DNA of 64,000 nt from Acidobacteriota bacterium. GTDB lineage: Bacteria; Acidobacteriota; Blastocatellia; Pyrinomonadales; Pyrinomonadaceae. This document shows positions 1 through 64,000 of the stretch, one piece after another. Position 1 is the stretch's first letter. Every line of letters starts with the position of its first letter. The position numbers and the translations under genes were made by a program. The stretch is from positions 992,001-1,056,000 of the forward strand of contig JAHBSI010000001.1 in the NCBI GenBank assembly GCA_019639195.1, read 5' to 3'. The notes below the pieces were generated by a model. It made no database searches, was not told where the DNA came from, and worked only from the letters and a program-made list of their open reading frames with translations.

Positions 1-949
1 TGTCAACGATCTCGAACCGCACGGTATGACTCTTGCCGTCTTTCTCGCCGATGGCCTCAACGCGAACGAGCACATGATCAGGCCCATCCGCAGGTAGATT
101 CATTTCCAGCAGCTTTCCAAAGACCTTGCGCGGCACAAAGCTCTTGCCCGCAACCGATACTTCTTCGCTCGAACAAAGGCCGAGGTCGATCATCGTCTTG
201 AACTTCGCACAGTGTCCGGCGTAACGGATCGTCTTGTAGTCGAGTTCGCGGAGTTTGCCGAGGAAGGTCTCGGGGAGCGTCGATGTTCCGCCCGAGGTTT
301 GAAAGGCTTCGAGCGGCGGAAAGCCTTCGAAAGCGATGTCTTCGATCTCGGTCATTGATTCGACCTCAACGATCTTTCCCTCACGGATCACTCGGGCCGG
401 TTCGATGTATTCGTTTATAAGGCCTTCGACGCTGAAAACCAGCTGATAATCGAGCGGCGGTTCGGGTTGTTGCGGCAGGCCGCCGACACGTATTCGAACG
501 CTCTTGCCAGAATCAAGCCGAGAGACCGCAAGCTCGGCAAGGATCGACACCATTCCCGGTGCAAGGCCGCAGTCGGGGATGATATTCACGCCGGACGAAC
601 GCGCTTCCGCGTCGAGAGCAAGCTGCTCATCGACGATCGTGTTGTTGCCGCCGAGGTCGCAAAAGTTTGCACCGGCCGCGATCGCCGCACGCGAAAGCGA
701 GACGTTATACCAATAATTTACGCAGGAGATCACGGCGTCGTGCCCGCGCATCAGCTCAACCGCCGCATTTTCGTCAGATGCGTCAAAGGCGACGGCGGCC
801 GTTTTCTCCGGAAACTGAGCCGCAACTGCGCGAGCCTTTTCGAGATCAGAATCGGCGACCGTTACACCAATTACGTCCGGCGAATTCCGCACAAGGTCAA
901 AAACGGCACCGTGTCCCATACGGCCGGCGCCAAGCACAAGTATCTTCAT
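1..949 (-). CDS. saccharopine dehydrogenase-like oxidoreductase (3' end cut by window edge)
   Basis: The reading frame runs leftward from an ATG at 949 and stays open to base 1, so about 316 residues are visible and the C-terminus is missing. The protein opens with a Rossmann nucleotide-binding loop (KILVLGAGRMG) followed by a DSD segment. In the middle lie NYWYN, CDLGGN and PDCGLAPGM motifs, the pattern of the saccharopine dehydrogenase / Lys9 family. Members reduce or oxidise amino-acid-derived imines with NAD(P)H in the cytoplasm, in lysine or polyamine metabolism. The exact substrate cannot be read from the sequence. It is transcribed away from the PilZ-like gene and separated from it by about 30 bases. 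Confidence 0.85.
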   Translation of the reverse strand, partial: MKILVLGAGRMGHGAVFDLVRNSPDVIGVTVADSDLEKARAVAAQFPEKTAAVAFDASDENAAVELMRGHDAVISCVNYWYNVSLSRAAIAAGANFCDLGGNNTIVDEQLALDAEARSSGVNIIPDCGLAPGMVSILAELAVSRLDSGKSVRIRVGGLPQQPEPPLDYQLVFSVEGLINEYIEPARVIREGKIVEVESMTEIEDIAFEGFPPLEAFQTSGGTSTLPETFLGKLRELDYKTIRYAGHCAKFKTMIDLGLCSSEEVSVAGKSFVPRKVFGKLLEMNLPADGPDHVLVRVEAIGEKDGKSHTVRFEIVD

Positions 950-982
950 AATGTCTGTTGAAAATTAAAACGGTCCGTGAGC

Positions 983-1348
983 TTACCAATCGTCCGTTTC
1001 ATCGGGCGTCTCGGCAGCGATGACCGCACCGGCAGCTTCCCATACCTTTTTCTTCCAAAGTCGAACTCCCGCCTCAAGCTGAAGCGCGGCCTGCGGATGA
1101 GCCGCATTGCGCTCAAGCCGGATCACGGAAGCCGTAACCGAGACCTCATCGTCCGGATTTTCCGTGACCGTCAGCTGGACTTTGCTTCCGACGCTTGGCA
1201 GAGCCCGCGGCAGATAAACAAGCGTGCCTTCCGGCCCGACGTTCTCGGTTAAGCCGTCCTGGACAACCTCTTTTCCGGCATCGTCGCGCCATTTAACTCG
1301 GATCGGGAAGGAGATGATGTATCGAGAGCCGTGCCGTTTATCGTGCAT
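983..1348 (-). CDS. PilZ-like domain protein
   Basis: A 121-residue protein. The frame extends further upstream, but the ATG at 1348 (MHDKRHGSRY) is preferred because the upstream part is low-quality sequence without family resemblance. The layout fits PilZ: a basic RHGSR (RxxxR) box near the N-terminus, then GLTENVGPEG where canonical PilZ has D/N-x-S-x-x-G, then alternating strands and VGSKVQLTV. PilZ domains bind cyclic di-GMP through the RxxxR and DxSxxG boxes. Here the serine of the second box is glycine, so binding is uncertain. A paralogue with the same GLTENVG core lies at 27494-27895. A cytoplasmic adaptor role is inferred only. Confidence 0.7.
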   Translation of the reverse strand: MHDKRHGSRYIISFPIRVKWRDDAGKEVVQDGLTENVGPEGTLVYLPRALPSVGSKVQLTVTENPDDEVSVTASVIRLERNAAHPQAALQLEAGVRLWKKKVWEAAGAVIAAETPDETDDW

Positions 1349-1721
1349 AGGTTGATGATGACCGGCCGCAGATCGGAACTGAGGGGAAGCCGGATTTGTT
1401 GCAAAATATACTCGAATTTGCCCCCGAAAGTCCAGAAATAAGCATTTTTTTCGCCCGCCTAAGTGCTTTTGTTCGCAAGAATTGAACAAAATCTGCTGAT
1501 TTTGACCCTTTTCGTGCCTTGCAACGCCTGTTTTTATGATGCTAGCCTTTTGAAATGTTCGTGCGCCGCGACCGGCCGCGAAACAGGCGGAATTGGCCGC
1601 CGAAACCAACTTCGATACTGCTGTGTCTGCATCTTGTCGGAAGTTTGACGAGATGTAAGTCCGGGCTTGGCCGCTTAATAGGTCCTGCTCAGGTTCGAAG
1701 TTTGATTTTGGAGTTTGAATA
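1349..1721. other. intergenic region between divergent genes
   Basis: A stretch of 373 bases separates the PilZ-like gene (minus) from the 3D-domain gene (plus), so it must carry both promoters. I see no open frame with protein-like composition, no clear sigma70 pair with good spacing and no tRNA. A short GC-rich palindrome (cgcgaccggccgcg) lies around 1567-1580. Confidence 0.5.
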
Positions 1722-2315
1722 ATGAGAAATCTCGTTCGAGGAGGCGCGTTGCTCTTGGTGACGAGTTTGTTCGTAGTTTTTATATACGCTCAAACACGTA
1801 CCACGGAGACACCGTCATCCGCAGCGAAAGATTCGCAGCCAGAAATACAGAATAATTTAAAAGCAAATAATAAAAATAATACTGCTAAGAAGGTAAAGAC
1901 AAAGGATGCCGCGGGCAAAGCAAAGTCCGCAGCTGACGATAACGAAAAGGCTACTGAAACAACGGAAGCAGAGACAGCAGCAATTGAGGGCGACCAGGGT
2001 AACAAACTTGTAAAGAAGACTGTCTCGGTCAGAGCGGTGGCAACAAGCCGCGGTTCGTTCTCAGCAACTGCCTATTGCCTTTCGGGACGTACCGCAATGG
2101 GACACAGCGTTCGCCGTGGACTGATAGCGGCGGATCCGAGAGTTCTTCCGCTTGGTTCGAAGGTAGTTATTGAAGCCGGCCCCTGGAGCGGAACGTATCT
2201 TGTTTCCGATACCGGCGGTGGCATCAAGGGAAAAGAGATCGATATTTGGGTGGCGAGCTGCTCGGAGGCCCGCAGATTTGGACGGCGAAACGTTCAGATC
2301 TCGATCCTCAAGTAA
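1722..2315 (+). CDS. secreted 3D-domain protein
   Basis: A 197-residue protein starting at an ATG eight bases after a GGAG ribosome binding site. Residues 1-23 form a signal peptide (hydrophobic core ending IYAQ). Residues 25-100 are a low-complexity Lys/Ala/Asn/Glu linker. Residues 112-180 match the 3D domain: SGRTAMG, then LIAADP, LPLGSKV, SDTGGGIKG and KEIDIW. The three aspartates that name the domain are D138, D163 and D174. The fold is a double-psi beta-barrel shared with MltA and RlpA-type lytic transglycosylases, so an outside-the-membrane role on peptidoglycan is likely. A strong terminator follows 20 bases after the stop. Confidence 0.85.
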   Translation: MRNLVRGGALLLVTSLFVVFIYAQTRTTETPSSAAKDSQPEIQNNLKANNKNNTAKKVKTKDAAGKAKSAADDNEKATETTEAETAAIEGDQGNKLVKKTVSVRAVATSRGSFSATAYCLSGRTAMGHSVRRGLIAADPRVLPLGSKVVIEAGPWSGTYLVSDTGGGIKGKEIDIWVASCSEARRFGRRNVQISILK

Positions 2316-2335
2316 CTCTTAGCTTCAAGGAAAGC

Positions 2336-2370
2336 AAAAATGCTCGGAGGCTGGCCTCCGAGCATTTTTT
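2336..2370 (+). terminator. rho-independent terminator (probably bidirectional)
   Basis: A perfect 10-bp stem (tgctcggagg / cctccgagca) with a CTGG loop is followed by six T and preceded by five A. It ends the 3D-domain gene and can also stop the convergent minus-strand operon whose last gene ends at 2391. Confidence 0.93.
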
Positions 2371-2390
2371 GCGTCTAAGGCCATCTTGAG

Positions 2391-2843
2391 TTAGATCTTA
2401 TCGACAAAGGTCGCTGCGATGACGTCCGTCATCTTTGGCCGGTGAAAGAAGATAGCGATCGCCGCAACCAGGACAAACACAGCAAAGTATTGATTATCAA
2501 ACACAACGGCGGCGATCAGCCCGATAAAGGATACTATTTCAGCGATCGCCATCCCGACAATATAGGCTGATTGGAGCTTTTGAATATCGCGGGCATTGAT
2601 GGCACTTGAAATTAGCGCATTTCGGACAACGAACGACGCGACGATCGCTGAGAAGCCGATCACACACAAAACCATCATCGCGATCGGGTCCGCACCGAAA
2701 GGCGGCTTCGAGATATCGAAATAAAGCAGATTTGGCTTCGTCGTGTACCCAATGACCAGAAAGAGAAACTGGGAAAGGAGAAGTCCTCCCCAAACAACGA
2801 ACCTTGAACGGTAGAGTTCATTGATCTTCGGTTTCTTCGCCAT
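2391..2843 (-). CDS. four-helix membrane protein of unknown function
   Basis: A 150-residue protein; the ATG at 2843 (MAKKPKINELY) lies seven bases after the stop of the ABC exporter gene, so it is the last gene of that operon. Four hydrophobic segments are visible: about 20-38, 52-75, 92-115 and 117-133. The third, with YIVGMAIAEIVSFIGLIAAVVF split around MAIAE, resembles the second helix of ATP-synthase c-type subunits (G-x-A-x-A-E near the middle of a helix). The resemblance is limited and there is no ATP-synthase context. I do not recognise the family with certainty. Confidence 0.7.
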   Translation of the reverse strand: MAKKPKINELYRSRFVVWGGLLLSQFLFLVIGYTTKPNLLYFDISKPPFGADPIAMMVLCVIGFSAIVASFVVRNALISSAINARDIQKLQSAYIVGMAIAEIVSFIGLIAAVVFDNQYFAVFVLVAAIAIFFHRPKMTDVIAATFVDKI

Positions 2844-2850
2844 ATCTGTT

Positions 2851-4617
2851 CTATTTTGCCGCGTCCAGCTCCTCCTCAAGTCTTTGTCGTTCGTAAAGGT
2901 CAGCGTACTCGCCGTCAAGGGCGAGCAGCTCTTCGTGGGTGCCGCGTTCGATGATGCGTCCGTGATCGAGAACACAGATCAGATCCGCATCCTTTATGGT
3001 GGAAACGCGGTGCGAAACGATCAGCGTGGTTCGCCCCTCACGAACGTTACGCAAATTCCTGAGGATCTTATCCTCGGTCTGGGTATCGACGGCAGAAAGC
3101 GAATCGTCAAGAATCAGAATGCGCGGTTCACGCATCACGGCCCTTGCGATCGCGGTCCGCTGCTTTTGGCCGCCCGAGAGTGTGATACCGCGTTCGCCTA
3201 CCAACTGTTCGTAGCCGTTTGGAAACTCCGCGATATCTTCGGTCAGGGCGGCGATATCCGCCGCGTGCTCGACCGTCATCGAACCATTCAGGCCCGCATC
3301 GCCGCTGCGTTTTGCCTCCTTAACGCCGAATGCGATGTTCTCCGCAAGCGTATCTGAGAAAAGGAAGGTTTCCTGCGGTACGAATCCGATCGACTCGCGA
3401 AGCTGTTTGAGCGGATATTCTCGAACGGCGCGATCGTCAATGAGCACCGAGCCGTCCGGAGCGTCGAGGAGGCGAGGCACGAGGCTGACAAGCGTTGACT
3501 TCCCGCTGCCGGTTTTTCCGACGAAAGCGTATGTCTCGCCTTTTGGTATCGTCAGGCTGATATTTTCGAGCACCGGCTTGCCGTTGTAGGCGAATGTAAG
3601 ATCGCGAAACTCGATACTGCCTTCGATCGGAGGCTGTTCTATGGTCCCAGCAGCGTCCTTGATCGCCGGAACGGCCTCTAGCACGATATTGAACCGCTTC
3701 AGGGATGCCGTTCCTCGCTGCCAGAGGTTTACGACGTAGCCGAGGGCGATCAGATACCAGATCATCCGCTGCAAATAGAGAATAAACGCCGTAAAGTCGC
3801 CCGCAGTGATCTCTCCACGGGCAGCCATCGGCACGCCGACGGCAACGATGATTACGAAGCCAAGCCCGATAAAGAATGAGAGCAGCGGCCGCATACCCGC
3901 GGCAAATTTCACGAGCCGCAAATTCTGCTCGGCATACTCGAAATTGAGGACCTGAAAGCGGTCGATCTCCGCCTTTTCCTGTGCATACGCGCGAACAACT
4001 CGTACGCCGGTTAGATTCTCCTGAGCGCGTGCCGTAATATCAGCAAAAAAGCCTTGTATCTTCTCAAACCGCTTGTGGATCTGCCCGCCGAGATATTTGA
4101 CCGTGATCGATACAAGCGGCAGGGGTATCAGCATTATCAACGTAAGTTTCACGGAGATGTGCAGCATTATCGGAAGCGAGATCGCAAGAGCGAACAGCGC
4201 CTGAAACGTGTACAAGATCATCGGGCCGAGTATCTGCCGAATCGCGGCGAGATCATTCGTTGCTCGTGCCATCAGATCGCCGACGCGATTTTCCTGAAAA
4301 TACTCGAGCGGCTGATCGACCAGTGCGGCGTAAAAATCCTGCCGCATATCGAACTCGATATGCCTCGACGTATTGATCAACAGTTTTCGCTGCAGGAAAA
4401 GAAAGATACCACTCGACCCGTTGATGCCGAGAATGATGAGCGGATAATACGCGATCTTCTGCCAGGTGATACCGGAGGTGAGATCGTCAACGGCTTGCCC
4501 TACAAGGTACGGAATAAGCAGGCCGAACGACATCGACACGAGAATGCACCCGATCCCGAAAAGGATCGTGCCGCGGTATGGCCTGACATAGCGCCAAAAT
4601 TTTCCCAGTGGTGTCAT
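2851..4617 (-). CDS. ABC exporter half-transporter (MdlB/BmrC type)
   Basis: A 588-residue fused exporter. Residues 15-300 carry six membrane helices. The nucleotide-binding domain has Walker [10 protein letters not shown] (about 367-375), signature LSGGQKQR and Walker [13 protein letters not shown]. The residue after the Walker B aspartate is Asp instead of the usual catalytic Glu, as in the degenerate half of heterodimeric exporters such as BmrC/YheI or TM287. Those partners are normally encoded next to each other, but no second half-transporter is adjacent here. The substrate (lipid, peptide or drug) is not predictable. It lies 11 bases downstream of the thioesterase gene in the same operon. 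Confidence 0.92.
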
Positions 4618-4628
4618 TTTGCGTTCAG

Positions 4629-5060
4629 CTACACGATCGTATAGGTTGATAGGCCCGTAGCAATAAGTTTTCCGTTTTCCTTGGCAGTCACGTCAGCAGA
4701 AACGCTGAAAATACGCCTGCCGGCACGAACGACCTTTGCCGTGCAGAAAAGCGGACCTTCAAGGTGGGGCCGCAGATAATGAACGGTGAGGTCGATCGTC
4801 GCTGTGGCCGTATCCGGCTCAAGGCGCGTTCGTACCGCAAATGCCATCGCGGTATCGATCAGAGTTGCCGTGACGCCGCCATGCATAATGCCGCTCGGCT
4901 GGCGAAGATCATCACGCATCTCCAACTCGATCGTTGCCTCGTCGAGTTTCATATCGACAAGCCGCATTCCCATCAGCTTTGCGAAAGGCAGGTCCGCAAG
5001 GACGCTTTGTGCACGTTCAAAAAGCTTTTCAGTTGGCACCGATGCTCGCTCCTCGCCCAT
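4629..5060 (-). CDS. PaaI-family hotdog thioesterase
   Basis: A 143-residue single hotdog-fold protein. The central helix motif [15 protein letters not shown] and the downstream strand [11 protein letters not shown] are typical of the PaaI/YbgC-like acyl-CoA thioesterases, which hydrolyse CoA thioesters in the cytoplasm. The Asp of the motif (LIDTA) corresponds to the usual catalytic acid. It is the first gene of a three-gene operon with the ABC exporter and a small membrane protein; whether they share a pathway is unknown. Confidence 0.88.
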
Positions 5061-5144
5061 AGAACAAAAAAACTATGCCGCCTCAAAAAAGCGGCGCGTT
5101 TGACAAACAACCTCTAGTATTTGAAGTTTATCATATCGCCCTTT

Positions 5145-5921
5145 ATGGAGACCGAGAGCCAAATATTGCGAAGACTTCAGCGACGATTCATGGTCGGCGC
5201 GTGTGCCTTGGTCCCGATCGCACCGTTCCTGTATGTTCAGGGACAGATCACTCGCTGGAAGATCGGCCTCCTTCCCGGAGCGGCTGGCCAGACGACCGGG
5301 AGCACTGCCGAGGTCGGCACGGGCGATGCCGTCAAGCTGCTTGTTCTCGGTGAATCGACGGTTGCCGGACTCGGTGCCCGTGACCACGAACATGCTCTTG
5401 CAGGTCGATTCGCACACTACCTAAGTCAGGCGATCTCAATGCCTGTCGAGTGGAGTGTCGTTGGGCAGAACGGTGTAACGGCACGACGGACGATCAACGA
5501 ACTCTTGCCGCTTGTTCCGGACGGGAAATTTGACTATGTACTTCTCGGCATAGGGGGCAACGATGTGCTGAAGCTCTCAAGCCCACGAAAATGGCGTCGT
5601 GATATGCTCGAACTCCTCGCTCTGCTTCGCAAGCGGAATGACGCATCGGCGATCTTTATAACCAATTGCCCGATGATCATTGAATCGCCTGCATTGCCCG
5701 AGCCGATCAGATCCCTCCTTTGGGAGCTTTCAAAGATGCATGACAAGAACATTCGTGAATTCACGCACGACCTCGACCGCATAACGTATTATCCGCAGCC
5801 GAAAGCGATCGACTCCGAGAATTTCTTTGCCGATGGAATTCACCCTTCTGAAGAAGGCTACGACCGTTGGGCGAGAGCAATGGTTGAATACTTCTCCGCC
5901 GGCCACAAACTGTGGAAATAG
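5145..5921 (+). CDS. membrane-anchored SGNH/GDSL hydrolase
   Basis: About 258 residues from the ATG at 5145; an earlier TTG at 5121 is possible but less likely. An N-terminal hydrophobic segment (about 14-33) follows a basic stretch and suggests a signal anchor. SGNH blocks are complete: LVLGEST (nucleophile Ser about 71), QNGVTA (Gly block), GIGGND (Asn block) and DGIHPS near the C-terminus (catalytic Asp and His). Such enzymes are esterases, lipases or acetyl-hydrolases acting on envelope glycans or lipids. The next gene starts inside its last codons, so the two are translationally coupled. Confidence 0.9.
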   Translation: METESQILRRLQRRFMVGACALVPIAPFLYVQGQITRWKIGLLPGAAGQTTGSTAEVGTGDAVKLLVLGESTVAGLGARDHEHALAGRFAHYLSQAISMPVEWSVVGQNGVTARRTINELLPLVPDGKFDYVLLGIGGNDVLKLSSPRKWRRDMLELLALLRKRNDASAIFITNCPMIIESPALPEPIRSLLWELSKMHDKNIREFTHDLDRITYYPQPKAIDSENFFADGIHPSEEGYDRWARAMVEYFSAGHKLWK

Positions 5922-7396
5922 GCCGCCTCAAAACAAAATTAGCGGTCTTTAGCGAATGGCTGCTGGTCTCCCACCGCGGCAGGAGCTTCCCGCTCTCGTC
6001 GAACGAGATCACTCTGGACGAAGATGGCAAGGCAGTATTCATTTCCTTCTTTGACGACACGGGCAGACACCGGTGGCGGCTGAACTCAATTGATCTCGAA
6101 GGTGAAGAGATATTGCTCGATGTCGCAGGGCCGTTCGGCCGTGAGCGCCAGCAGTTAAGGCTTGTGCCGCGTACGCCCGCTGCACAGCTGGCCGCAGAGA
6201 TCGAGGCCGCACGGCTCACCGCGGCCCAAGATGCGGCCGAGTTGGCTGTTCGCAGTTTTGCGGACGCAAAGATCTCGCGTGTTTCGCTTGGTGAGAAAGG
6301 CGGGCGTCTCGCTCACATACTTCTTTCGACATCAAACCGCACCGAGATCGCCGTGATCGCCGACGTTACGAACACCGTTTCACACACGGACCTCCTTGCG
6401 AGCTCCATTCTTTGGAGCGAAAAGCTTGGCCGCAGGAAACGCCCGCTTCACGACCTGCTTATTATGTGCGAGAAGCGGCGATCGACGTCTCTCAGACGGC
6501 TGCATGCGATGCTGAGCGAACATTGGAAAGGCCGTCTTTCGATCGCGAGCATCAACCGCCGTGAGGAAACGCCGAAGCTTCGACATCACGACGCATTTCG
6601 AATGAGCGAACTCTGGCGCGAGAAACCAAAGCTCTTTGTTCTGCCGCCGACACAGATCCATGGGCGAACTTCGGACGCAATTCGGGAGCTTTCACCTGAA
6701 AAGATCGACGCCCTTCACGTTGCCAAAGGCGATACATTGCGGTTTCTAGGGCTCCCATTTGCACGCGTTCGAAAACTCCAAGGCCGCGAGTCCGCATGGT
6801 TCGGAACGGGTCGTTCCGAGAAGCATCCGCTGACAGATGCAAGCTGGGAAAAGATGGAAAAGCTCGTACGTAGCCTTGAGGATATTCGCAGCAGCGAAAC
6901 GACTAATAAACGCCATTCCTTCTACCGAAGCGATACCGAATCGTGGCTCGAATCGATTCTACGCCGCGATATCACGAAACTCGATGCGAACCTTCGGCTT
7001 TCGCCGATCTATCACCAGTTTCGCTCGGGCCGAAGCGAGAAGATCGACCTTTTGGCGATCCGAAACGACGGACGCCTGGTCGTTATCGAATTAAAGGCGA
7101 AGCCCGACCGAAATATGATCTTTCAGGCCCTCGACTATTGGCGAAACGTTGAGATTCGCCGACGCAGCGGTGCCCTGGCCGAGGCAAAACTATTTGGCGA
7201 CCAGAAGATCGCGGACCGCCCGGCGATCATCTATCTCGCGGCGCCGGCGTGGAGTTTTCATCGGGAGTTCGAATTCTTTGCCAGAGCGATCTCACCCGAT
7301 ATCGAGGTCTGGCGATTCGAACTGCACGAGGAATGGCGGCGGGAGATCAAGGTCGTATCGCGGATCTGTTATTCACCGTTGGGTGAAAACCTATAA
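5912..7396 (+). CDS. PD-(D/E)XK nuclease-fold protein (NucS/DUF91-like C-terminus)
   Basis: A 494-residue protein starting at a GTG that overlaps the end of the SGNH hydrolase by ten bases. Residues 1-330 show no family I recognise. Residues 340-440 carry a PD-(D/E)XK core: ESWLE (E343/E347), KIDLLAI (D379), VVIELKAK (E393-x-K395) and Q405 in FQALDYW. The spacing resembles the C-terminal nuclease domain of NucS/EndoMS and related DUF91 proteins. The fold usually cuts DNA; whether this protein does is inference. Its 3' end overlaps the convergent response-regulator gene by 28 bases. Confidence 0.75.
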   Translation: MEIGRLKTKLAVFSEWLLVSHRGRSFPLSSNEITLDEDGKAVFISFFDDTGRHRWRLNSIDLEGEEILLDVAGPFGRERQQLRLVPRTPAAQLAAEIEAARLTAAQDAAELAVRSFADAKISRVSLGEKGGRLAHILLSTSNRTEIAVIADVTNTVSHTDLLASSILWSEKLGRRKRPLHDLLIMCEKRRSTSLRRLHAMLSEHWKGRLSIASINRREETPKLRHHDAFRMSELWREKPKLFVLPPTQIHGRTSDAIRELSPEKIDALHVAKGDTLRFLGLPFARVRKLQGRESAWFGTGRSEKHPLTDASWEKMEKLVRSLEDIRSSETTNKRHSFYRSDTESWLESILRRDITKLDANLRLSPIYHQFRSGRSEKIDLLAIRNDGRLVVIELKAKPDRNMIFQALDYWRNVEIRRRSGALAEAKLFGDQKIADRPAIIYLAAPAWSFHREFEFFARAISPDIEVWRFELHEEWRREIKVVSRICYSPLGENL

Positions 7397-8073
7397 CCGA
7401 TTCCGCGAACGGTCTGCAGAAGCTGCGGTCTATCGCCAGTGTCGCCAATGATCCGACGCAGACGTACGACGAAGTTGTCGATCGCTCGTGTGTCCGTATC
7501 TTCTGCGAGGTCCCAAACTTTGGTGAGTATCTCGTTTCGTGCGACCGCTCGACCCGGATTGTCAACAAAATATCGAAGCAGTTTCGCTTCGAGAATGGTG
7601 ATCGGCGTCGCCTCTCCTTCAAACTCAACTTTTAGCTCTCCGAGATCGACGCTTCGCCCATTGATCTCGATGATCGAAGAAGCGGCCGACTTCTTTTCAA
7701 CAAGCCAGTCGCGACGCCGTATCAGGCCGTTAACACGAGCAAAGAAAATACTGAGATCGAAAGGCTTTGGAAGATAGTCGTCGGCTCCGGCCTCAAAACC
7801 CTTGAGGACATCTTCTGCTTGCCCAAGAGCAGTTAACATCAGGATCGGTGTGTAATTGTTTTGCTCGCGGAGACGCTTTGCAACCTCAAATCCGTCGATG
7901 CCGGGCAGCATTACATCGAGAACCGCGGCATCGAATTCGCTCTTCTCAAATTCTGCGATCGCCTGTTCGCCATCTGCCGCACAAACGACGTCATAGCCCT
8001 CGGCCTCGAGGTTGAACCTCAATCCCAACGCTATATGCTCTTCGTCTTCGACAACCAGTATTCTTGCTTTCAT
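7369..8073 (-). CDS. OmpR/PhoB-family response regulator
   Basis: A 234-residue two-domain regulator. The receiver domain (1-120) has the acidic pair VVEDEE, the phosphoacceptor D53 in VLDVMLPG, T81 in MLTAL and K103 in LPKPF. A winged-helix DNA-binding domain (about 135-232) ends with the characteristic VRGIGYRF. It is phosphorylated by a partner kinase and then activates or represses promoters. The next gene downstream in the operon direction is absent; the kinase gene lies upstream and its stop overlaps this ATG (ATGA), so the kinase is translated first. Confidence 0.95.
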   Translation of the reverse strand: MKARILVVEDEEHIALGLRFNLEAEGYDVVCAADGEQAIAEFEKSEFDAAVLDVMLPGIDGFEVAKRLREQNNYTPILMLTALGQAEDVLKGFEAGADDYLPKPFDLSIFFARVNGLIRRRDWLVEKKSAASSIIEINGRSVDLGELKVEFEGEATPITILEAKLLRYFVDNPGRAVARNEILTKVWDLAEDTDTRAIDNFVVRLRRIIGDTGDRPQLLQTVRGIGYRFSPNGE

Positions 8074-8957
8074 TTTCTTGGCAGCCTCACATAGAACGTT
8101 GTGCCTTTGCCCTCACCACGACTCTCTGCCGAAACTCGCCCGCCGTGCTTCTCAACGATCGCGCGTACGATCGAAAGGCCGAGGCCGGTGCCCTTGACCG
8201 CAGGGGCAGAACGAGTGTTCGATGAACGATAAAAACGCTTGAAGACTCGCTTAAGGTCGCCGCGGGCGATGCCTATACCATTGTCCTTAATGAATATCTC
8301 CGCGTACTTGGCGGAATTCGCAGTCAGCCGAACGCTCACGCGGACACCTTCCGGCGAATATTTCACGGCGTTATCTAGGAGATTTGTGAGCACCGTCTGC
8401 AGTTCACGCGGATCGGCCATTACTAGCACTGGTTCTTTGGGCAGCGTCAGACGAACTGCGTTCTCATCCAGATGATGCCGCGAACGGAGGATATCTGTTG
8501 CCTCCGCAAGCAACGCCCCAAGATCGAGTTCGTCAAGGTCAAGGCGGCGGCCTGTCTCGCGGGTTCTGCTTGCCTGAAGGACCTGCTGAACCGTCTTCAG
8601 CAGACGTTCGTTGTCGGCACTCATCGTTTCATAGAACTCGCGGCGTTTCTCGGGTTCGACCTCACGCGACAGTAGTGTGTCCAAATAAAGCTTGATCGAG
8701 GCTATCGGAGTTTTAAGTTCGTGCGTTACCGCATTCAGGAATGCGTCGTGCTGTTCGTTGCGGCGGATCTCGCGGAGCAAAAAGATCGTGTTCAATGTCA
8801 GGCCAGTAATTATCAACGCAAAAAAGATAATGCCGAAGATAAGAAGGGCGACCTCACGCAGGTTCAGCAGGATCCAGCCGACATTGAGAACGACCGTGAT
8901 AACGAGCAGGCAGATGCCAAGTATCAAAAAGAAGATCGTGGTCCGCCGTCGCCGCAT
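8070..8957 (-). CDS. sensor histidine kinase
   Basis: A 295-residue inner-membrane kinase. Two helices (about 8-31 and 36-60) are joined by a very short loop, so there is almost no periplasmic sensing domain. The HisKA box HELKTP has the phospho-accepting H79. The ATP-binding domain shows LDNAVKYS (N box), IKDNGIGI (G1) and GTGLGLSIV (G2). With no extracytoplasmic sensor it may respond to the membrane itself or to a partner protein (inference). It forms a two-gene operon with the response regulator. Confidence 0.94.
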   Translation of the reverse strand: MRRRRTTIFFLILGICLLVITVVLNVGWILLNLREVALLIFGIIFFALIITGLTLNTIFLLREIRRNEQHDAFLNAVTHELKTPIASIKLYLDTLLSREVEPEKRREFYETMSADNERLLKTVQQVLQASRTRETGRRLDLDELDLGALLAEATDILRSRHHLDENAVRLTLPKEPVLVMADPRELQTVLTNLLDNAVKYSPEGVRVSVRLTANSAKYAEIFIKDNGIGIARGDLKRVFKRFYRSSNTRSAPAVKGTGLGLSIVRAIVEKHGGRVSAESRGEGKGTTFYVRLPRK

Positions 8958-8995
8958 TGTTAAATGTTAGTAGAAAAGCGTGTGAGTCCAAAGAG

Positions 8996-9028
8996 AAATG
9001 CCGCGGAATCTTCAGCTCCGCGGCATTT
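8996..9028 (-). terminator. rho-independent terminator downstream of the desaturase gene
   Basis: A perfect inverted repeat (aaatgccgcgga / tccgcggcattt) with a nine-base loop lies between the desaturase stop and the histidine-kinase start. On the minus strand a T-rich tract follows the stem. It separates desaturase transcription from the two-component operon. Confidence 0.85.
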
Positions 9029-9050
9029 GAAAGTATTAGATGACGATCGC

Positions 9051-9917
9051 TTACGCGGCCTTTTTCATCGCATCCTTCAAGGCCTCGGCCTTGAGGTCGT
9101 ATCCATAAAGTTCTTTGACAAGGCCAACCTTTTCGAGTGCTTTAAGCTGGAGCCAGTTTACGTCGAACTCGGCGGCAGTCAGCCCGTGACGAGCTGAACG
9201 CGGGATCGCGTGATGGTTGTTATGCCAGCCTTCTCCGAAAGTGATGGCGGCGATCAGAGCGTTGTTCCGGGATGTGTCGCGTGTATCGAACCTGCGGCTG
9301 CCCCAAAGGTGTGTTGCGGAATTAACAAGCCACGTCGAGTGCCAGCCGATAACAGTACGAAGAAAAATACCTGCCAGGACCATTGACCATCCACCGATCG
9401 CAAAAAGACCGATGCCGACGAGGATCGAGGTAAGGTAATAATATTTGTCGATAAAGACGAGAAAGGGATCGCGTAGCAGATCCGGCGAATAGCGCTCACG
9501 AACGCTTTGCGGCTGAACCTGGGCCGTTCCGCGGAAGATCCAGCCCATGTGCGACCAGAAAACACCGTTGACCGGGCTGTGAGGGTCGCGATCCGTCTCG
9601 GTGAACGCGTGATGCAGACGGTGCGTCGTCACCCAGGAGATCGGCCCCGACTGAAGGGCCAGGGTACCGCAAACAGCCATAAAATGTTCGAGCCAGCGTG
9701 GTGACTTGAAGCCGCGATGGGTATAAAGCCTGTGATATCCGAGCCCGATGCCCCAACTGCCGGCGACCCACCAGGTTACAAGTAATGCGGCAACATTCGC
9801 CCAGGACATCGTAAAGACGGCCCAGACCGCAAGAATATGAAACACCGCAACAAAGAACATTGTGTTCCAATGCCACTTATTGCGATCAACCGGTTCGAAA
9901 TCAATGATGTTTTCCAC
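9051..9917 (-). CDS. acyl-CoA/acyl-lipid delta-9-type fatty acid desaturase
   Basis: A 288-residue di-iron membrane desaturase starting at a GTG. The three histidine boxes are present: HRLYTH (62-67), HRLHH (99-103) and HNNHH near residue 230. Hydrophobic segments at about 20-56 and 155-185 give the usual four-helix topology. It would introduce a cis double bond into a fatty acyl chain with oxygen and reduced electron carriers, tuning membrane fluidity. It diverges from the ACP / ketoacyl synthase / acyltransferase operon, which supports a lipid role for the region. Confidence 0.93.
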   Translation of the reverse strand: MENIIDFEPVDRNKWHWNTMFFVAVFHILAVWAVFTMSWANVAALLVTWWVAGSWGIGLGYHRLYTHRGFKSPRWLEHFMAVCGTLALQSGPISWVTTHRLHHAFTETDRDPHSPVNGVFWSHMGWIFRGTAQVQPQSVRERYSPDLLRDPFLVFIDKYYYLTSILVGIGLFAIGGWSMVLAGIFLRTVIGWHSTWLVNSATHLWGSRRFDTRDTSRNNALIAAITFGEGWHNNHHAIPRSARHGLTAAEFDVNWLQLKALEKVGLVKELYGYDLKAEALKDAMKKAA

Positions 9918-10113
9918 GTTTATGAATTAGTCCTATTTCTTCTTTTATTTCGGCCTCTTTCAGCCCGTTCATTTTCGACCATTCAAGCGTAACACCTTAA
10001 AAGCCAACAGTTTGTAAGAGTTTTGTAACTCCTCGGTGCGGCTTCCGGTAACTACGGCGGAATTGAATGATTCTGGTATTTATTGGCGACAAAATGTATC
10101 CTTTTTGTTCAAC

Positions 10114-10147
10114 GCGAGTGAGCGGCCAAAGGCGGCCGTTCTCTCGC
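10114..10147. repeat. imperfect hairpin upstream of the ACP gene
   Basis: Arms of the form GCGAG-n-GA-n-CGGCC pair across a six-base loop about 40 bases before the ACP start. No T-tract worth calling a terminator follows. It could be an mRNA leader structure or an operator; the function is unknown. Confidence 0.45.
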
Positions 10148-10187
10148 TTGTTTAGAAAGCCAAACTCATTTTGAGAGGATCAATACC

Positions 10188-10520
10188 GTGTCAGAAGGAA
10201 CAGTCGCCGACCGTGTAATAAAAGTATTTGCCGACTTCAAGAAAGTGCCTCGTGAAGAGATCACGATGGACACTACCTTCGAAGAGCTTGGACTTGATTC
10301 GCTCGATGGATTGAATCTGATCTTCGAGCTCGAAGAGGAATTTGACCTGGTCGTTCCTGACAATAAAGTGCAGGAAATGAAGAGCGTCCGTCAGGCCGTC
10401 GAGGGCATCGAAACTTTGCTCGATATGAAGGCAAAGGGCATCGACCCGGTTGCAGCGGCCGCCGAAGAGTTTGCCGCTCAGCAGGCAAGGGCAAAGGAAG
10501 AGAAGGACGCGGACTCCTAA
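10188..10520 (+). CDS. acyl carrier protein with a charged C-terminal tail
   Basis: A 110-residue protein starting at GTG, eight bases after a GAGAGGA ribosome binding site. The phosphopantetheine attachment site is in GLDSLDG (S38). The following ELEEEFDL helix is the classic acidic recognition helix. Residues 80-110 form an Ala/Glu/Lys-rich tail that is absent from ordinary AcpP (about 78 residues). It lies seven bases before a ketoacyl synthase gene, so it probably carries the chain that this enzyme extends. It looks like a specialised ACP rather than the housekeeping one (inference). Confidence 0.93.
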   Translation: MSEGTVADRVIKVFADFKKVPREEITMDTTFEELGLDSLDGLNLIFELEEEFDLVVPDNKVQEMKSVRQAVEGIETLLDMKAKGIDPVAAAAEEFAAQQARAKEEKDADS

Positions 10521-10526
10521 GAATCG

Positions 10527-11741
10527 ATGCGTAGAGTTGTGATAACCGGAATGGGTGTAATAACGCCCATCGGAAATGATGTTGATTCCTTTTGGGACTC
10601 GCTTTCTGAAGGCCGGTCGGGGATCGGCCCGATCGAGAAGGTCGATGTTACGCACCTTCGTTTCAAGAAAGCCGCCGAGGTCCGGAATTTTGATCCGGCT
10701 GCGATCTTTGACGAGAAACTTCTATTTTGGCTCGACCCATTCTCTCAATACGGTGTCGCCGCCGCTCGACAAGCCCTTGCAGACAGCAATATCGAACTAA
10801 CCGACACCGTTAAGGACCGCACCGGAGTTATCACAGGCTCTTGCCTCGGCGGCAAAGTGACCGAAGACGAGCTCTACAAAAAGCTCTACGCTGACGGCAT
10901 TCGACGTCAGCCGCCTGTTGCGATCCCGAAGGCGATGAGTAACGCCGTCGCAAGCCAGGTTTCGATGGAATTCGGCCTAACGGGAGCGACCTTCACGACC
11001 TCTACGGCCTGCGCATCAGCAAATCACGCGATGGGACAGGCATTTTGGCTCATTCGCCAGGGCACACTCGACGCTGCTTTTACAGGCGGCAGCGAGGCGC
11101 CGCTTTGCACCGGGAGTTTGCATGCCTGGGAGACAATGCGCGTGGTTTCCGCAGACACATGCCGCCCGTTCTCAAAAGACCGCAGCGGAATGATCCTGGG
11201 CGAAGGCGCCGCAATGTTCGTTTTTGAAGAACTTGAGATGGCAAAGGCCCGCGGAGCGAAGATATACGCAGAGATCGTCGGATTCGGGATGTCTGCGGAT
11301 GCTCACCATCTGACCATGCCGGCCTCTGCCGGTGCATCAAAGGCAATGAGGCTCGCCCTCGAGGACGCAAACCTTGCACGGGAACAGATCGGTTATATAA
11401 ATGCTCACGGGACGGCAACTCAGGCGAATGATTCGAACGAGTGCAAGGCCATTCGCGACACCTTCGGGTCAAATGCCGATAAGCTTGCCATCAGCTCAAC
11501 GAAGTCGATGACCGGACACTCGCTTGGTGCGGCCGGTGCTATCGAAGCCGCGGCAACGATCCTCGCCATCAAGAACGAGATCCTGCCGCCGACCGCAAAC
11601 TTTAACGTACTGGATCCCGAATGCGATCTCGATGTGATCCCGAACCACTCGCGGCCGCAGACCGTCGAGGCTGCACTCTCAAATTCCTTCGCCTTTGGCG
11701 GCCTTAACGCGGTTCTCGCCTTTCGCAGGTTTGACGGCTGA
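10527..11741 (+). CDS. beta-ketoacyl-ACP synthase (FabF family)
   Basis: A 404-residue condensing enzyme. The thiolase-fold catalytic triad is complete: C162 in TACASA, H294 in NAHGTAT and H331 in MTGHSLGAAG. It extends an acyl chain by decarboxylative condensation with malonyl-ACP. It sits between an ACP gene and an LpxL-like acyltransferase gene in one operon. The absence of ketoreductase and dehydratase genes nearby means that either the housekeeping FabG/FabZ complete the cycle or this enzyme makes one special extension. Confidence 0.94.
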   Translation: MRRVVITGMGVITPIGNDVDSFWDSLSEGRSGIGPIEKVDVTHLRFKKAAEVRNFDPAAIFDEKLLFWLDPFSQYGVAAARQALADSNIELTDTVKDRTGVITGSCLGGKVTEDELYKKLYADGIRRQPPVAIPKAMSNAVASQVSMEFGLTGATFTTSTACASANHAMGQAFWLIRQGTLDAAFTGGSEAPLCTGSLHAWETMRVVSADTCRPFSKDRSGMILGEGAAMFVFEELEMAKARGAKIYAEIVGFGMSADAHHLTMPASAGASKAMRLALEDANLAREQIGYINAHGTATQANDSNECKAIRDTFGSNADKLAISSTKSMTGHSLGAAGAIEAAATILAIKNEILPPTANFNVLDPECDLDVIPNHSRPQTVEAALSNSFAFGGLNAVLAFRRFDG

Positions 11742-11762
11742 CAAGTTAAACTCTATTCCCGG

Positions 11763-12716
11763 ATGGCGAAGAAAACGACCTTTCAAATTTGGGCCGAGTA
11801 TCTGCCCGTGCGTGCGATCCTGGGCTTGCTGTCGATCCTGCCGCGTAGCCTTGCGGTCAAGGTCAGCATTTCGCTCGCAAATGCCTTCTATCTGCTAACA
11901 GGTGGCCGGAAAGACGTCGCCCTAAAGAATCTGACCATCGCTTTCCCTGAAATGGATAATGATGAACGGCTGGCTCTCTTAAAAGCGTCGTTCGCAAATC
12001 TCGGCCGAGTTCTCGGCGAATTCAGCCAGTTTAGAAAGATGACCCGCGACCAACTCGATTCACTCGTCGAATTCGAGTTCGAAGATCCTGCATTCGTAAC
12101 TTCCGCCGAACGAAAGCACATCGATGCCGAACGTGAAAAAGGCCGCGGTATGATCCTTGTCGGGCCGCATCTCGGCAACTGGGAGATCGGTGTTTTTGCC
12201 TATTCTGCTGCCCGAGAACCGCTCACTTATCTTGCACGGCCGCTTGATAATCCGAAGATCGAAGATCTTGTTGGACAGCTTCGGTCGCGTTTTGGCAACC
12301 GCTCGATCAACAAGACCAATTCAGTATCGGCCGCATTCGACATCCTTCGTTCCGGCGGCATCCTTGGAGCCCTGCCGGACGTCAATATGCACCCAAAGGA
12401 TGGCATTTTCGTCCCCTTCTTTGGTGTCGAGGCTTGTACAACACGCGGCCTGGCGATGCTTGCAATGCGTACGAATGCCCTGATAATGCCGATGTGCTGT
12501 GTTTGGGATAACACAAAAGGCAAATACGTCGTCCGCTACGGTTCGCTCATCGAACCGGCCGCTGCTCCCGTCGCCGACCGCAATGCCGAGATCTATCGCA
12601 TTACGGCCGAAATGACCGCGGCAATGGAATCTTTTGTTCGATCTGCTCCCGATCAATGGATCTGGACTCACAAACGCTGGAAAACCCGCCCGCCCGGCGA
12701 ATCACCAATTTATTGA
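11763..12716 (+). CDS. LpxL/HtrB-family lysophospholipid or lipid A acyltransferase
   Basis: A 317-residue inner-membrane acyltransferase. An N-terminal hydrophobic segment (about 14-45) is followed by the HX4E catalytic box HLGNWE (H136, E141), and later GILGALPDVN and FVPFFGV, the pattern of the LpxL/HtrB superfamily. Family members move an acyl group from ACP to a lipid A precursor or to a lysolipid. It lies 21 bases after the ketoacyl synthase gene, which fits a unit that makes an acyl-ACP and then uses it. The acceptor lipid is not known. Confidence 0.9.
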   Translation: MAKKTTFQIWAEYLPVRAILGLLSILPRSLAVKVSISLANAFYLLTGGRKDVALKNLTIAFPEMDNDERLALLKASFANLGRVLGEFSQFRKMTRDQLDSLVEFEFEDPAFVTSAERKHIDAEREKGRGMILVGPHLGNWEIGVFAYSAAREPLTYLARPLDNPKIEDLVGQLRSRFGNRSINKTNSVSAAFDILRSGGILGALPDVNMHPKDGIFVPFFGVEACTTRGLAMLAMRTNALIMPMCCVWDNTKGKYVVRYGSLIEPAAAPVADRNAEIYRITAEMTAAMESFVRSAPDQWIWTHKRWKTRPPGESPIY

Positions 12717-12816
12717 TACTCCCGAACCCTCAGCCGGCTTTGATGCCCCGCGAAGCCGAGTGATAGACTATTAGGTTTCAGTGATGCCACGGACTTGATC
12801 CGTTGCGAATACTAAT

Positions 12817-15800
12817 ATGTCTGACGCTTTTGTACCTGAAAATAACTTTGAGCTTGGCATTCCGGGCTTTTGCTTTGCCGATCTTTTTAATGCCTACAAG
12901 CTCAAGGAACTTGCCGATGTTTTTTACGCCGATGTGGTCGAAAAGGAGCCCGTGATCGGTGATGCTTTGCAAAAATACATCGTCTCCCGCGGCCAGGGCT
13001 ATGAGCGAAAGATCGAGTCAAAGGTCCTGACCGATGCCGCTCCTTTCCTTTCAGAATTTATCTCACGTCTTTTTAAGATCGGGCCGGAACGCGCAGATCT
13101 CTCACACGACATCACTGTGCAGAATCCGGTCTGGCGATATAAGTTCTTCGTACAGCGTCGGGCGGTAAAAAAATTCAAGCCTGAGCAACTTGCCGATCTG
13201 AATGAGGCGGAATTGTGGCTCGCCGTCACCGAATTGCGAAATACAGCCTTCGACGAGACACTCGTCCATGACGAGGAACTTTCGATCTCGGAGATCACCT
13301 GCCGTCTGCTCGATGCGGAAGAATTCTTAAAGAAAGAGCATGAAGAGACCCCGGCTTCGATCGCGGACACGGTCGCGCGCGCGAAAAAAGCGTACGAACG
13401 CAACAAAGATTCCGCGTTCGGCAAAGCCTACGCAAGCTTTGTCGTTGCCGAAGATGCGACAGGCGATCTTCTCGCGATCAAGGCAGCTCTTGCCGTCATC
13501 GAGGCTTGGACCGCCGCAGCCGTCGCGAACAAAAGTCGAAAATGGTATAGCTTCAAGGTTCCGCACGCTCTCAACTATCAGAATCTCGTGCACCTAATTC
13601 ATCCGATGCCGGATTTTGGGAACGTGATTCGCGGCTCGGAAGAAGAATTGCGCCGCCGCGATGGATTCAAGCTGACAGACGATCGCGGCACAATGCGCGA
13701 CGCACTTTTTGAGATCGACTATTGCCTGATCTGCCACGAACGCGGAAAAGACAGCTGCTCGACCGGGCTTCACGAAGCCGACGGCACACTAAAGCGCAAT
13801 CCGCTTGGCATCCAGACGGAAGGCTGTCCTCTGGACGAACGCATCTCCGAGATGCACCTGGTCAAAAAGCAGGGTGATTCGATCGGTGCTCTCGCCCTTG
13901 TCGCGATCGATAATCCGATGTGTGCCGGCACCGGCCACCGTATCTGCAACGACTGTATGAAGGGCTGCATCTTTCAGAAGCAGGACCCAGTGAACATTCC
14001 GCTTGCAGAGACCTCGGTGCTGACGGACGTGCTCAAATTGCCGTACGGCTTCGAGATCTACAACCTCTTAACGCGGTGGAACCCGCTCAATGCACGCAGG
14101 CCGTATCAACTGCCTTACTCGGGCAAAAATGTACTCGTCGTCGGACTCGGGCCCGCCGGCTATACGCTTGCTCATTATCTCTTGAACGAAGGATTCGGCG
14201 TCATCGGCATCGACGGCCTAAAGATCGAACCGCTGCCGGACAATTGGACGGGCTCGCTCGGCCGCGAATGCCCAAAACCGATACAGGATATCGACGAGAT
14301 CACGCAGCCGCTCGACGAGCGAATTCTCTCCGGTTTCGGCGGCGTATCGGAATACGGCATCACCGTCCGCTGGGATAAGAATTTTCTGACGATCGTCCAG
14401 CTAATGCTATCGCGATGCAAACGCTTTCGCGCCTACGGCGGCATCCGTTTCGGCGGAACGCTGACGATCGAAGATGCTTGGAATTACGGCTTCGATCATA
14501 TAGCGATCGCCACCGGTGCAGGCCGCCCGACGATCGTTCCGATGAAGAACAATCTTATTCGCGGCATCCGGCAAGCTTCGGATTTCTTGATGGCTCTGCA
14601 GCTGACGGGTGCATTCAAGAAAGACACACTCTCGAATCTTCAGGTAAGAATGCCTTGCGTCGTTATCGGTGGCGGGTTGACTGGCATCGATACTGCGACC
14701 GAGCTTTTTGCTTACTATCCGGTCCAGTGTGAAAAGATGCTCGACCGATACGAAGAGGTCGCTGCGGAATTTGGTGAAGAGGCAGCGATCGCCCAGTTCG
14801 ACGATGAGGAACGCGGGACATTGCGGGAATTCCTTGACCACGGACGTGAGATCCGTGCCGAACGCAAACGCGCTCGAGATGCAGGTGAGGAGCCGAACTT
14901 CGTGCCGCTGATCAGATCCTGGGGCGGCGTTTCACTCGTTTATCGAAAGAGACTTCAGGATTCACCAGCCTACCGCCTTAACCACGAAGAGGTTCAAAAA
15001 GCACTCGAAGAAGGCATTGACTTTGTCGAGTGTATGAATCCGACAGAAGCCGTTCCGGATGAATTCAACGCCGTAAAAGCGATCAAGTTCGAGCGGCTCG
15101 ATCACGATGCAGAGACAGGTAAGTTCAATCCAACAGGCGATATTCGCGAATTCCCTGCACGCACAGTTTGCGTGGCGGCTGGCACCTCACCGAACGTCAT
15201 TTACGAAAAGGAGAAGCCCGGCACGTTCCAAATGGATGAATGGCGTCAATTCTTTAAGCCGTTCAATGCCGTTTATGACGAGAAGGGCGAGGTCGAACTA
15301 GTTGCCGCTCCGAAAGGTGAGACCGGCTTTTTCACTTCGTATAATCACGACGGCAAGTTCATCACCTATTATGGCGACAATCACCCGAAATATGCCGGAA
15401 ACGTAGTTCGTGCGATGGCGTCGGCCAAGCACGGTTATGAGCACGTCGCGCGTCTATTTCAACACGAGCTTGAACGGCGGGGCGAAATGCCGCAAGCCGA
15501 ACGAGACGCCGTGTTCGACCGCCTAGAAGCGACGCTTGATGAGCAGCTTCGCGCGTTTGTCGTAAAGGTCGATCGCCTTACGCCAACGATCGTCGAGATC
15601 ATCGTAAAAGCCCCAGTCCAGGCCCGAAAGTTCGAGCCTGGACAGTTCTACCGGCTGCAGAATTTCGAGACGACCGCACCTGTTGTTGACGGCTCAAAAT
15701 TCATGATGGAAGGCTTAGCCCTGACCGGTGCGTGGGTCGATGTTGATAAAGGTCTGCTCTCAATGATCGTACTTGAAATGGGAACGTCATCCAGGCTTTG

Positions 15801-16536
15801 CTCGCTGCTGAAAGAAGGCGAAGAGGTGCTTGTAATGGGGCCGACCGGTACGCCGACCGAGATCCCTTCGGGCGAGAACGTTCTTCTTGCCGGCGGCGGC
15901 CTCGGCAACGCCGTGCTCTTCTCGATCGCAAAGGCAATACGAGACAACGGCAACAAGGTGATCTATTTTGCGGGCTACAAGAATGGTGCGGATCTCTTCA
16001 AACGCGAAGAGATCGAGGCATCGACCGATCAGATCATCTGGGCAACCGATTTTGGCGACGCGATCTTGCCCGCTCGGCCGCAGGATGCGCATTTCCGCGG
16101 CAATATCGTGCAAGCGATGATCGCCTATGCCGAGGGCAAAGTCGGTGAAAAATCTATCGAACTGACTGACGTCGACCGGATCATCGCGATCGGTTCCGAC
16201 CGTATGATGAACGGCGTCCGCGAAGCACGCCATACGACCCTCAAGCCTTATCTGAAGCCCGATCATGTTGCGATCGGCTCTATAAACTCGCCGATGCAGT
16301 GCATGATGAAAGAAGTGTGCGCACAGTGCCTGCAGCGTCATGTCAACCCGCACACGGGCGAAGAATTCTTTGTGTTCTCATGCTTTAACCAGGATCAGGC
16401 CCTTGATTTTGTTGACTTCAAGAACCTGAACGAACGCCTGAAAGCCAACAGTATTCAGGAAAAACTGACGAATCTGTGGCTCGATCGGGCCTTTAGCAAG
16501 GAAGAATTCAAAACAGCGTATCAGCGGACGAGTTAG
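12817..16536 (+). CDS. fused GltD/NfnB-like and PyrK/NfnA-like flavo-iron-sulfur oxidoreductase
   Basis: A 1239-residue cytoplasmic protein. Residues 1-295 are a helical domain I do not recognise. Residues 300-390 carry GltD-type [4Fe-4S] ligands: C303, C306, C314, C337, then C369, C377, C380, C384, ending with the family's DPV. Residues 437-800 hold two Rossmann loops, VVGLGPAG for FAD and VIGGGLTGID for NAD(P)H. Residues 910-1150 resemble a ferredoxin-reductase fold with GQFYRLQN and LLAGGGLGNA. C1162, C1168, C1171 and C1189 resemble the PyrK/NfnA [2Fe-2S] site. The domain order NfnB-NfnA in one chain suggests an NAD(P)H/ferredoxin electron-transfer enzyme, possibly bifurcating (inference). 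Confidence 0.85.
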   Translation: MSDAFVPENNFELGIPGFCFADLFNAYKLKELADVFYADVVEKEPVIGDALQKYIVSRGQGYERKIESKVLTDAAPFLSEFISRLFKIGPERADLSHDITVQNPVWRYKFFVQRRAVKKFKPEQLADLNEAELWLAVTELRNTAFDETLVHDEELSISEITCRLLDAEEFLKKEHEETPASIADTVARAKKAYERNKDSAFGKAYASFVVAEDATGDLLAIKAALAVIEAWTAAAVANKSRKWYSFKVPHALNYQNLVHLIHPMPDFGNVIRGSEEELRRRDGFKLTDDRGTMRDALFEIDYCLICHERGKDSCSTGLHEADGTLKRNPLGIQTEGCPLDERISEMHLVKKQGDSIGALALVAIDNPMCAGTGHRICNDCMKGCIFQKQDPVNIPLAETSVLTDVLKLPYGFEIYNLLTRWNPLNARRPYQLPYSGKNVLVVGLGPAGYTLAHYLLNEGFGVIGIDGLKIEPLPDNWTGSLGRECPKPIQDIDEITQPLDERILSGFGGVSEYGITVRWDKNFLTIVQLMLSRCKRFRAYGGIRFGGTLTIEDAWNYGFDHIAIATGAGRPTIVPMKNNLIRGIRQASDFLMALQLTGAFKKDTLSNLQVRMPCVVIGGGLTGIDTATELFAYYPVQCEKMLDRYEEVAAEFGEEAAIAQFDDEERGTLREFLDHGREIRAERKRARDAGEEPNFVPLIRSWGGVSLVYRKRLQDSPAYRLNHEEVQKALEEGIDFVECMNPTEAVPDEFNAVKAIKFERLDHDAETGKFNPTGDIREFPARTVCVAAGTSPNVIYEKEKPGTFQMDEWRQFFKPFNAVYDEKGEVELVAAPKGETGFFTSYNHDGKFITYYGDNHPKYAGNVVRAMASAKHGYEHVARLFQHELERRGEMPQAERDAVFDRLEATLDEQLRAFVVKVDRLTPTIVEIIVKAPVQARKFEPGQFYRLQNFETTAPVVDGSKFMMEGLALTGAWVDVDKGLLSMIVLEMGTSSRLCSLLKEGEEVLVMGPTGTPTEIPSGENVLLAGGGLGNAVLFSIAKAIRDNGNKVIYFAGYKNGADLFKREEIEASTDQIIWATDFGDAILPARPQDAHFRGNIVQAMIAYAEGKVGEKSIELTDVDRIIAIGSDRMMNGVREARHTTLKPYLKPDHVAIGSINSPMQCMMKEVCAQCLQRHVNPHTGEEFFVFSCFNQDQALDFVDFKNLNERLKANSIQEKLTNLWLDRAFSKEEFKTAYQRTS

Positions 16537-16549
16537 CAAATGGAACATT

Positions 16550-16574
16550 AAGACATCATGGTTCTTGATGTCTT
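16550..16574. promoter_or_regulatory. inverted repeat, candidate operator of the toxin-antitoxin operon
   Basis: A perfect 9-bp inverted repeat (AAGACATCA / TGATGTCTT, 7-bp spacer) lies about 37 bases before the antitoxin start. No T-tract follows, so it is not a convincing terminator. VapB-type antitoxins usually repress their own promoter by binding such palindromes, which makes an operator the better guess. Confidence 0.5.
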
Positions 16575-16610
16575 GATGTTTCGGGAAAAACCGGCTAGAC
16601 TTGATGTGTT

Positions 16611-16856
16611 ATGAGAACGACGCTGACAATAGACGATGATGTCGCATTCGGCTTGAAACGAATTCAGGAGAGTGAGACCGATAAGACGTTCAAGGAGATC
16701 GTAAATGACACCCTTCGGCGTGGTCTTGGAACAAAAACCCCAAGGTCAAAGAAGGCGGTCAAGCTTAAGACCTATCCGCTCGGACTGCGAAAAGATCTGA
16801 ATTTTGACAACATCGAGGACCTGCTCGACCGTGTAGAAGGGCCAAGGCGCAGATGA
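16611..16856 (+). CDS. VapB-like antitoxin (ribbon-helix-helix type)
   Basis: An 81-residue protein. The N-terminus RTTLTIDDDVAFGLKRI and the following KEIVNDTLRRGL have the ribbon-helix-helix pattern of VapB/CopG antitoxins, with the basic tail (about 42-60) and a C-terminal segment that would wrap the toxin. Its stop overlaps the start of the PIN-domain toxin (ATGA), the usual antitoxin-first arrangement. It should neutralise the toxin and repress the operon. Confidence 0.85.
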   Translation: MRTTLTIDDDVAFGLKRIQESETDKTFKEIVNDTLRRGLGTKTPRSKKAVKLKTYPLGLRKDLNFDNIEDLLDRVEGPRRR

Positions 16857-17284
16857 TATTCCCAGACGTAAACGTCCTTCTGTACGCCCACGATGAAACG
16901 AGTCATTTTCATAAGGCGGCATCTTCGTGGCTGCGCCGCGTGCTTGCCGAGGAAGAGGTTTTCTTTTCGTGGCAGACCATTACCGGCTTTATTAGGATCT
17001 CAACAAATCCGAGATTACTCGCACATCCTTTTACGATCGAACAAGCCGTCGAGGCTGTGCAGCTGTGGCTCGACCTCGAAAATACCCATATCGTAAACTT
17101 GCGAAAACAGGAGTGGCCGGTGTTCGCCCGAATTCTTTGCGACGGACAGGCAACCGGTAACTTAGTAATGGACGGCCACATTGCCGCAATGGCCGTGGCC
17201 TGCGGCGCGATCGTCGCAAGCACCGATCGGGACCTCACACGCTTTCCCGGCATTCGATTGATAAACCCACTCGAAGCGACCTAG
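16853..17284 (+). CDS. VapC-like PIN-domain ribonuclease toxin
   Basis: A 143-residue PIN protein. The acidic residues are in order: D5 in FPDVNVLLYA, E44 in the middle region, and the C-terminal STDRDLTRFPG block with its aspartates, with MDGHIAAMA between. PIN toxins cut tRNA or rRNA with Mg2+ when the antitoxin is lost. The TGRxx/LINP ending is typical of the subgroup often annotated as TA system VapC. Its stop codon overlaps by four bases with the convergent acetyltransferase gene. Confidence 0.88.
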   Translation: MIFPDVNVLLYAHDETSHFHKAASSWLRRVLAEEEVFFSWQTITGFIRISTNPRLLAHPFTIEQAVEAVQLWLDLENTHIVNLRKQEWPVFARILCDGQATGNLVMDGHIAAMAVACGAIVASTDRDLTRFPGIRLINPLEAT

Positions 17285-18378
17285 TGATTGCGGTTTTCAA
17301 GCCCATTTGGCGTTTCGAAGATCGTCGTGTCCGAATCGCCGCGAGTTACAAACCATTGCGTCGGATCCAGAATGACATTAGGTGCGATCTCTGATTTGAC
17401 CATTAGAAGAAGCGGGCTTTTTGTCTTAAAGAATCCGTTTCGAGCGAGGGCGTCTTCCGTCGGCTTGTTCAGAACATCAGTGACGACCCGGCCAACGCGT
17501 CGTTCGACCGCGAGTCTTAATGCTGCATCTATCAGCCCATCAGCAACATCATTCGAATCTTCGATAAATAATAGGTCCGAGATGGCCGCTTTTTCGATCA
17601 CGCCCTCCGCGTTTGGTGCTCGAAAGTAGAGAACGATGTACCCGAGAAGTTCTTCACCCGAAAAACAGCCGAGAACCTCAAATTCCTTGTTCGGCTGTTC
17701 GAAATACTGCCAATTCAAAAATTTTGCCTGACGGACCGCAATGCAGCCGCGAGTTTGCGAGGCTTTCGCCCAGAGCGCGTTTGTACGCTCATCAAACTGC
17801 TCGATCCTGCGTATCGCGACGCTCGGCGAAGCTGTCTTCCCGAAACGTCCTCGGCGAAAGGAGTAAAGGGCATCAACCGTCTTTCGTACGACCGCTTTTA
17901 CTCCCGAACCCGAAACAAAGGCGTTGCCGGGAAAAAGGAGCCGCGTATATCGCGGAACGGATTTGACGATCTTCCACCCGCGAGCTTCGAGCAGTTCGGG
18001 CGAATGCTGTTCGTGCGTATTGATGCCAAGCCGGATCGGACGAAACTCTTCTGCAAGGCCAACAAGTGCCTTTGCAATGCCGCGGCGGCGATAATTTTTA
18101 TCAATTATTAGATCAAGGATCCAGATCGTCGGGTGAACTGCATCGCCGACCTTGACCTCGGTCTCGATGGCCGCGAGATGGCCGACTATGCTTTCGCCGT
18201 CGAGCGCGATCCAGATCGGAAGATCCTTGTGGTTCGTGTATGGGTTCTTGAGATAATGCCAATCCCAGAATTCGGGATCGCTGCGGCGAGGATCGTTCGA
18301 ATAAACGCGAGCCAAAAAGCCGAGCAAAGCCTCGCGGTCACCGATCGTGAACTGCCTTGCCTGCAGACCGTCGGTCAT
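17281..18378 (-). CDS. GNAT-family N-acetyltransferase
   Basis: A 365-residue protein. Residues 5-115 form a GNAT domain with the acetyl-CoA loop RRRGIAKAL preceded by LDLIIDKNY. The remaining 250 residues show a second, weaker GNAT-like half (GYIVLYF, DLLFIED), an arrangement seen in long acetyltransferases of unknown substrate. The ATG at 18378 shares one base with the stop of the asparaginase gene, so the two are translationally coupled. Confidence 0.82.
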   Translation of the reverse strand: MTDGLQARQFTIGDREALLGFLARVYSNDPRRSDPEFWDWHYLKNPYTNHKDLPIWIALDGESIVGHLAAIETEVKVGDAVHPTIWILDLIIDKNYRRRGIAKALVGLAEEFRPIRLGINTHEQHSPELLEARGWKIVKSVPRYTRLLFPGNAFVSGSGVKAVVRKTVDALYSFRRGRFGKTASPSVAIRRIEQFDERTNALWAKASQTRGCIAVRQAKFLNWQYFEQPNKEFEVLGCFSGEELLGYIVLYFRAPNAEGVIEKAAISDLLFIEDSNDVADGLIDAALRLAVERRVGRVVTDVLNKPTEDALARNGFFKTKSPLLLMVKSEIAPNVILDPTQWFVTRGDSDTTIFETPNGLENRNH

Positions 18379-19379
18379 CAAAGCTCGACAGCCTCTACAT
18401 GGCCTACTAGATCACCTCGTCGATTCTTGATCGGCATCGGCGAAAGATCGGGCATCGCGTCTGATTCCAAAATTCCAAGTTTCTTGAGGATTGCGACCGC
18501 AACCACCGGCCGCCCACGCATATCGTCGCCATCGGCTATCTTCAGAGCTATTCCTAGCCCGCTCGGATACTTTTCAGATGGCAAGATACCGCAAGACCAA
18601 ACGCCGTCAGCACCGACCTTTGAAATGAGAGAGCCATTTCCTGCCCGCATCAGCATCGTATCAAGCCGCGTGGTGCCGCCGATCAGTTCCGGATACTCCG
18701 TCATCGCCGCGACAATGCGCTTGCACGCTGCCTGCGTGATCTCAGGAAACCGAACAGGGTTCACGAGGTTCACGAAGCTCTTTGCCATCGCCGCGACAGG
18801 AAGACAAAAATTCGGAGCTGCGCATCCGTCCGTTCCTAGCGAGAGCTCTTCGGTCTCAGCAAAATCCTTCAGACAGCGAAGGATCCGGCCCTGAATACGA
18901 TTCTCCGGCGATTCATACTGATCGATTCCCGAGCCGATATGCTTTGCAAAGGCAAGCATTGCCGCGTGTTTTCCCGAGCAGTTATTGTGCAGCTGCGTCG
19001 GTTCTTCGCCCGCGCGCTTCATTCGCGAAGTGGTTGCAGAATCGAACGGAAAATGTGTCCCACAGCGAAGATCTTTCTCGCTGAGACCTGCTTTCTCGAG
19101 CATCGAAGCCGCGATCTCGACGTGCATATCTTCGCCGGAGTGTGATGCTACGGCCAAGGCGACCTCTTTCTCGCTGTATCCGAAGGCGTCAGCGGCGCCA
19201 CTCGTCAGATTCGGAATAAATTGGAACGGTTTTGCTGCCGACCGAAAATATGTGGCCACCGAGGGATCGCCCTTTGAGAGCACGACACTGCCTTCGCCGT
19301 CGATCGCCAAAAGGTGGCCTGCGTGCACCGATTCAACACACTGGCCGCGATAAACATTTGCGAGAATTTCTGCTTTCAT
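18378..19379 (-). CDS. asparaginase II (Rhizobium etli AnsA-like family)
   Basis: A 333-residue protein. The motifs RSAAKPFQ (Ser-x-x-Lys), SHSGEDMH, NNCSGKHAAM and DGCAAPNF are those of the thermolabile asparaginase II family, unrelated to the type I/II threonine-dependent asparaginases of enteric bacteria. It hydrolyses asparagine to aspartate and ammonia; lack of a signal peptide places it in the cytoplasm. It is followed by the acetyltransferase gene and preceded, after five bases, by recN. Confidence 0.92.
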   Translation of the reverse strand: MKAEILANVYRGQCVESVHAGHLLAIDGEGSVVLSKGDPSVATYFRSAAKPFQFIPNLTSGAADAFGYSEKEVALAVASHSGEDMHVEIAASMLEKAGLSEKDLRCGTHFPFDSATTSRMKRAGEEPTQLHNNCSGKHAAMLAFAKHIGSGIDQYESPENRIQGRILRCLKDFAETEELSLGTDGCAAPNFCLPVAAMAKSFVNLVNPVRFPEITQAACKRIVAAMTEYPELIGGTTRLDTMLMRAGNGSLISKVGADGVWSCGILPSEKYPSGLGIALKIADGDDMRGRPVVAVAILKKLGILESDAMPDLSPMPIKNRRGDLVGHVEAVEL

Positions 19380-19384
19380 TTTAG

Positions 19385-21049
19385 TTATCTTGATGCTGCG
19401 AGCATCGCTTTTGCGTTCTCACGAGCTGCCTTCGTTATCTCGCTTCCTGCGAGCATTCGTGCGACCTCCTCAACTCGTTCTTCTCTGCTGAGCTCGCGGA
19501 CGGTGATCGATGTTTTGTTCCCTTTCGTTGTCTTCTCAACGACGAAATGATGGTCGGCGAGCGATGCGATCTGCGGCTGATGTGTAACGCAAAGCACTTG
19601 CTGCTCTGCCGAAAGCTTCTGTAAACGTCGCCCGACCGCTTCTGCGACGCGCCCTCCGATGCCGATGTCGATCTCGTCAAAGACCGCCGTTCGCCGGACC
19701 TCCTTCTTGCCGCTAACCGTCCTTAGAACGAGCATCAGACGCGAAACCTCGCCTCCTGACGCAACCTTTGCCAGCGGACGCGGAGGCTCTCCCGGATTTG
19801 CGGAAAAATAGAACTCGACCAGTTCGGTACCGTCCGCAGAGAAAGCGTCTCGCTCTGTAAAGCGGATCTCAAACATTGCCTTTTCGAGTGCGACGAACCC
19901 GAGCTCCTTTTCGACAGCAGCCTTGAATTTTTCGGCTCCCACGACTCTCATCCTCGAAAGCTTCTCCGCACACTTTCTGTACCGAGCCTCGGCCGCGGCT
20001 AGCTGCACCGACAGCTCTTTTTCTCTGAAGCCCGCCAACTCGATCGAATCGAGTTTTGCCCGCGACTTCTCAAGATGATCCAGAACGGCCTCGATCGTGC
20101 CGCCGTACTTTCGCTTCAGGCGGGAGAGTTCCGCGAGCCGCATCTCTATTTCATCGATCCGGCCCGGAGCGACTTCAAGCGTCGAGCGAAATCGCCGTGC
20201 TGTTGCGGCAAGCTCCTCGACCACGACGCGTGCGGACGCGATGCCTTCCGCAAAATCCCTGAACTCGCTCTCGAATTCCGCAAGCTCCGAAAGACGCCGT
20301 GATGCACGTTCGAGCGTTGTCGTCGTCGAGAGATCTGCGTCGTAAAGTACGTCGGATAGTTCGTCGCTCGCCGCCGCAAGTTTTTCGGAGTTCACCACGC
20401 GAAGCTTCTCAGCTCCAAGCTCCTCTTCCTCACCGAACCTGATGCCGGCACGCTCTATTTCATCGATCTCGAACCGCAGGATGTCCAATGAACGCAGCTT
20501 TGCAGACTCATCCTCGTTGAGTTCGTTCAACTCGCGTCGAATCTCCGCCCAGTCTCGAAATGCGTCGGTGGTAGCGGCTAGCTCTTTTTCAACGCCGGCT
20601 GCCGCATCCAGCATAACGAGGTGATTCCGCGGATCATAGAGCATCGCCTGTTCGCCTTGGCCGCTGATGTCGGCAAAAAGGTGGCCGATACGCTTTAAGA
20701 AGTTCTGCGTAACAAGACGGTCGTTGACGAAGACGCGGTTCTTACCTGCCGCCGACAACTCACGCCGCACGATGATCTCATCGTCCGCGACCTCCACGCC
20801 TGCCTCGGCAAATGCTACGGCGGCGTCATCGGGCAGCACAAGAGAAAAGACACCTTCGATGCGAGCGGAAGATTCTCCCTGCTTGATCAGATCAGAAGAA
20901 ATGCGTTCGCCTGAAAGTGCGCCGAGGCCGTCGATGATGATCGATTTTCCGGAACCGGTTTCGCCCGTCAATAGATTCAGCCCTTCGCCGAACTCGATCT
21001 CGAGGTCGTCGATCAGGGCGATATTATTGATCTTGAGCAAACGCAGCAC
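19385..21049 (-). CDS. recN: DNA repair protein RecN
   Basis: A 554-residue SMC-like ATPase. The start is taken as a GTG at 21049 giving MLRLLKINNIALID, which aligns with RecN N-termini; an ATG 45 bases earlier would overlap the upstream gene. Walker A is GETGSGKSI, and the C-terminal half has KVASGGEVSRLMLVLR (signature) and FDEIDIGIGG (Walker B). The middle (about 150-350) is a coiled coil rich in Glu and Arg. RecN holds broken DNA ends together during recombination repair. Confidence 0.95.
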   Translation of the reverse strand: MLRLLKINNIALIDDLEIEFGEGLNLLTGETGSGKSIIIDGLGALSGERISSDLIKQGESSARIEGVFSLVLPDDAAVAFAEAGVEVADDEIIVRRELSAAGKNRVFVNDRLVTQNFLKRIGHLFADISGQGEQAMLYDPRNHLVMLDAAAGVEKELAATTDAFRDWAEIRRELNELNEDESAKLRSLDILRFEIDEIERAGIRFGEEEELGAEKLRVVNSEKLAAASDELSDVLYDADLSTTTTLERASRRLSELAEFESEFRDFAEGIASARVVVEELAATARRFRSTLEVAPGRIDEIEMRLAELSRLKRKYGGTIEAVLDHLEKSRAKLDSIELAGFREKELSVQLAAAEARYRKCAEKLSRMRVVGAEKFKAAVEKELGFVALEKAMFEIRFTERDAFSADGTELVEFYFSANPGEPPRPLAKVASGGEVSRLMLVLRTVSGKKEVRRTAVFDEIDIGIGGRVAEAVGRRLQKLSAEQQVLCVTHQPQIASLADHHFVVEKTTKGNKTSITVRELSREERVEEVARMLAGSEITKAARENAKAMLAASR

Positions 21050-21057
21050 TACTAAAA

Positions 21058-22365
21058 TTACACCTTCGGCAACAGGCCCTCGCCTTTCGCCCACATCCCG
21101 CCTGAAAAGATCGCGTCCGGCTCAAAACGTTCAGTGAGATCCTTTGCCTTCCAGTCTATATCACGATCCATCTTGTAGAAATAGAATTCAGCTAGCTTGC
21201 CCGGTGCCAGGTTGCCGAACCTCTGGACCACGTAAAACCCGGCCGCGTCAAACTCCTCAAGCCCTCGAAGCCCGTTGACACTTCCTACACGAGCTATTCT
21301 GATCGATGTCGTAAAACTCGCCCGCCGGCGTGCCGAAACCAGTGCCAGATCTACCACAGCATTCGAACCTTTGCCGTTTGGTGCACGGCGAGCGTTCCTA
21401 AAGATAAAGTTTACCAGCGTTCCCGATCCATTGTGCGGAAGCGTGTCATACAGCTGCGTCGAGCCCGCGGCCTCCGAGCCGGTCGCCAGTGAAGAGAATG
21501 CGGTCATTATCGCGATGAAATTGATCTTGGCCAGATACAATTCCTTTTGTCCGACGAGAGCTCCCGTCTCAATGAGTATGACGGGAGTGCCCCAGGCAGA
21601 GAAATTATCGCCGAATGCGGTCGGTGTCCAATCGTCGCCGTAGCGGGCGATATGTCCCCGAATGAACGGCTCGATGGCCTTTACCATTGCGGAAACGATC
21701 CGTTTGTTTCTAAGCATTCCATCGGTTTCGGTCTTTGCCTCGTCTCCGTAAACAACAAGAAAGGAGATCGACGCTTGTTTTCCGGAACGTCCAACCGCGG
21801 TCAACTCCTGCTGATTGTGAAGGTTAAAGGCAATGCTCGGGCGCCATTGCTGCTGGAGCGACTTGAGAAGGCGAGCTTCCGGCGTTGCCAGATTCAAAGC
21901 ATCGCGATTAATATCGATGCCCTGCAAATTTCGGCGCGTGTAGAGTTCCGCTCCGTCGGGGTTGAGCATCGGCACCGCCCGTATCGTAAGCTTCGTTGAA
22001 AGCTCTTTGACCCAAGGCATGTCCTTGTGCGTCTCAAGATACGAGAATATGTCAATGAGTGCAGACGTCGCCGTCGGTTCATCGCCATGCATTTGCGACC
22101 AAAGAAAGACCTTCATCGGTCCGCTGCCGAACTCCATCTGGTAGATCTCGCGGTCCGCGTTGCTGCGTCCGATCTCAGCGATCTTTACTCCCTGAGCTCG
22201 CAGTTTCTCCAAATATACTTTCAGATCAGAATGGCGAACATCCGACGGTTCCTTGTCCGTGATATGCGTGGAATCCCACGCATCAGCTAGTTCCTGCGGC
22301 GTTTGAGCGTTGATGGTAAAAGACACAAATATTGCGATCAGGGATGAAAGAATCGCTTTCCTCAT
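21058..22365 (-). CDS. secreted M14 zinc carboxypeptidase
   Basis: A 435-residue protein with a signal peptide (1-20, ending INAQ). Zinc ligands are in SQMHGDEP (HxxE) and in FNLHNQQ; PMLNPDGAELYTRRN carries the substrate-binding arginine region, and VILIETGALVG holds the catalytic Glu. Residues 300-435 form an extra C-terminal domain. The enzyme would trim C-terminal residues from peptides outside the inner membrane. It lies eight bases upstream of recN without an obvious functional link. Confidence 0.92.
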   Translation of the reverse strand: MRKAILSSLIAIFVSFTINAQTPQELADAWDSTHITDKEPSDVRHSDLKVYLEKLRAQGVKIAEIGRSNADREIYQMEFGSGPMKVFLWSQMHGDEPTATSALIDIFSYLETHKDMPWVKELSTKLTIRAVPMLNPDGAELYTRRNLQGIDINRDALNLATPEARLLKSLQQQWRPSIAFNLHNQQELTAVGRSGKQASISFLVVYGDEAKTETDGMLRNKRIVSAMVKAIEPFIRGHIARYGDDWTPTAFGDNFSAWGTPVILIETGALVGQKELYLAKINFIAIMTAFSSLATGSEAAGSTQLYDTLPHNGSGTLVNFIFRNARRAPNGKGSNAVVDLALVSARRRASFTTSIRIARVGSVNGLRGLEEFDAAGFYVVQRFGNLAPGKLAEFYFYKMDRDIDWKAKDLTERFEPDAIFSGGMWAKGEGLLPKV

Positions 22366-22406
22366 AGGGTTTTCAAGATATGACCGTAAGGTCCAGTATA
22401 TTCAAT

Positions 22407-23519
22407 TTAGCGAGCACCGCCGGAGCCGGTATTTCGCAGTTCATCATAAAGCTTTTCGTGCCCGTTGATGAACCGCTCAAGCGAGAATTCCTTTGCGGCA
22501 CGTTCCCTTAGGCTTGCTCCGACCGTCTCTCGAAGTTCGGGACTCGCGAGCATTTCAGAGATCGCCGCCGCCATCGCGACCGGCTCATTTACGGGCACAA
22601 GAAGCTTTGGGTCACTGATAAGAGTTTTTGCACCTTCCGTTCGGGTCGCGATCACTGCCTTTTTAGATGCCATTGCCTCGAGCATTGCCAGGCCAAAACT
22701 CTCAGAGTGCGAAGGCGAAACGAAAACATCCGCCGCCGCAAAGGCCGGTCGCGTATCCTCGATCCAATCGAGCCATGTAAAACTTTTCTCGATCCCGAGA
22801 GTTCTTGCAAGACGTCGCAATTCACGCCGAAATCGACTGCCGCTCGAATTGTCCACGCCCGTAATGCAAAAATGTGCATCCGGAACCTTTTTCACGACCT
22901 CAGCAGCAGCAAGAACAAGATCGATCTGGCCTTTTAGCGGCTTGAGTTCACCGATGGCAAGGACAAGCGGTGCCTCGATCGGTATCTTGTGAAAAGCTCG
23001 GAATTCACGCCCAAGTTCTTCAGCGTTCTCGGGGATCGAGACATCAAGCCCGTTCGGGATCGTGTGTATCTTATTGCGTGGAAAGATGTTAGCGAGTTCG
23101 ACGGCAACCGCCGGAGAGACTGCGACCGCGGCATCGACGTTCTTGAGAGCGATCCTGTGAAATGGCTTTAACGGAAAAAGCACATGGCGCGTGATCACAA
23201 GTTTTGTTCGATTCGCGATTCGAGCAGCCACGGATGCGGCCAGATAATCGCGTGCGACGTGCGCGTGGACGATATCGATGTCGTTTGCTTGAATAAAGCG
23301 TGCCATTCGCTTTGCGCTGAACATTCCAAACGAATTTCGGATCGAGACGAACAGAATTTTCTCTTTGGGAAGAAAATCAAGTCGTTCCTGCCACTGATTC
23401 GTTGGACGGATCGCGGCAAAGACCTCGTGGCCGCGTTCGGTAAGTCCAAAGGCCAGGTCGCGAAAATGGCGTTCGCCTCCGCCAAAATTCTTTGCAGATG
23501 TTATTTGTAGGATCCGCAT
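22407..23519 (-). CDS. GT4-family glycosyltransferase
   Basis: A 370-residue GT-B enzyme starting at MRILQITSAKNFGGGERH. The N-terminal half has the acceptor-side DIVHAHVARDY, and the C-terminal half has the donor-binding SPSHSESFGLAMLEAMA with the E-x7-E retaining motif. It would transfer a sugar from a nucleotide donor onto a lipid or glycan at the cytoplasmic face. No other glycan genes are adjacent. Confidence 0.9.
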   Translation of the reverse strand: MRILQITSAKNFGGGERHFRDLAFGLTERGHEVFAAIRPTNQWQERLDFLPKEKILFVSIRNSFGMFSAKRMARFIQANDIDIVHAHVARDYLAASVAARIANRTKLVITRHVLFPLKPFHRIALKNVDAAVAVSPAVAVELANIFPRNKIHTIPNGLDVSIPENAEELGREFRAFHKIPIEAPLVLAIGELKPLKGQIDLVLAAAEVVKKVPDAHFCITGVDNSSGSRFRRELRRLARTLGIEKSFTWLDWIEDTRPAFAAADVFVSPSHSESFGLAMLEAMASKKAVIATRTEGAKTLISDPKLLVPVNEPVAMAAAISEMLASPELRETVGASLRERAAKEFSLERFINGHEKLYDELRNTGSGGAR

Positions 23520-23559
23520 AACCGACGACAAGGAAGTATAGCAAGCCCGCGGATATGAC

Positions 23560-23605
23560 AAAAAATACGCTGCTCGGGCCATTTGTTGGCCATCCGAGCA
23601 GCGTA
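23560..23605 (-). terminator. rho-independent terminator downstream of the TonB-dependent receptor gene
   Basis: A 12-bp stem (tacgctgctcgg / ccgagcagcgta) with an internal gcc/ggc pairing is followed on the minus strand by six T. It lies between the receptor stop and the glycosyltransferase start. Confidence 0.9.
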
Positions 23606-23649
23606 ATGTTTTCGAAGGACAAGCGGGTGAATTGCCCGCTCGCTCTCCG

Positions 23650-26600
23650 TTAGAAATAGAGCCGAGCTCCGAGCTGCATCTGGAAGACCTGGCTTCCCGG
23701 ATTCAGGCCCGAGAGGTTCAGTTTTCCATAGTTCGATGCGGACGTATTCTGCTGGATCGTATTCAGGAAGTTAATATTCGTCGGGCCGAACAAACCGCAG
23801 TTCGCCGCCGTGTTCGAACAGAAGTTCGTCGTAGCCGAGCCGCCAAACTGATTGTTCGAAAGATTCAGAATATTAAAGAACTCCGCCGATATCGCAAGAC
23901 GGCGAGTTTCGCCGAACTTAAAGCTCTTCTGCACTCGCATATCAACATCGTAGATCGGACGATTCGTGTAGTAGTTCCTCTTCAGTTCTACCCCGGGAAC
24001 GATCATCGGACGCTCTGTCGAGTTGCCGTCGCCGTTAAGGTCAGAGCCGACGCGGGCATCGATCGGCGAACCGGAACGCAGGCGAATGGCACTTGATACC
24101 TCAAAGTCGTACGGAAGGAAGAAGATCGGGTTCGCAACGAACTGATGCCGCCGATCGAGCTTAGAGTTGTAGTACTCACCGCGAAGGTCGTAGGGATTCG
24201 AGTAAAGCACACCGCCGGAATCGCGTTCGTTGTCATCATCAGATAGTGAACGTGAGAGTGTGTAGTAGAGATTTACTCTCATCCATTTCTGCTTGTAGTT
24301 CGCACGGAACGTAAGAGCCCGATAGAGCGAGCGTGCAGATGAATCGCGCAGTTGCAGAGTTCCGATATTCCTTAGCGGACGATTGTTACGATTAACAAGC
24401 ACACGTCCACTCACCGGATCAACGCCGGTCGGTGCCGGAAGGTTGATATCGCGGTTCCGCTGCAGGTGTATCGTATTAACCTGCGAATAGTCGAGACCGA
24501 GCGTCAAGTTCTTGTTGAACTGATGCTCGACACCAAAGCCGAACTGGAACGATTCAGGATTCTTGAAATCAGGTGTGATACCGATAAAGTTCGCACCCTG
24601 GAAGATCCCGAGGTTTGCCGGCGGACTTGTTGTCGCAGCCAGGATAGCCGACTGTATAGCAGACATTTGAGTTGGGCTGATGATCGGCAAATTGCTGAGC
24701 GACGATGTGTTCAGATCGATACCGAGGATCGCGAACTGACGATACACCGTGTTCGGCGTAAAGCCCGTTCCGCCCATGATCGCCACGTACTGTGGGTTGG
24801 CGGCATCAAATGCTGCCTGGTTAAAGCCGGTAGCGCTGAAAGCCGGTGAACCAAGCGTCACCGAAAGATCGCCAGCCGGGTCACGGAAGTTGTTATACGG
24901 AGCCGCCAGGACGATGAGCGGTGTGCGTGCAAAATACCTGCCGGCAAAGCCGCGGATCACCGTTCGTCCATTACCCCAAGGATCATAGGCGAAACCAAGG
25001 CGAGGACCCCATTCATTCTGGCTGTCCGGGATCTGTGCCGGGTCAATGCCTTTGCCGCCAAGCATCGGGAACGACGTGTTCTTGATGAGTGTCAGCACCG
25101 GCGTGTTATTCGCTTCAGCCTCAGGATTGAATTGCTTCTCAAAGCGAAGCCCGAAATTCAACGTGAGCTTGTTGTTCACACGCCACGAATCTTGTGCGAA
25201 TGCAGCAACTTCAGTTACTCCAAATCCGGCCGCAAGGTTACCGACCTGCCGGTTGTAGCGAGCCGTCGTCGTATCGAACCTTCCGCGGAAGGTTGCGGTC
25301 CGAGTTACTCCAAGTGCGTCAAGAATCGCAGTTGTTGAACTGAGGCCAGAGAACGTGAAAACACCTGTCTGGTTGAATCCGAACGTTTGCTCAGCCCTAA
25401 TGCGGCTGAACTCGCCGCCGAACTTGATCGTATGCGATCCCTTCAGATATGTAAGGCTGTCGGCAAATTGGAGCCGTTTATCGAACTGCGTCGTTGGCAG
25501 GAAGTTACGCGTGCCATACGTGCCGATCGACGTGTTAATGTCGGCGACAAGCTCATTCGGCACACGCGGCCGCTCTTCATACGCCCATTGACCGCGAAAT
25601 TCGTTGATCCAGTTCGAGCTGAGCGTTGAAATAAGCTGAGCAACGACAATGTGGTTCCGATCCTGCTCCGTACCGTTGGTCGAGAGCGAGTTAAGCGTTG
25701 TCGGATCGAGGGCCGTCTCACCCGTTGAGACCGCATTCAACGCCTTATTTGTCGCAAAGTTATAGCGAATATTGAAACGATTTGCGTTGTTAAGGTTCCA
25801 GTCGATCTTGCCCAAGACCGCATATGCATCGTTGGTCTGCTGGAATTGCACTTCGTTCGAACGATAAAAACCAAATGCTTCCTGCTGCGAAGGCGTTACG
25901 GACGAGATGCCGATCAGATTCTGATAAAGAACCTGACGCGGTGCACGAAAACGCTGCTGTTCGTAGCTCGCAAAGTAAAAGAGCTTGTCCTTGATGATCG
26001 GACCGCCAACTGAACCGCCGAACTGATGCTGCGTCGGTGCAAGCGTTGCCTGCAGGCCGAGGGCATTGAGCCGCTGATCGGCAAGAGCCTTCGCAAAGCC
26101 ATTCGCACGGGCGAGTTGCTTAGGACGGAGCAGGTAAAAGGCCGAACCATGGACCGCATTTGTGCCGGACTTGGTAACCGCGTTGACGATACCGCCTGAG
26201 CTGCGCCCGAATTCTGCCGAGTATCCGGCGGCAACCACCTGAAATTCCTGAATGGATTCCTGGGGCAGTGTGAAGGCCGAATTCGAGCGTTCACCACCGC
26301 GGATGCCGCCAAAGAACGGCTGATTGTAATCAACGCCGTCAACGTTGATGTTCGAGTTGATACCGCGTTGCCCGCTCAGCGAGATCTGGCCGCGCGATGG
26401 ATCGACCTGTGCGGTCGGCGTTAGCGTAACGAAATCCTGGAAGCGGCGTCCGTTGATCGGCAAATTCTGAATTGCCTGGCCGCTTTGCACCGCGTCGAAG
26501 TTGCTCGTCGTCGTCTGCACAGCCTCATCGTTGACCTCGACGACCGCGCTTACGCCGCCGGCGGCCATCTTGATATTTGCATCAACCGTACGGCCGACAA

Positions 26601-26904
26601 CGGCCGTAACTTCTAGCTTCGCTTCGCCGAAACCGCTCGCGGTCGAATTTATCTCATACACGCCGGGCTGCAGGAGAACGAATTTGTAAACTCCGTCTGA
26701 ACCGGTCGTTGCAGTCTGTTTTAGATTGGTGGCTTTGCTTGTCAAGGTGACGGTCGCGTTCGGAATTACAGCTCCGTTCGGGTCCGACACCGTTCCCGTG
26801 ATCTGGCCAGTGCTCGCCTGCGATTGGGCAAAAGCCATCCCCGCAAGTGAGAGCACTGCCAGCACGGTCATCGCAAGCAGTTTGTTAAAGAATAGTTTGG
26901 ACAT
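23650..26904 (-). CDS. Oar-like TonB-dependent receptor with carboxypeptidase-regulatory domain
   Basis: A 1084-residue outer-membrane protein. The ATG at 26904 is preceded by GAGG nine bases away. A signal peptide (1-27, ending MAFAQ) leads into a carboxypeptidase-regulatory Ig-like domain (about 32-115; GQITGTVSDPNGAVIPNA). A plug domain with NLPINGRRFQDFVTLTP and a 700-residue beta-barrel ending in the aromatic LGARLYF follow. This architecture is strongly expanded in Acidobacteria. It imports large substrates using TonB energy; the substrate is unknown, and no partner gene is adjacent. Confidence 0.94.
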   Translation of the reverse strand: MSKLFFNKLLAMTVLAVLSLAGMAFAQSQASTGQITGTVSDPNGAVIPNATVTLTSKATNLKQTATTGSDGVYKFVLLQPGVYEINSTASGFGEAKLEVTAVVGRTVDANIKMAAGGVSAVVEVNDEAVQTTTSNFDAVQSGQAIQNLPINGRRFQDFVTLTPTAQVDPSRGQISLSGQRGINSNINVDGVDYNQPFFGGIRGGERSNSAFTLPQESIQEFQVVAAGYSAEFGRSSGGIVNAVTKSGTNAVHGSAFYLLRPKQLARANGFAKALADQRLNALGLQATLAPTQHQFGGSVGGPIIKDKLFYFASYEQQRFRAPRQVLYQNLIGISSVTPSQQEAFGFYRSNEVQFQQTNDAYAVLGKIDWNLNNANRFNIRYNFATNKALNAVSTGETALDPTTLNSLSTNGTEQDRNHIVVAQLISTLSSNWINEFRGQWAYEERPRVPNELVADINTSIGTYGTRNFLPTTQFDKRLQFADSLTYLKGSHTIKFGGEFSRIRAEQTFGFNQTGVFTFSGLSSTTAILDALGVTRTATFRGRFDTTTARYNRQVGNLAAGFGVTEVAAFAQDSWRVNNKLTLNFGLRFEKQFNPEAEANNTPVLTLIKNTSFPMLGGKGIDPAQIPDSQNEWGPRLGFAYDPWGNGRTVIRGFAGRYFARTPLIVLAAPYNNFRDPAGDLSVTLGSPAFSATGFNQAAFDAANPQYVAIMGGTGFTPNTVYRQFAILGIDLNTSSLSNLPIISPTQMSAIQSAILAATTSPPANLGIFQGANFIGITPDFKNPESFQFGFGVEHQFNKNLTLGLDYSQVNTIHLQRNRDINLPAPTGVDPVSGRVLVNRNNRPLRNIGTLQLRDSSARSLYRALTFRANYKQKWMRVNLYYTLSRSLSDDDNERDSGGVLYSNPYDLRGEYYNSKLDRRHQFVANPIFFLPYDFEVSSAIRLRSGSPIDARVGSDLNGDGNSTERPMIVPGVELKRNYYTNRPIYDVDMRVQKSFKFGETRRLAISAEFFNILNLSNNQFGGSATTNFCSNTAANCGLFGPTNINFLNTIQQNTSASNYGKLNLSGLNPGSQVFQMQLGARLYF

Positions 26905-27493
26905 TTTTATGTACCTCAATAAGGTATTTGATCTGATCTAAATAGCACACTCGCCGGCCGCGTTGAGATATTCGGCGGACAAGGAACGAAATTATGGATA
27001 CTTCTTTCGAATTTCGGATAAAGGGCGGTCGCCCCGATCGTTCTGAAATAAAGCATCCGCACCAAGGAACTTAGCCTTTTACGGCTATTGGCCCGTCCTA
27101 ATCGGACGGCCGATAAGCCTACGGTTCAACATTACGTTCAGCGTTCGTTAAAGGACAAGAGCTGAGGCCCGTTCTCGTAACACTTATGCAACTTGAATAC
27201 CGACAATGTAGAACCAAATCATTTCTTTTTCAAGCTGATTTCGCTGTTTTTTTTCGCGGTGCGGAAACTTTAGCTTAAAACTCGATGATTATTTGATTGA
27301 CATCTGTAATCATTCGTGTTACAAAATACTCGGAATGGGGTAGGTCAGTCGGTCAAAATGCTCTGATTTTGTGTGCGTACTGAGGATACTTGACTTTTTT
27401 GTAATATTGAATAAGATTGTTCGGCGCAGTTCGATCGATCTTGGCCACCAAGGACTTCCGAATTGTGTTTTTATAAGGAAATAGGGGGAAATA
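26905..27493. other. 589-bp divergent intergenic region
   Basis: It separates the receptor gene (minus) from the PilZ-like gene (plus) and is AT-richer than the flanking genes. A long imperfect hairpin lies at about 27080-27122 (ggcccgtcc / ggacggcc core extended by tattggcc / ggccgata). A plus-strand promoter is at 27297-27325. No credible open frame is present. It may hold a long leader for the receptor mRNA or a small RNA. Confidence 0.5.
27297..27325 (+). promoter_or_regulatory. sigma70-type promoter of the PilZ-like gene
   Basis: TTGACA is followed after 17 bases by TACAAA (four of six -10 positions). Transcription would begin near 27332, leaving about 160 untranslated bases before the ATG at 27494. 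Confidence 0.6.
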
Positions 27494-27895
27494 ATGGCAG
27501 ACGTAGAATACACTACTTCATCATACAAAACGCCATTGCACCAACGCATTACTGCAAGCATGCCTGTAAGGGCAACGTGGGTTGACGCTGAAACCGGACG
27601 AACGATAAAGGTTGACGGCTTAACGGAGAATGTCGGGGAGGCGAGTGCTCTCGTCAATCTCGAGGTCCTTCCGCCTGTGGGAAGCAAAGTTCGCCTGAAG
27701 ATCCTCGGAGACGACAAACCGATCATCGATGTCAAAACTGAGGTAATTCGTGTAGAACGCGATCCCAGCAAACCCATGGCCGCTCTTTCTGTTCTTGAGA
27801 ATTTGAAGAAATGGAAAGAAACGGCGATGTCAGAGGCTCAGGCTTGGGTGACGAGGCATTGGCAACTTAATTACGAAGAGGAGTGGGTTAATTAG
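27494..27895 (+). CDS. PilZ-like domain protein
   Basis: A 133-residue protein with a strong AGGGGGA ribosome binding site. It shares the DGLTENVG core and the VGSKVRLKI strand with the PilZ-like protein at 983-1348, so the two are paralogues. The first arginine box is broken (HQRITASMPVR lacks RxxxR), and the second box is NVGEAS with neither the canonical Ser nor the closing Gly. Binding of cyclic di-GMP is therefore doubtful. A C-terminal helix rich in Trp and Glu follows. A terminator ends the transcript. Confidence 0.7.
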   Translation: MADVEYTTSSYKTPLHQRITASMPVRATWVDAETGRTIKVDGLTENVGEASALVNLEVLPPVGSKVRLKILGDDKPIIDVKTEVIRVERDPSKPMAALSVLENLKKWKETAMSEAQAWVTRHWQLNYEEEWVN

Positions 27896-27924
27896 CTTTT
27901 CTTTTTCGTTATCATAAACAAAGG

Positions 27925-27958
27925 GCGGAAAGGTCATAACAGATCTTTCCGCTTTTTT
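27925..27958 (+). terminator. rho-independent terminator after the PilZ-like gene
   Basis: An 8-bp stem (gcggaaag / ctttccgc) is followed by six T, 30 bases after the stop codon. Confidence 0.92.
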
Positions 27959-28024
27959 GTCTTTTGCCGCATACTTCTTTTGTGAAGCCAACTCTTGCCC
28001 GCAATTTTGGCATCATTATTCAGA

Positions 28025-29077
28025 ATGAGAGTTTTAATTGCCGTCATCATCACGCTTGTAGCCTTTTCCACTGTATTTCCGCAGGAGACGCCGCTGACGC
28101 AAGCCGAATTCGTCAAGATGCTCTATACGCTCCAGAAGGATCCCGCCGAGCGTGGACGGATCGTCGAGGCTTTACGGAAACGCGGCATCGCTTTTGAAGT
28201 GACGGACGGCATCCGCAGTTTTACAAGAACAAAGGCGGGCAATGACGAGGAGCTTAGGCGTGCCCTTGACGAGGCCGGACGCCGCCGACTGGATCCGCAA
28301 AGTTCGCAGCTGCCTTCCGTTAAGGAATCGAGCGATCTGCTTGAAAGAGCTCGGACCAATACGATGGCGGCTGTCGGCGATATGCCGGACTTTGTCGTAA
28401 AACAGCTGATCCAGCGGGCGATGGCGTATGCGGGAACAAATACTTACCGTACGCTCGACCGGCTCGTTGTCGGCGTCAGTTACCGCTCGACCGGTGAGGA
28501 AGACTATCGCCTACTCTCCATAAACGGCGTAACTCAGACCGACCCGAAACCCCAGAGCTCGTATTCTCAGGCCGGCGGGACGAGTTCGACCGGCGAATTC
28601 GTAAACGTGCTCGCAACTATCTTCAATCCTGAGAATGAGGCGAAATTTCAAGTTCTTGACACTGACCAGATCGATATGCGGAAAACCGTCGTTTACGAAT
28701 TTGCTGTCGCGCAGGACAAGGCGCGGCAACGCGTAACGGCCGGCACGCTCTCGACCGATCAGGCGATCACCGGAATGCATGGAAAGATCTGGGTCGATCG
28801 CGACACGGCCCGTGTGCTGCGTATCGAGAGCGAAGCGACCGACCTTCCGCCCGGATTCATCGTCACGGCAGCTCGGCGCATCATTGACTATGGCTGGGTT
28901 ACGATAAACGGCGAAAAGTATCTATTGCCGTCAAGATCGGACGTGCGTCTGACCTCTCGGAGCGATGGCAAGCTCTTCGATACACGAAACACGATCTTGT
29001 TCAAGGATTATCAGAAGTACGGAACCGACGTTGTTATCACGGATGATGACGTGAAAGAGGAAGCGGCACCGCAGTAA
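28025..29077 (+). CDS. secreted protein of unknown function
   Basis: A 350-residue protein from the ATG at 28025 with a signal peptide (about 1-20, ending STVFPQ). The N-terminal third is charged and helical. The C-terminal half has strands of the form GKIWVDRDTARVLRIE and INGEKYLLPSRSD. This resembles the beta-sheet lipoprotein-carrier-like domain found in many uncharacterised acidobacterial secreted proteins. I do not recognise a named family. It probably acts in the periplasm. Confidence 0.8.
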   Translation: MRVLIAVIITLVAFSTVFPQETPLTQAEFVKMLYTLQKDPAERGRIVEALRKRGIAFEVTDGIRSFTRTKAGNDEELRRALDEAGRRRLDPQSSQLPSVKESSDLLERARTNTMAAVGDMPDFVVKQLIQRAMAYAGTNTYRTLDRLVVGVSYRSTGEEDYRLLSINGVTQTDPKPQSSYSQAGGTSSTGEFVNVLATIFNPENEAKFQVLDTDQIDMRKTVVYEFAVAQDKARQRVTAGTLSTDQAITGMHGKIWVDRDTARVLRIESEATDLPPGFIVTAARRIIDYGWVTINGEKYLLPSRSDVRLTSRSDGKLFDTRNTILFKDYQKYGTDVVITDDDVKEEAAPQ

Positions 29078-29097
29078 AGAGCGGCTTCTGGCAGGGT

Positions 29098-29241
29098 TTA
29101 TCTTGTAGCGTAGTATGCTCCGGCCGCAACGACGCCGAGCCAGACGAGGCCTTTGCCGAGAAAGAAGAGGAATGCGATGATCCCGACACGCTTGGTCCAC
29201 TTTCGTGCAGGGCAGGTCAGTTTCTCCTTTGAATCGCTCAT
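29098..29241 (-). CDS. 47-residue single-span membrane protein (KWxKRxG family)
   Basis: A short gene on the minus strand, reading from an ATG at 29241 to a TAA at 29098. The protein starts MSDSKEKLTCPARKWTKRVG and continues with one hydrophobic helix (about 20-43: IIAFLFFLGKGLVWL then VVAAGAYY). The C-P-x-x-K-W-x-K-R pattern followed by a helix with F-F-L-x-K-G is one I recall from tiny conserved proteins often mislabelled as alanyl-tRNA synthetase. It diverges from the dipeptidase gene, with only 25 bases between the starts. The function is unknown. Confidence 0.65.
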   Translation of the reverse strand: MSDSKEKLTCPARKWTKRVGIIAFLFFLGKGLVWLGVVAAGAYYATR

Positions 29242-29266
29242 CGTGTTCTTAGAATACTGGTTTCAA

Positions 29267-29989
29267 ATGGGCTTTTCAAAGCAACGAGCTTCTGCGTACC
29301 GACTTTTTGCGCCATCGTTTGTGCGGACGTTTGCACTTGCCCTCTTGTGCTTTATCCTATTTGTCGGCGTTCGGGCACAGAACGGCCCGCCGCACGAAGA
29401 AGATAAGCGAGAGGCCGATCTGGTAGAACTCACAAAACTAAGCAAAACCATCAAGCTCGATATTCGTTACGCCCGCACGGACAATTTCACCGGACAGGCC
29501 GTTTATCCGGAAGCACGCGCGTTCCTGCAAAGAGACGCCGCAAAGGCACTTCTAAAGGTTCACAAGAAGCTCAAAAAAGAAGGCCTCGGCCTCGTCATTT
29601 TTGACGGCTATCGGCCGTGGTCGATCACCAAACTCTTTTGGGATGTCGTAAAGCTCGAGGAACGCAAGTATGTCGCCGATCCCGCCAAAGGTTCGAAGCA
29701 CAATCGCGGATGCGCCGTCGATCTGAGCATCTACGACCTCAAGACCGGCAGGCCCGTCCCGATGCCCTCCGATTTCGATGAGTTCACCGAACGTGCCTCA
29801 CCGGATTACACAGGCGGAACCGACGAAGAACGCGCAAACCGCGAAAAACTTCGCAGTCTGATGGAAGCCGTCGGCTTCACCGTCAACCCCAACGAATGGT
29901 GGCACTTCGACTACAAGGACTGGCAGTCCTACGCCATCTACGACATCCCCTTCGACGAGATCGGCAACCACAAAAAGAACCCAAAATAG
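29267..29989 (+). CDS. D-alanyl-D-alanine dipeptidase (VanX/DdpX-like)
   Basis: A 240-residue protein from the ATG at 29267 with a signal peptide (about 15-38, ending VRAQ). Zinc ligands are those of the M15D family: SKHNRGCAVDLS (SxHxxGxAxD) and EWWHFDY, with the substrate-binding DGYRPW upstream. It cleaves D-Ala-D-Ala dipeptide from peptidoglycan turnover. Secretion and the absence of VanA/VanH genes point to cell-wall recycling rather than vancomycin resistance. Confidence 0.92.
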   Translation: MGFSKQRASAYRLFAPSFVRTFALALLCFILFVGVRAQNGPPHEEDKREADLVELTKLSKTIKLDIRYARTDNFTGQAVYPEARAFLQRDAAKALLKVHKKLKKEGLGLVIFDGYRPWSITKLFWDVVKLEERKYVADPAKGSKHNRGCAVDLSIYDLKTGRPVPMPSDFDEFTERASPDYTGGTDEERANREKLRSLMEAVGFTVNPNEWWHFDYKDWQSYAIYDIPFDEIGNHKKNPK

Positions 29990-30045
29990 GCATTGCTTGT
30001 TCTTCTCGCTATTCAAGGATTGTCGCTCCCCCAGAGCCGCGGAAT

Positions 30046-30196
30046 TTGCTTTCATTCGTGCGTTCGTGCATTCGTGGCTACCCAGCCTTTGCGGCCTTTG
30101 CGGCCTTTGCGGAAAGCTTTGCGTTCTTTGCGGTTCTCTCTTTTTTGGACTAGAGCCGAATCGAATATGTCGCTCCTACGGAGCTCCGCAGGAGCG
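30046..30196. repeat. dispersed intergenic repeat (ctttgcgg tandem) with an adjoining palindrome
   Basis: The segment contains cgtgcattcgtggcta, then three direct repeats of the 9-mer ctttgcggc, then gctttgcgttctttgcggttctct. The same string order occurs again at about 48994-49070. Immediately downstream lies a palindrome CGCTCCT / AGGAGCG (30171-30196), which also has relatives in the 48.7-49.3 kb field. No gene is seen here. Confidence 0.75.
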
Positions 30197-30261
30197 TGAT
30201 GTTTGCAGCCGTCGATGATCTCATTTTTCAGGCCGCGAAAGAGAAAGGCGAAATGAAAGCG

Positions 30262-32088
30262 TCAATCGCACATCCAGCGGCCGTTGATGCGTTTTGCAAA
30301 AGCTCCGTCGCTGCCCGCACGCCCTTGCGAACATTCGCCTCCGCGGCGGCAATCCTTGCAATAGACGAATGCTCCGTCTGAGACGGGCGGCCGGCCGTCG
30401 GCACCGCGTGCCCATTTCTGAATGTCGTTGAACGTGATGTTCGGGTCGTATTGAAAGAGCCCGTCGGTGAGTTCGACATTGTAGCCGAAACGGTTCGGCT
30501 GGCCATCGATACGGGTGTTGCCAGAGCCTTCCGGCAAGCGGCCGGTCTGGAACATCATTCTGCCGCCCTGCATATTCGGCCGACGTGCGAACTGCCCCGA
30601 CGAATCTTTGCAGGCAAAGATGCGCGAATCGTAGCAGAAGCGATCGCCGGTTGATGTGATCATCACGCCGGGGTCGGCCTTGATGGTGTCGGCGGCGAAC
30701 CAGTTGCCGGTCGAGATGAAGTTCGCCGAGCCGTGCAGTTCGATCGGGTCAGCGAAGATGCTGCCGACCATAATGAGATTCACATTCGTGATCATTCCGG
30801 CCGGGTTTGTGTACAATGAGCGTTTACCGCGTTCGGAGCCGGAGTTGATGACGGTAAGGGAGCCGAGGGTGTCGATGTTGAGGAAAGTTCCGCCGACCGC
30901 AGAACCGTAATCATAGCCGCCGCCAAAGCTCTGCTGAACGAGCATCGAACCAGCGGCCTTCACTCGAATGCCGTCGCCCGGACCGTTCGACGCGATGTAG
31001 GAAAAGACCGTATTTGCGATCGTCCAGTCGGTGTTGTACGTGTCGATCCAGATGCCGGTCTTGTTGTTTACAAAGAAGCCGTGATCGACCTTTATGTAGT
31101 CGAAATGCCAGGTCTTGCACACCTGTTCGTTCGACTTGCAGTTCTCGTCGTTGACGTTGTGAACGTAGATGCCTTTGTCGAAATCCTGAAACGTGATGTT
31201 CTCGAATTTGAAGCCCTGGCTTGAGTTCGGAGATTCGCGGCCGGTGCGTGCGTCCTTTGCCCACATCCCGTAGCCTTCGATGCCGTAAGTGCCGGTCGAG
31301 TCGCGTTTTGCTTCGGCCAAAAGAGCGGAATTGCCCATCAGTTCGAGGTCCTTGACCGTGACCTGATTCGTGCATCCGCCGATGCGAAAGATCGTCTGGT
31401 TCGGATGCCGAAGCCGAATTCTCGTCGGGCTGAAACGCCACGGAAGATTCGAGTTTGCGATAGAAAGGTTCGAGCCCGCACCGATTATATTCAGTCCGGA
31501 AGTGAGCGTGATCGCCTGATAATTCGGGTCGCGACGAACGCCGTCGAGCGTGCCGACAACGTAGTCTCCGTCAGGTACGCGCAAGGTTCCGCCCTGTCGC
31601 GAAGAGATGTATTGGATCGCGTTGCGAAACGTCGAGGTGTAGTCTTTCGGCTCCTGAAACTCGTATTTGCCGAGCTGAGTTCGGGTCACGGGCCGAAAAT
31701 CCTTCAGGTTGTAGAAGCCCGTGTTCTCGTTGGTCGGATACCAAAGATAGCTCGTGTCGTTCGTAAGCTTGACCTCGTACATCGGCTCCGGGCCTTCGAA
31801 ACACCAGCGGCCGATGCCGTTCGTGTAGGTCTTGTTGCCTTCGCGTACGTCGCTGCCGTCGCAAGGGGAAAGCCCGGTCGCCTTCTGCCGCAAATTCGTG
31901 CCCGCGACATAGACCTCGACCATATTCTTCGAACCGGTGCTCGGCAGATATGTGATCGGACAAGTCCCGCTAATATCGGCCTCAAGCGTGAAAGAATAGC
32001 CCTCGTACTTGTTCTGTGCGGAGGCAAGAACGGCACTCGTCAGGACGATCAGGGCAAATACGGCGGCGAACGTTTTATATCTGGACAT
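30262..32088 (-). CDS. secreted right-handed beta-helix protein
   Basis: A 608-residue protein from the ATG at 32088 with a signal peptide (about 1-25, ending SAVLASAQ). After a 130-residue N-terminal domain, residues 140-470 show the short-strand periodicity of a pectate-lyase-type beta-helix (GGTLRVPDGDYVVG, LNIIGAGSNLSI, NITFQDFDKGIYVHN). It ends in a Cys-containing tail (CKDCRRGGECSQG). Many such proteins bind or cleave polysaccharides, but no catalytic triad can be assigned. A GGAG ribosome binding site is 12 bases before the ATG. Confidence 0.8.
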   Translation of the reverse strand: MSRYKTFAAVFALIVLTSAVLASAQNKYEGYSFTLEADISGTCPITYLPSTGSKNMVEVYVAGTNLRQKATGLSPCDGSDVREGNKTYTNGIGRWCFEGPEPMYEVKLTNDTSYLWYPTNENTGFYNLKDFRPVTRTQLGKYEFQEPKDYTSTFRNAIQYISSRQGGTLRVPDGDYVVGTLDGVRRDPNYQAITLTSGLNIIGAGSNLSIANSNLPWRFSPTRIRLRHPNQTIFRIGGCTNQVTVKDLELMGNSALLAEAKRDSTGTYGIEGYGMWAKDARTGRESPNSSQGFKFENITFQDFDKGIYVHNVNDENCKSNEQVCKTWHFDYIKVDHGFFVNNKTGIWIDTYNTDWTIANTVFSYIASNGPGDGIRVKAAGSMLVQQSFGGGYDYGSAVGGTFLNIDTLGSLTVINSGSERGKRSLYTNPAGMITNVNLIMVGSIFADPIELHGSANFISTGNWFAADTIKADPGVMITSTGDRFCYDSRIFACKDSSGQFARRPNMQGGRMMFQTGRLPEGSGNTRIDGQPNRFGYNVELTDGLFQYDPNITFNDIQKWARGADGRPPVSDGAFVYCKDCRRGGECSQGRAGSDGAFAKRINGRWMCD

Positions 32089-32269
32089 CAAGCGAAAATA
32101 CTCCTTTTTTTCATCAGCGGACGCGAATTTCGTCGTCCAATTTCTCTTTTTGCTATACTCAACAAAATATCACATACGACGATCTTAATTGTCAGCAAGA
32201 CGACGGACGAGCACGTTAATGTGCGGCAGTTGAGACGCGTAGAATTTAGTTTCTCAGATCAAAAAACAT

Positions 32270-33781
32270 ATGACCGAACCGATCTTAGTAGCAAAAACAA
32301 AAGAGAGCGAATATTTCCTTCTGCCGCAGATGGCGAATCGTCACGGCGTTATCACCGGTGCGACGGGAACGGGTAAGACCGTGACCTTGCAGCGGCTTGC
32401 CGAGGGATTCAGCAAACGCGGCGTGCCTGTTTTCATGGCCGATATCAAGGGTGACCTGACGGGCGTGACGCAGCCCGGCGGCGGAAATGCGAAGGTTGAC
32501 GAGCGGAACACGCTGCTTGGCATTACGCCGGAATTCCAGGGCTTTACTGCGACGCTCTGGGATGTTTTCGGCAAACAGGGAACTCCGCTGCGTGCGACAG
32601 TTTCCGAAATGGGGCCGCTGCTTCTTGCTCGCCTGCTTGACCTGAACGACACGCAGGAAGGCGTGCTCGCGATCGCATTCAAATATGCTGACGACAACGG
32701 GATGCTGCTGCTCGACCTCAAAGACCTTCAGGCGCTGATGCGTTGGGTTGGCGAGAACGCGGCCGAGCTTACGACACAGTACGGAAATGTATCTGCGGCG
32801 TCGGTGGGTGCGATCCAACGCGGCCTTCTTCAGCTCGAAGAACAGGGCGGCTCGATCTTTTTTGGTGAGCCCGCCGTAAAGCTCGACGATTTTATCCAGA
32901 CGGTCTCGGGCAAGGGCGTGCTTAATCTGCTCGCCGCGGACCAGCTTATCAACGCGCCGAAGCTCTATTCGACATTTCTGCTTTGGCTGCTGAGCGAGCT
33001 TTTCGAATCGCTGCCGGAAGCAGGCGATCTCGACAAGCCAAAGCTCGTCTTCTTTTTTGACGAAGCACACCTATTGTTCACGGACGCGCCTTCGGCCCTG
33101 ATCGAAAAGGTCGAGCAGGTCGTGCGGCTCATCCGTTCGAAAGGCGTCGGCGTTTATTTCGTTACGCAGAATCCGGCGGACATCCCTGAAAAGGTTCTCG
33201 CGCAGCTCGGCAATCGCGTCCAGCACGCACTGCGCGCATACACGCCGCAGGAACAGAAAGGCGTGAAGGCCGCCGCAACGTCCTTTCGTGAGAATCCGAA
33301 GATCGACACGGAAAAAACGATCACGGAACTCGGCGTCGGCGAAGTGCTGATCTCGACGCTCGATGAAAAGGGAATTCCGACCATCGTTGACCGCGCTTTC
33401 GTCATTCCGCCGGAAGGCCACATCGGGCCGATCACCGAAGAACAGCGGCAGCAGCTGATGGCGAACTCGCTTGTTGCGGGTGTCTATGACACGCCGGTCG
33501 ATCGTGAGTCTGCTTTTGAGATGCTGACCGCAAAGGCTGAGGCAAAATCTCAGGCACAAGCTGCCGCCCAAGCCGAGGTTGACGCTGCCAAGGCGGCAAA
33601 AGAACAGGAGAAAGCTGAACGTGCGGCCGCTCGTGCTCCCGACACGATGTGGGAATCGATCGGCAAATCTGCCGCCCGTTCCGCAAGCTCTTCGATCGGC
33701 CGTCAGATCGGCAACACGATCGTCCGAGGGGTGCTCGGCAGCATCTTTGGCGGCGGAAAAAAGAAAGGCAGCTGGTTCTAG
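32270..33781 (+). CDS. HerA/FtsK-like ATPase of the DUF853 (YjgR) family
   Basis: A 503-residue protein. Walker A is [10 protein letters not shown] near residue 28; [11 protein letters not shown] follows, and Walker B is [12 protein letters not shown]. The C-terminus (about 420-503) has an Ala/Glu/Lys helix and a Gly-rich [10 protein letters not shown] end typical of YjgR-like proteins. HerA-type ATPases form hexamers that move DNA, but YjgR itself has no settled role. No NurA-like nuclease gene is adjacent. Confidence 0.92.
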
Positions 33782-33812
33782 GGCGTGGCCGGCTGCGTTC
33801 GTTTAGACGCGC

Positions 33813-34988
33813 CTAATACAGCAGATATTTACTGCGGATCGAGCGGAACTCCTCAAGCCGAGGCTGCCACGCGGCCTCGATCTCCCGAAGGGCGACACCG
33901 TTCTCGATGGCTTTGCGGATCTTGTCCGTGCCGCAAATGACGTCGAACGGGTTCTTATCGAACTCGTATTCGTACGCATTCTGCCGCCATTGGAATTTTT
34001 CCGGATACATCTCGTAAGCAGTCTGCGTCATCGCGATGCCGAGCACTACGGGCGTGAACGCATCGCGGTCGGTGATGTGTATCTGGACACCGCCGCAGGT
34101 CTGGCCCGCGAACTCACAGAATGTCGGGCGAAAGTAACATTCGCGGAATGCAACGCCGGGAATATCGAGTTCGCGGAGGCGAGCGGCCCATTCGTAGGGC
34201 CTTATGAAAGGCGCACCGTTTACAAAGAACGGCAGTGTGGTGCCCCGGCCTTCGCTTAGTTCCGTGCCTTCGAGATGAACGGTCGCCGGGAAAACGATGC
34301 AGGTATCTACGTCCGGAATGTTCGGCGACGGCAGTATCCACGGCAAGCCCGTTTCATCGCCCCACATTTCGCGGTTCCAATTCTCCATCTTTACGACCTC
34401 GAGGTCGCAGCCGATTCCAAAATGCTCGTTGAACATCACCGCGAGTTCGCCGATCGTCAATCCGTGACGGGTCGGCAGCTCGAATTGTCCAACGAATGAG
34501 AAGAATTCCGGTTCGGTGATATTTCCTTCGACCGAGATGCCGTTGATCGGGTTCGGCCTGTCGCAGACGATTACGCGCTTGCCGTACTTCTTCGCAGCAC
34601 GCATACAGTTCGCCATCGTGTAGATAAATGTGTAAATACGGCAGCCGACGTCCTGGAGGTCGATGACGATGTCGTCAACATCGACGAGCATCTCTTCTTT
34701 TGGTTCGCGGACCTCGCTGTAGAGCGAATAGACCATCAGGCCCGTGTGTTTATCGCGGGCGTGCGGCGTTTCGATCATATTGTATTGAACATCGCCGCGA
34801 ATGCCGTGCTGCGGGCCGAAGAGTGCGGTCAGTTCAATGTCCGGATGTTCGTAAAAAACATCTGCGGTGTGACGAAAGGTGTCGGGAAGCACAGATGCCT
34901 GGTTACAGACAAGCGCGACGCGACGCGCTTCGATCATTTCAAGGCGACTTCCCGTAAGGGCTTCGATGCCAAGTATTGTTCTCTGCAT
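33813..34988 (-). CDS. exo-beta-N-acetylmuramidase NamZ-like protein (DUF1343)
   Basis: A 391-residue protein. Conserved DUF1343 blocks are visible: ALVCNQAS, LFGPQHGIRG, VYSLYSEVREP, VDDIVIDLQDVGCRIYTF, DRPNPI and PSPNIPD. NamZ removes N-acetylmuramic acid from the non-reducing end of peptidoglycan fragments during cell-wall recycling. No signal peptide is present, so it may work in the cytoplasm or need a further upstream start. It neighbours the HerA-like gene (convergent). Confidence 0.9.
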   Translation of the reverse strand: MQRTILGIEALTGSRLEMIEARRVALVCNQASVLPDTFRHTADVFYEHPDIELTALFGPQHGIRGDVQYNMIETPHARDKHTGLMVYSLYSEVREPKEEMLVDVDDIVIDLQDVGCRIYTFIYTMANCMRAAKKYGKRVIVCDRPNPINGISVEGNITEPEFFSFVGQFELPTRHGLTIGELAVMFNEHFGIGCDLEVVKMENWNREMWGDETGLPWILPSPNIPDVDTCIVFPATVHLEGTELSEGRGTTLPFFVNGAPFIRPYEWAARLRELDIPGVAFRECYFRPTFCEFAGQTCGGVQIHITDRDAFTPVVLGIAMTQTAYEMYPEKFQWRQNAYEYEFDKNPFDVICGTDKIRKAIENGVALREIEAAWQPRLEEFRSIRSKYLLY

Positions 34989-35032
34989 AAAATAGGGAAA
35001 CGAAAATAGGTACTACTTTGAAAAATAGAAAA

Positions 35033-35063
35033 TGCCCGAAACACTAAAAGAGTGCTTCGGGCA
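35033..35063 (-). terminator. rho-independent terminator after the YegP-like gene
   Basis: A 13-bp stem (tgcccgaa-acact / agtg-cttcgggca, with one G-U pair) and a five-base loop are followed on the minus strand by a T-rich tract. Confidence 0.88.
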
Positions 35064-35123
35064 TCAGCTGAGATATCGGTCGATTTTAGATTACGTGTGA
35101 TCAAAAGGATCCTCGGATCGTAC

Positions 35124-35456
35124 TTAGGTAAGATCGCTGGTCTCGGCGTCCGGAGCGTTCTTTTTAACGGATTCGATGCCGTTATCGCGGCCCGATTCGC
35201 TCTTGTACATCTCGCTGCTGCCGATTATCTGACCGTTGCCTGCTTTCAGGTTAAAGAAGAAATCGCCCTTTGCAGAGGTCTTCCTTTCATACCGAGCGTC
35301 GTCAGAAGCGTTCTTCTTGACGGATGCGATGCCGTTCTCGGCCGCCGCTTTCGTCTCATACATCTCGCTTCCCAGGATCTTCTCGCCGTTGCCTGCCTTC
35401 AGGCGGAAGAAGTATTTATCATTAGTCGATCTCGCAAGTTCGAATTTGCCTGCCAT
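35124..35456 (-). CDS. YegP-family protein (two DUF1508 repeats)
   Basis: A 110-residue protein with an AAGGAGA ribosome binding site. Two tandem repeats of about 50 residues each contain YFFRLKAGNGEKILGSEMY and FFFNLKAGNGQIIGSSEMY followed by a GI-SVKKNA segment. This is the DUF1508/YegP fold. The domain has no confirmed activity; it is stress-linked in enteric bacteria. It is small, cytoplasmic and transcribed alone. Confidence 0.94.
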   Translation of the reverse strand: MAGKFELARSTNDKYFFRLKAGNGEKILGSEMYETKAAAENGIASVKKNASDDARYERKTSAKGDFFFNLKAGNGQIIGSSEMYKSESGRDNGIESVKKNAPDAETSDLT

Positions 35457-35573
35457 AAGTTCTCCTTATTCTTATAAGTTCTTCAAACACAACACATTGT
35501 GGGGAAGAGCAAGTGCGTTTTTAGGGCTCAACAATGTGTCAATTATTCTATCTCATATTTCAGAAAAGTGAAG

Positions 35574-36236
35574 TCAAAAAATGTGTCCGTCGAGCATTCT
35601 TCCCATCGAGCAAAGGCGAATGTAGAGGTCGGCGGCGGCGAGAATGATGAGCGTGATCGCGATAACACGGCTCCGATTGCGTGAAAGCCGTCGGAATCTG
35701 CCTGCCGGCCCCGAAAAAAGAGCGATCAGGCAAATGAGGAAAGAAATGCAGCTTGCAGCGAGCATCACCGTCCCGCCGCGAATGCCGAAAGAATTTTGTC
35801 CCATATTCGAGAGGAACCACATCGAACTGAACGCCGCATAGAGAAGTGCCGCGAGATAGATCACACCGACAAAGGCGAGAAGCCGCTCGACGATCAGCAG
35901 AATAAAGCAGTCGCATTCCTTGATCGCACGCCTTGCCGCGGCCAAACCGAGCAGCCAAAGAAGGAGCAAGGCAGGTGAGCCGGGCAGCCACGCGGGCATC
36001 CATCTCCAGCGTTCGCCAAGGAACGCTTGCGGCGAATCGCCGACCAATTCCGGAGCAAAGAGCGGTGAGAGATAGTTCGCCCCTCCGCCGAGGAAGTAAT
36101 AGTGGTCGGCCTGCAACATTGCCCAGATCGAGTACACAAAAAAGACCGCAACTGCCGCTAATGTTGCGAAGGAAACGGCTCGTCGGTTCTCGCCGTCGAC
36201 AAGGCTTTCGGCAGGAGAATTGTTCTGCTCATCCAT
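35574..36236 (-). CDS. multi-pass membrane protein of unknown function
   Basis: A 220-residue protein with about five hydrophobic segments (23-42, 88-100, 113-137, 152-172, 190-208). The loop ADHYYFLGGGANYLSPLFAPEL recalls a group of small membrane proteins seen beside succinate dehydrogenase genes in other phyla (YLSPFYSP pattern). There is no sdh context here and the call is tentative. A perfect inverted repeat lies 22 bases upstream of its start. Confidence 0.65.
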   Translation of the reverse strand: MDEQNNSPAESLVDGENRRAVSFATLAAVAVFFVYSIWAMLQADHYYFLGGGANYLSPLFAPELVGDSPQAFLGERWRWMPAWLPGSPALLLLWLLGLAAARRAIKECDCFILLIVERLLAFVGVIYLAALLYAAFSSMWFLSNMGQNSFGIRGGTVMLAASCISFLICLIALFSGPAGRFRRLSRNRSRVIAITLIILAAADLYIRLCSMGRMLDGHIF

Positions 36237-36257
36237 AGGCTTATCCTAGCCGACTTC

Positions 36258-36278
36258 TCCCGAAATGTCGTTTCGGGA
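36258..36278. promoter_or_regulatory. perfect inverted repeat between divergent genes
   Basis: TCCCGAAA / TTTCGGGA with a five-base spacer lies between the start of the membrane-protein gene (36236) and the plus-strand gene that begins near 36335. A TATAAT box occurs at 36308-36313. The palindrome is a plausible operator for either promoter. Confidence 0.45.
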
Positions 36279-36334
36279 AATCACTTCAATTTCGCAAAGA
36301 GCGAGTGTATAATTCGCATCGACAAGACGAGAAC

Positions 36335-36565
36335 GTGGGCAAGAGGATCTACAACAAGCTCTCATGGCTCAACGAGCTGCCTCGCGAAGAAGCGGTGTAT
36401 GTCTTTACGGAATGCAGCGGTTCGCAGGCGTGGGCCGAAGCAATGGCGGATGCACGGCCGTTCCCGATGCTCGAACAGCTTTTTACGCAAGCCGAAGAGC
36501 TCTTCGGCAGCCAAGGTTTTGAGAACGTCGAGAAGCGGCTCGTTTCTGTGCTCGAACGGCGTTGA
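36335..36565 (+). CDS. short protein resembling the N-terminal half of OHCU decarboxylase
   Basis: About 76 residues from a GTG at 36335; an earlier GTG at 36305 is possible but overlaps a TATAAT box. The sequence LNELPREEAVYVFTECSGSQAWAEAMADARPF matches the opening helix bundle of 2-oxo-4-hydroxy-4-carboxy-5-ureidoimidazoline decarboxylase-like proteins. The usual second half, with the catalytic histidine and the AHPRIG region, is missing. It is either a truncated remnant or a small stand-alone form. Its stop overlaps the next ATG (TGATG). Confidence 0.55.
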   Translation: MGKRIYNKLSWLNELPREEAVYVFTECSGSQAWAEAMADARPFPMLEQLFTQAEELFGSQGFENVEKRLVSVLERR

Positions 36566-37644
36566 TGAATGGGGCAGCTTTTGACCTGAAAACAATGGAT
36601 CGAAGAGAACTATTAAAGGCGGCAGGTGCGATCGCTCTGACAGCAAGTACAATAAAGGCCGGGCCGAAGGCCCACGCCAAACCACGAATGATCAAACCAA
36701 AAGCTCTAAAGGCAGGCGATCAGGTCGCCGTCATTGCACCTGCAAGCGGTGTTGCACCCGAGACGTTCGATCGTGCGTTGGCGAACCTGACGGCACTCGG
36801 GTTTAACCCGAAGGCCGGAAAATTCGCCCGCGGCCGCAAAGGTTTTCTTTCGGGGACGGACGCCGAAAGGCTCTCGGATATTCACGCCGCATTTGCAGAC
36901 AAAGATGTGAAGGCGGTCTGGTGCGTTCGCGGCGGCGGCGGATGCCCGAGGCTGTTGCCGAGCCTAGACTTCGAACTGATAAAAAAGAATCCGAAGGTCT
37001 TCATCGGTTTCTCGGATATCACGGCCCTGCATATCGCGATCAGCCAACGCACCGGCCTCGTCACATTTCACGGGCCGGTCGGTTCGTCGCAATACACGGA
37101 TTACACACGCGGCCGTGCGATGGAGCTTTTGACCGGCTCGGCAAAGCCGCCGATCACCGTTGAACCTTCGCCGGAGAATCTCAAGAAAGAAGCGGCACTC
37201 TTTCACCCGGCGACGATAAAAGGCGGACGTGCGACCGGCGTGCTCACGGGCGGCAATCTTGCGTTGATAACGGCGCTGTGCGGCACGCCTTACGCTCTTA
37301 AAGACGTCGCGGGCAAGATCCTTTTTATCGAGGATATAAATGAGCCGCCGTATCGGGTCGATCGAATGTTGACGCAGCTGCGGCAGAGCGTGGACCTAAA
37401 GTCGATCGCGGGCGTTGCACTCGGCGTTTTTGACGACGGTGCGAATGCGACAAAAGAAGCCGAGCCCCTGCTCGATGTATTTCGCGATCGTCTTGGCGAC
37501 GTTGGCGTCCCGGTGGTGTACGGACTCTCGTTCGGCCACATCACGGACAATATGACGCTTCCTTACGGCATAAAGGCCGAACTCGACGCCGACACGGCAA
37601 AGCTCACCTTCCTCGAATCAGCGGTGGATCAGGACCCAAAATAA
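36565..37644 (+). CDS. LD-carboxypeptidase / MccF-like serine peptidase (S66)
   Basis: A 359-residue protein, translationally coupled to the previous gene. A twin-arginine-type signal (MDRRELLKAAGAIALTAS) lies at about residues 11-28, so export by Tat is likely. The S66 nucleophile is in IGFSDITA; the catalytic Glu and His are in FIEDINEPPYRVDRM and LSFGHITDN. The loop usually written RGGYG reads RGGGG here. The enzyme would release the terminal D-Ala from muropeptide tetrapeptides, which fits the other wall-recycling enzymes in the window. Confidence 0.9.
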   Translation: MNGAAFDLKTMDRRELLKAAGAIALTASTIKAGPKAHAKPRMIKPKALKAGDQVAVIAPASGVAPETFDRALANLTALGFNPKAGKFARGRKGFLSGTDAERLSDIHAAFADKDVKAVWCVRGGGGCPRLLPSLDFELIKKNPKVFIGFSDITALHIAISQRTGLVTFHGPVGSSQYTDYTRGRAMELLTGSAKPPITVEPSPENLKKEAALFHPATIKGGRATGVLTGGNLALITALCGTPYALKDVAGKILFIEDINEPPYRVDRMLTQLRQSVDLKSIAGVALGVFDDGANATKEAEPLLDVFRDRLGDVGVPVVYGLSFGHITDNMTLPYGIKAELDADTAKLTFLESAVDQDPK

Positions 37645-37648
37645 GTCA

Positions 37649-39610
37649 TTAGTGTTTATTCAATTCCTGTAGTTTCTTGCGTGCGCGTTTGAGTTCGCCG
37701 ACGCTCCAGGCTTGTGCTGCGGCTCCTTTTGCAGCGTGCGGGGCGTCGCCGTCGAAGATCTCTGACAGCGAGCCGAGCATCGTGTCGTGGAGATGAGATT
37801 CAAGGCCCGCGAGCATCTTTAGTGCATTTTGGACCGCATCTTTGTCGTTCGAATGAACTCGCAAATATGCATCGATAAAATGCCCGATCAGCCACGCCCA
37901 AACTGTGCCTTGATGGTATGCGGAATCACGTTCGACCGGCCCGCCTTCGTACCTGCCGATGTATTTCGCGTCGGTTGCGGCCAGTGTTCGAAGGCCCTTT
38001 GGCGTGAACAGATCTTGCTCGACCTTTGCGACCACCGCTTGCGCCCGTTCACCTTCGAGGATCGGATAAAAAAGGCTGACGGCGAAGATCTGGTTCGGGC
38101 GAACGGAAGCATCTCGCTTATCGCCATCGATCACGTCGAAGAGACATTCAGCCTCGGCGTTCCAAAATTTCGCTTGAAAACTTTCTTTCGCACGAGCGGC
38201 GAGGTCGGAGAATCTCGTCCGCACCTCAGGCTCATCAAACCTTTCGGCAAAGGCTTCCATCACGCGAAGAGCGTTGTACCAAAGGGCCTGTATCTCGACC
38301 GCCTTTCCCATTCGCGGCGTGATAACGCGGTCGCCGATCTTTGCGTCCATCCACGTTAGATTCTCGCCGGAGACGCCGGCGGCAAGCAGCCCGTCGTCAT
38401 CGACGCGAATGCCGAAACGCGTACCTTCGAGATGCCAGCGGATGACGTTGACGAGTTTTAAGAAAAGATCGCCTTTGATGAAGTCGTGATCGCCTGTTGC
38501 TTCCGCGTAGGTCCGGATCGCCTCGAAGAACCAAAGCGTGCCGTCAACAGTGTTGTAATCGGGCGTTTCGCTTTCGCTCGTGAACCGATTGGGCAGCATT
38601 CCCTGCGAGATGTAGTTGAAGTATTCAAGCAATATCTCTTTCGCGACCTCGGGGCGGCCGTTCGCGATCGCAAGGCCCGGCAGTGCGATCATGGTGTCGC
38701 GTCCCCAATCGTCGAACCAGTGATAGCCCGCGATTACGGTCTTTCCATTGCCACGTGCAACGATCAATTGGTCGGCGGCCGCGGCGATGAGCTTGTCGAT
38801 GTCGTCTTTGGGTTCGGCGGCGGCGATGATCTTTTCGCGGCGGTTCAATTCTGCGGATTCGAGAGCCGCGGCATCCTCAAATCTGTGCTCTTCGGTCGAA
38901 GCGATCAGGACGGCCGGTTTTACGAGGTCAAAGCGAAAGGTGCACGGTGCAAAAACATCTTCGGTAAAATCGAAGCCGCGTTCTTTTTCGATCGTGTACG
39001 CGAAATCACGATACCAAACGCCGACTTCGTCGATGCCGCCGGCGTTGCAAGCGATGTTCAGCGGCGGAAGGCCATCGAAACCCGCGAACCTGACCGTCCC
39101 GATCCCGACCTGATAGTCGTATGGAAAATTCGCTGTCTCGTGTCGCAGATGATGGTGGTCGCGATAGGCGAGCATCGGGATGAGTTCGAGATGGGCTTCC
39201 GCGTTCGCATCTAGAACCGCCCAGCTCATCACAACGGTGTTCTCACCGTGCGGCATAAAAAGGCGGCGTTCGACCTCAACGCCATCGAGCACGAACGTCC
39301 AGATCGGATACGGATCGAGACGAAATCCTTTTAAGTATTTGTAGCCTTCGGGCGAGACCGCGTTCTCGTAGCGAGCAGTCGAGAGCGGATACGTTTTGCC
39401 GGCGATCGTTATCTTTTCGTCAAAGCCCGAGAGGAGAACGGCTCGCCCCAAAGGCGGCCTCGTCGCCGCAACGAGCAGGCCGTGATACCGACGCGAACGC
39501 ATTCCGGCAACCGTCCCCGAAGCATAGCCGCCGATCCCGTTCGTCTCGAGCCACTCAAGACGCTCGGACCCCGCAAGATCGATACAAGAAGAGCGAGAAA
39601 CAGAGAGCAT
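37649..39610 (-). CDS. glycogen debranching enzyme (amylo-alpha-1,6-glucosidase, archaeal-bacterial type)
   Basis: A 653-residue protein. The N-terminal domain (1-260) has WLETNGIGGYASGTVAGMRSRRYHGLL, the hallmark of the GDE N-domain. The (alpha/alpha)6 catalytic domain (about 280-640) includes AGYHWFDDWGRDTMIALPGL, FEAIRTYAEATGD, and YHQGTVWAWLIG with the general acid and base residues of GH133. It removes alpha-1,6 branches from glycogen in the cytoplasm. No other glycogen genes are adjacent. Confidence 0.94.
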   Translation of the reverse strand: MLSVSRSSCIDLAGSERLEWLETNGIGGYASGTVAGMRSRRYHGLLVAATRPPLGRAVLLSGFDEKITIAGKTYPLSTARYENAVSPEGYKYLKGFRLDPYPIWTFVLDGVEVERRLFMPHGENTVVMSWAVLDANAEAHLELIPMLAYRDHHHLRHETANFPYDYQVGIGTVRFAGFDGLPPLNIACNAGGIDEVGVWYRDFAYTIEKERGFDFTEDVFAPCTFRFDLVKPAVLIASTEEHRFEDAAALESAELNRREKIIAAAEPKDDIDKLIAAAADQLIVARGNGKTVIAGYHWFDDWGRDTMIALPGLAIANGRPEVAKEILLEYFNYISQGMLPNRFTSESETPDYNTVDGTLWFFEAIRTYAEATGDHDFIKGDLFLKLVNVIRWHLEGTRFGIRVDDDGLLAAGVSGENLTWMDAKIGDRVITPRMGKAVEIQALWYNALRVMEAFAERFDEPEVRTRFSDLAARAKESFQAKFWNAEAECLFDVIDGDKRDASVRPNQIFAVSLFYPILEGERAQAVVAKVEQDLFTPKGLRTLAATDAKYIGRYEGGPVERDSAYHQGTVWAWLIGHFIDAYLRVHSNDKDAVQNALKMLAGLESHLHDTMLGSLSEIFDGDAPHAAKGAAAQAWSVGELKRARKKLQELNKH

Positions 39611-39660
39611 TTATCTCCATTCTACAAAAGTCGTCGGCATTAGGCGTAACCCGCATCGTT

Positions 39661-40833
39661 CTATTCCCCGACGGCTTTGCCGATCGCGACAACGTTCGAG
39701 CCGGAAGCGATGCGAATGGCTTCACGGAGGTCTTCGATCACGTCATCAACATTCTCGATGCCGACCGAGATGCGGATCAGATCACGCGGCGGCGCAAGTT
39801 CGCCGCGAAGTTCGGCGGGAATGCTCGCGTGCGACATATAGCACGGCAGGCTGATCGTGCTGTTTACCGACCCAAAACTTACAGCGATGGAGCAGAGTCT
39901 CGTTGCCTCGACAATGCGTCGGGAAAATTCCGCATCATCGGTCGTGAACGCGATCACGGAGCCGCCGCCCGATGCTTGGCTTTCGTGGATGCGGCGAGCC
40001 TTTTCATCAGCAAATGCCGGGTGATAGATGTTTGTGACGGCAGGATGCGAAGACAAGAACTCGGCGACCTTAAGGGCGTTCGAGCATTGCTTTTCGACGC
40101 GGAGGTCGAGCGTCTTGATGCCGCGAAGAAGCAGCCAGGAATCGAACGGTGCGAGTGCCGTCCCTTCTGCGTTCTGGACGAATGCGATCTCCTTTGCGAT
40201 GTTCGCGTCTTTTACGATTACGGCGCCGGCGGTGACGTCGCTGTGGCCGGAGAGGAATTTCGTGCCTGAGTGATAGACGATGTCTGCTCCGTGCGTGATC
40301 GGGTTTTGGAGGCAAGGCGACAGCATCGTGTTATCGACGACGAGCAGCACGCCGTTCGCATGCGAGATGTCTGCCAACACGCCGATGTCCGACACACGCT
40401 GGAACGGATTTGTCGGCGTTTCGATCAGCAGCATTCTCGTGCGGCTCGATAGAGCTTCGACCACATTCTGCGGATCGGTGGTATCGACGTAACGCACGTT
40501 GATGCCGAGCCGCGGAAGGCGTTCGAGCAGACGGATGCTGCCGCCGTAGAGGTTGCTTCCGGCTAGGATCTCGTCGCCCGTGGTCAGAAGTTTTACGATC
40601 GCCGAAAGTGCCGACATACCGCTTGAAAATGCGAATGCGTGCTCGGCTCGTTCCAATTCGGCGAGCTTTTTCTCAAGCTCGGTGCGGGTCGGATTCCCCG
40701 AGCGTGAATAGTCGTATTCGCCGAATTCGGTCGAGGTCGGCTGGCGAAACGTGGCGGTCTGGTAGATCGGTGTCGAGACGGCACCGTATCTTTCTTCTTC
40801 CGAAAGGCTTACGCAGCGTGTTGCGTTCTTCAT
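39661..40833 (-). CDS. cystathionine gamma-synthase/lyase-type PLP enzyme
   Basis: A 390-residue fold-type I PLP enzyme of the Cys/Met metabolism family. The PLP lysine is in YHSGTKFLSGHSDVTAG; SRSGNPTR, FSSGMSA and DNTMLSPCLQNP are the usual cofactor and substrate loops. The GHSDVTAG version is closer to MetB/MetC than to sulfhydrylases. It would make or split cystathionine on the way to homocysteine. The ATG overlaps the stop of the aspartokinase/homoserine dehydrogenase gene (ATGA), so it is the third gene of the riboswitch-led operon. Confidence 0.88.
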   Translation of the reverse strand: MKNATRCVSLSEEERYGAVSTPIYQTATFRQPTSTEFGEYDYSRSGNPTRTELEKKLAELERAEHAFAFSSGMSALSAIVKLLTTGDEILAGSNLYGGSIRLLERLPRLGINVRYVDTTDPQNVVEALSSRTRMLLIETPTNPFQRVSDIGVLADISHANGVLLVVDNTMLSPCLQNPITHGADIVYHSGTKFLSGHSDVTAGAVIVKDANIAKEIAFVQNAEGTALAPFDSWLLLRGIKTLDLRVEKQCSNALKVAEFLSSHPAVTNIYHPAFADEKARRIHESQASGGGSVIAFTTDDAEFSRRIVEATRLCSIAVSFGSVNSTISLPCYMSHASIPAELRGELAPPRDLIRISVGIENVDDVIEDLREAIRIASGSNVVAIGKAVGE

Positions 40834-42593
40834 ATCGTCGCTCCTTGTACCCGACAGTGCAGGCCAGGCTGAGTCGGTAGGTATTGATGACCGTTCTCAA
40901 GCGTCTCGTAGTAGATGTCGAAGATGTCGCCGAGCACGGCCTCAGCGGTCGCATATCGTCCCGCACCGCGTCCGCGAACCACGTGACGGTCGCCGTCCGC
41001 GGTCTCAAAAAGAACGAGATTCTCGGCGCCGTTGATCTGTGCGAGCGGGTCCGAGGCGTCGAGTGAAACGCACGAAACGCTCGCGGTCGCCTTGCCACCG
41101 TCTGCTCGAACTTCCGCGACAACACGGAACGATCTGCCGGCTTCACGGGCTGCAGCAGCATCCGCGCCGCTCGCTTCTTCGAGGCCGCGACGCGGAATAT
41201 CGTCGAAGGCGATGTCCGAACCGAATGCCGAGCGTGCAAGCAGCACGAGCTTTTGTGCGGCATCAGAACCGTCGATGTCGAGCGTCGGATCGGCCTCGGC
41301 AAAGCCGGCCTCCTGAGCTTCTTTTACCGAGGCGTGAAAGTCCTTGCCATCCTCAAGGCGTCCGCAAATGAAATTGGACGTGCCGTTTATGATGCCGCGG
41401 ATGACGGTCGGCTGTGAGGTTTTCGAGAGGCGCCGAGCGGTCTCAAGTGCCGGAACGACGCCGCCAACCGCTGCGCCATAGCGAAGCGAAACGTCGGCGG
41501 ATTCCGCAAGCTCGTGAAGCGACCTTCCATGTTCGGAGATCAACGCCTTGTTCGCCGAGACGACCGATCTGCCGTTTGCAAGCGAGTGGCGGATGAACTG
41601 ACCCGCTGCATTCTTGCCGCCGATGAGCTCGACGACGACATCGCAATCGCCTTCTATCAACTCGATCGCATCGTTTCCGATCAGCTCAGGTTCGATGCCG
41701 CGTTCGATCGCACGTTCGCGATGAAGATTAACGACGCCCGTGATCTCAAACTTTTGCGGCATCGCACGCAAGCGTTCATAGACGCCGAAACCGACAACTC
41801 CGCAGCCGAGAAGTGCGACCTTGAGCGGCCGCCGAAGTTCTTCGGAAAGATCGCTCGCAAATGCGTCTTCAAGGTCACCAACGTGAGTTGCGACGCCGGA
41901 ACCAAGTGAAGCGATCTCGAAATTGAGCCCGACCTTCTCGGCAAATTCGACGGCTTTGGGCTGGACTAGCTCACCGCCGCGTTCGAGCGTTGTGCTGTAA
42001 CTGACCGTCGAATATCGACGCGGACGAACGGCGGCGTCAGCAGGATTCGTTTCAAAAAGGCCATCGACATCTTTTACGAGCACGCAGCGGGCATTGAGCG
42101 CGTTCGCAAGATAGAGTGCGGTCAGGTCGGTCCCGCCGCGGCCAAGAAGCGTCGTGTCGCCGTCGGCGTTCACACCGACAAAGCCCGAGACGATAACGAT
42201 CGATCCATCAAGGGCCCGATCGACCGCATCGATGTTCGCACCCGTGATCTCGCCATCGAGCGGTGCGCCTTCGGTAAGGATACCGACCTGGTGCGGTGCG
42301 AGTATCTTCGAATTGATACCGGAACGCTTTAGGGCCGATGCAAGCAGGGCCGCGGACACGGCTTCGCCCGTTGCGAGCAAGGTCGCGACGGCGTGATCGT
42401 TGCCGTCCGGTCCGTATTTTTCAGTGCGAGCGAGAAGCTCGTCGGTCGTCCCTTCAAAAGCGGAAACGACGGCGAGAACGCGATAGCCTTGCCGCCAATG
42501 CCGATAGATCTCGTGCACGGCAAGCGGCAGGTCGGCTTCGCCGCGAAGCACTGAGCCGCCGAATTTCAATACGATCGTCGGTGATTTGGACAT
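40830..42593 (-). CDS. bifunctional aspartokinase / homoserine dehydrogenase lacking ACT domains
   Basis: A 587-residue fusion. Residues 1-240 are the kinase (KFGGSV at 10-15, GFVG, GRGGTDLTA, VDGLFETNP). Residues 257-585 are homoserine dehydrogenase (VALLGCGVVG, SANKALI, GIINGTSNFI, AEADPTLDIDGSDAAQK). Enteric ThrA is about 820 residues because two ACT domains sit between the halves; here only a linker of about 20 residues remains. It catalyses the first and third steps from aspartate toward homoserine. It is the middle gene of the operon, four bases after the first PLP enzyme gene. Confidence 0.93.
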   Translation of the reverse strand: MSKSPTIVLKFGGSVLRGEADLPLAVHEIYRHWRQGYRVLAVVSAFEGTTDELLARTEKYGPDGNDHAVATLLATGEAVSAALLASALKRSGINSKILAPHQVGILTEGAPLDGEITGANIDAVDRALDGSIVIVSGFVGVNADGDTTLLGRGGTDLTALYLANALNARCVLVKDVDGLFETNPADAAVRPRRYSTVSYSTTLERGGELVQPKAVEFAEKVGLNFEIASLGSGVATHVGDLEDAFASDLSEELRRPLKVALLGCGVVGFGVYERLRAMPQKFEITGVVNLHRERAIERGIEPELIGNDAIELIEGDCDVVVELIGGKNAAGQFIRHSLANGRSVVSANKALISEHGRSLHELAESADVSLRYGAAVGGVVPALETARRLSKTSQPTVIRGIINGTSNFICGRLEDGKDFHASVKEAQEAGFAEADPTLDIDGSDAAQKLVLLARSAFGSDIAFDDIPRRGLEEASGADAAAAREAGRSFRVVAEVRADGGKATASVSCVSLDASDPLAQINGAENLVLFETADGDRHVVRGRGAGRYATAEAVLGDIFDIYYETLENGHQYLPTQPGLHCRVQGATI

Positions 42594-42597
42594 AGAT

Positions 42598-43788
42598 TCA
42601 GGCTCCTTTTACGAGTTTTTGCGAGAGTGCGCGGTCGAGATCGGCGACGATATCTTCCGGATTCTCAAGGCCGACCGAAAGGCGTACGAGGCCGTCGGTG
42701 ATGCCCGCTTTTTGACGGGCTTCCGGTGCGACGGAACCGTGCGTCATCGACGCGGGATGAGTGATGAGTGTCTCGGCCGACCCGAGATTCTCGGCGAGCG
42801 AACACAGTTTGACGTTGTTCATCAGCGCGATGCCGGAATCGATGCCGCCGTGAAGCTCAAAAGAGAGAAGCGCACCGCCGCCGGATTGCTGGCGACGTGC
42901 GAGCTCGTATTGCGGGAAGTCCGGAAGGCCGGGATAGTTCAATCGCTTTACGCGCGGATGCCTGGACAGGAATGCAGCGACCGAAAGTGCGTTCTCCGAT
43001 TGCTGCCACACGCGAAGCGGCAGCGTCTTAGAGCCTTGCAGCGTGAGCCAGGCATCGAACGGCGCCTGTATCGAGCCGACCGTCTTTCGCGTGAACTTGA
43101 ACGCTTCATCGAGTGCGGCATCGTTCACGGCAAGTGCACCGCCGATCGTCGCATTGTGGCCGTCGAAGAATTTCGTTGTCGATTCGAGGACGATGTCGGC
43201 ACCGAGATCGATCGGGCGTTGGAGTGCGGGCGAAAGCAGCGTGTTATCGACGGCGAGCAACGCACCTTTTTCGTGTGCAAGGCGTGCGGCAAGTGCGATG
43301 TCCGTGAGCTTTAGCGTCGGGTTTGCCGGAGTTTCGATAAAGACGAGAGAAGCGGGCTTCTGAAGGCTCTCGGTCAGGGCCGCTTCGTCCGAAGTATCGA
43401 CAAAATCGGCCTCAACGCCGAATTTGCTGAGCGTGTTTTCAAGCAGACGGACCGTTCCGCCATAACAGACGTCGGAGACGACAACGCGGTCGCCTGCCTT
43501 CAGGAGCGTCAAGAAAAGGGCGTTCGTTGCGGCAAGTCCGGATGAAAAACAGGTCGCGTGTGCTGCCCCTTCGAGCGTTGCGATGCGGTCCTCAAGGGCC
43601 TTGACGGTCGGGTTGCCAGCTCGGCTGTATGTGTAGCCTTTGTCGCTTCCGACGGCATTTTGACGATATGTCGTCGTCTGGTATATCGGCGTCAGGATCG
43701 CGCCGGTCGTCGGATCGGGCTCGGTGCCGGAATGGAGCGCAGCGGTCTCGATCTGCGCGTCGGGTGCAACATAAGAATTCAATGGCAT
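42598..43788 (-). CDS. homocysteine-pathway PLP enzyme (MetZ/MetB type)
   Basis: A 396-residue Cys/Met-metabolism PLP enzyme from the ATG at 43788, preceded by AAAGGAG. The PLP lysine is in ESTTKFFDGHNATIGG; other loops are YSRAGNPTV, CFSSGLAATNA and DNTLLSPALQRP. The HNATIGG version suggests O-acyl-homoserine sulfhydrylase or cystathionine synthase activity; the choice cannot be made by eye. It is the first gene of the operon and is separated from a SAM-II riboswitch and terminator by about 110 bases. Confidence 0.88.
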   Translation of the reverse strand: MPLNSYVAPDAQIETAALHSGTEPDPTTGAILTPIYQTTTYRQNAVGSDKGYTYSRAGNPTVKALEDRIATLEGAAHATCFSSGLAATNALFLTLLKAGDRVVVSDVCYGGTVRLLENTLSKFGVEADFVDTSDEAALTESLQKPASLVFIETPANPTLKLTDIALAARLAHEKGALLAVDNTLLSPALQRPIDLGADIVLESTTKFFDGHNATIGGALAVNDAALDEAFKFTRKTVGSIQAPFDAWLTLQGSKTLPLRVWQQSENALSVAAFLSRHPRVKRLNYPGLPDFPQYELARRQQSGGGALLSFELHGGIDSGIALMNNVKLCSLAENLGSAETLITHPASMTHGSVAPEARQKAGITDGLVRLSVGLENPEDIVADLDRALSQKLVKGA

Positions 43789-43897
43789 TTGCAAGTTCTC
43801 CTTTTTGAGATCTTGCGTGGCGACAAAAAGCCGAAGACAGGCGGTCCGAGGAAAAAAATTGCGGAAAAAGGAAGGAAAAAGCCGGGAACCCAAAATG

Positions 43898-43942
43898 AAA
43901 AAAGGATCCGACACCCTTCGAAGAGTGCCAAGGATCCTTTTT
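43898..43942 (-). terminator. attenuator-type rho-independent terminator in the methionine operon leader
   Basis: On the minus strand AAAAAGGATCC pairs with GGATCCTTTTTT, continuing inward through ggcactctt / aagggtgtc to a two-base loop. The stem is about 20 bp long with a T7 tail. It lies between the SAM-II aptamer and the start of the first gene, so it is placed to end transcription when SAM is bound. Confidence 0.92.
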
Positions 43943-43956
43943 CGGAAAATCTCAGG

Positions 43957-44010
43957 CAGCTCTTTAGCAGTTTTTATCGTGGAGCAAGTTGCCTTAAATC
44001 GCCACGCTTG
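43957..44010 (-). ncRNA. SAM-II (SAM-alpha) riboswitch
   Basis: Reading on the minus strand from 44010, the sequence has P1 CGUGG, loop CGAUUUAAGG, ACUUGC, the P1 partner CCACG, AUAAAAAC and the closing GCUAAAGAGC. The order GAUUU ... UUGC ... CACG ... AUAAA ... GCUAAA is the conserved skeleton of the SAM-II pseudoknot aptamer. It sits about 170 bases before a methionine-pathway gene, with a terminator 14 bases further on. It should sense S-adenosylmethionine and switch the operon off. Confidence 0.82.
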
Positions 44011-44146
44011 ATTTTTCAACGATGCCGAAAGACCTTCTCTCAAGCATCTCTATGGACAATACACGGGCCGATACTCGCCTGTCAAGCCGAAATATCTGAC
44101 TAAGTCACAGTGTTACAGGTTAGGGCAATGGCGGGAGGGGCTTTAA

Positions 44147-44222
44147 TGGAGCCACCCGTCGGATTTGAACCGACGACCTTTCGATTACGAATCGAATGCT
44201 CTACCAACTGAGCTAGGGTGGC
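44147..44222 (-). tRNA. tRNA-Thr (CGU anticodon)
   Basis: Read on the minus strand the 76 bases fold as a complete cloverleaf: acceptor GCCACCC / GGGTGGC, D arm GCTC-AGTTGGTA-GAGC, anticodon arm TTCGA-TTCGTAA-TCGAA with anticodon CGT, T arm GTCGG-TTCGAAT-CCGAC, and an encoded CCA end. Confidence 0.96.
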
Positions 44223-44439
44223 TTACTGATACGTCGGAAGACGAGATCTTCCGAACAATGGCCGAACTTCAAAATATACGTAAACACGGGCGGAAGTGTC
44301 AAGGTTTCGAGGGCGAATGGCGGTGTTTCCTGCGAAAATACGGATGCCGGGCCGTTGTCCGTCTCGGCTTGCATTTACGGCGGAGAACATGGTAACATCC
44401 GACAGAAATGCTAAAACAGGCGTTCTTTGGGGAAAGGAT

Positions 44440-44985
44440 ATGAACAAGATCGAGAGAGACCAGGCTTTTAGCTCGCGGCTAAAGAAGTTGTTCGAATTTG
44501 CGACGATGTCCGAGGTCGGCAAGCGGCTGAATGTGCCGCACGCGACGGTGAGGAACTATTATCACGGACGTCTGCCCGCACCGGACATCCTGATCAAGAT
44601 CGCGAATGAGACGGGCGTTTCGCTGACCTGGCTGCTTACGGGCAAGGGCGAGATGTTTGCCGCCGGACACGGCACGAAGAATTACGGCCAGGCGCTCGAG
44701 GCCCTGATCAACGAGATAGTTGACCGCCGCATTGCCGAGCTCGAAAAGAACAAACGCCGTTCTACGAACAAGAATATTCCGGCGTTCGACATCGATATCG
44801 CGGTCGGACGGTTTAACGACCCGAAACTGATCCTGAACGAATGGTATGAGTTCGACGGCGAGAAACCGCCAAAGGATTTTGGCGTCATTTTCTTCCGCGG
44901 CTGGGAAACCTTTACGTCGGAAGAGAAGGTCGAGGCCATTCGCGATGCCAGACGAGTGCTGGATCGGGCGAAAAAGAAGAAATAG
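44440..44985 (+). CDS. CI-like repressor with N-terminal helix-turn-helix
   Basis: A 181-residue protein from the ATG at 44440, preceded by GGAAAGG. Residues 8-66 match the phage CI repressor DNA-binding domain (SEVGKRLNVPHATVRNYYHGRLPAPDIL, then GVSLTWLLTGKG). The remainder, charged and mostly helical, lacks the Ser/Lys protease dyad of LexA/CI C-terminal domains, so self-cleavage is unlikely. An ImmA-type metalloprotease gene follows in the same direction after 153 bases, suggesting a repressor/anti-repressor pair. Confidence 0.82.
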   Translation: MNKIERDQAFSSRLKKLFEFATMSEVGKRLNVPHATVRNYYHGRLPAPDILIKIANETGVSLTWLLTGKGEMFAAGHGTKNYGQALEALINEIVDRRIAELEKNKRRSTNKNIPAFDIDIAVGRFNDPKLILNEWYEFDGEKPPKDFGVIFFRGWETFTSEEKVEAIRDARRVLDRAKKKK

Positions 44986-45069
44986 CGGAAAAGATCGACC
45001 GCTGGATCTGGCAGAAGCAGACGCAAATGCACGATTTTTCGGGCGAAGCGGAAACTTCTGCTATTTTTC

Positions 45070-45101
45070 TTGACATACTTGTTGCATCAATGATACAGTA
45101 T
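45070..45101 (+). promoter_or_regulatory. promoter with overlapping dyad upstream of the ImmA-type gene
   Basis: TTGACA at 45070 is followed after 18 bases by TACAGT. An interrupted dyad ATACT-N17-AGTAT spans 45075-45101 and so covers the -35/-10 region. The CI-like repressor encoded just upstream is the obvious candidate to bind it (inference). Confidence 0.6.
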
Positions 45102-45138
45102 TTCAGATGCGGCATTTCGGCCGCGAGGCTCTCACAAA

Positions 45139-45588
45139 ATGCGAACTTTGGAGGAAAAAGGAAGGTCTTTGCGGGTCGGTTGGGGCAAAAGGCCGCTGAC
45201 CGAGGGTGACTTCGAACGGCTCTGCAGACGCTTTCGCGTGACGGTTACGGAGATGCCGCTCAATTCGGGCGGTTTTTATTACCGCGTAAAGGGCCGCGAC
45301 CACATCGCGATCGACAGCCGCCTGAGCGGCGTTGCGAAGCTGAAGGTGCAGTTTCACGAGCTTGCACACTTCCTGCTGCACGCACCGGAAGGCGGCGCGA
45401 CGGCGAATTTCCTTAGGGTCGGGCAAAAAACGCGTGTTGAATACGAGGCGGATGCCTTCGCACTGTGTGCGATCGTCCCGCGACGATGGCTGGAAGAGCG
45501 TACGGTCGAGGAGATCCTCGCCGCAGAAGACATTACGCCGGACGTTCTGACCGAGCGGCTCGGTATTTATTTGACCTATGGGATCTAG
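45139..45588 (+). CDS. ImmA/IrrE-family zinc metalloprotease (M78)
   Basis: A 149-residue protein. The zinc site HELAHFLLH (HExxH) lies near residue 74 and is followed by YEADAFALCAIVP, the third-ligand region of ImmA. Such proteases cut or inactivate an HTH repressor (ImmR, DdrO) under stress. It follows the CI-like repressor gene, which would be the natural substrate. The 3' end overlaps the convergent small gene by four bases. Confidence 0.88.
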   Translation: MRTLEEKGRSLRVGWGKRPLTEGDFERLCRRFRVTVTEMPLNSGGFYYRVKGRDHIAIDSRLSGVAKLKVQFHELAHFLLHAPEGGATANFLRVGQKTRVEYEADAFALCAIVPRRWLEERTVEEILAAEDITPDVLTERLGIYLTYGI

Positions 45589-45806
45589 GACCTTGCGTGT
45601 GCTCGATATGCAGCCATCGCCTCGGCGGCTCCGGCGTGAATTATCTCGGGTTTGTGGTATTTCCAGTATGTTTCGAACTCTTCGTCGCTCATTGCCGGGT
45701 TGTCGGTGCGGGTCTTTTGCTTCAAAAATTCCTCGGCCCAGGCTCTTTTGTCCGAATCCTGATTCAACGCAGCTCGTGCGCCGTGCATCAAATTGTCGCG
45801 TTCCAT
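45585..45806 (-). CDS. small hypothetical protein
   Basis: A 73-residue, charged, probably helical protein (DSDKRAWAEEFLKQKTRTDN, then SDEEFETYWKYHK). A GAGGA ribosome binding site about 11 bases before the ATG supports it. It is convergent with the ImmA-type gene and its start is about 90 bases from the divergent M16 gene. I do not recognise a family. Confidence 0.55.
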   Translation of the reverse strand: MERDNLMHGARAALNQDSDKRAWAEEFLKQKTRTDNPAMSDEEFETYWKYHKPEIIHAGAAEAMAAYRAHARS

Positions 45807-45894
45807 TTCGATAACGTTCCTCTATGGTAGATTAGTAGAACGTCCAACGGCCTTGCAAGGGCCGAAAGTTCCATTGGGAGACAAGGTTTCAAAC

Positions 45895-47388
45895 GTGCGA
45901 AAAACTCTATCCTTCTTTCTTCTTCTAGTGCTGGCCGCAAGTGCGGTAACTGCCCGGGCGCAGGCTGCGGCGGTGCAGCCCGCACCGCAGGCCGCGGAAT
46001 ACACGATCCCGTTCGTTACAAAAACGCTTGCGAACGGCCTCGAGGTCATCGTCTATCCGGATTCGAGCGTGCCGCTTGTAACGGTCGAGCTCGCGGTCCG
46101 AAACGGTTCGTTCACGGAACCGCCGGAGTTCAATGGCCTCTCGCACCTTTACGAACATATGTTCTTTAAGCCGAACAACGCGATCGCGATCTATCGCTGC
46201 GATCTTTCGAAGACATACGGCAACGATGCATATTTTACGAAGAACAACTGTGCGGAGACCTTGAAGATGAAGGCTCAGGTCGGCGACGTCGCATATCTGA
46301 GCGATCTTGATAAGACGGGCATTGTCCGCAACGGCACGACTCAGGAAGAGTACGTAAATTATTACTACACGGCGACGTCAAAGCATTTTGAGACGCTGAT
46401 GCACGCACTTCGCGATTCGATGCTCTATCCCGTGTTCGATGAGAGCGAGTTTCAGCAGGAGATACAGGTCGTGCTCGGCGAACTCGACCGACAGGAATCT
46501 CAACCCGGCTATCATCTGCAGACGACGATGATGGACAAACTCTTTTACAAGTATCCATCGAGAAAGCGGCCCGGCGGAACTCGCGAGACAGTTGCGACCG
46601 CAACGACCGACAAGATGCGGACGATACAGAAGCGTTACTATGTGCCGAATAATTCCGCGCTTGTGATCACGGGCGATGTAAAGCCAGAGGATGCGTTCCG
46701 GCTCGCGGAAAAGCTCTTCAGCGTGTGGAAAAAAGGTGATGATCCTTTCGTAAAATATCCGCTCGTCGAGCATCCGCCGCTCCCGAAAAGCGAGGCCGCA
46801 TTCGTCACGCAGGACGTTGACAATGTCTTTATACAGATCGGCTGGCAAGGGCCTTCGATCGGCAAGGACAATGCTTCGACCTATGCTGCGGATGTTTTCT
46901 CGGGCATTGTCGGCCAGCCGGATTCACAATTCCAGCGAGCGTTGATCGACAAAGGCCTCGCCGTCTCCGTCGATGTTCACTATTACACTCAGCGGAATGT
47001 CGGCCCGATACGCATCACGCTCGTCACCACACCCGCGAAGGCAAAACAGGCCGTCGCAGCTCTTTATCAGGAGATCGCAAAGTTCACCTCACCCGACTAC
47101 TATTCGGACGCCGAGCTTGCCAACGCAAAGACGGCACTTGAGAGCAGCGATCTTTTTAGCCGCGAAAAGGTGAGCGATTACACGCACAATTTGTCCTTCT
47201 GGTGGTCATCGACCGGAACGGATTATTACCGCGATTATTACAAGCATCTTCGTGCGACGAGCCGTGCCGATGTCGATCGATACATCAAGACCTATATCGC
47301 AGGCAAACCGCATGTCGGCGTCGCAATGCTGTCGGAAGCGGGCCGCATCGAATCGAAATTGACGGATGGCGACCTCATCGGCAAATAG
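45895..47388 (+). CDS. secreted M16 zinc peptidase (catalytic subunit)
   Basis: A 497-residue protein from a GTG at 45895, eight bases after AAGG. A signal peptide (about 1-22, ending TARAQ) leads into an M16 peptidase with the inverted zinc motif HLYEH. Residues 230-400 hold the second M16 lobe. With the next gene it forms the usual bacterial heterodimer in which one chain is catalytic and the other closes the chamber. It would degrade peptides in the periplasm. Confidence 0.92.
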   Translation: MRKTLSFFLLLVLAASAVTARAQAAAVQPAPQAAEYTIPFVTKTLANGLEVIVYPDSSVPLVTVELAVRNGSFTEPPEFNGLSHLYEHMFFKPNNAIAIYRCDLSKTYGNDAYFTKNNCAETLKMKAQVGDVAYLSDLDKTGIVRNGTTQEEYVNYYYTATSKHFETLMHALRDSMLYPVFDESEFQQEIQVVLGELDRQESQPGYHLQTTMMDKLFYKYPSRKRPGGTRETVATATTDKMRTIQKRYYVPNNSALVITGDVKPEDAFRLAEKLFSVWKKGDDPFVKYPLVEHPPLPKSEAAFVTQDVDNVFIQIGWQGPSIGKDNASTYAADVFSGIVGQPDSQFQRALIDKGLAVSVDVHYYTQRNVGPIRITLVTTPAKAKQAVAALYQEIAKFTSPDYYSDAELANAKTALESSDLFSREKVSDYTHNLSFWWSSTGTDYYRDYYKHLRATSRADVDRYIKTYIAGKPHVGVAMLSEAGRIESKLTDGDLIGK

Positions 47389-47401
47389 AAATTTAAGGTT
47401 T

Positions 47402-48721
47402 ATGAAAGCATTTCTCGCGCTCTTTTCAATACTTATCGCTCTTGCGGCTTCGGGTGTCGCTCAGACGAATTCGGCCGATCCCGCGATCACGGAATTTGAC
47501 GTGAACGGCCTCAAGGTCATCTTCAAGAAGCGAACCTCTTCGCCGACGATCTCGGTCGGGCTTTATGTTCGCGGCGGCGTTCGAAACGCGACGCCTGAGA
47601 CCGCAGGGCTGGAGAATTTTACGCTTCAGGCCGCGATGGAAGGCAGTCGGAATTTTCCGAAGGCCACTCTTCGCCGGGAACTCGCACGAACGGGAAGCTC
47701 GATCGGCGGTGCTTCAGGCACGGATTTTGGAGCGATGTCCGTCGTCTCGACAAAAGAGAATTTTCCCGAGATGTGGCGAATGTTCACCGACCTCGTCCTG
47801 AATCCAACCTTCAAAAAGGCAGATATTGAACGCATACGGACGGCCCTGCTTTCGGGCCTGGCCGATGCGAATTCTCAGCCCGACAACGCTCTCTCGATGC
47901 TCGGCGCAAAGGTGCTGAATGTCGGGCATCCGTACGCGGTTCCGAGCGAGGGCACCGCCGAGACGCTCGCAAAATTCACGCCGGCGGACCTTCAGGCGTA
48001 TCACAAGCAGATGCTTGCGACATCGCGTTTGCTGCTGGTCGCAGTCGGCGATTACGAACCCGACACTTTCAAACAGATGGTGACGGAGTCTTTCTCGAAG
48101 CTCGATCAAGGTAAATATCAGGAGAAGCCGCTCGCTCCGATCGAGTTCAAACAGGCGACGCTCGATATCAGCGAGCGGGCCGTCCCGACGAACTACGTAA
48201 AGGGCTATTTTAAGGCGCCGAATCTTGCCGATCCGGATTATTACGCGATGCGTGTCGCGATCTCGATCCTGCAGTCGCGTGTGTACCAGATCGTCCGCGT
48301 TCAGCGAAATCTTTCGTACGCGCCGAATGCCGAGATCGATGAGGATGCCGCCAATACCGGCGATATCTATGTGACCGCGGTCGATGCGAACGAGGCCGTG
48401 CGGCTGATGCTCGCGATCATCGAAGATATGAAGAATAATCTCGTCGAGAGGGATGAGTTCGAAGGGCTGCCCGGCTATTTCCTGACGACGTACTATCTCG
48501 ATCAGGAGACCGACATCGCACAGGTTCGCTCGCTCGCAAACTACGAACTTATCGGCGGCGGCTGGCGAAATTCGCTAAAATTTATACCAAGCATCAACGC
48601 CGTCACACCCGAAGCCGTCCGCGCCGTTTGTCAGAAGTATATGAAGAACATCCGCTTCGTTGTCGTCGGCGACCCGAAAGCAATCGACCGCAAGATCTTC
48701 CTCGCAGAAGGCGAGAAGTAA
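47402..48721 (+). CDS. secreted M16 peptidase-like protein (non-catalytic partner)
   Basis: A 439-residue protein from the ATG at 47402, 13 bases after the first M16 gene, with TAAGG before the start. It has a signal peptide (about 1-21) and the M16 fold (RGGVRNATPETAGLENFTL). The HxxEH zinc box is replaced by LENFT, so it is not expected to cleave. The C-terminal half keeps the R-x-Y substrate-clamp region (RVQRNLSYAPNA). It should pair with the catalytic chain. Confidence 0.9.
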   Translation: MKAFLALFSILIALAASGVAQTNSADPAITEFDVNGLKVIFKKRTSSPTISVGLYVRGGVRNATPETAGLENFTLQAAMEGSRNFPKATLRRELARTGSSIGGASGTDFGAMSVVSTKENFPEMWRMFTDLVLNPTFKKADIERIRTALLSGLADANSQPDNALSMLGAKVLNVGHPYAVPSEGTAETLAKFTPADLQAYHKQMLATSRLLLVAVGDYEPDTFKQMVTESFSKLDQGKYQEKPLAPIEFKQATLDISERAVPTNYVKGYFKAPNLADPDYYAMRVAISILQSRVYQIVRVQRNLSYAPNAEIDEDAANTGDIYVTAVDANEAVRLMLAIIEDMKNNLVERDEFEGLPGYFLTTYYLDQETDIAQVRSLANYELIGGGWRNSLKFIPSINAVTPEAVRAVCQKYMKNIRFVVVGDPKAIDRKIFLAEGEK

Positions 48722-49382
48722 GCAATTCGACGGATGTCGCTCCTACGGAGTTCGATCGCTCCGTAGGAGCGACATCCCCTGGATAGCCCCTAGCTTCAGC
48801 TAGGGGTTACCGTATCCTTCAAAAATAATGGGCTAAAGCCCGTTCTTCTTGGGGAATTCAGTAACCCCTAGCTGAAGCTAGGGGCTAATCAAGAGCTAAA
48901 GCTAGGGGCTATTCAAGCAGGCGGCGCTGACAAATATGAGCATCCGAGATTGATGCCCTTGCTAACGTGCGGGCTTGCGGCAACTAAGCCGTCCTGCATT
49001 CGTGCATTCGTGGCTATTCACCCCTTTGCGGCCTTTGCGGGAAACTTTGCGTTCTTTGCGGTTTTCTCTTGGGCGTATGAATCCGAACGCTCGAATTGCC
49101 ACTAGCTTCAGCTAGTGGACAACATGGCTCTTGAAGAGCTTTCGGCTTAAGCCGAAACAATGGGCTAAAGCCCATTATTTTTGGCGGAATCGGTTACCCC
49201 TGGCTGAAGCCAGGGGCTATTCAAGGGACGTCGCTCCTACGGAGCTCCAGAAGATGCACCGGAAGATACAATTGTCCAAGGGCTATAAACATTTACGCTC
49301 CTACGGAGCGAAACTTTTTTCCTTTGTGCTCTAACGGATGTGCACAAACCGTGCTTTTCAAGAGCCTAAAACTAGCTGTAAT
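48722..49382. other. 661-bp intergenic field of REP-like palindromes
   Basis: At least ten short palindromes lie here: a 19-bp-arm hairpin around gctcctacggag (48732-48777); CCCCTAGCTtcAGCTAGGGG (48787-48806) and its flipped relative (48865-48884); AATGGGCT/AGCCC types (48828-48842 and 49159-49176); CCACTAGC/GCTAGTGG (49099-49118); ttcggcttaagccgaa (49141-49156); CCCCTGGC/GCCAGGGG (49197-49216); CGCTCCTACGGAGCG (49297-49311). The ctttgcgg repeat seen at 30 kb recurs at about 48994-49070. No protein gene is convincing. Confidence 0.85.
48732..48777. repeat. long palindrome of the tcgctcctacggag family
   Basis: Perfect 19-bp arms (beginning ggatgtcgctcctacggag) with an 8-base loop lie ten bases after the M16 operon. 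Without a T-tract it is not a standard terminator. Shorter members are at 30171-30196, 49229-49243 and 49297-49311. Confidence 0.9.
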
Positions 49383-49970
49383 ATGAGCGGGATGGATATC
49401 GACAAAGACCAGCTTTTTACCCGGAGAACGGTATTGACCGCGATGGGCATCGCCCTTTTGGCGGCGATGGTTCTGGCGTCGCAGGGACGCGTTCTTTGGT
49501 GTCAGGCCGGCGACTATTTGCCGTGGTCGTTCGACATCTGGTCAACGCACAATTCCCAGCATCTGCTCGACCCATATTCGTTCACGCATATGCTGCACGG
49601 CGTCGCTGAATTTTGGATCTTGTTCCTTCTTTTTGGGAAAGTGCCGGTCAGATGGCGGTTTGTGATCGCGGTCGCTATCGAAGCTTGCTGGGAGATCGCT
49701 GAAAATTCGACCTTCGTGATCGAGAGGTATCGAGCCGCAACGATCTCGCTGGATTATTTTGGCGATTCAATCCTGAATTCTCTATCCGACATCACATTCT
49801 GTGCAACGGGATTCGTGGTCGCGTCAAAGCTGCGTTTTTGGCGTTCGCTGATTCTATTCGCGACGACCGAGACGATCCTCGTCTTGACGATCCATGACAG
49901 CCTTTTGATAAATATCCTGATGCTGCTTTACCCGATCGACGCCGTAAAGCATTGGCAAATGGGACTGTAA
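49383..49970 (+). CDS. DUF2585 (UPF0314) membrane protein
   Basis: About 195 residues. Family blocks are clear: NSQHLLDPYSFTHMLHG, EACWEIAENSTFVIERYR, DYFGDSILNSLSD and a C-terminal HDSLLINILMLLYP. Four or five hydrophobic helices are present. The family is conserved in Alphaproteobacteria and scattered elsewhere; its function is not known. It starts after the palindrome field and is convergent with the GrdB-like gene. Confidence 0.9.
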   Translation: MSGMDIDKDQLFTRRTVLTAMGIALLAAMVLASQGRVLWCQAGDYLPWSFDIWSTHNSQHLLDPYSFTHMLHGVAEFWILFLLFGKVPVRWRFVIAVAIEACWEIAENSTFVIERYRAATISLDYFGDSILNSLSDITFCATGFVVASKLRFWRSLILFATTETILVLTIHDSLLINILMLLYPIDAVKHWQMGL

Positions 49971-49982
49971 GAGCCGCGAGAA

Positions 49983-50774
49983 TTATCGTTCGCCGCGGGC
50001 TATCTCAACTTCGGTCTGCAGATCGACAGCTAGTTTGCGAACCCCCGGCTGATCGAAAGGTTCGATCCAGCGAAGTGCCGCATCAAGGATGCGAAGCTGG
50101 TATTCGCTGTGGTTCGCCGTGCCTGCGACCGAACCAAGTTTGCCGCCATAGTAAGCCGTTCTGGGCGGTCGAACTTTGTCGATCACTTCGGTATCAACGG
50201 CGATCATCATCGTCGGTATCCCGGCATTCTCGATCCCGCGGGCGAGCACGCCGGCCGTCTGATGACAGAGCTTTGATGCCGGGATTATGAGCGCGGCCTG
50301 AACGTCATACCTGTTAAGCCTTTCCGCCAATTTTGGTGCGGTCTCGTCGGCCACACGCCCGGCATTCGGTATGTGGCTTGAGAGGGACCACCAAACGCTG
50401 TTGAGCGAACCGATCACGGTATTCTGCTGATATTCGAGAAGGCGGTCGATCGGGATCTGGCAATTCCTGTCGGCGATGACCGATGCCGGATCATAACCGC
50501 TGGCAGCGAATTTAAGATCGCCGGCCTCGATCTCGATCGGGATCTCGCGAAATTCGACATCGCCGTCCTTCGCCGAGGTGTCAAACGGCTCGGTGCCGTC
50601 GATGTAGGCTCCGGCGGTCGAAATGAGAGCTAAGTTGAGCATCGGCAAGGCTCTGCGGGCAGGTGTAAAGGGTGAATGAATGTTCGTGACCCACGGATAA
50701 CGCCGAAAGCCCTCAGCCTCGTCCCAGGCACCAAAACGCTTTTCCCAATCCCACTTATCTTCAATGATGTCCAT
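49983..50774 (-). CDS. GrdB-like (glycine/sarcosine/betaine reductase B-type) protein with Cys
   Basis: A 263-residue protein. SGYDPASVIADRNCQIPIDRL and the downstream KLCHQTAGVLARGIENAGIP follow the pattern of the GrdB selenoprotein family. The position often occupied by selenocysteine reads TGT (Cys). GrdB enzymes work in anaerobic amino-acid fermentation, but the Cys versions in aerobes are of unknown function and may be generic reductases. No other grd gene is nearby. It lies three bases after the DUF4149 gene. Confidence 0.75.
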   Translation of the reverse strand: MDIIEDKWDWEKRFGAWDEAEGFRRYPWVTNIHSPFTPARRALPMLNLALISTAGAYIDGTEPFDTSAKDGDVEFREIPIEIEAGDLKFAASGYDPASVIADRNCQIPIDRLLEYQQNTVIGSLNSVWWSLSSHIPNAGRVADETAPKLAERLNRYDVQAALIIPASKLCHQTAGVLARGIENAGIPTMMIAVDTEVIDKVRPPRTAYYGGKLGSVAGTANHSEYQLRILDAALRWIEPFDQPGVRKLAVDLQTEVEIARGER

Positions 50775-50777
50775 AAC

Positions 50778-51302
50778 TTAGAACTTAAATTCCTTGTCAA
50801 TATCAAATGTTGCGAGGTCACCCTTCTTTGCCGAGGCAAAACGACGGTTCGCGATGATAAAAAAAGTCAGCAAAGCAGCGATCATCGCGGCCATCAGCGT
50901 CCATTCCGACCAATGATGCAGTTTGTCGAACTGAATTCGCAACGGGTTGTCGCCCGCAAGAGCATCGATCGGGCCTCCTGCCTGCGACCTTATCGTCGCC
51001 ATCCATTGGCTGATCACAAGCTGGCCGACGAGACACGCCGAGGCTATCACAAGCAGCAAAAGCCTTTCGATCCAAAGCCAGAACGCGTTCGCACGTTTTA
51101 CGATGAAAGAGGTCGCGATCAGGATGAGCGAAACTGCGGCACCCGCATAATTCAGGATCGCAAGCGAACGGCCCACGACAGCACCGGCAAGTTCGCGGTC
51201 GGGCACAACAGAGAACGCTGTCTGAGCAACGCCGATGAAGAAAATGGCGCCGCCGAACCATATCGCGAGCAGAAGGAGCCTGATATCCGAGAAGAATTTC
51301 AT
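50778..51302 (-). CDS. DUF4149 membrane protein
   Basis: A 174-residue protein with four hydrophobic segments. RLLLLAIWFGGAIFFIGV and the later RFDKLHHWS-type element (IQFDKLHHWSEW) identify DUF4149, related to eukaryotic TMEM205. Function is unknown; it is frequently found singly in acidobacterial genomes. It is the first gene of a two-gene unit with the GrdB-like gene. Confidence 0.85.
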   Translation of the reverse strand: MKFFSDIRLLLLAIWFGGAIFFIGVAQTAFSVVPDRELAGAVVGRSLAILNYAGAAVSLILIATSFIVKRANAFWLWIERLLLLVIASACLVGQLVISQWMATIRSQAGGPIDALAGDNPLRIQFDKLHHWSEWTLMAAMIAALLTFFIIANRRFASAKKGDLATFDIDKEFKF

Positions 51303-51372
51303 CGCAAAACGCTATACAGCAGCCTAAATCGATAATTATGTAGCCTTTCGCAGGAAACGGCAATCGCGTGAC

Positions 51373-52128
51373 CTACTTTCGCCTTTTAAGGGCCTGCAGC
51401 ACCGCCCGAAATGCGAACCTTGGATTGAGTATCAAATATCGTTTCCAAAGCCTTCTGGGCTCTTGAGTAAGCCGGAAAAGCCATTCCAGCCCAAGCCGTC
51501 CGATCCACGGCGGACATTCAGCGACATTGCCCGCAAAAAAGTCGAAAGACGCACCGACGCCGAGCGTCACTGCCTTGAGGTGATCGCGATGCGCGTTCAT
51601 CCAACGCTCCTGTTTCGGGCAGCCGAGTCCGACGAAAAGGAAGTCCGGGGCTTTTGAGGCGATATCTGCCGTGATCTCTACATCTTCCGCATCGGACAAT
51701 GGCCGAAACGGCGGAGAATAGGCGTACGCGATCGTGAGATCCGGAAAGTCGCGTTCGGCCCGTGCCTTTATCGCCTCGATCACCTCTTCCTTTGCACCGT
51801 AAAACCCGACCGAAAGGCCATTCTCTTCAGCATATCGACAAAGTCCGATCATCAGATCGTTCGCGCGCACGCGGTTGGCATCGCGTCGGCCCTCGATCTT
51901 CTGCATCCAGACGAGCGGCATTCCGTCGGGAACGATAATGTCGGCGGCATTCACCTTTTCGGCATATTCGGCACTGTCGAATGCCTCCATCACCATGTGT
52001 ACCGTTGAAAAGCACACATAGCCGCCGCCTTGCCTTCGCAGAACATCGATCCGCTCGATAAGGTCGTCAAACTCGACGACATCAACGTCGAGGCTTACCA
52101 CGCGTACTTTTTTTGAAAGGTCGCTCAT
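51373..52128 (-). CDS. WecG/TagA/CpsF-family glycosyltransferase
   Basis: A 251-residue GT26 enzyme. The blocks CFSTVHMV, IVPDGMPLVW, GFYGAKEEVIE, FVGLGCPKQERWM, GVGASFDFFAG and LEWLFRLTQEPRRLW(K)RY are diagnostic. It adds the second sugar, often ManNAc(A), to a lipid-linked precursor in cell-surface polysaccharide synthesis. It overlaps the upstream GT4 gene (ATGA) and faces a divergent sugar-phosphate transferase, so the three form one polysaccharide unit. Confidence 0.94.
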   Translation of the reverse strand: MSDLSKKVRVVSLDVDVVEFDDLIERIDVLRRQGGGYVCFSTVHMVMEAFDSAEYAEKVNAADIIVPDGMPLVWMQKIEGRRDANRVRANDLMIGLCRYAEENGLSVGFYGAKEEVIEAIKARAERDFPDLTIAYAYSPPFRPLSDAEDVEITADIASKAPDFLFVGLGCPKQERWMNAHRDHLKAVTLGVGASFDFFAGNVAECPPWIGRLGLEWLFRLTQEPRRLWKRYLILNPRFAFRAVLQALKRRK

Positions 52129-53192
52129 TTGTTCAGCGCTTTTCTGTAGATCTCATCAAGTCGTGCAAGGTATTGATCGAACGAATAGCCTTTCACGATC
52201 GTCTCTCTTGCGGCTTTTCGCATCGCGGAAAGGTCGCGGCTTTCATCGAGCAGAAATGCGAGCCGCTCGACGATCTCGTTCTTGTTGTCGATATCGACGA
52301 CAAAGCCGGCAACTCCTTCCTCGACCGCGGCAGCTATCGCATCATTACGGCGAACGACCGGCACGCATCCGGCCGCCATCGCTTCGAGAAGCGCGATCGG
52401 CAGGCCTTCGTGGTCAGAAGGAAGCAGAAAGATATCATTAGCCGCGAGTGCCTGCCATTTGGTGTTGCCGTCCGCCACACCGCAGAATTCGAACCTTTCG
52501 CCGCAAACCGCCCGCATCTCCTTGAGAAAACTCTCAGCGTCCGGCCCCGCACCATAAGCATTGAATCTAAACGGGATATCGCGTTCGATCAGGCCGCGGC
52601 ACGCCTCGACGATGCGGTCGAGGCCTTTTTCGCGATTGAGCCGGCCGAAATAGATGATCGATCGCGGAGAACTCTCGGGCACACGTTCGACAGCTTCGTT
52701 CATCGGGACGGCATTCGCCAGCACCTCTGCATCTTCTCGGCCGTGCCGCTCGGCAAGAACGCTCTTCTCCTGCTCGCTCAAAACAATTATCTCAGCGGCG
52801 TTCTTGACCATCGCTGCGGCACATCGACGCAGCAGCGGTCCGGGCTCGTCTTTGAGAAAGAACGGCCCGCCGTGAATGTGCACGACGATCGGTACGCCCT
52901 TCCCCGCGGCGGCTCGGACAAGCACCGCATCTCGCAGCATCGCAAGCCGCGAGAACGACGTGTTCAGATGAATAACGTCGGGCCGTTCGCGATCGATCGT
53001 TTCGCGAAGATCGAGCACCATTTTCGGCTGTGATGCAATCCATTTTGCACTCTTTCGCGCACCGTCGCGGCGTCCTGCTCGAAAGTGCACATATTCATTC
53101 GCCGACAGCCTGATGATGTTCGCAACGAGCGTCGAAATGCCGCTAACGTTGTCTTTTTCCCGTAGGCTTGGTGCGGTAATTAGCACTTTCAT
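52125..53192 (-). CDS. GT4-family glycosyltransferase
   Basis: A 355-residue GT-B enzyme. PSLREKDNVSGISTLVANI opens the acceptor domain; IYFGRLNREKGLDRIVEA and LLPSDHEGLPIALLEAMAAG are the donor-domain motifs with the E-x7-E pair. It is the first gene of the pair with WecG and is divergent from the polyprenyl-phosphate sugar transferase. It should extend a lipid-linked glycan. Confidence 0.93.
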   Translation of the reverse strand: MKVLITAPSLREKDNVSGISTLVANIIRLSANEYVHFRAGRRDGARKSAKWIASQPKMVLDLRETIDRERPDVIHLNTSFSRLAMLRDAVLVRAAAGKGVPIVVHIHGGPFFLKDEPGPLLRRCAAAMVKNAAEIIVLSEQEKSVLAERHGREDAEVLANAVPMNEAVERVPESSPRSIIYFGRLNREKGLDRIVEACRGLIERDIPFRFNAYGAGPDAESFLKEMRAVCGERFEFCGVADGNTKWQALAANDIFLLPSDHEGLPIALLEAMAAGCVPVVRRNDAIAAAVEEGVAGFVVDIDNKNEIVERLAFLLDESRDLSAMRKAARETIVKGYSFDQYLARLDEIYRKALNK

Positions 53193-53239
53193 CTTACAAT
53201 CGAGTGAACGTATCTTGCCGATACGGGCAAGCGCGAAAA

Positions 53240-54769
53240 ATGGCGACCGAGATCACGACAGCCGACAGAACTATTTCTGCAGAGGACCTCGCGGTTATGC
53301 CGCGTTGGGTGATGCCGCTTGTCCGCGTTTGCATTATCGCCGTCGATGCTTCGCTTGCCGCTGTCGGGTTTATTTTTGCCTTTTGGCTTCGCGAAGGCAA
53401 AAGCGCGTTTGCCGATGGGCCCGCAGTTTGGGACGAAAGCTTCCTGCCGTACGTCGGTATTCTTGCGTTCGCGATACCATGCCGCATTGTAACTCTTGGC
53501 ATCGCAGGAGTTTACAGGTTTGACGGAGCGTTCGAATACTCACGCGAAATCGCACGCGTCTTTGGTGCGACGGTCATCTCAACACTGCTGATGATCGCGT
53601 GGGCATTTATGTTTCGCGGCGGCTATCTATACCGCGATTTTTCATATTCACGCGGTGTCTTCGCACTCGATCTTCTTTGCACGCTTGTGCTCCTTTTTGC
53701 CTTTCACCTTGCTGTCAGAGCGGCACAATCTGCGGCTCGCGACCGCGGCATCAACCTCATTCCTACGATAATCGTCGGGAGTAATTCCGAAGCAGAACAG
53801 ACGATCTCCGAGCTCGGCTCGCGGCGTCATCTCGGCTATCGCGTGGTCGGCTATGTCGCCGATGAGGCCGGCAAAACTTCCGAGACCGCCAAGCTCGGCA
53901 ATGTCAGCGAACTCGCCGATGTTATCCGTCGGTTCGACATCAAAGAGGTGATCATCACCGACAATTCACTCGCCGGGGAACGCCTTTTCGAGGCGATGAT
54001 GGCGTTGGGGAGAAAGCGCCGAGTTGAATTTCGCTTCGCACCGACGCTGTTTGATCTGCTTCCGCAAAAGACGAGCGTTGACCGCATTGGCGTCCTGCCG
54101 ATGGTGCGGCTTTTTCGCTCGCCTTTGTCGGATGGACAGCGTTTTCTAAAACGCGTGTCCGACATCATCATCGCAGTGATAGCGGCCGCGGTAACTTCGC
54201 CGATCTGGATCATCGCGGCAATTGCAGTGAAATTCGATTCGCCGGGTAAGGTCTTCTTCCGACAGGAACGCGTCGGGATGGATGGCCGCGTTTTTCTTTG
54301 CTTCAAATTTCGCACGATGCGCGCCGATGCTGACGAAAGCGTGCATCGAGCCGCCTACGAACAGAACATCGCCGGCAGGTCCGACGCAAATTCCGGCGAC
54401 GAAGAAAAACCCGTCTTCGGCAAGGTAAAAGACGACCCAAGGATCACGCGTGTTGGCCGTTTGCTTCGACGCACAAGCATCGACGAGCTGCCGCAGCTCT
54501 TGAATGTGCTTCGGGGCGAAATGAGCATTGTCGGCCCACGTCCGCCGATCCCATACGAGGTCGAAGCCTATGAGGTCTGGCAGCGAAAACGCCTCGATAT
54601 GAAGCCCGGAATGACCGGCCTTTGGCAAGTCTCCGGGCGGAGCAGGCTGACCTTCGAAGAGATGGTCCGCGTCGATCTTTATTACATCGAGAATTGGTCG
54701 CTGCTGCTCGATGCAAAGATCCTCGCTCTCACGATACCCGCAGTTCTAAGAGGCGACGGCGCCCGATGA
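53240..54769 (+). CDS. polyprenyl-phosphate sugar-1-phosphate transferase (WbaP/EpsL type)
   Basis: A 509-residue protein from the ATG at 53240. Five hydrophobic helices (about 36-57, 75-100, 120-150, and one at 335-360) and a CoA-binding-like middle domain ([14 protein letters not shown]) precede the catalytic PGT domain: [47 protein letters not shown] and GLWQVSGRS. It starts glycan synthesis by putting a sugar phosphate on undecaprenyl phosphate. The prmC start overlaps its stop. Confidence 0.94.
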
Positions 54770-55611
54770 ATATTGCTGAGGCTCTTAAAACTGCCGCCGA
54801 AAAGCTGGATGCCGCCGGTCTCAAAGAACCGTTGAAAGACGCTCGTCTCCTGTTGTCATTTGTTATCGAACGCCCAAAAGAGTTTCTCTTTGCACATCCT
54901 GAATACGAACTAACACCCGCTGAAATAACGTCGTTTGACGATGCGATCAGCCGCCGCGTGCGATGTGAGCCTGTTCAATACATCATCGGCAAGACGGAGT
55001 TCTACGGACTTGAATTCACTGTCTCACCGGCTGTCCTGATACCGCGTCCGGAGACCGAGATACTTGTCGAGAACGCGGTGAATATTCTCAAACAAAACGC
55101 AGCGGCACGCTTTTGCGAGATCGGCGTCGGTTCGGGCTGCATTAGCGTATCGATGCTCAAGGATCTGCCGACCGCGTCCGCGATAGCCGTCGATCGCTCG
55201 CCGGAAGCAATTGAGGTCGCCCGCATAAATGCTGAAAGGCACGGCGTGCTCGAACGGCTCGACCTAAGGCTCTCAAATGTTTTTGATTTGGTTGCGGAGG
55301 AAGGTTTTGATGCCATCGTCTCGAATCCGCCCTACATTTCGCTCGCAGAGACCGCAGACCTCGACCGCGAAGTTCGCGATTTCGAACCCAAATTCGCGTT
55401 GACCGACGGTGCGGACGGCCTAAGCATCATCCGAACGATCATTACTGATTCCTACCACAAACTTCTGCCGGGCGGTGTTCTATTAATGGAGATCGGCTAT
55501 GGCCAAACGGAAAGTGTTCGAACGCTTCTCTCCCCTGAAAAGTGGCTCGATTTGCGGTTTATTGCCGATCTTCAGAACATTCCCCGCGTTTTGCAGGCTT
55601 TTCGCCGGTAA
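54766..55611 (+). CDS. prmC: peptide chain release factor N5-glutamine methyltransferase
   Basis: A 281-residue protein starting in the last codons of the sugar transferase gene (ATGA). The N-terminal helical domain (1-85) precedes a SAM-binding methyltransferase with EIGVGSGCIS, AVDRSPEAI and the glutamine-binding NPPY (SNPPYIS). It methylates the GGQ glutamine of release factors RF1 and RF2. No prfA is adjacent. Confidence 0.95.
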   Translation: MNIAEALKTAAEKLDAAGLKEPLKDARLLLSFVIERPKEFLFAHPEYELTPAEITSFDDAISRRVRCEPVQYIIGKTEFYGLEFTVSPAVLIPRPETEILVENAVNILKQNAAARFCEIGVGSGCISVSMLKDLPTASAIAVDRSPEAIEVARINAERHGVLERLDLRLSNVFDLVAEEGFDAIVSNPPYISLAETADLDREVRDFEPKFALTDGADGLSIIRTIITDSYHKLLPGGVLLMEIGYGQTESVRTLLSPEKWLDLRFIADLQNIPRVLQAFRR

Positions 55612-55778
55612 GAGGCGTCAAAATCTTGCTTTCAAAATCCTTTGGGAGTAAGATGTGGGTGTTTTGAGACAGTTGCGTTGAAATCTCATTCAGCGCATCG
55701 TGCAGTCGGCAGCGACGGGCACGCCGGAAGCGTCCGGTCTGTTCACCACTGACTATTAACTCGGAGGTGACTTTATAA

Positions 55779-55976
55779 ATGGGTTCTCTTAACGGCATTT
55801 TGGCAGTCCTTGCCGCGATAGTGGGTGTTTTCTCGATCTATAAGTATATGGCCAGCGCCGATAACAAGATCTGGATCGTTATCGGAGTTATCGCTATCAT
55901 CGCCTTTCTGGCGTTGGGCGCGATGTTTATGTCCGGCCGAATGAATAAGACCGATGATATCCATATCACGGAATAG
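55779..55976 (+). CDS. small two-span membrane protein
   Basis: A 65-residue protein with an excellent GGAGG ribosome binding site. Two hydrophobic helices (about 5-22 and 31-51) are separated by YKYMASADNK, and a charged tail follows. I do not recognise a family. It is transcribed alone and ended by a terminator. Confidence 0.78.
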   Translation: MGSLNGILAVLAAIVGVFSIYKYMASADNKIWIVIGVIAIIAFLALGAMFMSGRMNKTDDIHITE

Positions 55977-56033
55977 GCTCGACGAGTATTAGCTCCTTTT
56001 TCGTTTTTGTTCGGTAGTCTCTGAATTTCTTTG

Positions 56034-56081
56034 AGCCCGGCATGGCAGGCGAACTATTGCCTTTCGAACCGGGCTTTCTTG
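56034..56081 (+). terminator. rho-independent terminator after the small membrane protein
   Basis: AGCCCGG pairs with CCGGGCT, with further internal pairing of ggcaggc and gccttt, and is followed by TTCTT. The stem closes a loop of about 28 bases, so it is weaker than the other terminators in the window. Confidence 0.65.
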
Positions 56082-56093
56082 TTGTTCGAAATG

Positions 56094-56122
56094 TTGACAA
56101 AAATGTAATGTTTTACCATACT
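56094..56122 (+). promoter_or_regulatory. sigma70-type promoter of the NifU-like gene
   Basis: A perfect TTGACA is separated by 17 bases from CATACT (four of six -10 positions). Transcription would begin near 56129, about 37 bases before the ATG. Confidence 0.75.
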
Positions 56123-56165
56123 TGAGTTTGAGCCCTTTTACGCGAGAAGCCGAAAAACACTAGGA

Positions 56166-56747
56166 ATGCCGAAGATCTCAGACATACAGGAAACCCCGAA
56201 CCCGAACGCCGTTAAGTTTATTCTGCGCGAACCGATCAGCTATGGCACGTCGCATTCATTCCCGAATGCCGAATCCGCGGTTGACGATAAGTTCGCAAAA
56301 TCTATCTTTGACGTCGGAAATGTCGTGTCCGTCTTTTATATGGACAAGATGGTCACGGTCGAGAAAACAGATGATTCGGAATGGGACGAAGTTCTGCCGG
56401 AGATGGCGGTGCCGATCCGTGCGGCCGAGGCCGTTGCGATAAAGCCGTTAAATGGAAACGGCAACGGGCATTCTGCAAATTCGGTCGGCGGTGCGATCGC
56501 AGCCGCGGCAAGTGCCGAAGACCCGAAACTTCGCGAGATCCAGGCTCTTCTGGATGAAAAGATCCTGCCGTACCTTGCCGGAGACGGCGGCTGGCTGGAG
56601 ATCATTGAGCTCAACGGAAGCGAACTAAAGATCCGTTATCAGGGCTCCTGCGGCAGCTGTCCGAGCTCTATCAGCGGCACGCTTGCCGCGATCGAGAATA
56701 TGCTGCGCGAAGACATCGACCCCGACATCGAGGTCATCGCGATCTGA
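56166..56747 (+). CDS. NifU-like iron-sulfur scaffold with Nfu N-terminal domain
   Basis: A 193-residue protein. The N-terminal Nfu_N domain (PKISDIQETPNPNAVKFIL and SVFYMDKMVTVEK) is joined by an Ala/Gly/Asn linker (about 92-115) to the NifU C-terminal domain with the cluster-binding CGSCP (CxxC). It delivers Fe-S clusters to apoproteins in the cytoplasm. The fused 1239-residue oxidoreductase and other Fe-S proteins would be clients (inference). Confidence 0.93.
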   Translation: MPKISDIQETPNPNAVKFILREPISYGTSHSFPNAESAVDDKFAKSIFDVGNVVSVFYMDKMVTVEKTDDSEWDEVLPEMAVPIRAAEAVAIKPLNGNGNGHSANSVGGAIAAAASAEDPKLREIQALLDEKILPYLAGDGGWLEIIELNGSELKIRYQGSCGSCPSSISGTLAAIENMLREDIDPDIEVIAI

Positions 56748-56819
56748 TGGCTTTTTTGCGTACTCGGCCAAAAGTGCGATATTATATTTGTTTGACTTGA
56801 ATTAGGAGACGAACAAGCC

Positions 56820-57548
56820 GTGATCGAAGAGCTGGATAAGTTAATAGAGTTGCAGGAGACGGATACAAACCTTCGTCGACTGAAGAAAATCATAGAGACC
56901 GCAGAAGCAAGGCGTGCAGAGATCGAACAAGAGTTTGAACAGCACGCCTTTTCTATACGCGAAATTCAGAATCGCCGTGATGCGATCAATGAAAAACGTG
57001 CCGGTCACGAACGCGAGATCGCCGAGAACAAGACCTATCTCGAACGTGCGGAAAGGAACTTAAAGCACGCCCAGAACCAGAAGGAATACGAGACGGCAAT
57101 GCGGGAGATCGATGCTCTTCAGAGATCGGTCGGCCAGGCGGAAACATCGATAGTCGAGCTCCTTGAGCAGAGCGAGGCGGTCGAGAAAGAACTTGCCGAG
57201 CGTGCGGATGAGATCTCGAGTCTTGATGGCCGACGCGCGACCGCGCTGAGCGAATTCGACACCGCCCTCGAAGGCGATAAGAAGGAGTTCGAAACGGAAA
57301 CTACGCATCGGGCCGCGGCGTTCGCAACGCTTCCGGAACGTCTGGCGGCAGTTTACGATCGGCTGGCACAACGCAGCCGAGACGGCCTGGCGGTCGCAGA
57401 GGTCATAAATGGTTCATGCAACGCATGCCATATTTCGCTCAGGCCGCAGGTACAGGTCGAGGTGAGACGCGGTACGGATATTATGACCTGTGAGAACTGT
57501 TCCCGGATACTCTTTGTTCGTGCCGTAAGCAGCGAAGCGGTCGCTTGA
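56820..57548 (+). CDS. coiled-coil protein with C4 zinc ribbon (DUF164/CdsZ type)
   Basis: A 242-residue protein starting at GTG, preceded by GGAG. Residues 1-175 form two antiparallel coiled-coil arms rich in Glu, Arg and Ala. The C-terminus has two CxxC pairs (CNAC and CENC) that bind zinc. The family is widespread and its role is not fixed; a nucleic-acid or ribosome partner is proposed for some members. It is convergent with the polymerase gene, two bases away. Confidence 0.92.
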   Translation: MIEELDKLIELQETDTNLRRLKKIIETAEARRAEIEQEFEQHAFSIREIQNRRDAINEKRAGHEREIAENKTYLERAERNLKHAQNQKEYETAMREIDALQRSVGQAETSIVELLEQSEAVEKELAERADEISSLDGRRATALSEFDTALEGDKKEFETETTHRAAAFATLPERLAAVYDRLAQRSRDGLAVAEVINGSCNACHISLRPQVQVEVRRGTDIMTCENCSRILFVRAVSSEAVA

Positions 57549-57550
57549 GG

Positions 57551-59326
57551 TCATTTGCTCCACTCGTCAGAGACGGAGAGATCGACCTTAACAGGAACAT
57601 CTTTTAGAAATTCACGGCCCGCCTTGAGCATCGAGTTTTCGAGCTTGCGGGCCGTTTCTTCTGCTTCTGAAGCATCAGCCTCAACAAGGATCTCATCGTG
57701 CACGATGTTCACGAGCCTCGCAGACGTCCCGCGAATGTCGTCGTGCAGCAACCTGAGAGCGCGTTTGAGGATGTCGGCCGATGTGCCCTGAATCGGCATA
57801 TTCTTCGCATAACGCTGGGCGGCACCAACCTCCGCACGATCGTTCTCATTGAATCTCATACGAGCGATCCGTCCTGAAAGCGTTCGTGCCGTTCGGTCGT
57901 TCAACACAGCTTTCGCCTGCATTCGGAGCCAATCATCCATTCGCGGGTACGTGGCAAAGTACCGCCGCAAAGTATCCTCGGCCTGCGATTCGGAAAGGCC
58001 CGTCATTTTCGCAAATCTTTGCACGCCGATCCCGTAAACGACCCCGAAATTCAAACGCTTTGCGAACGATCGCTGATCCGGCGTAACGGCATCGGCGGCG
58101 ATCCCGAATATCTGTGCTGCGGTCGCCGCATGAAAATCCGCTCCGGACTGAAAAGCGTCGATGAACGCCTTGTCCTTTGAGATGTCGGCAAGGATACGCA
58201 GTTCGATCTGTGAATAATCGGCGATGACAAGCTTCCTGCCCGCAGGAGCCATAAAACAGCGTCGATATTCCGTCTCATGCGGGATCTGCTGAAGGTTCGG
58301 GTTCGAGCAGGAAAAACGCCCTGTCGGTGCCCCGATCTGTCGAAAATCTGCGTGAATGCGCCCGGTCGCAGGTTCAATATACCCGAGGATATTCTCACCA
58401 AAGCTCTGACTGGCCTTCGCAACCTGCCGATACTCAAGCAGCTTCGCAACGACCGGATATTCATCGGCAAGCGGCAGGAGAGCACCCGCTCGCGTCGTCC
58501 CTTCGACGGGCACGCCAAGATTCTGCAACGCGCTCGTAACCTGGTCGATAGAATCCAGATTGATCTCCGGCCGCCCGAATAACGAGGCTTGTGCGACTCC
58601 GGCAGCAAGCATTCCCTGAAGTTCTTCTGCTGCCGAAGCAAGTTTCTTCGAAACGACGGCAAGCTGATCTCGCCAGCGAGTTTCATCGAGATAGATCCCG
58701 TTCAGCTCCATCTGCGCGATCGGCAGCACACATTCGTTCTCGAGCTTTAGTACTTGTTCGAGGCCATCGGCGATGATCCGTTCGTGCAGTCGCTCGCGCA
58801 CTTCTGGCATTATTGCAGCGTCTTTTGCGGCATATTCGACCTGTGAAGCAGAGAGTTCTGCTGCACTCCAATCGCTGACCTGCTCGGTCTTATCGAGCGT
58901 TCTGCCCAAAAAGTACTGAACGACATCCGCCAATCCGTGCCGTCGATCTCCGTCGGCCGAGCCGACAAGCACGCTCGCAAGGTACGTGTCGTAGATGTTC
59001 TCCGTATCACAACCAAGATGATGGCGAACCCATTTTGTATCGAATTTTGCGTTGTGGGCGATCTTTGTCTGCTTCTTCGAAGATAGAAGGTCGCGCAGCG
59101 GCTTTAATGCTTTTGTCGTTTTGAGTTCGTCACCCTTGCCGAACGCACGAACGTCAACGACCTTCGTTTCGCGGCCGTTTGAGAGCTGCACAAGCCGAAG
59201 TTCGCCCTTATATGGATCAAGGTCGGTCGTCTCAACGTCAAAACCGATGAATTCTTCGGCTGCGAGGTCCGAGCAGGCCTTTTCAAGCGATGCTGCGTCG
59301 CTTACAAGTTGAAAATACAGTTCCAT
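57551..59326 (-). CDS. short DNA polymerase I (3'-5' exonuclease and polymerase, no 5' nuclease)
   Basis: A 591-residue family A polymerase. The DEDD exonuclease domain (1-190) has FDVETTDLDP (D30, E32), IAHNAKFD and YAAKDAAI. The polymerase has DYSQIELRILA (motif A), RSFAKRLNFGVVYG (motif B) and NIVHDEILVEA (motif C). The 5'-nuclease domain of about 300 residues found in E. coli PolI is absent. It would fill gaps but need a separate flap nuclease. It may be a second, Klenow-like polymerase beside a full-length one elsewhere (unknown). Confidence 0.95.
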   Translation of the reverse strand: MELYFQLVSDAASLEKACSDLAAEEFIGFDVETTDLDPYKGELRLVQLSNGRETKVVDVRAFGKGDELKTTKALKPLRDLLSSKKQTKIAHNAKFDTKWVRHHLGCDTENIYDTYLASVLVGSADGDRRHGLADVVQYFLGRTLDKTEQVSDWSAAELSASQVEYAAKDAAIMPEVRERLHERIIADGLEQVLKLENECVLPIAQMELNGIYLDETRWRDQLAVVSKKLASAAEELQGMLAAGVAQASLFGRPEINLDSIDQVTSALQNLGVPVEGTTRAGALLPLADEYPVVAKLLEYRQVAKASQSFGENILGYIEPATGRIHADFRQIGAPTGRFSCSNPNLQQIPHETEYRRCFMAPAGRKLVIADYSQIELRILADISKDKAFIDAFQSGADFHAATAAQIFGIAADAVTPDQRSFAKRLNFGVVYGIGVQRFAKMTGLSESQAEDTLRRYFATYPRMDDWLRMQAKAVLNDRTARTLSGRIARMRFNENDRAEVGAAQRYAKNMPIQGTSADILKRALRLLHDDIRGTSARLVNIVHDEILVEADASEAEETARKLENSMLKAGREFLKDVPVKVDLSVSDEWSK

Positions 59327-59891
59327 AAAACGGGTTCGTGACTAGATTGTATCCGCAACACGGAGAGCACTCAAAAGGCAGAGGTTCCTCTGAAAACTTT
59401 TTACACAATTCCTAACTTTTGTTCTGTCAAGGTTTACTTTCTCAAAATCCTTTAGATATACTTATTTGCAGGTTTGCCCCGTGAAGGAAACGGGATCGTA
59501 AGACAAACGGTTGAAAAGGATCTTTAACGCTGAAAAGGCGAAAAACGGATTTGCCGGGTTTTGAGCACGATCGGAAGTAAGATATGTGCTCCCTGGCTTG
59601 AGAACGGCTTTGTGATTTTGCTAGCCGCAAATTTGAAGGAATTTCCCTCATAGAAGAAATACGGATCGTATTTTGAATATTCGGAATCTACCTCTACCTC
59701 AATAATCCTGAAGCTCGAATTCCAGCGAAGAAAGCGATCATTTTTGTGTGATCTTAGGGAAACGTGTGTCGGCCAAAGCGGTTCGACAGCACTCCCAAAA
59801 ACAACGACCGTACCTGCCTCTCAGATCGTAAGTTCTCCAAACCTGGGCCAAACCTCATTTTAGAATTTTTGCGGTAATCTACCGCCACAAT
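59327..59891. other. 565-bp region between polymerase and RNase E/G genes
   Basis: It is AT-rich and has no credible open frame. A good promoter lies at 59433-59462 on the plus strand, which would give a transcript with about 420 untranslated bases before the RNase E/G ATG. A small hairpin CCCGT/ACGGG lies just after the expected start, and the string gatcgta occurs three times downstream. A long leader or a small RNA are the options. Confidence 0.5.
59433..59462 (+). promoter_or_regulatory. sigma70-type promoter upstream of the RNase E/G gene
   Basis: TTTACT (four of six) is separated by 18 bases from TATACT (five of six). It points at the RNase E/G gene. Transcription would start near 59469. 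Confidence 0.55.
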
Positions 59892-62483
59892 ATGTCAAAG
59901 GAAATGATAGTGAGCGTCAACGGACGCGAAAAGAAGATAGCCATTCTCGACAACGGCAAGGTCACGGAGTTCTACATCGAACGCGGCCAGGAGAACGAAG
60001 GCGTCGTTGGGAATGTGTACAAAGGCCGCGTGATGCGCGTCCTGCCCGGAATGCAGTCGGCATTCGTTGATATCGGACTCGAGCGCGATGCGTTCTTGTA
60101 TGTCTCGGACTTCTTCGATGAAGAAGAAGAGATCGAGAAGATCGTCCTCGAGAAGGGCAAGAAAGGTTCGCACGAGGATGCAAAACGCGAAGCGAATGAA
60201 CGCATCGACCGCAGCCGCATCGAACGTGAGAAGCAAATGGAATCCGCTCAGGAGTTGAGCGAGCCGATGGCTGAGAGCACCGAGACCTCAGATGAGCCAG
60301 CCGAAAAGCCGTCCGGCAGGCAGGACAGACAGAAACGGTCCCGAGGCCGAAAAGAAAAAGATAGGAAGGACGAGGCCAGTTCGGTCGCAGAACCGATCGA
60401 GATCGAGTTCGATACGAACGGCTTCGAGCGCATCGCCGACGACGACGAAGGTGATACGGGCGACGCATTCAAGGATGCATACCTTCAGGAAGCTATCGTT
60501 GCACGTGTGCGCGCGGTCGAGTTTGACGAAGGTGAGAGCACCGGCGTCGCCGAGGTCGGGTCGCTGCTCGCGGATGTCTCGGACGCAGGCGGTTTCGAGC
60601 GAATCGCCGATGAGGATGAAGCTCCCGCTGAAGAAAAACCAAAGAAGGGACGCCGAACAAAGGCCGCTGCCGAAAAGAAACCGGCAAAGGCAAAGGCCGC
60701 CAAAGAGAAGGCTCCTAAAAAGGCATCGACCCGCGGCAAGAAAAAGGCGGCGGCGGAAGACCCCGAAGCCGAGTCTGCTGCGGCCGATGAACCGCTTGCC
60801 GACGCAGAGGCGTTTGAACGCGTTGCTGATGACACGGCATTGATGGCCGTCCGGAGAGGCGGAAGAGGCCGTCGTCGCGGCGGAAAAGGCAAAAAGGGTG
60901 CGACAGGAACCGAGCCCCTTGACGGCGAAGGCGGCGGCGAGGCGATCGACGACGGCGATATCCACGATACTGACTCGATCGAGATCGTTGCAGATAGCGA
61001 AAAAGTTTCTGAACCCGTGGCCGACGAAAGCTCTTCGACCGATGAAGCAGCTGCTTCAGAAGACAGCACTGAAAAGAGCGGTGACCTGCCTCAAGGCCGA
61101 GAGCGAAGAGGTCGTCGAGGTCGCGGCGGACGCAATCGCGAAGAATCTGAAGATACGGAAAGGTCCGAGAAGGCGGATAAGCCCGATAAGAAAGAAAAGG
61201 CCGAGCGTTCTGATTCCCGCAGCAGGAACGATCGCGGACGCAGCGGACGCGACCGCGGACCGCAGCCGACGATCAGTGATCTTCTTCGCGAAGGCCAGGA
61301 AATACTTGTCCAGATCGCAAAAGAGCCGATCGCCAAAAAGGGTGCGCGTATCACTTCGCACATCGCTCTTCCGGGACGTTATCTCGTTTATATGCCGACG
61401 ATCGAGCATCTCGGCGTTTCGCGAAAGATCGAATCTTCGAGCGAACGCGGCCGCCTGCGGACCTTGATCCAGAAGATCCGTCAGGACGACGCGATCCGCT
61501 CCGGCGGATTCATTGTTCGAACGGCGGGCATCGGCATCTCGGAAGAAGACCTCAGGAACGACGCCATCTATCTTGCACGCACATGGCAGGACGCCAAAAA
61601 GACTTCCGAAAAACGCAAGTCGCCCGCACTCATTCATCAGGACCTCGATCTCGTTCAGCGTCTGCTTCGCGACCAACTCTCGGATGACTTCACGGCGATC
61701 CGCGTTGACAGCGAGGAAGAATATCTTCGTACGGTCGAATTCATGAACCGTATGGCACCGCGTATGGTCAATCGCGTAAAGCTTTACACACGCGATGAAC
61801 CGATCCTCGACGCATACGGCGTTCAGGAAGAGATCGAGAAGGCTCTAAAGCCCCGCGTTTGGCTCAAATCAGGCGGTTACCTTGTCATCAATCAGACCGA
61901 AGCTCTGGTCGCCATCGATGTCAATACGGGTAAATTCGTCGGCAAAGGCAACGCACGCCTCGAAGACACGATCACGAAGACCAACCTCGAAGCGGTCGAT
62001 GAGATCGCTCGTCAGATACGGCTTCGCGACCTCGGCGGCATCATCGTACTCGATCTTATCGATATGGAGGATCGCCGCAACCGTCACAAGGTCTCGCAGG
62101 CTCTGCAGGACGCCCTTTCGCACGACAAATCGCCCACAAAGGTGCTTTCGTTCAACGATTTCGGGCTGATCATTATGACCCGCAAGCGTGTGAAACAGTC
62201 GCTCGAAAGGACGATGTGTGCTCCTTGTGAGTATTGTGAAGGCGCCGGTTGGGTCAAATCGCCGCAGACCGTTTGCTACGAGATACTCGGCGAGGCACGC
62301 AGGCTGGCACGCACGGTCGATGACATTCGGCACACGACGCTTCGCGTTCATCCGGAGGTCGCAACCGCCCTTCGTAACTCCGAACGGCAGGTTATGGAAG
62401 AGATCGAAGCCCATCTTGGCACCGTCGATCTCTCATCCGACAAGACCGTCCACCAGGCGCAATTCGACTTCGCATTCGTTTAG
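59892..62483 (+). CDS. ribonuclease E/G with a large disordered insertion in the S1 domain
   Basis: An 863-residue endoribonuclease. Residues 36-76 start the S1 RNA-binding domain (VYKGRVMRVLPGMQSAFVD); an insertion of roughly 380 residues (about 77-458) follows; the S1 domain then resumes at LLREGQEILVQIAKEP. The catalytic core has AIDVNTGKFVG and LDLIDMEDRRNR with the metal-binding aspartates, and CAPCEYCEGAG near 780 for the zinc link. The insertion is Lys/Arg/Glu/Ala-rich and holds three copies of an FERIADDDE-like motif. It processes rRNA and starts mRNA decay. Confidence 0.93.
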   Translation: MSKEMIVSVNGREKKIAILDNGKVTEFYIERGQENEGVVGNVYKGRVMRVLPGMQSAFVDIGLERDAFLYVSDFFDEEEEIEKIVLEKGKKGSHEDAKREANERIDRSRIEREKQMESAQELSEPMAESTETSDEPAEKPSGRQDRQKRSRGRKEKDRKDEASSVAEPIEIEFDTNGFERIADDDEGDTGDAFKDAYLQEAIVARVRAVEFDEGESTGVAEVGSLLADVSDAGGFERIADEDEAPAEEKPKKGRRTKAAAEKKPAKAKAAKEKAPKKASTRGKKKAAAEDPEAESAAADEPLADAEAFERVADDTALMAVRRGGRGRRRGGKGKKGATGTEPLDGEGGGEAIDDGDIHDTDSIEIVADSEKVSEPVADESSSTDEAAASEDSTEKSGDLPQGRERRGRRGRGGRNREESEDTERSEKADKPDKKEKAERSDSRSRNDRGRSGRDRGPQPTISDLLREGQEILVQIAKEPIAKKGARITSHIALPGRYLVYMPTIEHLGVSRKIESSSERGRLRTLIQKIRQDDAIRSGGFIVRTAGIGISEEDLRNDAIYLARTWQDAKKTSEKRKSPALIHQDLDLVQRLLRDQLSDDFTAIRVDSEEEYLRTVEFMNRMAPRMVNRVKLYTRDEPILDAYGVQEEIEKALKPRVWLKSGGYLVINQTEALVAIDVNTGKFVGKGNARLEDTITKTNLEAVDEIARQIRLRDLGGIIVLDLIDMEDRRNRHKVSQALQDALSHDKSPTKVLSFNDFGLIIMTRKRVKQSLERTMCAPCEYCEGAGWVKSPQTVCYEILGEARRLARTVDDIRHTTLRVHPEVATALRNSERQVMEEIEAHLGTVDLSSDKTVHQAQFDFAFV

Positions 62484-62513
62484 GCACGAATGATCCGTTT
62501 GTTTCGTACCAGG

Positions 62514-64000
62514 TCAGGGCAGAGTTATGTAATAGGCCGCCCAATGCCCTGACCGGTTGCTACTAAACAGGATCGTCTTGCCGTCAAGAGAGAATATTGG
62601 GTTAGTGTCTTCGGAGGCGTCGCGCGTAAGTCTAATAACGCCGCTGCCGTCAATATTCGCAAGATAGATCTCGCTATTGCTATTGCCGTTGCCGCTTACA
62701 AAAGCGATATGTTTACTGTCGGGCGAAATGGTCGGCAGAACATCATAGCGGCGACGGAAGGTCAGGCGTTGTTCGTCGGTGCCGGTCTCGGCGTTGATGG
62801 AAAATAGCTCGAAATTGCCGATCTTGCCGCCGATCTTGTCATCGCTGAAGAAGATACGACTGCCGTCGGGGCTGAATTTTGGGTCAGTAGCAAAGCTGTT
62901 GGCGAAGTACAACTGTCTTTGCTCGGTACCGTCCGAGTTCATTATGAATAGGCCGTTCGCCGCCCGGTTATCTCCGCGGTTACTGGCAAATACGAGCCGC
63001 CGGCCATCCGGCGACCACGCAGGCGCCGCATCCGCATTAGGATGATTCGAAATATTAGTCGGCTCACCGCCGATCGCTACAGTAAATACCTCTGAATTCC
63101 CCTCGATCCTAGCCGCAAATGCAAGATTCGAACCGTCCGGCGAAATGTTTGGTGCCTGAAGGATATTCGTTGAGGCAATATTTACCTCCTTGTGTCCGGA
63201 TGAGTCGAGTGTCCAGAATTCAACATTCTCGGCCTGCATTTGAATAGCTGCAACGTATGCATCCTTGCCGGGAATCGGTATGATGCTCCGCATTTGATCA
63301 GAATTCTCTGGAAACAGCGGCCTCGGCTCGAACGGCTCAATGTTCATCACATAAACATTGTCTGTACCGGACGCATCGCTCAACAGCAGGATCTTTGTAC
63401 CGTCGCGGGACCAGGCCGCGTTGCCAACGCTCTCATTGCTATCGAGATCAACAATTTGACGGACACCGGTGCCATCGGCGTTCATGATAAAAATATCGCG
63501 ATCATCCTTATCACGAGCTGAGCTAAACAGTATTTGGGTCCCGTCAGGAGAATAGCTTGGAAAGGCGTCGTGAGCCGGATCATCGGTCAGACGACGGATC
63601 TCACCGGTCGTTAGGTCTTTGGAATAGATCTCCAGATTTCCATCTCGGTCACTCACAAATAGGATCGATCCTTCATCTGGAGCAAAAGACGGGTCGCCAT
63701 CGAAGAAAGGGCTGTCAACGATCGCGTCGATGGAACCCGTTTCGAGATCGTAAACATAGATATTTGAATCTACCCCACCATCCATGCGTTTGACACCGTT
63801 TTGGAAAAGGAAGCGTTTGCCGCCGGCAGACCACTGGCAGTTTCCAAACGTGAACGGCAATTTGACCTCGCCGCTGCCGTCGGCATTCGCGAGATACGCA
63901 GTTTTTGTGTCGCCTTGCTTATAAAACATTACCTTCGTACCGTCCGGCGCCCAAAAGCCGATGCTGAGATTCGCAATCGACTCATCGCGGCGCACATCCG
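62514..64000 (-). CDS. TolB-like beta-propeller protein (5' end cut by window edge)
   Basis: At least 493 residues are visible; the frame is open to the right edge, so the N-terminus is missing. The protein is a series of six or more PD40/WD40-like repeats with the motif SPDGTKI-FxSDRDGN, for example SYSPDGTQILFSSARD and KFSPDGSRIFFSDD. Such propellers are common in acidobacterial periplasmic proteins and sit beside Pal/TolB-type or peptidase domains. The missing N-terminus could hold a signal peptide or a catalytic domain. It is convergent with the RNase E/G gene. Confidence 0.9.
   Translation of the reverse strand, partial: DVRRDESIANLSIGFWAPDGTKVMFYKQGDTKTAYLANADGSGEVKLPFTFGNCQWSAGGKRFLFQNGVKRMDGGVDSNIYVYDLETGSIDAIVDSPFFDGDPSFAPDEGSILFVSDRDGNLEIYSKDLTTGEIRRLTDDPAHDAFPSYSPDGTQILFSSARDKDDRDIFIMNADGTGVRQIVDLDSNESVGNAAWSRDGTKILLLSDASGTDNVYVMNIEPFEPRPLFPENSDQMRSIIPIPGKDAYVAAIQMQAENVEFWTLDSSGHKEVNIASTNILQAPNISPDGSNLAFAARIEGNSEVFTVAIGGEPTNISNHPNADAAPAWSPDGRRLVFASNRGDNRAANGLFIMNSDGTEQRQLYFANSFATDPKFSPDGSRIFFSDDKIGGKIGNFELFSINAETGTDEQRLTFRRRYDVLPTISPDSKHIAFVSGNGNSNSEIYLANIDGSGVIRLTRDASEDTNPIFSLDGKTILFSSNRSGHWAAYYITLP

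Follow-up and report, generated by a model that had tools for sequence, protein, structure and literature searches.

A predicted short-linker SAM-II riboswitch with a downstream terminator ahead of an acidobacterial methionine operon

Sequence comparison and RNA folding pointed, with a probability of about 0.88, to a short-linker SAM-II riboswitch that would turn off a methionine operon by premature termination of transcription. The element lies on the minus strand of the window, that is, the whole 64,000-nucleotide stretch of DNA that was analyzed. In the proposed switch, when SAM is plentiful, the GCUAAA strand of the aptamer would be held in the pseudoknot, the terminator would fold and RNA polymerase would stop short of the genes. 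At low SAM, the strand AAGAGcUGCC would capture the emerging sequence GGCACUCUU, the terminator would be delayed or prevented, and the operon would be transcribed. The overall novelty is modest, and consists of the acidobacterial lineage, the short-linker subtype scoring below the Rfam threshold, and the covariation of the antiterminator.

Leader, operon and host

The leader is arranged on the minus strand in the order promoter-like site, aptamer, hairpin with six U's and start codon (43788), the latter preceded by AAGGAG. The promoter-like site (44056-44085) was located by a consensus scan and consists of TTGACA (44085-44080), an 18-nt spacer and TATTGT (44061-44056), with 10 of 12 consensus matches against 0.2 expected in shuffles; several orthologous leaders also carry TTGACA or GACA upstream. 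As had been predicted from the sequence, the SAM-II skeleton was present in full, with CGUGG, GAUUU, UUGC, CCACG, AUAAA and GCUAAA in this order. The P1 stem (43978-44006) pairs CGUGG (44006-44002) with CCACG (43982-43978), identically in both Rfam alignments, and the AUAAA block (43977-43973) follows directly after CCACG. The inner P2 pseudoknot, which makes up the SAM pocket (43963-43987; PMC3764141), joins UUGC (43987-43984) and GCUAAA (43968-43963), both of them invariant in an alignment of 27 sequences. The outer P2 (43958-43993) pairs GGC (43993-43991) with GCU (43960-43958). Across 119 distinct elements gathered by structural pattern, in which the P2 pairs were counted by script, its pairs 1, 2 and 3 were formed in 107, 113 and 92 elements, respectively, and shifted registers scored lower. 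Compensatory exchanges were found at pairs 1 and 3 (C-G/U-A and G-U/G-C/U-A).

Downstream of the aptamer, a minimum free energy (MFE) fold, a terminator scan and the related elements all indicated an intrinsic terminator hairpin (43898-43943, minus strand). The stem of about 20 bp claimed in the original prediction was recovered (20 bp in the MFE fold), but the tail has six U's (43903-43898) and not seven T's, and the hairpin begins 19 nt after GCUAAA instead of 14. Folded as a whole, the leader gave an MFE structure with the terminator and an alternative upstream pairing, and with neither P1 nor the pseudoknot, pseudoknots being outside the model of that fold. A tRNA gene (44150-44222, minus strand; Rfam 73.2 bits) is located just upstream of the leader in the same orientation. 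The terminator is unlikely to be part of this tRNA gene, because the promoter-like site intervenes and the complementarity of the hairpin follows the aptamer.

The three genes downstream, all on the minus strand, correspond to methionine biosynthesis, a location that is a membership feature of SAM-II aptamers. The first (42598-43788, 396 aa) encodes a MetB-like member of the cystathionine gamma-synthase/Met-Cys PLP enzyme family, with NF005871 as its best NCBIfam match, below the equivalog cut-off. The second (40830-42593, 587 aa) encodes a short aspartokinase fused to a homoserine dehydrogenase; the homoserine dehydrogenase model NF004976 was matched above its cut-off and the N-terminal 230 aa matched aspartate kinase models in NCBIfam. 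The third (39661-40833, 390 aa) is MetC-like, resembling cystathionine beta-lyase (TIGR01329, 486.7 bits, cut-off 487.5). Hence, the expected methionine operon with an aspartokinase/homoserine dehydrogenase was confirmed, but the aptamer is not directly ahead of that gene, since the fusion comes second and the cystathionine gamma-synthase-type PLP enzyme first.

The best matches of the fusion protein were encoded in metagenome-assembled genomes named Pyrinomonadaceae or Acidobacteria (82-84% identity), which places the host in the family Pyrinomonadaceae of the Acidobacteriota, also in agreement with the acidobacterium of the original prediction. The aptamer recurs in the orthologous leaders, again together with a terminator. 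When the orthologous operon of seven other genomes was compared, the aptamer was 90-100% identical to that of the window, while the identity of the flanks was 24-31% further upstream, 20-68% in the promoter region and 25-61% past the terminator.

Complementarity between the aptamer strand and the terminator

In the window, sequence and folding predicted an intrinsic terminator ahead of the first gene, together with an antiterminator that is drawn from the aptamer sequence and cannot form at the same time as the terminator. The 5' strand of the antiterminator, AAGAGcUGCC (43955-43964, minus strand), overlaps GCUAAA and the 3' strand of the outer P2, and was indicated by duplex energy and by folding of the growing transcript. 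Its partner, GGCACUCUU (43921-43929, minus strand), lies within the 5' arm and loop of the terminator, and equivalents of it were found in most of the related elements. The duplex of AAGAGcUGCC with the terminator arm reached -12.0 kcal/mol. The complementarity of the window element by itself was modest, as 4 of 100 shuffled hairpins equaled it; the case for aptamer-terminator complementarity is one made by the element set and not by the window alone.

A terminator-like hairpin was detected in 118 of the 119 elements under a permissive rule, by which the U-rich tail had to start within 130 nt. When GCUAAA plus 10 nt was paired with the hairpin of the same element, the mean energy was -15.1 kcal/mol, compared with -10.1 kcal/mol for dinucleotide-shuffled hairpins, -9.0 kcal/mol for the reverse complement and -12.2 kcal/mol for hairpins swapped between loci. 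The observed mean was matched by none of 2000 permutations, and the effect stayed in thinned sets of 70, 27 and 12 dissimilar elements, with 0 of 10,000 permutations for each set. Furthermore, 47 elements have G at position 7 of the strand, opposite C or U in 44 cases, and 69 have C there, opposite G in 62. Facing pairs in the set included GCUAAACAGC with GUUGUUUAGC, GCUAAGGAA with UUCCUUAGC, and CAGCAgAGAG with CUCUgUGCUG, the pair of the window being AAGAGcUGCC with GGCACUCUU. The proposed SAM-controlled attenuation is thus supported by covariation across 118 elements.

It was also considered that the aptamer could be real and the terminator constitutive, or unrelated to the switch, with SAM acting mainly on translation or RNA stability. 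Such an arrangement has a parallel in the SAM-II element of Sinorhizobium (S.) meliloti metA, which is followed by a terminator but yielded no predicted SAM-driven antiterminator (PMC9373788), and in L095 and L096, both of a different acidobacterial family, the terminator lacks the complementarity. Nevertheless, a constitutive terminator would not account for the locus-by-locus covariation of the two strands, and the start codon at 43788 lies about 170 nt past the aptamer, so that direct hiding of the ribosome-binding site by the aptamer is impossible. This explanation was consequently regarded as improbable.

The stability of the window terminator, far greater than that of the antiterminator at full length, also speaks for a constitutive hairpin. 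If the SAM-controlled termination is correct, the energetic advantage of the terminator in the full-length leader means that control in the window must be kinetic. The growing transcript was folded with the SAM-bound state imposed as a constraint and with pseudoknot energies and rates left aside. In the SAM-free window leader the antiterminator was dominant up to the point at which the final ~10 nt of the hairpin emerged, and the terminator formed earlier when the aptamer strand was made unavailable, mimicking the SAM-bound state. In another element (L105), the antiterminator was still present at full length.

The ligand pocket and the Rfam scores

From 44006 to 43958, the minus strand reads as a SAM-II aptamer in which all the published SAM-pocket nucleotides are present. 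The L1 core GAUUU (43996-44000, minus strand) corresponds to G8, A9, U10, U11 and U12 in 2QWY numbering and provides the third strand of the pocket, in which the role of U10, U11 and U12 has been described (PMC3764141). In the inner P2, U20, U21, G22 and C23 are matched with G42, C43, U44, A45, A46 and A47. The pocket set listed in PMC3764141 (G8, U10-U12, U20, U21, G22, C23, G42, C43, U44 and A45-A47) is therefore complete between 44000 and 43963. The pattern GATTT-N(4-16)-TTGC-N(11-30)-GCTAAA occurred once in the 64 kb, against 0.04 occurrences expected by chance.

That the short-linker subtype senses a related ligand other than SAM, such as S-adenosylhomocysteine (SAH), was judged very improbable. 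Close variants of other aptamers have switched ligand (for example PMC10853860), and the linker lengths are unlike those of SAM_alpha. However, U11, U21 and U44, which recognize the sulfonium and the adenine (PMC3764141), are intact in the window together with the rest of the pocket, and the genes downstream serve methionine supply.

The Rfam check that accompanied the original prediction fails if taken literally, since RF00521 (SAM_alpha) gave 21.2 bits at the window element against a gathering cut-off of 36. RF01726 (SAM-II long loops) was also below its threshold (21.7 bits, cut-off 44). A gathering cut-off is a detection threshold and not a structural feature, and the low scores are attributed to the short linkers: aligned to RF00521, the element is shortened by deletions in the loop that leads to UUGC, in the stretch from UUGC to P1 and in the linker preceding GCUAAA. 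Other riboswitch models, including SAM-V, SAM/SAH and other SAM classes, gave no match at the element up to E = 10. When the whole window was compared with Rfam at gathering thresholds, the tRNA (44222-44150) was the only hit, and SAM-II was absent.

A chance or decayed look-alike that has lost ligand binding, as the sub-threshold scores and shortened linkers might suggest, has a negligible probability given an aptamer 90-100% conserved amid diverged flanks, the retention of every pocket nucleotide and the 51 elements in which UUGC and GCUAAA are likewise spaced by 15 nt. On the basis of this conservation, of two paralogues in the same genome (one of them above the RF00521 cut-off) and of a covariance model of close orthologues, the window element is very probably a genuine SAM-II riboswitch and a predicted SAM sensor.

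Related elements and known systems

The same genome contains two more SAM-II elements, scoring 42.4 and 34.4 bits. They precede a bifunctional homocysteine S-methyltransferase/MTHFR gene (HMT-MTHFR) and metH, and each has its own terminator. Of 99 genomes sampled from the family, 90 gave an RF00521 match above the cut-off, compared with 31 of 347 across the phylum. The short-linker subtype was modeled alone, because in a joint MAFFT alignment of both subtypes the different linker lengths shifted the P1 3' strands by two columns against each other. This covariance model matched 96 of the 99 family genomes, many of the matches being of the long-linker type at lower score, and 29 of 247 genomes of the phylum, 26 of them of the same class. 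Since the standard Rfam cut-off misses the short-linker subtype, annotation would leave the methionine operons of this group with no regulator assigned. Most of the family genomes have an element above the cut-off, so automated annotation probably marks those and misses the window's own.

Two subtypes were distinguished. Short-linker elements have GAUUU and in most cases (37 of 55) precede metB-like genes; long-linker elements have GAGUU and precede metH (27 of 54) or HMT-MTHFR (26 of 54). The spacing from UUGC to GCUAAA is 15 nt in the window versus 18 nt in most long-linker paralogues. GAGUU represents a change of U10 to G, and was found in L001 (1507-1577, minus strand), L002 (1500-1569, plus strand) and 54 other elements before metH and HMT-MTHFR, with a search pattern that admitted U or G alone at position 10. 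U10 had been described as completely conserved in SAM-II (PMC3764141). As a tentative and rather doubtful idea, the GAUUU and GAGUU subtypes of Blastocatellia might differ in ligand affinity or specificity, each branch of methionine synthesis then responding to its own level of SAM or SAH, with the ligand-binding strand as antiterminator in both.

The original prediction regarded an attenuation-type SAM-II in this phylum as worth describing. The lineage appears to be new: no description of SAM-II in Acidobacteria was found in the open-licence literature searched, and Acidobacteria are not mentioned in the text of PMC9481103, so that the element extends SAM-II to a lineage undiscussed in that literature. 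The mechanism class is already known, since terminators downstream of SAM-II were noted at its discovery (Corbino 2005; PMC1273637), most SAM-II riboswitches have been termed transcriptional (PMC6061858), the S. meliloti metZ element was predicted to be an OFF switch acting by termination (PMC9373788) and tandem SAM-II elements with terminators have been catalogued (PMC9481103). Structural work so far has centered on the translational metX example (PMC6061858). With the set of 118 elements, a covariation-backed antiterminator formed from the ligand-binding strand would make it possible to test directly, by mutation, how transcriptional SAM-II riboswitches switch.

With SAM_alpha (RF00521; PMC1273637) the window element shares P1, the GAUUU L1, the UUGC/GCUAAA core, the outer P2, the methionine genes and a terminator between aptamer and gene. 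It differs in having short linkers, with a single nucleotide separating UUGC from the P1 3' strand, a short GGC outer P2, a score below the cut-off and an acidobacterial host. The core is also common to the SAM-II long loops of RF01726, whereas the window linkers are short and the score is lower than the 44-bit cut-off. As for the rhizobial SAM-II elements with terminators (S. meliloti metZ and the plasmid examples L160-L163), the OFF switch by termination proposed for metZ is the common feature, and in the Shinella example the P2 3' strand AGGCCGG faces CCGGCCU of the terminator. In the four rhizobial plasmid examples the complementarity falls mainly after GCUAAA, whereas in most Blastocatellia elements it reaches the SAM-contacting GCUAAA, the rhizobial sample being too small for a firm difference.

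The window element is single, unlike the tandem arrangements of PMC9481103. Tandem SAM-II/terminator units, ~120-145 nt apart, were present among its relatives (L099, L100, L101, L102, L153 and L159). The next gene in L099, L100 and L102 encodes threonine synthase, which is not a usual target of SAM-dependent switches. Tandem SAM-II-like elements were also observed in other acidobacterial families (L152 and L157), where the first copy has a terminator and the second seemingly lacks one; this second copy precedes metK in L152 and adjoins AGGAGG in L157. Additionally, SAM-II elements were located before genes of NirA-family nitrite/sulfite reductases (L103 and L117) and near a homoserine O-acetyltransferase gene (L104), targets that broaden the apparent SAM-II regulon.
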